Below the pieces are notes generated by a model. The model did not search any database, was not told the DNA's origin, and worked only from the letters and a program-made list of their open reading frames with translations. Of a stretch of 32,949 nt of DNA, positions 1 to 32,949 are shown piece after piece; the stretch's first letter is position 1, and each line of letters starts with the position of its first letter. The translations under genes were made by a program, and so were the position numbers. The stretch is from positions 1 through 32,949 of the forward strand of contig NZ_MPJW01000142.1 of assembly GCF_001945525.1 (NCBI RefSeq), given 5' to 3'. The stretch comes from Ileibacterium valens. Its GTDB lineage: Bacteria > Bacillota_I > Bacilli_A > Erysipelotrichales > Erysipelotrichaceae.

Positions 1-162
1 GGCAAAAGAAGGATAAAGGGCAAGGTCGAGATAATCATCGACAAAGGAACTGACAGTAGTGAAGACAGAATCCATCTCAATATGAGGGAAGAGAGAATGG
101 AGCAGTGGCAAACGGCCCTGAATCGAGTTATAGTGTGTTTGGTAATTTTGTTTATTGATCAT
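1..162 (-). CDS. Transposase, N-terminal 54 residues (partial)
   Basis: On the minus strand an open frame starts at ATG 162-160 and stays open to the window edge. It begins MINKQNYQTHYNSIQGRL. The right-hand copy encodes the same start with one change (MLNKQNYQTH). Conservation of this frame between the two copies and its position just inside the IS tip support it as the transposase start. The plus-strand ORFs over this stretch run straight through the hairpin and IS tip and are not credible. No Shine-Dalgarno precedes the ATG; a TGG-TAAAAT extended -10 lies six bases upstream. The family is not recognised from this short piece; a catalytic DDE region would lie outside the window. Confidence 0.7.
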   Translation of the reverse strand, partial: MINKQNYQTHYNSIQGRLPLLHSLFPHIEMDSVFTTVSSFVDDYLDLALYPSFA

Positions 163-180
163 GAACATATTTTACCAAAA

Positions 181-218
181 GAGGCACCTCATCCATTACG
201 GATCAGGTGCCTCTTTTT
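181..218. terminator. IS-internal insulator terminator (left copy)
   Basis: A perfect 9-bp stem (GAGGCACCT 181-189 / AGGTGCCTC 205-213) continues inward past a C-C mismatch as ATCC/GGAT with an ATTAC loop. It is followed by T5 on the plus strand and by TTTTGG on the minus strand. It lies between the IS tip and the transposase start. It would therefore stop outside transcription from entering the transposase, and would also stop the alarmone synthetase transcript. Confidence 0.8.
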
Positions 219-400
219 ATTTTTGGACTGTCAGAAATTTAACAGCCCCTTCTTTCGTATTATTTCAAAAGGATTTTGTTTATCCAATTTCCAGAATTCA
301 AATGGAAAATCGTTCGGTTTCTTTGATATGGCAGCAGTACCTGGAAACAGATAGGAAAAAGCAATGGATAAATCAGCGATCCATGGAATTCAGGATCCGA

Positions 401-1225
401 CTAAGATTGTTCTTTATTTTGATCCATAGCCAAGGCGACGATTCGATCAAAGGCAGCAGAGTCCTGCTGCTGAGAAGTAATCAGGCGATGTCCGGAAAAC
501 TCAAGATGATCCTGTTTGGGATTCGATTGAGACTCTTCATCATCTTCCTGTAAAAAGAGCTTTACAAAGATTTTCTGCATTCTTAAATCGGATTGATAAA
601 GCAGACTGGCACATTCCTTAAGTTCCTGATGAATCTGATCATCACGAATCAGATTTGCCTTGTAGCGAAGCTGGTGTTCCAGGGAAGCCCAGGAATCCAT
701 TGCGGTTGTCCGAATCTGCATTTCAAGAGGGATCAGTTTGGTTTCATCTCCTCTTGTGACTGGAACATTGAAGATCAAATGCAGGGATCGATAACCGCTC
801 GGTTTAGGAGAACTGATATAGTCCTTGGCTACAATCAGTGAGAGATTCGTTTTTGACAGAAGCCATCTTCTCAAAGCGTAAATATCATAAATATAGGAGC
901 AGACAATACGCAGGCCGGCAATATCCTGCAGATTATTCTGCATACTTTCAAACGTCAGTTCGAAATTAAACCGCTTCATTTTTTCAATGATGCTTTTAGG
1001 CGTTTTAAGCCGTGAACTCAAAGAACGAATCATTGTATGAGGATAGCCTGAGGCGTTTTCAAGGGAATGTTTGGCTTCAAGCAGTATACTAATGCCTTCT
1101 TCCATCGCACCTTCATACCAGGAAGCAATCCGTAAAAATTCCTGTTCAAGCTGCTTTTCTTCATAGCCGCTTTTCGATGAATCGGCGTCTGCAAAGAGTT
1201 TGTTTATGGGAATCACCCCTTTCAA
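401..1225 (-). CDS. Small alarmone synthetase (RelA/SpoT-domain GTP pyrophosphokinase)
   Basis: Predicted to transfer pyrophosphate from ATP to GTP/GDP, making (p)ppGpp in the cytosol. The protein is one RelA_SpoT synthetase domain with no HD hydrolase, TGS or ACT part. Residues 101-106 read DIAGLR, 134-149 hold the KDY...KPSGYRSLH nucleotide-binding stretch, and 168-173 read EMQIRT followed by WASLEHQLRYK. At 274 residues it is longer than typical RelP/RelQ enzymes (around 210-230); the extra length is at the N terminus and in a Gln/Ser-rich tail. The start is unclear. The coordinate uses TTG at 1225, but a near-perfect ribosome binding site, AAAGGGGTGAT, lies inside this reading, and the codon at normal distance after it is ATA (1207). 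No terminator of its own is seen; the IS hairpin at 181-213 would serve. Confidence 0.88.
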   Translation of the reverse strand: MKGVIPINKLFADADSSKSGYEEKQLEQEFLRIASWYEGAMEEGISILLEAKHSLENASGYPHTMIRSLSSRLKTPKSIIEKMKRFNFELTFESMQNNLQDIAGLRIVCSYIYDIYALRRWLLSKTNLSLIVAKDYISSPKPSGYRSLHLIFNVPVTRGDETKLIPLEMQIRTTAMDSWASLEHQLRYKANLIRDDQIHQELKECASLLYQSDLRMQKIFVKLFLQEDDEESQSNPKQDHLEFSGHRLITSQQQDSAAFDRIVALAMDQNKEQS

Positions 1226-1324
1226 AAGATCAGTCAGAAAACTTCATCTGATCAAATTCTATCAGTGATTTTAATGAATCGATGTCTGGCTTTGACAAGA
1301 TCGATAAATTGTCAGGATTGTCTG

Positions 1325-1355
1325 AAAAGTTCAGATTTAGAATGACTGAACAACT
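1325..1355 (-). terminator. Possible weak terminator after yaaA
   Basis: On the minus strand GTTCAG (1351-1346) and CTGAAC (1334-1329) form a 6-bp stem with an 11-base AT-rich loop, followed by TTTT. It is short, so it may be only a partial terminator, and some transcripts may continue into the alarmone synthetase gene. Confidence 0.4.
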
Positions 1356-1373
1356 ATTTATTCAAACGAAATC

Positions 1374-2135
1374 TTAATTCTGAGTTTTATTTTTTGGATC
1401 CTGTTTTGGTCGGACAAAAACAAAATGATGATCATCGGATACAGCCGGATCATAACGATAGTTCAATTCATCAAAGTTCTTTATTAATTCAAGATCTTCA
1501 ATCTGATTTTCTGCAAGATAGCGAACCATGGTACCACGGGCAATTTTTGAATAGACAGCTGGCTGTGTACGCTTTCCGGTTTCATCCTCATCTAAAAAGG
1601 TAAAAGAAATCACATCAGCTTCTTCTGGCAGCAAATCGGAATATTCTTTGCTTGCAAGATTAAGGATCGGACCTTCATCAATGAACATCTGATCTGTATA
1701 AGGCGCCCAGTATTTATACAGTGAAGGATTTAATTTTGATCCCATCTCTAAACGGTAAGGCCATATTCCATCAAGAGGGGATAAGACTCCAAATAATCCC
1801 GAAAGAATCCAGAGATGAGAATTGACATAGTCCCAGGCTTCATCGCTGAATACATCCGGAGCCATGGATCGAAAAGCGATTCCGGAATAGGAAAGCAGAG
1901 CAGGAAAAACTTCACCATGATGATCCGATTGATTTTTGCGGATTGTCATTTCATCAATAATTTCATTCAGGAGACGATCAGAAACTCGATAAAGCGATTT
2001 GAGTTCTTCTTTATTCATGTCCAGAAGCCTGCCATACAGTTGCAAGGCCTGAGATTCAAAGCGGGGATGAGTGCATTCAAAGCCATGATCGCTTGCTGGC
2101 TTCATTTTTTTAGCAGGAGAAAGAATAATTTTCAT
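1374..2135 (-). CDS. yaaA: Peroxide stress protein YaaA (DUF328)
   Basis: A member of the YaaA family, which in E. coli limits intracellular free iron during hydrogen peroxide stress; the family is a DNA-binding fold of still uncertain chemistry. The hallmark N terminus ILSPAKKM is at residues 4-11, the PYTDQM-type region is central, and the C terminus holds the conserved FDELNYRYDP segment. The length of 253 residues is normal. There is no Shine-Dalgarno before the ATG. Instead a good sigma-A promoter ends six bases upstream, so the mRNA is predicted to be leaderless. The next gene downstream is the alarmone synthetase on the same strand, so both may belong to a stress unit. Confidence 0.93.
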   Translation of the reverse strand: MKIILSPAKKMKPASDHGFECTHPRFESQALQLYGRLLDMNKEELKSLYRVSDRLLNEIIDEMTIRKNQSDHHGEVFPALLSYSGIAFRSMAPDVFSDEAWDYVNSHLWILSGLFGVLSPLDGIWPYRLEMGSKLNPSLYKYWAPYTDQMFIDEGPILNLASKEYSDLLPEEADVISFTFLDEDETGKRTQPAVYSKIARGTMVRYLAENQIEDLELIKNFDELNYRYDPAVSDDHHFVFVRPKQDPKNKTQN

Positions 2136-2169
2136 AAATCAAGTTTAGCGCGATTTGAACAGCAGTCAA
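2136..2169 (-). promoter_or_regulatory. yaaA promoter, predicted leaderless start
   Basis: Read on the minus strand: -35 TTGACT (2169-2164), 16-base spacer, -10 TAAACT (2147-2142), then TGATTT and the yaaA ATG at 2135. With the last T of the -10 at position -7, +1 falls on the A of the ATG. There is no AGGA/GGAG element between the promoter and the ATG. Confidence 0.7.
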
Positions 2170-2385
2170 AAACAGACAGATAAAGAAACGGGGAATCAGG
2201 AGGAATTCAGAGCTTATGAAAAAGAACTGATGCGAATCAGATTCAACCTGTGAAAAATGCCATAACTGAGATCGAATCAGTCAAAAATACATCGATTCAA
2301 TCATTAGTTATTTTTCAAAAGGTAAAATAGCTGTATACAATGACAAAATAGAAATTTCGCATTCAGTGAATTCGATAGAATTTAT

Positions 2386-2579
2386 ATGTATTTAAAAATG
2401 CAACTCAGGAAGACATTTTACAGAAAAATCCCAGATTCAATGAGTTTTGGCTGAAAGATGATTTTCCGGCATATAAAGCTATGAAGGCGCTCGAAGAAGG
2501 TGAATGTGATGCAGATTGCTTACGTAGGAAAAAACTGTTCAACAGAGATATATCGTATTCTTTGCAGATATACCTCTGA
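2386..2579 (+). pseudogene. Short frameshifted ORF upstream of the LytTR gene
   Basis: From ATG 2386 the frame reads MYLK then diverges. If one A is missing from the TTTAAAAATG run (2391-2400), or a -1 slip occurs on T TTA AAA, the frame continues as NATQEDILQKNPRFNEFW, then KDDFPAYKAMKALEEGE, and stops at 2579. That overlaps the LytTR start by 71 bases. The uninterrupted downstream frame has no ATG/GTG/TTG start of its own before the internal ATG. The composition is protein-like, but the tail beyond 2509 coincides with the LytTR coding sequence and may not be real. There is no clear ribosome binding site. It could be a decayed small gene, a frameshift-expressed peptide or a sequencing error. 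I do not recognise the product. Confidence 0.35.
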
Positions 2580-3252
2580 GAAGTCATTACAGATGTATTT
2601 TACATTTCCGGCATTCGTAGATTCTGTCAATGAAGGAAACGAATTGGATGCAGCAATAATCAACGAAAGCATGATTACGGATCAGATGTTTAAAGAAATC
2701 GAAAAGATGCTTAACGATAAACCCAATATGCATCTGATTTTTATAACAGAATTTGCAGAGTTTCAGAAAAATATCTCCATGCACCCAATCACCTTTATAT
2801 CAAAACTTGCAGTCAGCCAGCATTTAGGCAAAGTTATGAAAGATCTTCTCGATGAACATAAGCAGATTGACAGTGATGTTCTGGTCATTCGCTTTAACAA
2901 GATTTTATACACTCTTCACAAGAAGGATGTGCTCTATCTCGAAAGGATCTCCCGAAATACCTATATCCATGGCAAGGACAGACTGTTGAAATCTACAGCT
3001 TCCATTGATGAAATAATGCAGCAGCTTCCGGAATACTTTGCCAGATGTCATAAATCCTATCTGGTAAATATGTATGAAATCGCTAAGATAAGCCGCTCAG
3101 AGGTCGTAATGAAAAATGGAACGATCATTCCAATCAGTCGGAATAAGTATCTCCACTTTATTGAAAAGTATGAGCGGTTTTTGAAGACTCATTTTATTAA
3201 AACGGAAATACCCAGACGCTATCAACCGAAAAGTCATAAAAAAAATGAGTGA
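2509..3252 (+). CDS. LytTR-family transcription regulator with degenerate receiver-like N terminus
   Basis: The C-terminal LytTR DNA-binding domain spans about residues 124-227 (VLYLERISRNTYIHG, then FARCHKSYLVNM, then KNGTIIPISRNKY), typical of AgrA/LytR regulators. Residues 1-118 have the size and alternation of a response-regulator receiver, but the acidic pocket near the N terminus is absent. The expected phospho-acceptor position reads IINES (Asn52). A Lys remains at 99 (FISKL). It may therefore work without phosphorylation; no histidine kinase lies nearby. The start is ATG 2509, chosen because GAAGGTGA sits five bases upstream; a GTG at 2500 overlaps that site. A weak hairpin (3243-3266) overlaps the stop codon. 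Targets are unknown; manA follows on the same strand. Confidence 0.85.
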   Translation: MQIAYVGKNCSTEIYRILCRYTSEKSLQMYFTFPAFVDSVNEGNELDAAIINESMITDQMFKEIEKMLNDKPNMHLIFITEFAEFQKNISMHPITFISKLAVSQHLGKVMKDLLDEHKQIDSDVLVIRFNKILYTLHKKDVLYLERISRNTYIHGKDRLLKSTASIDEIMQQLPEYFARCHKSYLVNMYEIAKISRSEVVMKNGTIIPISRNKYLHFIEKYERFLKTHFIKTEIPRRYQPKSHKKNE

Positions 3253-3313
3253 AAATACATTCATTTATAATAAAAGTATATACATTTAAAGAATTCTTTC
3301 AGGCATTACAAAC

Positions 3314-3325
3314 CATCAGCTGATG
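3314..3325. promoter_or_regulatory. 12-bp perfect palindrome upstream of manA
   Basis: CATCAGCTGATG is a perfect palindrome 64 bases before the chosen manA start. The nine bases CAGCTGATG recur at 3357-3365 in a less perfect palindromic setting. A GATAAT hexamer (3335-3340) between them could be a -10, so the arrangement resembles an operator pair around a promoter. No regulator can be named. Confidence 0.3.
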
Positions 3326-3389
3326 TTGAAATAAGATAATACAGGTAAACGTGCTGCAGCTGATGCACAAAGAAAGGATGATTAAGAGT

Positions 3390-4202
3390 ATGGCTAAAAT
3401 GTTTAAAACCAGACCATTTGTGTCTGAGCGTCCATGGGGTTATGAATTGTGGACTCTTTCTACTCACAGAAGCGGACAGTCCGAAGTTCTTCCCTCAGGA
3501 GAAAATCTTCTTGAATATCTTGGAAGTCCCCTTCCAATCCTGATAAAAGTCATTAAAGCCAATGAGCCTTTATCCGTTCAGGTTCACCCTGATGATGCGT
3601 ATGCCAACAAATATGAAAATGATAATGGCAAAACGGAATGCTGGTACATTCTTGAAGCGGAAGAAGAGGCCAAACTGATTGCAGGAATCAAACCTGGGTA
3701 TGATCGTGAATCAATGAAGAAAATCATTGATGAAGGCCGTCTTGAAGAAGTGATGGAGTATATTCCGGTCAAAGCGGGAGATATGGTTTATATTCCTGCT
3801 GGAACCGTTCATGCCATTATGGGTGGATTGAAATTATTTGAAGTTCAGCAGTCTTCTGATTCGACCTACCGTATGTATGACTGGGGCCGAGACCGCGAAA
3901 TGCATATTGAAAAGTCACTGGATGTTATTGACTATGAAGGAAAAAACAAACCTGGAAAAATCGATCATTTCAAAGTCCTGGAAACTCCATACTTTAACGT
4001 GGAAAAAGTAGTCTGCAAGGATCATGTAAATGGAATTGTTTCGTCTCCATTTGAAACCATCAACATCTGCAAAGGAAGCGGACGAATTGTATCTGATGAA
4101 GATGGACAGGAAATTGAATTTGTACCGGAAGACACCATCTATATTCCTCAGGGGCTTAAATACACCGTTGAAGGGGACGTTGAGTATCTAAGAACCTATT
4201 AG
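3390..4202 (+). CDS. manA: Mannose-6-phosphate isomerase, class I (catalytically complete)
   Basis: Interconverts mannose-6-phosphate and fructose-6-phosphate, a zinc cupin enzyme of the cytosol. All metal ligands of the family are present: Gln64 and His66 in SVQVHPDD, Glu83 in GKTECWYIL, and His141 in IPAGTVHA. The YRMYDWGRD arginine segment follows. At 270 residues it is shorter than the Bacillus enzymes of about 315, mainly at the N terminus, which starts directly with the ERPWGYELW strand. ATG 3390 is chosen because AAGGATGA lies eight bases upstream; upstream in-frame GTG 3351 and ATG 3378 lack a well-placed site. A strong terminator follows, so it appears monocistronic. A degenerate paralogue is at 15670-16524. 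Confidence 0.93.
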   Translation: MAKMFKTRPFVSERPWGYELWTLSTHRSGQSEVLPSGENLLEYLGSPLPILIKVIKANEPLSVQVHPDDAYANKYENDNGKTECWYILEAEEEAKLIAGIKPGYDRESMKKIIDEGRLEEVMEYIPVKAGDMVYIPAGTVHAIMGGLKLFEVQQSSDSTYRMYDWGRDREMHIEKSLDVIDYEGKNKPGKIDHFKVLETPYFNVEKVVCKDHVNGIVSSPFETINICKGSGRIVSDEDGQEIEFVPEDTIYIPQGLKYTVEGDVEYLRTY

Positions 4203-4264
4203 TTTTCAGATTCTATCAGAGAGTCCTTACCAGATCAGAACACACAAAATACATTTAAGAAATG

Positions 4265-4298
4265 AAGGTCTGAAGAATTGAATCCTCAGACCTTTTTT
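4265..4298 (+). terminator. Terminator of manA
   Basis: Perfect 9-bp stem AAGGTCTGA (4265-4273) / TCAGACCTT (4286-4294) with a 12-base loop, followed by T4. It lies 63 bases after the manA stop. Confidence 0.85.
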
Positions 4299-4431
4299 AA
4301 TTCACCAGACGAAGACGAATCCGTATTTATCATGAGGAAAAAAGCCGACATTTAAACATCAAGGAGGTAAAATTACTTTGTTAAGAGCTGTTATTAACAA
4401 TTTGTTTATGAACATAGCGATGGAGGATTTT

Positions 4432-5991
4432 ATGAGTGATCTTGATAAGATGGAGGTCGAGTATTTTAGAGCTCAGCTTCCGGAATTCGAAAAGAAAACA
4501 CGTGAATTTCATGAAGGTAAAATGAATATCAAGGAGTATAAGAGCTTTTCTGGCAAGTACGGAAGCTACGCACAGCGAATGGGCAAGAGACACATGCTCA
4601 GACTGCGGATGACTGCTGGCCGCATGCCTCTTTCGAAACTGAATTTCGTTGTGGATATGGCCAAGAAATATGATGTCAATCTGGTTCACTTTACAACCTG
4701 TCAGGCTGTCCAGTTCCATGATCTGCTGCCGGATACACTTTTTGATCTGATGAATAAGGCTCTCGATGTAGACATCATCTGCTATGGCGGAGGCGGAGAT
4801 TACCCCCGGAATGTCATGTGTTCACCATTGTCCGGAGTAGAGGCGGATGAATACTTTGATGTTATGCCGTATGCCGAAAAGATGGCTGACTATCTGGTTC
4901 ATTACATTGACCGTGAAAAGATGCCAAGAAAATTAAAGGTGGCTTTCTCGAACTCTAAAGCGAATACAACCCATGCGACATTCCGAGATCTGGGTTTTGT
5001 GGCCAGAGAAGATGGTCTGTTCGATGTTTATGCAGCAGGGGGATTAGGAATCGATCCACGCCTGGGCGTTCTTGTTGATGAGGGAGTTAAACCTGAAGAT
5101 ATTCTTTACTATACCAAAGCAATGATTCATACCTTCAGAAAGTATGGAAACTACGAAAACAGACGTAAAGCAAGAACTCGTTTCATGGTTGAGGCCTTAG
5201 GATCTGAAGAATCCTTCAGAAAAGCCTACCAGGAAGAACTTGCAAAAGTATTTGCAGATGGTGAAGATCTCAAACTCAGAGAGATCAGGGATTTATCAAG
5301 CCATAAAGAAGCGGATGGAACGCCTGAGCAAAGCTGGAGAATTATTGAACAGAAGCAAAAGGGACTTTATTCTCTGCTGTGGCATCCAATTGGCGGTTCG
5401 CCAAAACTGGAAATTTTAGAAAAGGTCAGAGATGAAGCGGCAAAGATGAAGGATGTCGAGCTGCGTGTGACTCCTGATGAATCGGTTTACATCATTAATC
5501 TGACTGGAAAAGAAGCCGACCGTCTGCTTAAAATTACAGAAGAAGACTGTGCGCGAAATCCATTTGAAACATCAGTCAGCTGCGTTGGAGCTACAATCTG
5601 CCAGGTTGGTTTAAGGGATTCTCAGGGAATGCTTAAAAAAGCAATTGAAAAGGTCAGAGAAGCCAATCTCAGAGATGACGCGCTGCCAAAGATCTTTATC
5701 TCAGGATGCACCAGTTCATGCGGAACTCATCAAATCGGACGTCTTGGATTCAGGGGCGCAGTAAAATTTGTCGATAAGAAACCATTTCCTGGATTTTTGC
5801 TTTTTGAATATGGTGATGAAAGGCAGAACCAGGAACGATTTGGTCAGGAAGTTGGAACACTCTTGGAAGAAGATGTACCGAACTTTCTTATTGATTTAGG
5901 AAGAATGGTCGAAGCGTCTGGCAAAAGTTTTGATGAATATCTCAGGGAAAATCCGGATGCAATCAAACAGGCTGCAAAGCCTTATATTTAA
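4432..5991 (+). CDS. Siroheme/4Fe-4S sulfite (or nitrite) reductase
   Basis: Six-electron reduction of sulfite to sulfide (or nitrite to ammonia) on a coupled siroheme and [4Fe-4S] centre. The cluster and siroheme ligand motif is complete: Cys384 and Cys390 in CVGATIC, Cys426 and Cys430 in CTSSC. The family's duplicated ferredoxin-like half-domains span the rest (RLRMTAGRMPLSKL near 60-75; LWHPIGGSPKLEIL in the second half). The length of 519 residues is normal for the single-subunit ferredoxin-type enzyme; no flavoprotein subunit lies nearby. Siroheme synthase and cysK in the window favour sulfite as substrate. Two starts are possible: ATG 4432 with GGAGG five bases before it, and in-frame TTG 4378 with an even stronger AAGGAGGT eight bases before it, which adds 18 mostly hydrophobic residues. 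A terminator follows. Confidence 0.9.
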   Translation: MSDLDKMEVEYFRAQLPEFEKKTREFHEGKMNIKEYKSFSGKYGSYAQRMGKRHMLRLRMTAGRMPLSKLNFVVDMAKKYDVNLVHFTTCQAVQFHDLLPDTLFDLMNKALDVDIICYGGGGDYPRNVMCSPLSGVEADEYFDVMPYAEKMADYLVHYIDREKMPRKLKVAFSNSKANTTHATFRDLGFVAREDGLFDVYAAGGLGIDPRLGVLVDEGVKPEDILYYTKAMIHTFRKYGNYENRRKARTRFMVEALGSEESFRKAYQEELAKVFADGEDLKLREIRDLSSHKEADGTPEQSWRIIEQKQKGLYSLLWHPIGGSPKLEILEKVRDEAAKMKDVELRVTPDESVYIINLTGKEADRLLKITEEDCARNPFETSVSCVGATICQVGLRDSQGMLKKAIEKVREANLRDDALPKIFISGCTSSCGTHQIGRLGFRGAVKFVDKKPFPGFLLFEYGDERQNQERFGQEVGTLLEEDVPNFLIDLGRMVEASGKSFDEYLRENPDAIKQAAKPYI

Positions 5992-6025
5992 GGCAGCCAG
6001 AATTTCTGAGTGAAAATGAATTTGT

Positions 6026-6056
6026 AAAAGGTTTTCCTGTGGGAAAACCTTTTTTT
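6026..6056 (+). terminator. Terminator of the sulfite reductase gene
   Basis: Perfect 12-bp stem AAAAGGTTTTCC (6026-6037) / GGAAAACCTTTT (6042-6053) with a TGTG loop and a T-tract to 6056. Confidence 0.92.
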
Positions 6057-6132
6057 CAAAATGAAGCCAGATCAGAAGGCTTATGAGAATTAAGAGATTT
6101 AGAATCAGAAGCAGGATATCAATAGAATCGAA

Positions 6133-6158
6133 GAATCATAGAAATCATAGAAATCATA
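6133..6158 (+). repeat. Three-copy 9-base tandem repeat just upstream of the binding-protein gene
   Basis: The unit GAAATCATA occurs twice in a row (6141-6149, 6150-6158), preceded by an 8-base version GAATCATA (6133-6140). It ends directly at the ribosome binding site AGGA (6158-6161). Copy-number change would alter the leader just upstream of the binding site. Confidence 0.6.
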
Positions 6159-6169
6159 GGAATACGGAT

Positions 6170-7276
6170 ATGAAAAAATTGTTAAATATTCACTATTTTA
6201 AAAATAAGTTAAATCATTCCCGAAAAAAGATGGCCTTTCTGCTGTTTGCAGCTGTAGGTATATGCGGATGTCAGAGTACTCCAGCCAGTTCTGCTGAAAA
6301 TTCAGCCAGGACAGATATGAGTTCAAATGAAAAATCAACGCAGCTAAAACCGGAAAAAGAGCTCGCTCAGGATAGTGGAGTGATTCGCTTTCGAGATGAT
6401 TTAGGGCAGGAATTTGAAATCAGAAGGCCAGAGCGGACAGCTGCACTCATTGGAAGTTTTGCGGATGAATGGATTGATGCAGGTGGAAAGGATTCACTGG
6501 TTGCAGCAGCGCATGATTACTTTACAAATTTCAGCAGTGATGCGCAGATGAATGTTGAAGACCTGGGTGAAGTGAAGCAGATTAATGCAGAAAAACTGAT
6601 TGCATCAAAACCGGATCTTGTTATTGCCAGCGCGAAAAATGAATCACAGAAGAATCTGAAAGATGTTCTTGAGCAGGCAAATATTCCGGTCGCCTATTTT
6701 GACGTATCCAACTTTGATGATTATCTGCGGACGCTGAAAATCTTTTCTGAACTGACAGGAGATGTAGAAGCTTATGAACAGGCTGGTCTTGCTTTGCAGG
6801 ATGAAATTGATCAAACCATCGAACGCCGCAAAAAAGCGGATCCAATCAGGGTCCTGTATATTCGGGCGACTGGATCTTCTGTTTCTTCAAAAAACTCGAA
6901 GGGAAGCGTTCTTGGAGAGATGCTTTCTGATCTGAATACCGAAAACATAGCCGACAGTGATCAGATGATGCTTGAAAATCTTTCTCCGGAAGCCATTCTT
7001 GAAGCCAATCCCGATGCGATCTTTGTTGTCTATCAGGGAAGCGATGATACAAAAGCCAGAAAGAATATGGATCAGGCGCTGATGGCCAGTGAAGCCTGGA
7101 ATTCACTAAAGGCTGTCAAAGAAGGAAGAGTCTTTGAGATGGATAATAAACTGTATAATCTAAAACCCAATGATCAATGGGCGAAAGCTTACCAGAAACT
7201 GGCAGATCTGCTTGACTCAATTGAGGTAAACCATTCAGATCTGAATCAGGATAAGGCTTTGGACAATGGGAAATAA
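6170..7276 (+). CDS. ABC transporter substrate-binding lipoprotein, iron-siderophore/heme/cobalamin type
   Basis: Extracytoplasmic receptor that would hand a metal chelate to the FecCD-type permease encoded next. The N terminus has a basic stretch, a hydrophobic core (MAFLLFAAVGICGC) and a lipobox Cys at residue 34, followed by a Ser/Ala/Lys-rich linker. The body carries the BtuF/FepB-like pattern: TAALIGSFADEWIDAGG near the start, KPDLVIAS, IPVAYFDV, a long central helix and a second lobe ending in LSPEAILEANPDAIFVV and AWNSLKAVKEGRVFEMD. The start is ATG 6170 with AGGA eight bases upstream; the open frame extends to 6083 but that part is repeat-rich and low complexity. The stop overlaps the permease start by 11 bases. 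The ligand cannot be read from sequence; the siroheme context favours iron. Confidence 0.88.
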   Translation: MKKLLNIHYFKNKLNHSRKKMAFLLFAAVGICGCQSTPASSAENSARTDMSSNEKSTQLKPEKELAQDSGVIRFRDDLGQEFEIRRPERTAALIGSFADEWIDAGGKDSLVAAAHDYFTNFSSDAQMNVEDLGEVKQINAEKLIASKPDLVIASAKNESQKNLKDVLEQANIPVAYFDVSNFDDYLRTLKIFSELTGDVEAYEQAGLALQDEIDQTIERRKKADPIRVLYIRATGSSVSSKNSKGSVLGEMLSDLNTENIADSDQMMLENLSPEAILEANPDAIFVVYQGSDDTKARKNMDQALMASEAWNSLKAVKEGRVFEMDNKLYNLKPNDQWAKAYQKLADLLDSIEVNHSDLNQDKALDNGK

Positions 7277-8339
7277 TCAGCATACTGCACCAGAGCATCA
7301 GGAAAAGAACCGAACGCTGACTTTATTGGCAGTTCTGGTCATACTGGTAATCATTGGCACTGGATTTAGCCTGTTTGCCGGATCCGTTCGAATTCCACTT
7401 TCTAAAATTCTTGCCGGTTCTCTTGGTGAAACCGAACAGGCTGTTCTGGTTCATTTAAGACTGCCCAGAACGATTGGCTGCGTTTTTGCCGGAGGAGCTT
7501 TAGCTTTATCCGGACTGATTATTCAATCGGTTCTGGCTAATCCTTTAGCTGCTCCCAATATTATTGGTATTCATTCAGGAGCAGGGCTGATGACAACGAT
7601 TGCCTGCGCTCTATTCCCAAATGTATTTAATCTGGTTCCAGCGGCTTCTTTTGCGGGAGCCCTGATGGCAAGTCAGCTGGTATTATTTCTGGCCAGAAAA
7701 GTTCAGGCTTCTAAAACAACTCTGTTATTAGCGGGTCTGGCGATCTCTTCAATTTTTTCCGCGTTAAGTGACCTGGTGATCACCTTCTGGCCTGACGCAT
7801 TAATTGGATATACCGGTTTTCGCATGGGTTCTCTTTCGGGAGTTAGCATGGAACGAATTCTTCCTGGATTAATGGCAATTATTCTTGCGATGATGATCAG
7901 CACCCTGTGTGCGCCAGAACTCGAGGTTCTTTCCATGGGCGAAAACCAGGCCACGATGATTGGTTTGAATTCAAAGCGATGGACACAGATCTTTTTAGTT
8001 CTGTCTTCGTTATTGGCAGGAGGAACCATTTCATTTTGCGGGTTGATTGGTTTTATCGGATTAATTGTGCCTCAGATCATCAGAAAACTTTTTGCCAATG
8101 AGAGTTCTTTTCGTATTCTGATGATCGCAAATGTTCTGGCGGGTGCCTTTCTTTTACTGATGGCGGACTTTTTGGGGCGTGTTCTGTTTGCTCCCTTTGA
8201 AATATCGTGTGGAATTCTTTTATCGCTTGCCGGAGGGCCTTACTTTTTGTTTTTGCTGTTAAAAAGCCGCAGGCGAAGTCTCTTCAGTCAGAAAAAGTCA
8301 AAGACAAAAAACGACAGGAAAGCATTGCATGATCATTAA
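7266..8339 (+). CDS. FecCD-family ABC transporter permease
   Basis: Membrane subunit of the importer, forming a homodimeric channel. It is almost wholly hydrophobic, with about ten predicted membrane helices as in BtuC. The family motifs are present: LRLPRTIGCVFAGGALALSG near residue 60, NPLAAPNIIGIHSGA near 90-105, and the cytoplasmic ATPase-contact region FCGLIGFIGLIVPQIIRKLF near 255-275. The length of 357 residues fits. It begins inside the end of the binding-protein gene (translational coupling, with a weak AAGG upstream) and ends 26 bases before the ATPase gene, so the three form one operon. Confidence 0.92.
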   Translation: MGNNQHTAPEHQEKNRTLTLLAVLVILVIIGTGFSLFAGSVRIPLSKILAGSLGETEQAVLVHLRLPRTIGCVFAGGALALSGLIIQSVLANPLAAPNIIGIHSGAGLMTTIACALFPNVFNLVPAASFAGALMASQLVLFLARKVQASKTTLLLAGLAISSIFSALSDLVITFWPDALIGYTGFRMGSLSGVSMERILPGLMAIILAMMISTLCAPELEVLSMGENQATMIGLNSKRWTQIFLVLSSLLAGGTISFCGLIGFIGLIVPQIIRKLFANESSFRILMIANVLAGAFLLLMADFLGRVLFAPFEISCGILLSLAGGPYFLFLLLKSRRRSLFSQKKSKTKNDRKALHDH

Positions 8340-8365
8340 TGTGAAACAGAAAAGAGGATAGCTTC

Positions 8366-9166
8366 ATGATTGAAACCAGAGACCTAACATTGGGCTATGA
8401 CGGAAATTCAGTTGTACAGGATATAAATACGAAGTTTGAAAGTGGAAAACTGACTTTGATTCTCGGACTGAATGGAAGCGGGAAAAGCACTCTGTTAAAA
8501 ACGTTAATGGGGATCTTAAAACCTATTGATGGAAGTGTACTGATCGATGGTGAAAATCTCGAAAATCTTTCGATTCAACAGCGTGCAAAAAAGATGAGTG
8601 CCATCATGCAAAGCCAGAAGGTCCCCTCAATGTCTGTTTTTCAATATGTGCTTCATGGACGCTTTCATGATCTGAGCTGGCCACGACGTTATCGGAAAAA
8701 AGATCGTCTTCTGACATTAAAAGCATTAAAAGCGATGGGCATAGAAGAGCTGGCCGATTGCAGGATGGATGAAATTTCTGGTGGGCAAAGACAGAAAGCA
8801 TCACTTGCTCAGGCTTTATGTCAGGATGGAGATATTGTTTTTCTGGATGAGCCGGCTGCCTATCTCGATGCAGCCAGTCAGTTTGATTTGTATAAAAAGG
8901 CAAAGAACCTGGCACATAAGCAGAAAAAAACAGTGATCATGATCAGCCATGATCTTCCAGCAGCATTAGAAAATGCGGATGAAGTTAGAATTCTGCATCA
9001 GGGCAAACTATATTTTTCAGGTACGCCAGAAGAGTTTATCCAGGCTGATATTTCTTCAGAAGTATTTGGTCTTGAGATCATAGAGGAAATGATTCAGGGA
9101 AAAAAACGATACCTCTATCTTCCAGGCGAAAACCAGAACCAGTTTGCAGGACATAATGAAAATTGA
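8366..9166 (+). CDS. ABC transporter ATP-binding protein, FecE/FepC type
   Basis: Drives import through the neighbouring permease by ATP hydrolysis. It has Walker A GLNGSGKST (34-42), Q-loop glutamine near 82, signature ISGGQRQ (137-143), Walker B IVFLDEP with catalytic Glu162, and switch His195 in MISHD. Length 266 residues. The RBS GAGGA is properly placed before ATG 8366. It is the last gene of the operon and is followed by a two-way terminator shared with the convergent siroheme gene. Confidence 0.94.
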   Translation: MIETRDLTLGYDGNSVVQDINTKFESGKLTLILGLNGSGKSTLLKTLMGILKPIDGSVLIDGENLENLSIQQRAKKMSAIMQSQKVPSMSVFQYVLHGRFHDLSWPRRYRKKDRLLTLKALKAMGIEELADCRMDEISGGQRQKASLAQALCQDGDIVFLDEPAAYLDAASQFDLYKKAKNLAHKQKKTVIMISHDLPAALENADEVRILHQGKLYFSGTPEEFIQADISSEVFGLEIIEEMIQGKKRYLYLPGENQNQFAGHNEN

Positions 9167-9192
9167 AGTTTTCCACTATTCAGGCAAAATGA

Positions 9193-9250
9193 AAAAGTCT
9201 TTCCATAGCCATACCTCTTTAATGAGAAACAGGCGGATGGAAAGACTTTT
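9193..9250. terminator. Bidirectional terminator between ABC operon and siroheme synthase
   Basis: Perfect 14-bp stem AAAAGTCTTTCCAT (9193-9206) / ATGGAAAGACTTTT (9237-9250) around a 30-base loop. There are T-runs on both sides in the appropriate strands, so it can stop both convergent units. Confidence 0.85.
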
Positions 9251-9340
9251 ATTTACATGTCATTTCGTTTCGATTTGATGATTGGTTATCAGGATGGATC
9301 AATACAGTTCAAACTCTGAAAGGAGTTGAATTCGAAACTC

Positions 9341-11557
9341 CTAACAGAAGAATTCACTGATCTTTTCAGCCAGGCTTTGACATGAGATTTCTGAAGGTTG
9401 AATAATCTTCGTAAATCCAGCTGCGGATAAGGCATTTCCAGTCATCTTTGACAGACAGAAGACAGGCAGCTTCATAATCTCTGAGATCTCACCCGATTTT
9501 ATCTGCATAAATGCCTTAACAGATTCGGGAGAGCCAAATACGAGGGAATTCAGTAAATCGGATGGATCGGATAAAATCGAATCTGTACAATCGGTTTGAC
9601 TCCAATCCAGCTCATACAGATTGACTCGGATGACTGGATGAAAAGATTGGATATCCTTTTCAAACTGATCACCAGCCTGTTTGCAGCGAAAGCTGATGAC
9701 AGGCATATTTTTTGAAATTTTCTCATTGATCTCGTTTGCAAAATCGATTGTGGTTGAACGAGCGGCAATCAGGTCAGGATAAATTCCCGCCTCTTCAAAA
9801 GGTTTGGCACTTGCCGGACCAATACAGGCAATCCGGCACGAACTTAAGAATCGAAAATCCATTTTTTCCTTTTTAAGCTGTTCCAGGAAGATCCGGCTGC
9901 CATTTTCTGAAAGAAAGGCCAGACAGATACCATCAGGGGATTCACTGGATATTTTCGTAAGCTTCTGTTTCAGAGAAGAGAGGTTCAATGGGTTTACCTT
10001 TCCGGATAGAAGCTCGACGGGGGTTATATGGGGTGAATGAATATCAGCTTTTAGTTTTTGATAAAATCCTGGAGTGGAGATGACCCCAATGCAAATTTTT
10101 GAAACAGGCGTTTTTTTAGAATCTAATGATGAGTAAACAATTTTAGAATTGATTGAATCTTTCATATAGGTTACTGCCGGGGAGATCACAAGAATTCCAG
10201 GAGGCTTCAGTCCTGCCTTTTTGACATCCTCGGCCAGGTTTTTCAGGCTTGAAGATACACCCAGACTTGATGAGATGCCAGGACTTGAAATGGCAGCACA
10301 AATGCAGTCAGGATTTTTACCGGCCTGAATAAGCGCATTGGTAATTTCTTTGATCTTCGTTAAACCCATCAGAATGATCAGAGTTCCCTGATAATGGGCC
10401 AGAAGCGACGGACTTTCAGAGAATAGTTCATCCGGATTTTGGCTTGAAGCACTGATCACCATAAAAGACCTTCCAGTATTTCGATCGGTTACCGGTATAT
10501 TCATTCTTTGTGGAATGGCAATGGCAGAAGTGATTCCTGGAGCGATTCTGACCTTGATTCCATGCTTTTCCAGAAATAGCTTTTCTTCCATGCCTCTTCC
10601 AAAAACAAAGGGATCTCCACCTTTTAAACGCAATACCCAGGGATACTTTGTGCAGGCTTCTAAAAGCTGCTGGTTGATCTCGTTTTGATTTTTGGAATGT
10701 CTGTTCTTGCGCTTTCCAACGTAAATGCATTGACCACTGGCAAGTTTTAAAATATCGGGATCAAGTAAATCGTCGTAGAAAATCACAGGTGCTGTTTCGA
10801 TCAGTTTAAAAACTTCAAGAGTCAGCTGGTTGATTGATCCACAGCCGGCTCCTGCTAAAACGACTTCCCTGTGCAGGCTTGCCTGAGAGAAGAAGTCTTC
10901 TGGATTGCTGGTGCATTGATCGAGCCATTGACCCAGTTGATTTGAACGAATCGCCTGATTCTGATAGAGGCATTCATTAAATAGAAAGCGGAAAAATTTT
11001 GAACGAATCTTTGGATCAGGGATTGTTTTTAGAACGAGTGATCGGCTGCTTTTGAGAAACTTCAGAATTTCAGAAAATGATTCAGGAATCAGATTTTCAA
11101 AGGTATGCTTAAGATATTGAGCAACCGAAGGAGACGCTCCACTCGTTGAGATGGCCACATTCAGCAATCCATCCTGAATCATCGCTGGAAAGATGAAAGA
11201 GCATAGATCAGGCTGGTCGACAATATTACAGAGGATGTTTCTTTGATTCGCTTCCTGTGCGATCTGTTCGTTGATCCTTCGATCATCTAAAGCCCCGATC
11301 ACCAGGTTTGCTTTGATCAGATCATCAGGCTCGAAAACCCGTTCAATTAGAAGCAGGCGTCCGGGTGAAATTTTATTTTCGGCTTCGGCCAGAGCCTTAA
11401 ATTCGCAAAGAAATGAGCGCGATACGACTTTGATGGAATCACAAAATGAAAGCATGATTTTTGCCTTGTGTAAGGCGACAGATCCGCCACCGACAATCAG
11501 CACGTTCATGGATTTCATATTGAGATAAGCGGGGAAATATTGAAGATTTTTATTCAT
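9341..11557 (-). CDS. cysG: Trifunctional-plus fusion: siroheme synthase (CysG) joined to uroporphyrinogen-III synthase (HemD)
   Basis: Three blocks in one 738-residue chain. Residues 1 to about 215 are a precorrin-2 dehydrogenase/ferrochelatase (Met8/CysG-N): nucleotide loop VGGGSVALHKA at 22-32, catalytic-type Asp114 in CNIVD, and the STSGASPSVA segment. About 232-470 are uroporphyrinogen-III C-methyltransferase: GKRKNRHS, RLKGGDPFVFGRG near 310-322, and PGITSAIAIP. About 487-738 resemble HemD (LAFLSENGSRIF, ACIGPASAKPFEEAGI, LVFGSPESVKAF). Together they would convert hydroxymethylbilane to siroheme, the cofactor of the sulfite reductase upstream. The methyltransferase loop usually written GAGPGD reads GAGCGS (236-241). 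The RBS AAAGGAGA is five bases from the ATG. The gene is monocistronic; hemA, hemB and hemC are not in the window. Confidence 0.93.
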   Translation of the reverse strand: MNKNLQYFPAYLNMKSMNVLIVGGGSVALHKAKIMLSFCDSIKVVSRSFLCEFKALAEAENKISPGRLLLIERVFEPDDLIKANLVIGALDDRRINEQIAQEANQRNILCNIVDQPDLCSFIFPAMIQDGLLNVAISTSGASPSVAQYLKHTFENLIPESFSEILKFLKSSRSLVLKTIPDPKIRSKFFRFLFNECLYQNQAIRSNQLGQWLDQCTSNPEDFFSQASLHREVVLAGAGCGSINQLTLEVFKLIETAPVIFYDDLLDPDILKLASGQCIYVGKRKNRHSKNQNEINQQLLEACTKYPWVLRLKGGDPFVFGRGMEEKLFLEKHGIKVRIAPGITSAIAIPQRMNIPVTDRNTGRSFMVISASSQNPDELFSESPSLLAHYQGTLIILMGLTKIKEITNALIQAGKNPDCICAAISSPGISSSLGVSSSLKNLAEDVKKAGLKPPGILVISPAVTYMKDSINSKIVYSSLDSKKTPVSKICIGVISTPGFYQKLKADIHSPHITPVELLSGKVNPLNLSSLKQKLTKISSESPDGICLAFLSENGSRIFLEQLKKEKMDFRFLSSCRIACIGPASAKPFEEAGIYPDLIAARSTTIDFANEINEKISKNMPVISFRCKQAGDQFEKDIQSFHPVIRVNLYELDWSQTDCTDSILSDPSDLLNSLVFGSPESVKAFMQIKSGEISEIMKLPVFCLSKMTGNALSAAGFTKIIQPSEISCQSLAEKISEFFC

Positions 11558-11828
11558 GACTCTCCTTTAAAATAAGTGGTGATGATAATGAAAATAATCA
11601 GCACAGGCAAGATTAACGTGATGTTTTCTTCCTGTAACCTTTGAATTCAAGTAAAACTGTCTTTACTTTATCAGTATGTCAAAAAGAGAATCCGATTTAT
11701 TGATCAGAAACATCAAAAACGAAGAATCCGGAATTATAGAAGAAAAATCCGGATAATTAGAAAATCAGTATATGGAATCATTGAGTTAGTGAGTCAGAGG
11801 ATCAATCTTTGATCCAGAAAGGAATTTT

Positions 11829-12269
11829 ATGAAAAAAGTACTGTTTGTCTGTCATGGAAACATATGCCGCTCACCGATGGCAGAATTTATTATGAAAGAA
11901 TTGGTTAGAGAACATAACCCCAGTCAGGATTTCTATATCGAAAGTGCAGCTGTTTCTTCTGAAGAAGCAGGAAGCGATATGTATCCGGCGGCAAAAAAAG
12001 TGCTCAAGGAACATCAGATTCCATTTTCAAAACATAAAGCCAGAAAGGTCCGCATAGATGATGGAGAAGCTTTCGATGCCATTTATGTCATGGATACCTC
12101 TAACCTGAACCGAATTCACCATTTGCTTTGCCGAAGCAAAGAGAAAATTCAATTGCTGCTGCCTGATCAATCCATCAGCGATCCCTGGTATACCAATGAC
12201 TTTGAAACAGCTTATGAGCAGATTTTTAAGGGATGCTCTATGCGTCTGGATGAGCTGATGAATCAATAA
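11829..12269 (+). CDS. Low-molecular-weight protein tyrosine phosphatase
   Basis: Dephosphorylates phosphotyrosine (or arginine) residues on proteins. The P-loop CHGNICRS starts at Cys8 and has the C-X5-R form with Arg14. The general acid is Asp118 in SISDPW near the C terminus. At 146 residues it is normal for the family. RBS AAAGGA lies five bases before the ATG. It is followed 94 bases later by the PHP phosphatase gene on the same strand without a terminator between, so both may be co-transcribed. The 271-base gap before it, shared with the divergent siroheme gene, holds both promoters, but I see no convincing -35/-10 pair. Confidence 0.95.
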   Translation: MKKVLFVCHGNICRSPMAEFIMKELVREHNPSQDFYIESAAVSSEEAGSDMYPAAKKVLKEHQIPFSKHKARKVRIDDGEAFDAIYVMDTSNLNRIHHLLCRSKEKIQLLLPDQSISDPWYTNDFETAYEQIFKGCSMRLDELMNQ

Positions 12270-12363
12270 TTAATAATTACAGAAAGTCCATTGAAATTTG
12301 AAAATAGATAACAGGACGAACAGATTGGAATACTTTCAATCAATAAAAGAAGGGGAAATGACT

Positions 12364-13215
12364 TTGAAAAACCGCAGTCAGAATAAGATCAGACAGAATC
12401 TGCATACTCATTCCATCTATGATGATGGCCGAGATACAATTGATGAGATGGTGCTAAGCGCCATCGATAAAGGATTTACGGTTCTGGGATTTTCGGGGCA
12501 TTCGTTCAATCATCCTTTAGATGAAGGAAGCATGAGTGAGAGTGCGACTGAAAAGTACATTCAGGATGTAAAAACGGCAAAAGAAAAGTATAAGGATCAA
12601 ATTGAAATTGTATTGGGAATTGAACAGGACAGCCTGTCAGATATAAACAGGGAAGACTATGAATATGTGATTGGCAGTCTTCATTATCTGATAAAAGAGT
12701 CTCAGAAAGTGCCTGTGGATTATTCAGAAGAGAAGTTTGAGGAAATTCTGAACGATCTCTATCAGGGAGATATTGAGGCGATGATTCTTGATTATTGCGA
12801 TCAGCTTGAACAGATGATCGAAAAAGGAAGTTTTGAGATTCTGGGTCACATAGACCTGATCACCAAATACAATGAAAACGAGAAATACTTTTCCTTTGAT
12901 CATCCAATGTATCTGCAGAAAATGAAGTCGCTGATTCAGAAGGCGGCAGACAAGGGAATTGTTTTTGAAATGAACAGCGGAGCGATTAGCCGGGGATACC
13001 GAACAGAGGCTTATCCAGCTCAGAATCTTTTAAAGATGATCAGACAGGCAAATGGAAAACTGTGCATCAATACCGATTGTCATAATCGGGACCATCTGGA
13101 TTGCAATATAGCTAAGTGCATCGAACGGGCAAAAGAAGCCGGTTTTACAAAGCTGATGCATTGGAATTCAGAAACCGGAAAGCTTGTAAGTGAAGATATT
13201 GACCTTTTCTATTAA
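12364..13215 (+). CDS. PHP-domain phosphoesterase, histidinol-phosphatase type (HisK-like)
   Basis: Metal-dependent phosphatase of the PHP family; the closest named role is histidinol-phosphate phosphatase, but no other his gene is present, so the substrate is open. Motifs in order are NLHTHSIYDDG at 12-22, GFSGHSFN, GIEQD, GSLHYL, GHIDLITKY and TDCHNRDH near the end, which together supply the metal-binding His/Asp/Glu set. The start is TTG 12364, chosen because AGGGG lies eight bases upstream; ATG 12358 is too close to that site (two bases), and TTG 12298 would add a poorly conserved leader. About 283 residues. A strong two-way terminator follows. Confidence 0.88.
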   Translation: MKNRSQNKIRQNLHTHSIYDDGRDTIDEMVLSAIDKGFTVLGFSGHSFNHPLDEGSMSESATEKYIQDVKTAKEKYKDQIEIVLGIEQDSLSDINREDYEYVIGSLHYLIKESQKVPVDYSEEKFEEILNDLYQGDIEAMILDYCDQLEQMIEKGSFEILGHIDLITKYNENEKYFSFDHPMYLQKMKSLIQKAADKGIVFEMNSGAISRGYRTEAYPAQNLLKMIRQANGKLCINTDCHNRDHLDCNIAKCIERAKEAGFTKLMHWNSETGKLVSEDIDLFY

Positions 13216-13269
13216 GGTTTGCGGCTGGAATAAAACAGAAGATATAAGCAAATTTTAAAGACCAAATTG

Positions 13270-13319
13270 AAAAAACGTCTGTCTGAAGGGACTTTGCCAA
13301 TCAGACAGACGTTTTTTTG
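13270..13319. terminator. Bidirectional terminator
   Basis: Perfect 17-bp stem: AAAAAACGTCTGTCTGA (13270-13286) / TCAGACAGACGTTTTTT (13301-13317), 14-base loop, T-run on either strand. It serves the PHP gene on the plus strand and the P1 peptidase gene on the minus strand. Confidence 0.95.
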
Positions 13320-13365
13320 ATAATTTGGATTTCAGTCATTCTGAAAAATTTAAAAACCAGTTTAC

Positions 13366-14343
13366 TTACTTTTGACGATTTGCCAGGACAGTATTGGAGC
13401 AGGGAAGCCCATATGCATCCTGAGCACTCACAACGGCATCGATAATTGCATTTTCAAGAGCGCGGATGACCATCAGTGCCACGACATCGAGCGGAGCTTT
13501 CACCTGATTGCTTGTCATGGTAAAGACCGTATCTCCATCATTAGGAGTATGAACCGGACGAATCGTTCTTGCTAAAGCATCCTGAGCCATACCGGCAAGT
13601 TTTGTCATCTGAGCCTGATCCAGATCTGCATTGGTAATGATGCAGGCGATGGTTGTATTTTCAGACGTTGAATTGATTGCAGAAGAAGCAAGAGCTAAAA
13701 TCGCTTCTTCCGTATTGATTTCTGAATTTGTTGCTGGATCATAAATCCCTGCCAGACGGTTGGTTGAATTGGGCTCAAAGACATCACCACAGGCATTTAC
13801 GGCCACAATGGCTCCAACCTGCAGATTGTCAATTTCAAAAGCACAGGTACCCTGACCGGTTTTCATGGCTTTGTCAAAACCTAACGCCTTTCCTACGGAA
13901 GCTCCAGTTCCAGCCCCATAATTTCCGGACTTCACATGATTGTTTTCAGAATCCAGACAGGCCTGATAACCCATTTCACGGGTTGGATAAGCCAGGGAAG
14001 ATCCGCAGCCTAAATCAAACAGAGAAGCCTGACAGACAATAGGAACGACAAATTCCTTCAGTCCAAAACCATAGCCTTTTTCACGGCAGTACTGCATGAC
14101 ACCGCTGCTGGCTTCAAGGCCAAAGGCACTTCCTCCAGATAAAGTAACTGCATTGATTTTCTGAACCATGTTTTTTGGATCGAGAAGGTCGGTTTCACGG
14201 GTAGCTGGCCCGCCGCCGCGAACATCAACGCCAGCAGTCGCCCCAGCTGGCGAAAGAATGATCGTTACACCTGTACCATTTTCGGTATCTGTAGCCTGGC
14301 CACTCTGAAAGCCAGCGATTTCAGTGAAATTAATTTTTTTCAT
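13366..14343 (-). CDS. P1-family (S58, DmpA-like) aminopeptidase
   Basis: Member of the N-terminal-nucleophile peptidase family that includes DmpA and BapA, which self-cleave and release N-terminal D- or beta-amino acids. Conserved parts are GVTIILSPAGATAGVDVRGG near the start, NAVTLSGGSAFGLEAS (64-79), the GNYGAGTGASVGK glycine loop (140-152), and NTTIACIITNADL at 229-241. Autocleavage in relatives occurs before a Ser or Thr here, so Thr230 is the likely nucleophile. The length of 325 residues is usual. It is followed by a strong terminator and preceded by the hydrolase gene 42 bases upstream, so the two form a small operon. Confidence 0.9.
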   Translation of the reverse strand: MKKINFTEIAGFQSGQATDTENGTGVTIILSPAGATAGVDVRGGGPATRETDLLDPKNMVQKINAVTLSGGSAFGLEASSGVMQYCREKGYGFGLKEFVVPIVCQASLFDLGCGSSLAYPTREMGYQACLDSENNHVKSGNYGAGTGASVGKALGFDKAMKTGQGTCAFEIDNLQVGAIVAVNACGDVFEPNSTNRLAGIYDPATNSEINTEEAILALASSAINSTSENTTIACIITNADLDQAQMTKLAGMAQDALARTIRPVHTPNDGDTVFTMTSNQVKAPLDVVALMVIRALENAIIDAVVSAQDAYGLPCSNTVLANRQK

Positions 14344-14385
14344 ATCAGTTTTTTTCCTTTCTGAATAGAAATTTTTGTGATCAAT

Positions 14386-15303
14386 TCATTTCTTTTTTTC
14401 TGATTTTGGTAAGTCTGGTTTTTCAATTGTTATGGATGAGCTCAGCGAATAAAGATCTTTTCTTCTTAAATTCCAATAGGGAGAACGCGCTCTGATTTTC
14501 TGAACTCGATCAGGTTGAATCTCAATGATGGATAATTGCTCGTCTGCACTCATTTCCTGAATAATTGTTCCATCCGGAGCAACAACCAGAGAATGGCCAT
14601 ATGTCGACATGTTTTCATATTGGGCTGCCTGCGGATTCACACCGATGACAAACACTTCATTTTCGATCGCTCTTGCGCATAACAGACTTTTCCACTGCTT
14701 TCGTCCAACATTGGCGTTGAAATTGGCAGGGACAAATAAAATCTGGGCATTTTCACATAGCAGTCTGGTCAGTTCGCAGAAGCGGACATCAAAGCAGATG
14801 CATAAAGCACAACTGGCCCATGGAGTCCCAAATGTACATAATGAAGTTCCAGCTTCAAAAACATCAGATTCATAATACGAATGTTTTTGAGTATGAACTT
14901 CAAGCAAATGAAGCTTATCGGCAAAAGTAAGGATCTCACCTTTGTCATTGATGACAAAACATCTGTTCCTTAAGCGAAAGGACAGATCAGAATTTTTACT
15001 GCTGCTTTTAATAGAGTTCTTACTGAAAGGATCGGATGGATTAGAAGAGAACTCTTTCCAGACAATGGATCCGGCAATCAGCCATAGCCCATTCTTTTTG
15101 CATGATTCCTGAAGGGCTCTAAGAATGGTTGGACCATCATCCTGATGCAATAAAATTTCTGAATTTATAAAAGGCGTATTCCAGAGCTCAGGTAATACAG
15201 CAAGGTCTGCCTTTTCCCTACAGTGATCCAGGGCATCAATAACCTGCTTGAGGTTATCAGTCAGGTTATCCGTTATCCTGGGTTGAATCAGAGCGATCTT
15301 CAT
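14386..15303 (-). CDS. Carbon-nitrogen hydrolase (nitrilase superfamily)
   Basis: Hydrolyses a non-peptide C-N bond; the E-K-C triad is visible as Glu39 (VLPELW), Lys130 (FADKLHLLE) and Cys170 (LCICFDVRFCEL). Overall it resembles the omega-amidase/Nit2-like branch (FDVRF after the cysteine, then AIENEVFVIGVN and YGHSLVVAPDGTI), but the exact substrate is unknown. ATG 15303 is chosen because GAGGTGA directly precedes it at normal distance; the frame stays open upstream to 15345 but without a site. A Ser/Lys-rich insert near residues 87-107 is unusual. It is the first gene of the unit with the P1 peptidase. Confidence 0.88.
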   Translation of the reverse strand: MKIALIQPRITDNLTDNLKQVIDALDHCREKADLAVLPELWNTPFINSEILLHQDDGPTILRALQESCKKNGLWLIAGSIVWKEFSSNPSDPFSKNSIKSSSKNSDLSFRLRNRCFVINDKGEILTFADKLHLLEVHTQKHSYYESDVFEAGTSLCTFGTPWASCALCICFDVRFCELTRLLCENAQILFVPANFNANVGRKQWKSLLCARAIENEVFVIGVNPQAAQYENMSTYGHSLVVAPDGTIIQEMSADEQLSIIEIQPDRVQKIRARSPYWNLRRKDLYSLSSSITIEKPDLPKSEKKK

Positions 15304-15345
15304 AGTCACCTCATAATCGAATCGAAGTAAAAAATAATTATCCAA

Positions 15346-15669
15346 AATGGATACAAATTCAAAGATACGAGAGTCATTATAAAAAAATCAAAAGTGAAAT
15401 CTAAGCAGGCACGCGGTATAGTTTTATGAAAGCGGTTTTTCATTGACAATGCAGACATAAATTGAGCGAAAAGATGGGAATTGTAAGTGAAGTTATAATT
15501 ATCATGAAAATAGAATTGTTTTCATTCCTTTAGTGAGAGACGTTTTGCATTCGGATTGCATTTTCAGGCGGGTATGCATGAGCCCGTAATAACGGTAAAA
15601 TAATATAATTTAATCAGTATTTGATGCTTTTATTAACAGTTATAAATTGCAATATGATGGAGGTGCAGT
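15346..15669 (+). other. Regulatory-looking gap upstream of the PMI paralogue
   Basis: 324 bases with no gene. A box at 15493-15507 matches 13 of 15 bases of the Bacillus PerR consensus TTATAATTATTATAA and overlaps a TATAAT hexamer. It is followed by an imperfect 22-base palindrome at 15504-15525 (ATGAAAA...TTTTCAT). A second TATAAT lies at 15604-15609. TTGCAT occurs twice, 11 bases apart, at about 15545-15561. A strong GGAGGTG ribosome binding site ends the region. Confidence 0.5.
15493..15507. promoter_or_regulatory. PerR/Fur-like operator
   Basis: TTATAATTATCATGA differs from the 7-1-7 PerR box at two positions in the second half-site. Compared with the Fur box, the halves match 6/7 and 5/7. 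It covers a possible -10 (TATAAT, 15494-15499), the expected position for a repressor. Confidence 0.4.
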
Positions 15670-16524
15670 ATGGCAATTATCAAGCTTGCAAGCGAAAAAG
15701 CATGTCAGCAGGCATCAGCGGATACGATGACGCCAAGTGATGTCAGAGTTCTACTCTCCTGCAAAAAGGGAAATGAAAGTGAAGTAGTAACCGGCAAGGA
15801 AGCCGGGTTGACTTTACGTGACTATATCAAAAACAGAGGCTGGAAGGTTCTGGGCACAAACGCCAGAAAATATGATAAATTCCCGATTTCCATTCGAATT
15901 CTTTCCAATAACAATCCGAATATGATCCAGGTCAATCCAGATACCGAGAAGGATACATTCTGGTACATCCTGAAAGCCGCCACGGATTCAGTGATCGGAT
16001 TTGGCATGGCCGAAGAAATCAGTGTTGATCAGCTGACTTCAGCCATTCAGAATGGAACATTAGGCGATTACCTCAGGCCGGTTCAGGTTAGTCAGGGAGA
16101 CTATTTTGAAGTACCGGCAGGTACGGTCTATGCGATGGATCCGGAGATTGAAGTTCTCGAAATTCAAAAGGATGGCAAGGATATTACCTGGTCAGCCAAT
16201 GATGTTATTTCCGCCATCACTCTCAGACCAACTGATAATCGTCATCCAAGAAGTGAATGGCTTGAAGATGGTCAGGCCAGAAGCATTCATCTGTTTAAAA
16301 ACTCGGTATTTGATGTTGATCTGGTAGAACTCAACGGAAGGGTGGATATCGATGCGGATGATCAAAGTTTCTATGTGCTCGTATTTATTGAAGGATCTGC
16401 AGTTCTGGAAAGAAAAGATGAAATACTTCATGCCTCAAGAGACAACTGCTTCTTTGTAGAAGCAGGAACTGAACCATCCCATATCACGGGAAACTGCCGC
16501 TATATTACGGTTGGTCTAAACTGA
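15670..16524 (+). CDS. Mannose-6-phosphate isomerase paralogue lacking the metal site (predicted non-catalytic)
   Basis: Full-length cupin homologue of manA (284 residues, close to the Bacillus length), but the zinc ligands are gone. HPD of QVHPDD reads NPD (Asn89), the Glu of KTECWYI reads Thr96 in KDTFWYI, and the His of PAGTVHA reads Tyr154 in PAGTVYA. Only Gln87 remains. The YRMYDWGR arginine segment is also replaced (ITWSANDV). The frame is intact, a strong GGAGGTG RBS precedes ATG 15670, and a terminator follows, so it is expressed and maintained rather than a decaying gene. Inference: a sugar-phosphate sensor or partner protein. Weak alternative: a cupin with different chemistry. Confidence 0.85.
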   Translation: MAIIKLASEKACQQASADTMTPSDVRVLLSCKKGNESEVVTGKEAGLTLRDYIKNRGWKVLGTNARKYDKFPISIRILSNNNPNMIQVNPDTEKDTFWYILKAATDSVIGFGMAEEISVDQLTSAIQNGTLGDYLRPVQVSQGDYFEVPAGTVYAMDPEIEVLEIQKDGKDITWSANDVISAITLRPTDNRHPRSEWLEDGQARSIHLFKNSVFDVDLVELNGRVDIDADDQSFYVLVFIEGSAVLERKDEILHASRDNCFFVEAGTEPSHITGNCRYITVGLN

Positions 16525-16592
16525 TTTTCTGAAGTCAGACTCTGATTCTTTGATTGCTGATTTTTTTAAGAAATGATGAATTGGTGAATTTC

Positions 16593-16624
16593 AGCCGCAA
16601 GTCCTGTGGACAGGCGGCTTTTTT
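16593..16624 (+). terminator. Terminator of the PMI paralogue
   Basis: Stem AGCCGC (16593-16598) / GCGGCT (16614-16619) with an inner GTCC/GGAC stem and TGT loop, followed by T6. It ends 15 bases before the mutY -35 box. Confidence 0.9.
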
Positions 16625-16638
16625 CGTTTTTTGAAGAA

Positions 16639-16673
16639 TTGTCAAAAGAAGGATCGGTCGATATACTGTCCGG
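16639..16673 (+). promoter_or_regulatory. mutY promoter, predicted leaderless start
   Basis: -35 TTGTCA (16639-16644), exactly 17 bases, -10 TATACT (16662-16667), then GTCCGG and ATG at 16674. The usual +1 falls on the A of the ATG. There is no Shine-Dalgarno at the right distance; the only GGA (16651-16653) is within the promoter spacer. Confidence 0.75.
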
Positions 16674-17858
16674 ATGAATCCAACGTACATTAAAGAACAA
16701 TTTATTCAGAATCTTCTGATCTGGTATGAACGAAACAAGCGGGAACTTGCCTTTCGAAAAGATAAAAATCCCTATCGAATCTGGATTTCTGAAATCATGG
16801 CTCAGCAGACTCGCATTGAGACGATGATTCCTTATTTTGAACGCTTCATTCAGAAGTATCCTGATGTTAAAAGCCTTTCACAAGCAGACGATGATGAACT
16901 GATGGCTATGTGGCAGGGGCTTGGATACTATTCCAGAGCCAGGTCACTGAAAAAAGCGGCTATTATGATCATGGAAGAATACGATGGAGTTTTTCCCTTG
17001 AAAAAAGAAGAACTCAAAAAGCTGCCGGGAATCGGGGATTATACCGCTGGAGCGATTGCTTCCATTGCCGGCAGGCAAAAAGCCTCAGCCATTGATGGAA
17101 ATGTCATTCGAGTCTTTTCTAGACTATTTGAATTTGGCGAAGATCCTGGCAAGGCTTCAGGAAAAAAACAGATGACCGCTCTGGTTGAAGCCTTTTTGCC
17201 TGAAGCAGACTTATGCGGTGATTTCAATCAGGCGTTAATGGAAATTGGTGCATTAGTCTGTCTGCCGAAATCTCCTTCCTGCTCGTTTTGTCCGCTTGAA
17301 AAGTTCTGCCTTTCAAGAAAGTCGGGGAAACAGCTTGAATATCCAATGAAGAGCATAAAAAAGCCCAGAACGATTGAAAACAGGGAAATCTGGGTGATCG
17401 CCAGAGAATCGATGGAAAATAAGAAAGATCATTCACATGTATCCAGGGCTTCTTATGACATCAAAATTCAGAAGCGTTCAGAAAAGGGATTGTTAAGCGG
17501 ACTTTTTGAATTTGGAGAACAAAAGCCGCAAGGTAAAGAGTACAGAGTCTTTGATCTGGGAAGCTATATTCATATCTTTTCGCATAAGGAATGGCATATG
17601 AATGCAAAACTAGCCGTGATCTCCTATGAAGATTCAGAAAGACTCTGCCAACAGACAGATTCTTTGCAAAAGAAACCAGACCATGCTCAGTTTGTTCCAA
17701 TGGATGATATAGCGTCTGTTTATGCTTTGCCAACGGCATTTATGCCCTTTTTTAATAGGGCCAGAAAGATTTTAAACGATCAGGTCAATATGAATCAGAG
17801 TGATTCAATGACGATACAGACAATTGGATTGGAGAATGAAAAAGATGAATTCAAATGA
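16674..17858 (+). CDS. mutY: A/G-specific adenine DNA glycosylase MutY
   Basis: Removes adenine mispaired with 8-oxoguanine. It has catalytic Glu40 (SEIMAQQTR), helix-hairpin-helix LPGIGDYTAGAIASIA at 117-132, Asp141 in DGNVIRV, the [4Fe-4S] cysteines C196-X6-C203-X2-C206-X5-C212, and a MutT-like C-terminal domain that reads 8-oxoG (about 230-370). The length of 394 residues is usual. The start at 16674 agrees with where relatives begin (LLIWYERNKRELAFR at 14-28). A promoter ends six bases upstream, so the mRNA is predicted leaderless. Its end overlaps the HAD phosphatase gene by 14 bases, so the two are co-translated. Confidence 0.96.
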   Translation: MNPTYIKEQFIQNLLIWYERNKRELAFRKDKNPYRIWISEIMAQQTRIETMIPYFERFIQKYPDVKSLSQADDDELMAMWQGLGYYSRARSLKKAAIMIMEEYDGVFPLKKEELKKLPGIGDYTAGAIASIAGRQKASAIDGNVIRVFSRLFEFGEDPGKASGKKQMTALVEAFLPEADLCGDFNQALMEIGALVCLPKSPSCSFCPLEKFCLSRKSGKQLEYPMKSIKKPRTIENREIWVIARESMENKKDHSHVSRASYDIKIQKRSEKGLLSGLFEFGEQKPQGKEYRVFDLGSYIHIFSHKEWHMNAKLAVISYEDSERLCQQTDSLQKKPDHAQFVPMDDIASVYALPTAFMPFFNRARKILNDQVNMNQSDSMTIQTIGLENEKDEFK

Positions 17859-18699
17859 GAATGTGACTATAAAAGGCAGCAGATTGACTCATCCGGAAAA
17901 GATCAGAATGGTTGTCTGTGATCTCGATGGAACCCTGCTTTACAGACCTTCTTCCCTATCAGAAAATGCGAAAGAAATTATTCGAAAGATTCGTAAACAG
18001 GGGATTCTGTTTGGAATCTGTTCTGGCAGACCGATCGATGGATTAAGAAATATGCTTCCGGTGTGGGGAATTGAAAATGATGTAGATTTTGTTCTTGGAT
18101 TTAATGGGGGCGCAATCTATTATCCCAAAACTCAGAAAACCGATTCCTGGCTGAATCTAAAACAGGATCAGATTAAAGAAGTCATGGACACTTTCAATGG
18201 CTATTCAGTCATCTTTGCCGAATACAAGGGAGAAGAAATTCTTGCCGACCGTACAAATTTTCTGGTTTCGCAAATGGCTAAAAGAAACAGGCTGAAGCTT
18301 AAAGTCGTTTCCAGAAAAGATCTTGAACAGGATACATTGAAGCTGATGGCAGTCGGAATGCCCTGGACGATCTCTCGCTACCTGAAAAATCATCATAATG
18401 ACCTGACCAGAGGATATCGTTTTTTTCAATCAGGCCCATTTTTAATTGAGATTATCAGCTCGCAGCTATCAAAGCTTGAAGGGGTATTGAAAGTTGCAGA
18501 CGAGATGAAAATTCGTCCGGATGAAATACTGAGTTTTGGAAATGATAATAATGATCTTGAAATGCTTGAAGGTACAATTGGCGTAGCGGTTTCGAATGCC
18601 CTGGGACAAGTTAAGGAGAAAGCGAAATATATCGCTCAATCCAACTCAAAAGATGGAGTAGCTCAATTTCTCAGGGACAATCTTCTAAAAAGAGAATAA
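17845..18699 (+). CDS. Cof-type HAD-IIB sugar-phosphate phosphatase
   Basis: Phosphatase of the HAD superfamily with a Cof-type cap, typically acting on small sugar or cofactor phosphates. Motif I is CDLDGTLL (nucleophile Asp26, acid Asp28), motif II is ICSGRP, the lysine lies near SKLEGV, and motif IV reads FGNDNNDLEML. The Asn-Asp order is a variant seen in some Cof proteins. ATG 17845 is chosen because GGAGA lies nine bases upstream within the mutY end; upstream ATG 17836 is adjacent to that site and TTG 17824 has none. About 284 residues. The substrate cannot be told. No hairpin terminator is seen before luxS, 130 bases on. Confidence 0.9.
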   Translation: MNSNENVTIKGSRLTHPEKIRMVVCDLDGTLLYRPSSLSENAKEIIRKIRKQGILFGICSGRPIDGLRNMLPVWGIENDVDFVLGFNGGAIYYPKTQKTDSWLNLKQDQIKEVMDTFNGYSVIFAEYKGEEILADRTNFLVSQMAKRNRLKLKVVSRKDLEQDTLKLMAVGMPWTISRYLKNHHNDLTRGYRFFQSGPFLIEIISSQLSKLEGVLKVADEMKIRPDEILSFGNDNNDLEMLEGTIGVAVSNALGQVKEKAKYIAQSNSKDGVAQFLRDNLLKRE

Positions 18700-18829
18700 G
18701 CTTTGATCAAGACGCTCTGGGCTGCCTGATTGAAAGCTGGTAAGCCGCAAACAAGAGATTATAGAGAAATTTCGAACTACAGATAAATGTCACAGTTCGC
18801 GAAAGATAAATATTAAGAGGTGAATAAAG

Positions 18830-19306
18830 ATGGAAGAGAAAATCATTGAAAGTTTTACTCTTGATCACGATAAGGTCCTGGCGCCTTATGTTCGAGTTAT
18901 TGAAACTCAGTATTCAAAACATGGAGATCCGTTGACAAACTACGATGTCAGACTGGTTGCCCCCAATGTTCAAGAGATCCCGACCGCTGCCATGCATACA
19001 CTTGAGCATTTACTGGCCAAGTATTTAAGGGAAAAGCTGGATGGATATATCGATTGTTCTCCTTATGGATGCAGAACGGGATTTCATCTGCTCTGCTGGG
19101 GAGAAGCCGATCCTCATCAGGCGGCCAGCGCCTTAAAATACGCTTTGCAGCAGGTGCTCAAAACGACATGGGAAGAAGTGCCTGGAATCAAAAGGCAGGA
19201 ATGCGGAAACTATAAGGATCATTCCTTAACGGGAGCCAAGGCCTGGGCAGCCGAAATTCTTGATAAGGGAATTTCTGAAGACGCTTTTGAGCGGATTCTT
19301 GTCTGA
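18830..19306 (+). CDS. luxS: S-ribosylhomocysteine lyase LuxS
   Basis: Cleaves S-ribosylhomocysteine to homocysteine and the AI-2 precursor DPD; it is both part of the activated methyl cycle and the AI-2 signal source. The metal site is His56-X2-Glu59-His60 (HTLEH) and Cys125 (ECGNYKDHSL), with catalytic Cys81 in SPYGCRTGF, where many relatives have SPMGC. The length of 158 residues is normal. GAGGTGA precedes ATG 18830. No SAM riboswitch is recognised in the 130-base leader. Homocysteine links it to the sulfur genes here. Confidence 0.97.
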   Translation: MEEKIIESFTLDHDKVLAPYVRVIETQYSKHGDPLTNYDVRLVAPNVQEIPTAAMHTLEHLLAKYLREKLDGYIDCSPYGCRTGFHLLCWGEADPHQAASALKYALQQVLKTTWEEVPGIKRQECGNYKDHSLTGAKAWAAEILDKGISEDAFERILV

Positions 19307-19494
19307 AATCATTTGAATTGAATAGGATAGCTTACTTTACTTTGGGAAGTCTTCAACGCTTCTATGAAATTTCACATTCGTGTTATACAATGATACTTGC
19401 GAATTTTTTTGGAAACTGACGCAATGAAGCGCCCTTAAAAAGCGCATATAAATTGAGGAAGATCTATTGGTCAGGATGTAAATTGTCCGGCTAT

Positions 19495-19532
19495 CCAATC
19501 TTAATCAGATGGTAATGCCTAAATAAGATTGG
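19495..19532 (+). promoter_or_regulatory. Hairpin in the secA leader
   Basis: CCAATCTTA (19495-19503) and TAAGATTGG (19524-19532) form a perfect 9-bp stem with a 20-base loop, about 58 bases before the secA start. It has no U-tract, so it is not a terminator. The 284-base luxS-secA gap also holds TATACAAT (19384-19391) as a possible -10. I do not recognise a known leader class. Confidence 0.4.
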
Positions 19533-19590
19533 ACTTCCTTTCAGAATATCGAAAATACATTTCATAAATGAATGAGAAAGGAGAATGCAG

Positions 19591-22071
19591 ATGGCTCTTT
19601 TTGGCGGACTGTTCTCTGAAGAAGCCAGAGAACTCAAACAGCTTGAAAAAATTGCTGATAAGGTTCTTGCCTATGACGATAAAATGGCAGCTTTATCGGA
19701 TGATGAACTGAGAAATAAAACCGTTGAATATAAGGAAAGACTTGCAAAAGGCGAAACACTCGATGACCTGCTGCCTGAAGCTTTTGCGACAGCGCGTGAA
19801 GCAGCTTTTCGTGTCATTGGTGAAAAACCATACAAAGTACAGATTGAAGGAAGTATAGCGATGCACCGCGGTGATATCGCTGAGATGAAAACAGGTGAGG
19901 GTAAAACCCTGACCGCAACCATGGCAGTCTATCTGAACGCTCTCGAAGGAAAAGGGGTTCATGTCATTACAGTCAATGAATACCTGGCAGGACGAGATGC
20001 GGCCTGGATGGGTGAAATCTATCGTTTTCTGGGTATGAGTGTAGGTGTAAACAAACGCGAACTTTCAGCAGCTGAAAAACGCGAAGCCTATGCTTCAGAC
20101 ATTACCTATACAACAAACTCCGAATTAGGATTTGACTACCTCAGAGACAACATGGTTGTTGATGTGAAGGACCGCGTACTTCGTGGCCTGTACATGGCGA
20201 TTATCGATGAGGTCGACTCTGTTCTTGTCGATGAATCCCGTACTCCTCTGATCATTTCAGGCGGAGAAAAGAAAACCGCAAACTTCTACGTGGCAGCCGA
20301 TCGCTTTGTTAAAACTTTGACTGCTCCGGAATATGAATATGACAAACTGACGAAGGAAAAAAATCTGATCAGCGGAGACTATGACATCGATGAAAAGACC
20401 CGTCAGGTCATGCTGACGGATGATGGAGTTGTCAAGGCAGAAAAATTCTTCAACCTGGACAACCTGTATGATCTTGAAAACACTCAGCTGGTTCACCACA
20501 TCAATCAGGCTCTTAAAGCCAACTACATCATGATGCGTGATGTGGAATATGTGGTCAGCGATGATAAGGAGATCGTTATCGTCGACCAGTTCACTGGACG
20601 TATGATGCCTGGACGGGCTTATTCAGATGGTCTGCATCAGGCGATTGAAGCCAAGGAAGGGGTTCCAGTCAAGGAAGAAACTTCAACACTGGCTACAATC
20701 ACTTATCAGAACTTCTTCCGTCTCTATGAAAAACTGGCAGGTATGACAGGTACGGCAAAAACTGAAGAAGAAGAATTCCTGAATACATATAACATGCGCG
20801 TTGTCGTAATTCCGACAAACCGCCCGATCGCCCGTAAGGATCTTCCTGATGAAATTTATGGACGCAAGGAAGATAAATACAAGGCTCTTGTACGCAAGGT
20901 CAAGGAACTCTATGAAATAGGTCAGCCGGTGCTGGTAGGTACCATTGCCGTAGAAGTTTCTGAACTGATCTCAGACATGCTCAAAAAGGAAGGCATTCCT
21001 CATGAAGTGCTGAACGCTAAAAACCATGCGCGGGAAGCCGAAATCATTGCCAATGCCGGCCGTCCTAAATCAGTGACAATCGCAACCAACATGGCTGGAC
21101 GCGGTACCGACATTAAACTGACAAAGGAAAGCCGTGAACTCGGTGGTCTGGCCGTTTTAGGTTCTGAACGTCATGAATCCAGACGTATCGACAACCAGTT
21201 GCGCGGACGTTCCGGCCGTCAGGGAGATCCGGGATTCTCTCGTTTCTATGTATCTCTTGAAGATTCCCTGATGGTCCGCTTTGGTACCGATAAATTGAAG
21301 GCTCTGTTCTCCGCCATGGGTTCAGAAGATCAGATCGAATCCAAACAGGTTACTCGTTCGATTACAATGGCTCAGAAAAAAGTCGAAGGATTCAACTTTG
21401 ATTCCCGTAAGAATCTTCTTGACTATGATGATGTTCTTCGCCGTCAGCGCGAAATCATCTATGCTCAGAGAAACAAGGTTCTCGAATCCGATGACGTGCA
21501 TGATATGGTCCGATTGATGTTTGAAAAGGTGATCGACCAGGCTGTTGAAGCCAATACGACCGAAGGCCGCAAAGCTGAAGTTGATATTCCAGGATTGATG
21601 AAATCACTCGAAGTGCTTGGAGCCAAGGAAGAAAGCCTTGCGAAGGCTTCTGAGCTTGAAGGCAAATCTCCTGAAGAAATCAAGAAAATTGTCTTTGATA
21701 CGCTCTGGGAAGGATTTGAAAAAGAAATCTCTCCAGCCAAAACCCAGTTTCTGCCTTTTGAAAAGAAAGTCGTTCTTCGAAATATCGACCGCAACTGGAT
21801 TGAACACATTGACCGTATGGACAAGCTGAGAAGCGGGATTTACCTGCGCTCCTATGCTCAGAACAACCCTCTGCAGCAGTATGTTCAGGAAGGCTTTGAC
21901 ATGTTTGAAGAGATGAATCAGCGCATTGACCGCGAGATCGTCTCCTTCCTGCTTAAGATTCGAATCAATCTTCAGATCACTCCGCAGGAAGCGACCAAAA
22001 AAGCGCTGCAAAACAGAGTTCAGCAATCAAAGAAAGCGAAAGCTGAACCTGAAAAAGAGCTGGCCAAATAA
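19591..22071 (+). CDS. secA: Preprotein translocase ATPase SecA
   Basis: Motor that pushes unfolded secretory proteins through SecYEG. Walker A GEGKT at 102-106 (EMKTGEGKTL), the DEVDSVLVDESRTPLI box, the crosslinking domain, and the second nucleotide fold with NMAGRGTDIKL and LRGRSGRQGDPG are all present. The length of 826 residues is in the Gram-positive range, but the chain ends in a Lys/Glu-rich tail without the C-terminal CxCxSGKxxKxC(H/C) zinc motif. ATG 19591 is chosen because AAAGGAG is seven bases upstream; ATG 19585 is one base from that site. prfB follows after about 80 bases, the frequent secA-prfB pairing in Firmicutes. Confidence 0.98.
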   Translation: MALFGGLFSEEARELKQLEKIADKVLAYDDKMAALSDDELRNKTVEYKERLAKGETLDDLLPEAFATAREAAFRVIGEKPYKVQIEGSIAMHRGDIAEMKTGEGKTLTATMAVYLNALEGKGVHVITVNEYLAGRDAAWMGEIYRFLGMSVGVNKRELSAAEKREAYASDITYTTNSELGFDYLRDNMVVDVKDRVLRGLYMAIIDEVDSVLVDESRTPLIISGGEKKTANFYVAADRFVKTLTAPEYEYDKLTKEKNLISGDYDIDEKTRQVMLTDDGVVKAEKFFNLDNLYDLENTQLVHHINQALKANYIMMRDVEYVVSDDKEIVIVDQFTGRMMPGRAYSDGLHQAIEAKEGVPVKEETSTLATITYQNFFRLYEKLAGMTGTAKTEEEEFLNTYNMRVVVIPTNRPIARKDLPDEIYGRKEDKYKALVRKVKELYEIGQPVLVGTIAVEVSELISDMLKKEGIPHEVLNAKNHAREAEIIANAGRPKSVTIATNMAGRGTDIKLTKESRELGGLAVLGSERHESRRIDNQLRGRSGRQGDPGFSRFYVSLEDSLMVRFGTDKLKALFSAMGSEDQIESKQVTRSITMAQKKVEGFNFDSRKNLLDYDDVLRRQREIIYAQRNKVLESDDVHDMVRLMFEKVIDQAVEANTTEGRKAEVDIPGLMKSLEVLGAKEESLAKASELEGKSPEEIKKIVFDTLWEGFEKEISPAKTQFLPFEKKVVLRNIDRNWIEHIDRMDKLRSGIYLRSYAQNNPLQQYVQEGFDMFEEMNQRIDREIVSFLLKIRINLQITPQEATKKALQNRVQQSKKAKAEPEKELAK

Positions 22072-22152
22072 GTTTCTTAAACTAAGACTTTCAGGCCAAG
22101 TCAGTTTACAGCTGACATGATTCATTCATTACACAGATAAAAGGAACATTTA

Positions 22153-23257
22153 ATGATGGAACTTTTCGAACTTAAACAAATTATTTCTACTCACCTGGAG
22201 AAGTTGGACTCTCTGGGTGAGTCACTTTGACTTGCCAGGAAAAAGAGAAGAAATAAAGAAACTTGAAGATCAGACCATGGAAGATGGATTCTGGACTGAT
22301 CAGAAAAAGGCACAGAACGTCATCCGTAAGACCAACTCACTCAAAGATATCGTCAGCAGCTATGAATCGCTCAAAGAACAGTTTGACTCTCTGGAAGAAA
22401 TGGCAGAAGTACTAAAGACTGAGGATGATGAAGAATTGATGGACATGGCCGATGAAGAAGCGCAAAGCGCGGTTAAGGCCATGGATGAATTTGAGATTAA
22501 GGTTCTGCTTTCCGGTGAATATGATGGCAGCAATGCGATTCTGGAAATTCATCCTGGAGCCGGCGGAACGGAATCACATGACTGGGCGAATATGCTTTAC
22601 CGCATGTATACCCGCTATTGTGAGAAAAAGGGATTTAAGGTTTCTGTTTTGCAGTATCAGCCAGGTGAAGAAGCTGGAATTAAATCAGTGACTTTCCTGG
22701 TTGAAGGAGATAAGGCTTATGGCTATCTCAAAGGAGAAAAGGGTGTTCACCGCCTGGTTCGAATTTCTCCTTTTGATGCCGGAGCAAGAAGGCATACTTC
22801 CTTTGCTTCCCTTGAAGTGATGCCGCAGTTCAATGATGAAATCGAAATTGAAATTAAACCGGAAGATCTTCTGATTGAAACCAAACGGGCTTCAGGAGCT
22901 GGTGGTCAGCATATTAATAAGACAGATTCAGCCATTCGAATGGTTCATAAGCCAACCGGAATTGTAGCAACCTGTCAAAGCGGCCGCTCACAGATTCAAA
23001 ACCGTGAAGAAGCTTTAAATATTCTGAAATCCAGACTGCTGCAGCTCGAAATCGAAAACCAGCAAAAGAAGATTGCTGAACTCAAAGGGGAAACCCTCGC
23101 TAATGAGTGGGGCAGCCAGATTCGAAGCTATGTGCTGCATCCTTACTCCTTAATCAAAGACGTCCGGACCGGATATGAGACCAGTCAGGTTCAAAGCGTA
23201 CTGGATGGCGATCTCGATGGGTTTATCTGGGCTTATCTCAAATCGCAGATCCAATAA
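22153..23257 (+). CDS. prfB: Peptide chain release factor 2, with programmed +1 frameshift
   Basis: Terminates translation at UGA and UAA. The short first frame starts at ATG 22153 (AAAGGA seven bases upstream) and meets TGA at 22228-22230 after 25 codons. The junction CTT TGA C (22225-22231) is the classic RF2 slip site, so the product joins 22153-22227 to 22229-23257 (367 residues). The stimulatory Shine-Dalgarno-like run here is GGGTGAG three bases before CTT. By residue count of the joined protein, the anticodon-like SPF is at 205-207 and GGQ at 250-252, the canonical places. The frameshift makes RF2 synthesis self-regulating. A terminator follows. Confidence 0.97.
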
Positions 23258-23282
23258 AGATTGTCAAAATAACTGTAAATTC

Positions 23283-23313
23283 AAAACCTTCCAGAGATGT
23301 GGAAGGTTTTTTT
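23283..23313 (+). terminator. Terminator of prfB
   Basis: Perfect 10-bp stem AAAACCTTCC (23283-23292) / GGAAGGTTTT (23301-23310), 8-base loop, T-run to 23313. The intron-like RNA begins immediately after it. Confidence 0.93.
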
Positions 23314-23800
23314 AGATATGTTAGGCATGGGACGAAGTTTATAGGTGAAAATCCCGACTAAGGTTTTAAACTGTTAGCGGGCAGTAATAAATACTCAACA
23401 TTGGCAAAGTGATGCAAATGAAACAGAAATCGAAATTTTGAGTATGTGAACAATTCCGATACAACACTGTGCAGGTAAAGTTTGCATTAATTTACCTTAG
23501 ACTTAAATATGAACGGATTTCGATATGGTTAAATAACCAGTAATTAAATAAAATTATTACTTTTAGTCATGAAAGAGTTTCCCACGTACACGTATGTCAT
23601 CGTAAATTGGTTAATGGACCAGGTTCTAAGCCATGCAAGTAGTCGAAAAAAGGGGTATTGTATGAACTCACTCTAAGCCAATAATGTATTAAAGCTCATG
23701 ATATGTTTCTTGCACTTATAGACGTTAAATAAGTAAACGTTACAAACTTGAGTCTATCAACACGAGCAAATAGGTATAGAAATCATATTTCAAATCTTAT
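23314..23800 (+). ncRNA. Probable decayed group II intron, class C-like 5' part (no reverse transcriptase)
   Basis: This stretch has no ORF but shows RNA structure. ATACTCAA / TTGAGTAT (about 23391-23445) and AGGTAAA / TTTACCT (about 23473-23497) are perfect stems, and ACTG...CAGT is a small one. From memory, the opening GGCATGGG...TATAGGTGAAAATCCCGA followed by CTGTTAGC matches the 5' domain I of class C group II introns. Those introns insert directly behind transcription terminators, which is exactly the position here. No intron-encoded protein and no domain V hairpin are visible, so it would be a truncated relic. The right boundary is uncertain; the remaining bases to 23957 are AT-rich and carry the next gene's upstream region. 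Confidence 0.5.
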
Positions 23801-23957
23801 TTTTTGTGGATCGGTAAGATAAATTTAAATATATAATTTTTTATTATGCAAAAACATTATAGGCATCTGGCAAAAAGTGTGAATATTTATATCTTGCATA
23901 TTAATATAATCATTGAAAATCGTATAAATAAGATACTGACTGAGAGGTTAGATAATT

Positions 23958-25076
23958 GTGTTCTTAAATAAAACTGGAATTAAAGCAACTTTAGACTATG
24001 TTTTGAAAATAAAAAACAGAAGGTTTAAACCAATCAGGAAAATCTTATTTTCTGGCTTTTGTCTGTTAGTTCTTGGTTTGCCATTGATAAAATCGAGTCT
24101 GGTTTATTCAGCTGAAATCAACTTTCTTAAGTCGTCACTCAATTCAAATAAAATCTCATCAATTATTAGACAGACGGATACGAAAACTGTTAAAAGCTGG
24201 CGTGATTTTACTGATACTCCAAAAACTGGTTTGCAGGAATTCGATGGAAAAAAATATTTTTTAGATCTTAATGGCGATATCACAACCGGAATTGTTACTA
24301 TTCCTTATCGAGGAATGAAAGATCATAAGGTTACTTATTATTTTTTAGATGTTCCAGGTGAGGAATATGGTCAGATGTATAAAGGTCAGCTGAAAAACAA
24401 AGATGGAAGTTATTCGTTTTTCAGACTCTCTGATGGAGTTCGTGTGGAAAACGACTTTTATAACAACGGTGAAAATTGGATCTATGCGGATGAAAACGGG
24501 AAGTTAAAAACCGGAATTTTCAGAGTCGGTGATCAGCTTTATATGGCAGATGTACAAGGCAGAATTCTGACACGTAATGAAAAAACTTTAAACTCAAACG
24601 TAATCGAAGAAACTAATGATATGGTCAGACTATGGGTAAAAGGAAAATGGATTGAAGCCGAGGCGGATACTTTAAGAGCTGAACTTTTAAAGGCCGCAGC
24701 TGGTCTGGTTGCTCACGTCGTTTATACTGCTCATGGCAGAGAAGGAGATTATGCGCTCGATTGCCTGGGCTTTGCTTCATATGTTCATTCAAAGGTAAAC
24801 CAGGTCGAACTAAATCTTCCTAACTGCAACGAAACGATGATCAATGCCGATTCATACGGGAAAATTATCCCCCTTAACGATTTGCAGGTCGGAGATCTGA
24901 TCATGTATAAATCAACTTTTGCGCCTGCCAACATCTATACTCACGCTGCAGTTTATATTGGAAATGGAGAAATTCTCTCCTTAGCAAATGATGGAGTGGA
25001 CTGCGTCAGAATTGAAGATATCAAGGATTGGTTTGGAAATCCTGCCCCATGGACAGGCTTCAGGCTAAACAGTTAG
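23958..25076 (+). CDS. Secreted NlpC/P60 peptidoglycan hydrolase with cell-wall-binding-type repeats
   Basis: Predicted cell-wall endopeptidase. A basic N terminus and hydrophobic segment (about 29-45, FSGFCLLVLGLPL) with a possible signal cleavage after VYSA indicate export. Residues about 85-210 hold glucan/choline-binding-like units (TGLQEFDGKKYFLDLNGD; ENWIYADENGKLKTGIF). The C-terminal NlpC/P60 fold has catalytic Cys269 in DYALDCLGFASYVH and His329 in YTHAAVYIGNG, with LQVGDLIMY between them. The start is GTG 23958 with AGAGG ten bases upstream. It is monocistronic, ended by a strong terminator. Base composition of its leader is more AT-rich than neighbours. Confidence 0.87.
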   Translation: MFLNKTGIKATLDYVLKIKNRRFKPIRKILFSGFCLLVLGLPLIKSSLVYSAEINFLKSSLNSNKISSIIRQTDTKTVKSWRDFTDTPKTGLQEFDGKKYFLDLNGDITTGIVTIPYRGMKDHKVTYYFLDVPGEEYGQMYKGQLKNKDGSYSFFRLSDGVRVENDFYNNGENWIYADENGKLKTGIFRVGDQLYMADVQGRILTRNEKTLNSNVIEETNDMVRLWVKGKWIEAEADTLRAELLKAAAGLVAHVVYTAHGREGDYALDCLGFASYVHSKVNQVELNLPNCNETMINADSYGKIIPLNDLQVGDLIMYKSTFAPANIYTHAAVYIGNGEILSLANDGVDCVRIEDIKDWFGNPAPWTGFRLNS

Positions 25077-25123
25077 AAAAAGGCAAAAGAAGCAGATCAT
25101 TCAAACTGAATCTAAATAAAATT

Positions 25124-25194
25124 AAAGCACCTTTCAAATATTGGACCAGCTGACCAGTGGCTGCCGAACCAGTATATTTTGAAAGGTGCTTTTC
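25124..25194 (+). terminator. Terminator of the NlpC/P60 gene
   Basis: Perfect 15-bp stem AAAGCACCTTTCAAA (25124-25138) / TTTGAAAGGTGCTTT (25178-25192), extended by TATTGG/CCAGTA with one wobble. A T-run follows. It could also stop minus-strand transcripts. Confidence 0.88.
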
Positions 25195-25236
25195 TTATTT
25201 GAACTTGATTTTTAAACAGGCAATCAGACTAAAAAA

Positions 25237-26332
25237 TTAGGATTTGATCGGAACAAAATAATAACCGTAGAGCAGTGTTTTATCATTTCCAACAGCTACT
25301 GAATGTCTTTGACCACTTTGACCAGTATACGCGATCCATGTATAACCATCTTTTTGGTAGGTTTTGTCATAATTAACATGATCCCCTTCGTTAAAGACAA
25401 GACCTGATTTTTCGGATTCAAGACCATTTTCTCCGTTTCTGATGTTCATTCCGTTTTCTGTAAAAAAGATCTGACCGCTTGATGGGAGTTCATCAATACT
25501 TTCTCCATAATTAACTCCGATTCCACCAGCTGAACCAATAGGGCCCAGATTTACGAAGTTATCCAGAGTGATCGCATAATGAATTGGCGAATAATCTTTC
25601 TTTTCAAAAGTGCCTTCGATTCTTACAAAAGTTCCTGACAGATTTGAAGTGTTTCCTTCAACCGCAACTCCTTCAGTACAGTCATAATTGTAAATCGTCG
25701 TCATCGGGTCTCCTTCACTGTTTTCAGCGCAGCCGATTGCGGGAAGGGCTTGCGGAAAATAACCGATGAGCTGAATTTTTTTGCCGCCATATTTATCCGG
25801 GTTTTCATAAAGCTTCTCCACAGTTAACCGAATTGGCTGTTCAGAGTTTTCGTCTGGTTTTTCAGATGTATTTAAAGAGGACCATCATTATTGATAGATG
25901 AGCGATCTGTGCTGTTTGTTTGACCAGAAGTATTCTGCTTGTTATGATCTGAAGTCTTGTGATCATAGGTGGTTTCTTCTGGTTTCGGCTTTTCTGAATC
26001 GCTTTGAGCATTAACCACTTTAATCGAAACCGGATTACTTGTAATTCCGTCTTTGGAAGCTTTAATCGTATATGTTCCAGTATCTGATGCACAAAATACA
26101 GCCAGGTTTCCATCAACCTCAATTTTTCCCTTTCCGGCAACAAAATCAGATGCAGTTAAGGCGGTGTCTTTAGGATCAGTTTTAATTTCAATATCAGTCT
26201 TTTCATTAACCAGAACTTCATCATTTTCTGGTACTAATTCAATAATAGACATTTTTTGATCGGAGCCAGAACTGCATCCAGCAATCAGAATGCCAGATAC
26301 CAGCAACTGAATAATTTTACTTTTCTTGTCAT
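25237..26332 (-). pseudogene. Frameshifted lipoprotein with Ig-like, OB-like and SH3 parts
   Basis: Two single-base losses break one gene. ATG 26332 (AAGGAAAT upstream) gives MTRK, then the signal peptide continues one frame over as SKIIQLLVSGILIAGC (lipobox LIAGC). One extra A in the AAAA run 26321-26324 restores it. The second break lies in 25872-25884: the first part ends INNDGPL-stop, the second continues NTSEKPDENSEQPI one frame over, fixed by one extra T in the TTT run. The restored protein has a lipobox, an Ig-like domain (ELVPENDEVLVNEKTDIEI), a Ser/Lys-rich linker, a VEKLYENPDKYGGKKIQL domain of OB-like pattern, and a C-terminal bacterial SH3 resembling SH3_5 (MNIRNGENG; DGYTWIAYTGQSGQRHSVAV). 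It is likely a surface protein; it is either decaying or carries assembly errors. Confidence 0.75.
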
Positions 26333-26651
26333 ATTTATTTCCTTAATAAATTTCTTCCATAGTTTTTGGCTTCAAATATCTTTACTGTATTTTCGGACAA
26401 TTAACAGACAAAAACTTATCAGAAACCTAAAAATCTGTGTCTGATCCTCTGAGTAAAGCAGCAATCGAAATATCTTTAACCAAAGGCGGATTAAATGTTT
26501 TTCAACAAACTGAATAATAAACTGTAGATGAGATAGTGATTGGACTGTCAAATGCGAAAAGTGGTAATCACGACAATCCTATGATAGACTTATTCTAACA
26601 AAAATAAAAAACCTATTAAACATACGTAAATAGTAGGAAATAGGAGGAAAA
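26333..26651 (+). other. Gap upstream of cysK
   Basis: 319 bases with no gene. A TATGAT hexamer at 26580-26585 may be the cysK -10, but I see no matching -35. The last 40 bases carry a hairpin that covers part of the ribosome binding site (see separate entry). No T-box or other named riboswitch is recognised. Confidence 0.45.
26612..26647 (+). promoter_or_regulatory. Hairpin overlapping the cysK ribosome binding site
   Basis: CCTATT (26612-26617) can pair with AATAGG (26639-26644), whose last two bases are part of the AGGAGG site (26642-26647). A competing partner AATAG lies at about 26629-26633. Pairing would mask translation initiation. Confidence 0.35.
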
Positions 26652-27581
26652 ATGAAAGTTTATAAAAGTCCTGTTGAAATGATTGGAAATACTCCCCTGA
26701 TTGAACTTTCCAACCTGGAAAAGAACCACGATCTTAAAGCCAATGTGATCGCCAAAGTTGAAATGTTCAATCCTGCTGGTTCGGTGAAAGACCGTATTGC
26801 GAAAAACATGATAGAGAGTGCTGAAAAAGAAGGTTTGCTTAAACCAGGCACTACGATTATTGAACCAACCAGCGGAAATACAGGAATCGGTCTGGCAGCA
26901 ATTGCGGCAAATAAAGGGTATAACATTATCCTGACTATGCCTGAAACCATGTCTGTAGAAAGAAGAAATCTGCTGAAAGCTTATGGAGCCAAGATTGTTC
27001 TGACTGAAGGCAGCAAGGGAATGAAAGGCGCTATTGCCAAAGCCGATGAACTGGCAAAAGAAATTGAAGGATCCTTTATTCCAAGTCAGTTCTCTAACCC
27101 GGCAAACCCTGCCATTCACTATCAGACAACTGGTCCTGAAATCTATAAGGATTTAGATGGTAAAGTAGATATTTTTGTTGCGGGTGTTGGAACTGGAGGA
27201 ACACTCAGCGGAACCGGAAAATACCTCAAGGAACAGAATCCTGAAATTCAGGTTGTTGCGGTAGAACCAGCTTCTTCTCCTGTGCTGAAGGAAGGAAAAG
27301 CAGGTCCTCATAAGATTCAGGGAATTGGAGCTGGATTTGTCCCTGATACTTTAGATACGAAGATTTATGATGAAATCATTGAAGTGAAGGATGAAGATGC
27401 CTTAAGTACCGGACGTGAACTCGCCCAAAAAGAAGGTCTCCTTGTCGGTATCTCTTCTGGGGCTGCCGTATGGGCGGCAGAAGAGCTCGCTAAAAGACCA
27501 GAGAATGAAGGAAAGAATATTGTTGTACTGCTCCCAGATACAGGTGAGCGCTATCTTTCAACCGCTATGTTCCAGGAATAG
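26652..27581 (+). CDS. cysK: Cysteine synthase A (O-acetylserine sulfhydrylase)
   Basis: PLP enzyme joining sulfide and O-acetylserine to cysteine. It has PLP lysine Lys46 in NPAGSVKDR, substrate loop TSGNTG at 73-78, phosphate-binding GVGTGGT at 178-184, and GISSGA near the end. The length of 309 residues is normal and there is no C-terminal regulatory domain. The AGGAGG site precedes the ATG. It would use the sulfide made by the sulfite reductase at 4432-5991. No cysE lies beside it. A terminator follows. Confidence 0.97.
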
Positions 27582-27645
27582 ATAAACAGTGAAAATAACT
27601 GAAATTGTTCAGATATAGAGCGTATCAAAAACGTGATTGAATACC

Positions 27646-27686
27646 AGGAAGATCAGACAGAAAAACTTTTGTCGATCTTCCTTTTT
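27646..27686 (+). terminator. Terminator of cysK
   Basis: Stem AGGAAGATC (27646-27654) / GATCTTCCT (27674-27682) with an inner GACA/TGTC pairing, then T5. Confidence 0.88.
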
Positions 27687-27814
27687 GTCTGGCTGGTTGA
27701 TCTTTATTATTATCGGCTGCTTGATTTGGTTTATGCTTTATTTCTCTAGGAGAGAATAATTCAGGTATAGATGATATTCTGAAGATAAGATCCAACAACA
27801 GGAAGGAAGATAAT

Positions 27815-28369
27815 ATGAAAAAAGCCGCAGTATTAGTAAATGATGGATTTGAAGAGCTTGAAATGATCGGACCGTACGATCTGTTAAAGCGTGCAGGTGT
27901 TGATGTAGAACTGGTCTGTCCAAAAGGACAGTCTCAGGTCACTGGACGCTCGGGACTGACATTTGATCATGTTAAACCGATGGAAGGCTATAATTTTGAC
28001 AAGGTGGATCTGTTATTGATGCCGGGAGGCGGACACTATCAGTCTTTGGAGAGTGACGATCGGGTAAAAGAAGTGATTCAGGAAGTATACAATAATCCAA
28101 AGCAGCTGCTTGCAGCAATCTGTGCATCCCCAACGATCTTAGGACGTATGGGACTGCTCAGGGATAGAAAATACACCTGCTATTTTTCAATGAACGAAGA
28201 TTTTGGGGGCGAATTTAACGATCAGGATTATGCCGTTACAGATGGTGATCTGATTACCGGACGATCTGCTGCCGCCGCCGTTGATTTTGGTTTAGCGCTG
28301 GTCAGAGCTCTCTGTTCTGAAGAAAAAGAAAAGGAAGTTGCAGATTCGATCTATTATCAGAAAAGCTGA
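27815..28369 (+). CDS. DJ-1/PfpI family protein (YajL/ThiJ-like)
   Basis: Single-domain DJ-1 superfamily protein of 184 residues. Family members include glyoxalase/deglycase-like and oxidative-stress proteins; the exact role is unknown. It has Glu in DGFEELE (13-16) and the nucleophile-elbow Cys103 in AAICASPTILG, with GGGHYQ before it and ITGRSAAAAVDFGLAL towards the end. GGAAGGA lies eight bases before the ATG. It is monocistronic with its own terminator. Confidence 0.92.
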   Translation: MKKAAVLVNDGFEELEMIGPYDLLKRAGVDVELVCPKGQSQVTGRSGLTFDHVKPMEGYNFDKVDLLLMPGGGHYQSLESDDRVKEVIQEVYNNPKQLLAAICASPTILGRMGLLRDRKYTCYFSMNEDFGGEFNDQDYAVTDGDLITGRSAAAAVDFGLALVRALCSEEKEKEVADSIYYQKS

Positions 28370-28381
28370 AATACGAGCAAC

Positions 28382-28445
28382 AAAAGGACAAAACGGTTCT
28401 AGTCAGTATAAGCGGACTTAACCAGACACTTTGTCCTTTTTCTTT
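28382..28445 (+). terminator. Terminator of the DJ-1 family gene
   Basis: Perfect 11-bp stem AAAAGGACAAA (28382-28392) / TTTGTCCTTTT (28430-28440) around a 37-base loop, with a T-rich tail. Confidence 0.8.
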
Positions 28446-28570
28446 TGGTTTGAATCTAATTATTCAAAGATTTTGAGCAAGGATTAAATGTCAGTTAGAG
28501 GATGAAAACTGATTCATATTTTTTAAGGTGATGAGCAGACAGGCAATATTCTGAATGAATTATAAATTTC

Positions 28571-28585
28571 TGATATTTTACAGAC
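28571..28585 (+). promoter_or_regulatory. Extended -10 box directly upstream of the ATP-grasp gene
   Basis: TGA-TATTTT (28571-28579) is an extended -10 form. Six bases (ACAGAC) separate it from ATG 28586. No Shine-Dalgarno is present and the -35 is poor (CTGAAT at 17 bases). A leaderless start is predicted, less securely than for mutY. Confidence 0.45.
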
Positions 28586-29953
28586 ATGAACAACTTACAG
28601 AAATGGCAGAAATATGCCGAAATGAATCCGGAACAATCCCGGGAAAGCTTTATGAAGATCAGAGAAGACATTCTGAATTCACCATTACATTATTCAACTT
28701 ATGGCAGTGATGAAAAAGATGATATCTACACTGAAAGTCTGTATCTTCCAAAAATTTTTACTCAGAAAGATAAACAGAATTTTAAGGAAATCTGTAAAAC
28801 ATGCATTTCAATCTTTGACAAAATAGTCAGGGCTTATCGGAAAGATCCAGCAATTCGTAAAATTTTCCGATTCGATCCAGCACTTGAAAAAATGATTCTT
28901 CATGAACCGGGTTATCAAACTCCGATTCCAATGCTGAGAGTCGACATTTTTTATAATGAAGACACAGGTGATTTTAAATTCTGTGAATTCAACACGGACG
29001 GCACATCAGCGATGTATGAGAATGATACTATGGCAGAATTTTTTCAAAAAGAAAATGAAGCCTTTAAACACTTTCAGCCGGAAGTTGAATATATGAATCT
29101 GATGCAGCCCTGGGTTGAATCTTTTATGGAAGTCTGGAAACAGACGAAGGCTTCGAAGGATAAGGAAGTTCCAAGCGTAGTCATAACAGATTTTCTTGAA
29201 GATGCTTATTATCCTGAACTGGTCGCTTTTTGCGAACTCTTTAATCAAAACGGAATTCCATGCGAACTGGAGGATATCCGCAATCTGGATTATGATGGTC
29301 AGAATCTGTTTTCATCGAAAACAGGAACTCGATATGATGCCGTTTACCGCCGGGCGGTGACTAAAGATGTGATGAGCAATTATCATGACGTTCTGCCATT
29401 CTTAATTGCCTTAAAGGACAATAAAGTGATTTCAGTCGGTGATTTTCAGACTCAGATCATTCATTCCAAAATGATCAATGAAGCTTTGCAGTCAGAAGCC
29501 ATATTGGATCTTTTATCGGAAGGTGAAAGAGAATTTCTTAAAAAACATCTTCCGTATACGATGAACCTGAATTCAAAAACAGCGGCTAAAATTGTAAAAG
29601 ATAAAGACCGCTGGATCATTAAGCCAAGAGATTCGTATGCTGCCAAGGGCGTCTGGGCTGGCGTAGATGTTTCGACAGAGCTATGGAAAAAGCTGCTTCA
29701 CGACTTTAAAGATACGGACTATATCGTTCAGGAGTATATTCCTCATTATCTGAGTGAAAATATCGACTACACCAGACAGGATCATTTTATCCCTTATCAC
29801 AATATGACCGGTCTTTATGTGTATAACGGTAAGTTTGCAGGAGTGTATTCACGTCTTTCAGATTCTGGAATTGTTTCTACCCAGTACAATGAGCGCATGA
29901 TTCCGACCTTTTTCCTAAAGGAAAAAATGGATCAGGAAGTCATTGACGAGTAA
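28586..29953 (+). CDS. Glutathionylspermidine synthase-like ATP-grasp enzyme
   Basis: ATP-dependent amide-ligase fold of the glutathionylspermidine-synthase C-terminal family (PF03738-like). FCEFNTDGTSAMYEND near residues 130-145 is the family signature, RYDAVYRR lies centrally, and WIIKPRDSYAAKGVWAG near 350 is the nucleotide and metal lobe. The E. coli amidase half is absent; at 455 residues it is the stand-alone synthetase form common in Firmicutes, whose true substrate pair is usually unproven. No ribosome binding site precedes ATG 28586. The gene is monocistronic and ends before a terminator. Confidence 0.82.
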   Translation: MNNLQKWQKYAEMNPEQSRESFMKIREDILNSPLHYSTYGSDEKDDIYTESLYLPKIFTQKDKQNFKEICKTCISIFDKIVRAYRKDPAIRKIFRFDPALEKMILHEPGYQTPIPMLRVDIFYNEDTGDFKFCEFNTDGTSAMYENDTMAEFFQKENEAFKHFQPEVEYMNLMQPWVESFMEVWKQTKASKDKEVPSVVITDFLEDAYYPELVAFCELFNQNGIPCELEDIRNLDYDGQNLFSSKTGTRYDAVYRRAVTKDVMSNYHDVLPFLIALKDNKVISVGDFQTQIIHSKMINEALQSEAILDLLSEGEREFLKKHLPYTMNLNSKTAAKIVKDKDRWIIKPRDSYAAKGVWAGVDVSTELWKKLLHDFKDTDYIVQEYIPHYLSENIDYTRQDHFIPYHNMTGLYVYNGKFAGVYSRLSDSGIVSTQYNERMIPTFFLKEKMDQEVIDE

Positions 29954-30009
29954 GAAGCAGCCAAAAAAACAAAAAGAACAATAAAGCGAAAATAAAAAAG
30001 CATAAAAAA

Positions 30010-30049
30010 GCCTTCCTCATTATAATATGGGGAAGGCGTTGTTTTTTTT
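30010..30049 (+). terminator. Terminator of the ATP-grasp gene
   Basis: GCCTTCC (30010-30016) / GGAAGGC (30031-30037) stem, 14-base loop, then GTTG and T8. The tRNA gene cluster ends directly behind it on the other strand. Confidence 0.85.
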
Positions 30050-30051
30050 AA

Positions 30052-30128
30052 TGGCGTCCTCGACGGGATTCGAACCCATGACCTTTCGCTTAGGAGGCGA
30101 ACGCTCTATCCAGCTGAGCTACGAAGAC
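30052..30128 (-). tRNA. tRNA-Arg, anticodon CCT
   Basis: Complete cloverleaf with encoded CCA. The acceptor GTCTTCG pairs with CGAGGAC (one G-U), the D-arm is GCTC/GAGC, the anticodon stem is TTCGC/GCGAA with loop CTCCTAA, and the T-arm is ATGGG/CCCGT around TTCGAAT. It reads AGG codons. Transcribed from the tRNA promoter near 30231 after the next tRNA. Confidence 0.96.
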
Positions 30129-30143
30129 AGATTCAATAAAAAA

Positions 30144-30219
30144 TGGCGCACCCGAGAGGACTCGAACCTCCAACCACCAGAATCGGAATCTGTTACTCTA
30201 TCCATTGAGCTACGGGCAC
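30144..30219 (-). tRNA. tRNA-Arg, anticodon CCG
   Basis: Cloverleaf with encoded CCA. The acceptor GTGCCCG pairs with CGGGTGC, giving U2:G71 and G3:U70 wobbles. The D-arm is GCTC/GAGT, the anticodon stem ACAGA/TCTGG has an A27-G43 mismatch, loop TTCCGAT gives anticodon CCG, and the T-arm is GGAGG/CCTCT. The discriminator is G73. It reads CGG codons and lies 15 bases upstream of tRNA-Arg(CCT) in the same transcript. Confidence 0.93.
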
Positions 30220-30230
30220 GTCTGCAGAAT

Positions 30231-30259
30231 ATTATACAAAATCAGGACGATTTTTCCAC
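30231..30259 (-). promoter_or_regulatory. Promoter of the tRNA-Arg pair
   Basis: On the minus strand a perfect TATAAT (30236-30231) lies 11 bases before the mature 5' end of tRNA-Arg(CCG). The -35 is weak: TGGAAA at a 16-base spacing. Confidence 0.6.
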
Positions 30260-30486
30260 TGTCTGCCAATAAAATTATCTGTCACCTGTTTCTGAAGTGA
30301 AAAACCGATAAAAAAAAGACAATGAAAAAAAATAAAAATGAAAAGACAATATGAGTCTGATTCTCTGTATAACGGATTCGAAAGATTGCAAAGCGTTTTC
30401 TTACAATATTAGAAGAATCATTTGTATTCAGTTGTGATCAAATACAGGTAATATCTAAAGTGATTTGAAAAGAAAGGGGATGGATT

Positions 30487-31593
30487 ATGGATTTTTACAT
30501 TTCCATTATCAAACAGTCATTTGCCTTCTTTCCGCTGATAGCGGCTGTTTTTACACTTCCTTATGTGATTTATAACTATCACAAATATGGATCGGTTTTC
30601 TCAATCCGGATTCTGATTGTCTATTCATTCATTCTGTATATGATGACAGTATTCTTTCTGACTTCATTGCCGCTTCATTCACGGGAATACGTAGCCAATC
30701 TGCAGATCGCACGCTATAACATACAACCTTTTAATTTTATCAAAGGGATTCTTAAGGAAGCTCCAATGGTTTCAGACGATCCGAAAACCTGGATTGAATT
30801 GCTGCATTCAAGAACGTTTAAGGAATACATTGCCAATATCATCATGTGTATCCCGTTTGGAATGTATATGCGCTATTACTTCAAACAGAATATTTTTGTC
30901 AGCGTAATCCTGAGTTTTGCATTCTCACTTTTTCTCGAAACGACTCAGCTGACAGGATTGTGGTTCATTTATCCTAGAAACTACAGAATGTTCGATGTCG
31001 ATGATCTGATGGCCAATACACTTGGAGGATTAATCGGTTATATCCTGATGATTCCGCTTGGTCTTCTTTTGCCCAGCCGGCATCGAATCGATGCCGCAAG
31101 TTACCGTCGCGGCAGGAAAGTTTCTCTGTTTCGCTGGCTGATTGCCATTGGAATCGATATGGCCTTATATGCCTGGATGGCGGTTTACGCTGGAAGTGCA
31201 TGGCCGCTTGCTCATATGCGGTTTCTGGCTTATATGACTGCTATTGCGGTTGTGGTCAGTTCACTGATGAGCTGGATCTTTGCCGGAAGAACTCTCGGAT
31301 TAGCCATTATGTCCTTGAAGGTGGTAAGCAAGGATCAAAGAAGAGCGCCGCTTTATAAACTATTCCTGCGATATTCGATTCAGTATCTCTTTATACTTGG
31401 CTATCCATTGATCTGCCAGATTTTCTATTATCGGATAAACTCTCATCAGACGCAGTTCCTGCTTATTGCGATAGGGATTTATGGATTCATTTGGCTTGTG
31501 GATTTACTCGTATTTCTGGAAAAAAGACAGAATCTGGCTGGTCTGTTTTCAAAAACGCATTTAATTTCAACGGTTCGAGTCGAATCGAACTGA
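30487..31593 (+). CDS. VanZ-domain and RDD-domain membrane protein
   Basis: Membrane protein of 368 residues with two parts. Residues about 1-200 are VanZ-like: five hydrophobic helices, FNFIKGIL after the LPLHSREY loop, IANIIMCIPFGMYM, and the family-typical ETTQL...RMFDVDDLMANTLGGLIGY. About 213-355 are an RDD domain (WLIAIGIDMALYAWM; FAGRTLGLAIMSLKVV; LFLRYSIQYLF). VanZ proteins give low-level teicoplanin resistance in enterococci; the RDD role is unknown. No van genes lie nearby, so a cell-envelope function is as far as the sequence goes. AAGGGGATGG precedes ATG 30487. Confidence 0.85.
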   Translation: MDFYISIIKQSFAFFPLIAAVFTLPYVIYNYHKYGSVFSIRILIVYSFILYMMTVFFLTSLPLHSREYVANLQIARYNIQPFNFIKGILKEAPMVSDDPKTWIELLHSRTFKEYIANIIMCIPFGMYMRYYFKQNIFVSVILSFAFSLFLETTQLTGLWFIYPRNYRMFDVDDLMANTLGGLIGYILMIPLGLLLPSRHRIDAASYRRGRKVSLFRWLIAIGIDMALYAWMAVYAGSAWPLAHMRFLAYMTAIAVVVSSLMSWIFAGRTLGLAIMSLKVVSKDQRRAPLYKLFLRYSIQYLFILGYPLICQIFYYRINSHQTQFLLIAIGIYGFIWLVDLLVFLEKRQNLAGLFSKTHLISTVRVESN

Positions 31594-31687
31594 AAAAGAC
31601 CTCTGGATTATGACTTATGAAATCCGCTTCAAAAGCCTGCAGGCAGCTATATTTCTTATTGGCGGATAGATCGAACTGACAAAACCA

Positions 31688-31721
31688 AAAATTGGAACAT
31701 CTGCAAAATTGGAACATCTGC
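31688..31721 (+). repeat. 17-base tandem duplication of the terminator's left arm
   Basis: AAAATTGGAACATCTGC occurs twice back to back (31688-31704, 31705-31721). Each copy contains GGAACATC, so either can pair with the single right arm GATGTTCC at 31727-31734. Confidence 0.85.
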
Positions 31722-31741
31722 TTTGTGATGTTCCGTTTTTT
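31711..31741 (+). terminator. Terminator of the VanZ-RDD gene
   Basis: 8-bp stem GGAACATC (31711-31718) / GATGTTCC (31727-31734), loop TGCTTTGT, then G and T6. Confidence 0.85.
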
Positions 31742-31982
31742 GGCTCTCGATTAAATCTGATACAAACAAATAGTTCCAAGCAACCCGAAAAATAAGATAA
31801 ACTAAGAGTATCAGGTTTTTAAAAATCTCTTTAGAAGTCATAAAAGTTTGAGGATTTCTAATTCTTTTGAAATTCTCAAAAGACGCTAATGACTGTGTCG
31901 GTATCTTCTAAGAGAAAAACTTCTAGAATTCGTTAAAAAGATCTCGCAGTGAGATCAGTCATTAGAACAGGATCGTAAATTT

Positions 31983-32735
31983 ATGATACAAAAATTTGAT
32001 ATGTGGATTACACCGCTGAATCGAGTGACCACAATCCACCTGCATCTGCCCGATAATTATTATGAAAGCAATGAGTCTTACCCAGTAATGTATATGTTTG
32101 ATGGACATAACCTGTTTCATGATGAAGAAGCGACCTTTGGCAAGAGCTGGGGGCTTGAGAACTTTCTGAACTGGTATCAGAAGCCGTTTATTATCGTTGG
32201 CATTGAGAGTGATCATCGCGGATCTCAGCGCCTTCAGGAATATACGCCATATGTATTAAGTAATACTTTCTTTGGAAGCTCCAATGGAGATGGCGCTTTG
32301 TTAATGGAGTGGATAATCCGTGAGCTCAAACCGCACATTGATTATCATTACCGGACATGGCCTCAACGGGAGGCCACGGGGATTGCTGGTTCGTCCATGG
32401 GTGGCTTAATGGCCATGTATGGAGTGGTTCACCATAATGATGTTTTCTCTAAGGCAGCCTGTCTTTCGCCATCGGTAATGATCTGTATTGAAAGGCTTTC
32501 TGATGAGCTCTTCTATAATGACATCAATCCGGATACCCGCATTTATTGGTCTTTTGGAAGCAAGGAGCTTTCCGCAAGAAACCGGATCCTCTCAGAAAGA
32601 GCGCTTCAGGATTTTCAGGGAATGCTCGAATATCGCGGCGGACGGGGAAATGTCAATATCGTTGAAGGCGGAAAACACAATGAAGAATCCTGGAATAGAG
32701 AATCTCCATATTACTTTGACTTTCTTTGGAATTAG
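31983..32735 (+). CDS. Esterase-D-like alpha/beta hydrolase
   Basis: Putative esterase of the PF00756 group (250 residues). The nucleophile elbow GIAGSSMGG puts Ser138 in place. The histidine is likely His232 in GGKHNEESW, and the acid lies near FGSKE (191-195). The early PVMYMFDGHNLFHDE block is typical of this family, which includes siderophore esterases and acyl-ester hydrolases; which one cannot be told. The ribosome site is weak (AGGA ten bases upstream). No signal peptide is seen. It is the last gene before the IS. Confidence 0.88.
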   Translation: MIQKFDMWITPLNRVTTIHLHLPDNYYESNESYPVMYMFDGHNLFHDEEATFGKSWGLENFLNWYQKPFIIVGIESDHRGSQRLQEYTPYVLSNTFFGSSNGDGALLMEWIIRELKPHIDYHYRTWPQREATGIAGSSMGGLMAMYGVVHHNDVFSKAACLSPSVMICIERLSDELFYNDINPDTRIYWSFGSKELSARNRILSERALQDFQGMLEYRGGRGNVNIVEGGKHNEESWNRESPYYFDFLWN

Positions 32736-32821
32736 CCAATGAAAACTCCAATAAGCATCTCCGATCGTATTCGAACTGAACCAAAGGGGCTGTTAAATTT
32801 CTGACAGTCCAAAAATAAAAA

Positions 32822-32858
32822 GAGGCACCTGATCCGTAATGGATGAGGTGCCTTTTTT
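32822..32858. terminator. IS-internal insulator terminator (right copy)
   Basis: Stem GAGGCACCT (32822-32830) / AGGTGCCTT (32846-32854) with one G-U pair at the base and the inner ATCC/GGAT stem in reversed order, followed by T6. It would stop transcription coming from the esterase side before the transposase. Confidence 0.8.
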
Positions 32859-32872
32859 GGTAAAATATGTTC
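32858..32872 (+). promoter_or_regulatory. Extended -10 promoter of the IS transposase
   Basis: TGG-TAAAAT (32858-32866) directly follows the terminator U-tract; six bases later is ATG 32873. The same arrangement is at 177-163 in the left copy. No -35 match and no Shine-Dalgarno. Confidence 0.5.
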
Positions 32873-32949
32873 ATGCTCAATAAACAAAATTACCAAACAC
32901 ACTATAACTCGATTCAGGGCCGTTTGCCACTGCTCCATTCTCTCTTCCC
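32873..32949 (+). CDS. Transposase, N-terminal 25 residues (partial)
   Basis: Starts MLNKQNYQTHYNSIQGRL and is open to the window edge; identical to the left copy except residue 2. The overlapping minus-strand ORFs are shadows. Family not recognised. Confidence 0.7.
   Translation, partial: MLNKQNYQTHYNSIQGRLPLLHSLF

Follow-up and report, generated by a model that had tools for sequence, protein, structure and literature searches.

The mutY start in the window

The window, i.e., the whole 32,949-nt stretch of DNA analyzed here, carries mutY downstream of a manA-like gene. The features around the mutY start are as follows.

16593 to 16625, + strand: intrinsic terminator closing the manA-like gene upstream of mutY, with its 3′ end 13 bp before the mutY -35
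16639 to 16644, + strand: predicted -35 hexamer TTGTCA, 5/6 matches to consensus
16662 to 16667, + strand: predicted -10 hexamer TATACT, 5/6 matches to consensus, 17-bp spacer to the -35
16674 to 17858, + strand: mutY, A/G-specific adenine glycosylase (394 aa; TIGR01084), with the predicted transcript +1 at the A of the ATG

The mutY product scores 291 bits against TIGR01084, above the cut-off of 286.5. A search for alternative ATG, GTG, or TTG codons upstream in the mutY frame returned none, and the next in-frame ATG lies ∼40 codons downstream, within the conserved domain; the start is thus unambiguous and the usual misannotation is ruled out. The TTGTCA-17-TATACT arrangement ending six bases before the ATG, as described in the original prediction, was confirmed at 16639-16667 and 16674. 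The six bases between the -10, which has no TG extension, and the ATG (16674-16676) are GTCCGG. The best Shine-Dalgarno (SD) duplex of mutY (-5.2 kcal/mol) is devoid of an AGGAG-type core, and no functional SD element is found.

The 16585-16636 segment folds with -18.2 kcal/mol (z = -2.85) into a stem (AGCCGC..GCGGCU) followed by UUUUU; a simple consensus terminator scan did not list this hairpin of the manA-like gene. Since this terminator precedes the -35, it should halt manA-like transcription, and mutY must have a promoter of its own in the last 45 to 50 bp before the ATG. As judged by sequence only, mutY is therefore the first gene of a transcription unit, separated by the terminator from the manA-like gene. 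Scanning for promoters returned 1 site at mutY versus 1.2 in the shuffled region, so the promoter match alone, i.e., without its spacing, is not significant. Because promoter-like matches are about equally common in shuffled sequence, and the upstream gene is co-oriented with mutY at a distance of 149 nt, we considered that mutY might be expressed mainly by upstream read-through or from a distal promoter, as a leadered SD-less mRNA in which the promoter match is incidental. We regard this explanation as quite unlikely given the stable terminator between the two genes, the conservation of the geometry across genera despite divergent MutY proteins, and a genome-wide spacing peak that makes coincidence improbable (both described below).

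Other genes in the window with the same layout

The original prediction also listed SD-less exceptions with a -10-like hexamer six bases before the ATG, and all of them were found as described.

1374 to 2135, - strand (start at 2135): yaaA, predicted leaderless, TTGACT-16-TAAACT-6-ATG (PF03883, E 2.3e-63)
28586 to 29953, + strand: ATP-grasp (glutathionylspermidine synthase-like) gene, predicted leaderless, extended -10, TGA-TATTTT-6-ATG
1 to 162, - strand (ATG at 162): 5′ portion of an ORF resembling an IS transposase, predicted leaderless, with a hairpin before TGG-TAAAAT-6-ATG
32873 to 32949, + strand (ATG at 32873): start of the second IS copy, again TGG-TAAAAT-6-ATG

The ATP-grasp gene product matches PF03738 with an E value of 1.7e-6, slightly under the family cut-off. 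A Pfam search with the 54-aa IS ORF fragment gave no match, and "transposase" is a name carried over from the original prediction. Both IS ends in the window belong to one element, with ∼40 matches in the assembly, so the window offers four independent cases rather than five. The SD duplexes of the three cellular genes (mutY, yaaA, and the ATP-grasp gene) are weak (-1.3, -5.2, and -2.3 kcal/mol, the value of -5.2 being that of mutY), and those of most other window genes range from -8 to -13.5 kcal/mol. The spacing-6 geometry is absent from the remaining weak-SD genes of the window (401-, 7266, 25237-, 25872-, and 31983). TANNNT occurs at spacing 6 ahead of 1.2% of internal ATGs; at this rate, chance alone would place it there in ∼0.3 of the 27 genes called in the window.

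Some further observations concern this stretch. The IS end (1-251, - strand, and 32784-32949, + strand) matches many contig ends among its ∼40 occurrences, indicating that the IS breaks the MAG. A hairpin (GGCACCTGATCC..GGATGAGGTGCC) and a T-run stand directly before the predicted leaderless start of the IS, and this hairpin could stop read-through into the transposase. The two frames of prfB (release factor 2) meet at about 22217-22235 (+ strand) in CTT TGA C, the classic site for programmed +1 frameshifting.

A genome-wide class of SD-less starts abutting the -10

The original prediction envisaged a regular class of leaderless genes with constant spacing and suggested aligning SD-less starts genome-wide and looking for TANNNT 12 bases upstream of the ATG. 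We did so in about 1.56 Mb of the same 2.74-Mb genome, where a hexamer-based gene finder, blind to SD and promoter signals, called 1170 genes. SD strength was scored as pairing with the 16S tail, and genes were taken as SD-less if pairing was weaker than -5 kcal/mol at every plausible start. Among the 172 SD-less ATG candidates, TANNNT occurs in 24 at spacing 6 and in 13 at spacing 7, compared with a mean of 3.0 at other spacings, i.e., the peak lies where it had been proposed. As controls, 691 SD genes yielded 2 cases at spacing 6 and 0 at spacing 7, and internal ATGs were preceded by TANNNT in 1.2% (spacing 6) and 1.8% (spacing 7). The peak withstood four SD cut-offs (-4 to -7), also with one start per gene, with P values for spacing 6 of 1e-12 to 1e-20; at the -7 cut-off the excess amounts to about 48 of 1168 genes (4.1%). 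These data support a genome-wide class of SD-less starts predicted to abut a -10 at 6 to 7 bp, which would comprise ∼4% of the genes. The class itself thus stood, but not the strict constancy of its spacing, which is 6 and, less often, 7.

Three properties that were not used for selection lend this class a promoter character. TGn precedes the hexamer in 12 of 36 members versus 7.5% in the control (P = 7e-6), and the G of the extended -10 is present in 64% of the class; the base at -1 is a pyrimidine in a fraction of 0.89, versus 0.55 of SD genes; and the upstream neighbor is divergent in 20 of 32 cases versus 181 of 656 (P = 7e-5). A pyrimidine just before +1 is seen at ordinary transcription starts. 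The -35 signal is weak, with at least four matches in 10 of 36 members versus 15% of controls, and we do not count it as proof. Two divergent gene pairs bear the geometry at both starts: RNase HIII/CvpA in this genome (L204:7174, - strand, and 7244, + strand), with 69 bp between the ATGs, and a pair in G031, which represents a different genus within the family (L240:2289, - strand, and 2344, + strand), with 54 bp between them. These distances leave hardly any room for leaders in either pair.

The same observations bear on whether TANNNT at -12 might act in translation initiation, as an AU-rich or S1-binding signal of a leadered mRNA, and not as a promoter element. An AT-rich upstream bias of non-SD genes has in part been ascribed to S1 (PMC5397173). 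Nonetheless, the promoter grammar of the class (extended -10 TG, fixed spacing, -1 pyrimidine, and first genes with divergent neighbors) and the two pairs without room for leaders render this alternative very improbable.

Conservation in relatives

In G031, TANNNT precedes 14 of 58 SD-less ATG candidates at spacing 6 and 5 at spacing 7, and a 9-position matrix recovers the peak in the present genome after training on G031, and vice versa. The pooled loci of other Firmicutes, a small sample, showed no spacing peak, with 1 of 27 SD-less ATGs at spacing 6.

The original prediction further proposed checking the conservation of the promoter-ATG spacing in relatives. At the mutY loci of its own family, TANNNT stands at spacing 6 or 7 in 13 of 24 relatives. 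Two of these are less clear-cut: L145, where four starts lie upstream, is doubtful, and L165 possesses an SD in addition. The geometry was not seen in the other 11, and a good SD is present in 6 of all 24 loci; the geometry was found in none of 5 sister-family loci and in none of 61 from other Firmicutes. MutY identity across these genera is only about 36 to 48% (aligned segments), which means that the geometry outlasts the sequence. Conservation of the predicted mutY promoter-start spacing across genera of the family, in about half of those sampled, is thereby supported. Terminator-like hairpins precede the mutY start in several relatives, e.g., L149.

In most cases, mutY of the sister family has the same kind of promoter (TATAAT), followed by 15 to 18 nt with GGTGAT or GAGGTTA, i.e., a very short SD leader. 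A comparable layout occurs at rex in both genomes (L228:16423 and L231:11850, both + strand), where the -10 is followed by 7 nt and then GTGATAA..ATG; the rex start may be either a leaderless GTG or an ATG behind an 8- to 9-nt leader with GGTGAT, like mutY of the sister family. Both examples suit a micro-leader at mutY of the window, with the true 5′ end several nucleotides upstream of the ATG. However, in its own family the bases separating the mutY -10 from the ATG contain nothing resembling an SD, and a spacing of 6 to 7 places +1 at the A or within 1 to 2 nt of it; we hold such a micro-leader to be hardly probable. When sought as a general class, micro-leaders with a GGTGA SD yielded few cases and no sharp peak.

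The interpretation that we favor, and consider very likely on the strength of these sequence comparisons, is that mutY has its own housekeeping-sigma promoter with +1 at the A of the ATG and is expressed as a leaderless message, as one of the ∼4% class. This promoter, dependent on the housekeeping sigma factor, would begin directly behind the manA-like terminator. Transcription from the A of the ATG would deliver an mRNA without a 5′ untranslated region, presumably translated leaderless, probably by 70S ribosomes recognizing the 5′-terminal AUG. Other members of the class would likewise have a -10, often TG extended, 6 to 7 bp before the start codon, an arrangement apparently present in at least one further genus of this family.

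Relation to known leaderless systems

This class is of the known TA-led leaderless kind, and the arrangement has precedents in streptococci and other bacteria. TA-led genes as described by Zheng et al. (2011; PMC3160421) are alike in having TANNNT about 12 bp before an SD-less start and, in low-GC Firmicutes, a TG peak before the -10. According to that survey, leaderless genes are predicted in 56 of 209 Firmicutes genomes at an average of 4.2%, close to the 4.1% estimated here; among Firmicutes they are reported mainly for Lactobacillales and Mycoplasma, and the available text of the survey does not mention the present family. Transcription start site mapping places leaderless mRNAs at 8 to 9% in Streptococcus pyogenes, S. 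agalactiae, and S. pneumoniae; 90% of those of S. agalactiae reportedly begin at the A of the AUG, and 81% of the S. pyogenes set is common with S. agalactiae, with 39 also in S. pneumoniae (PMC6431027, PMC4448216). Those mRNAs were mapped experimentally, whereas ours are predicted, and mutY is not named as leaderless in the available portions of these reports. Judged by the streptococcal figures and the 56 genomes of the survey, the earlier view that leaderless mRNAs are unusual for a Firmicute is overstated. Enterococci have <1% (PMC7724050) and Clostridioides difficile few leaderless mRNAs (PMC7438776). In Deinococcus-Thermus, a -10 region adjoining the ORF similarly gives rise to leaderless mRNA (PMC12340547), but in that group it is a dominant mode, accounting for about 40% of genes according to the survey (PMC3160421), and here a minor class.

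Our literature search for this kind of family retrieved no report on leaderless genes. As far as the literature searched shows, what is new here is thus a family with a leaderless class, together with the cross-genus conservation at mutY. With these findings, a Gram-positive family joins the streptococci and mycoplasmas as a group in which a leaderless class can be measured. They also single out mutY as a locus at which leader gain or loss can be traced: the promoter-start fusion is conserved across genera of the family, whereas in the sister family a promoter of the same kind is followed by a very short SD leader. Where gene finding relies on an SD, leaderless starts of this sort may be placed wrongly.

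Genes in the class

Pfam names in the set include DnaE, RecJ-like, RecU, DinB, RNase HIII, a DnaQ-type exonuclease, TmcAL, and Rex, along with regulators of the LysR, TetR, and MerR types. recU is in the leaderless set of both genomes, the G031 member being judged by its N-terminal sequence only. Of the leaderless genes examined (about 33), 7 serve replication/repair, versus none among 30 randomly drawn SD genes (P = 0.011, Fisher test); this small post hoc comparison provides only a lead. Information-storage genes are over-represented among leaderless genes in the survey of Zheng et al. as well (PMC3160421). It is conceivable, if doubtful, that the leaderless set of the family is enriched for replication/repair (mutY, dnaE, recU, recJ-like, dinB, RNase HIII, and the DnaQ-type exonuclease) and that its members are a conserved group, shifting jointly in translation when canonical initiation is impaired, e.g., under stress. 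A gene for NADAR, the DarT1-associated antitoxin (L118:12353-13243, - strand), is also among the predicted leaderless genes.
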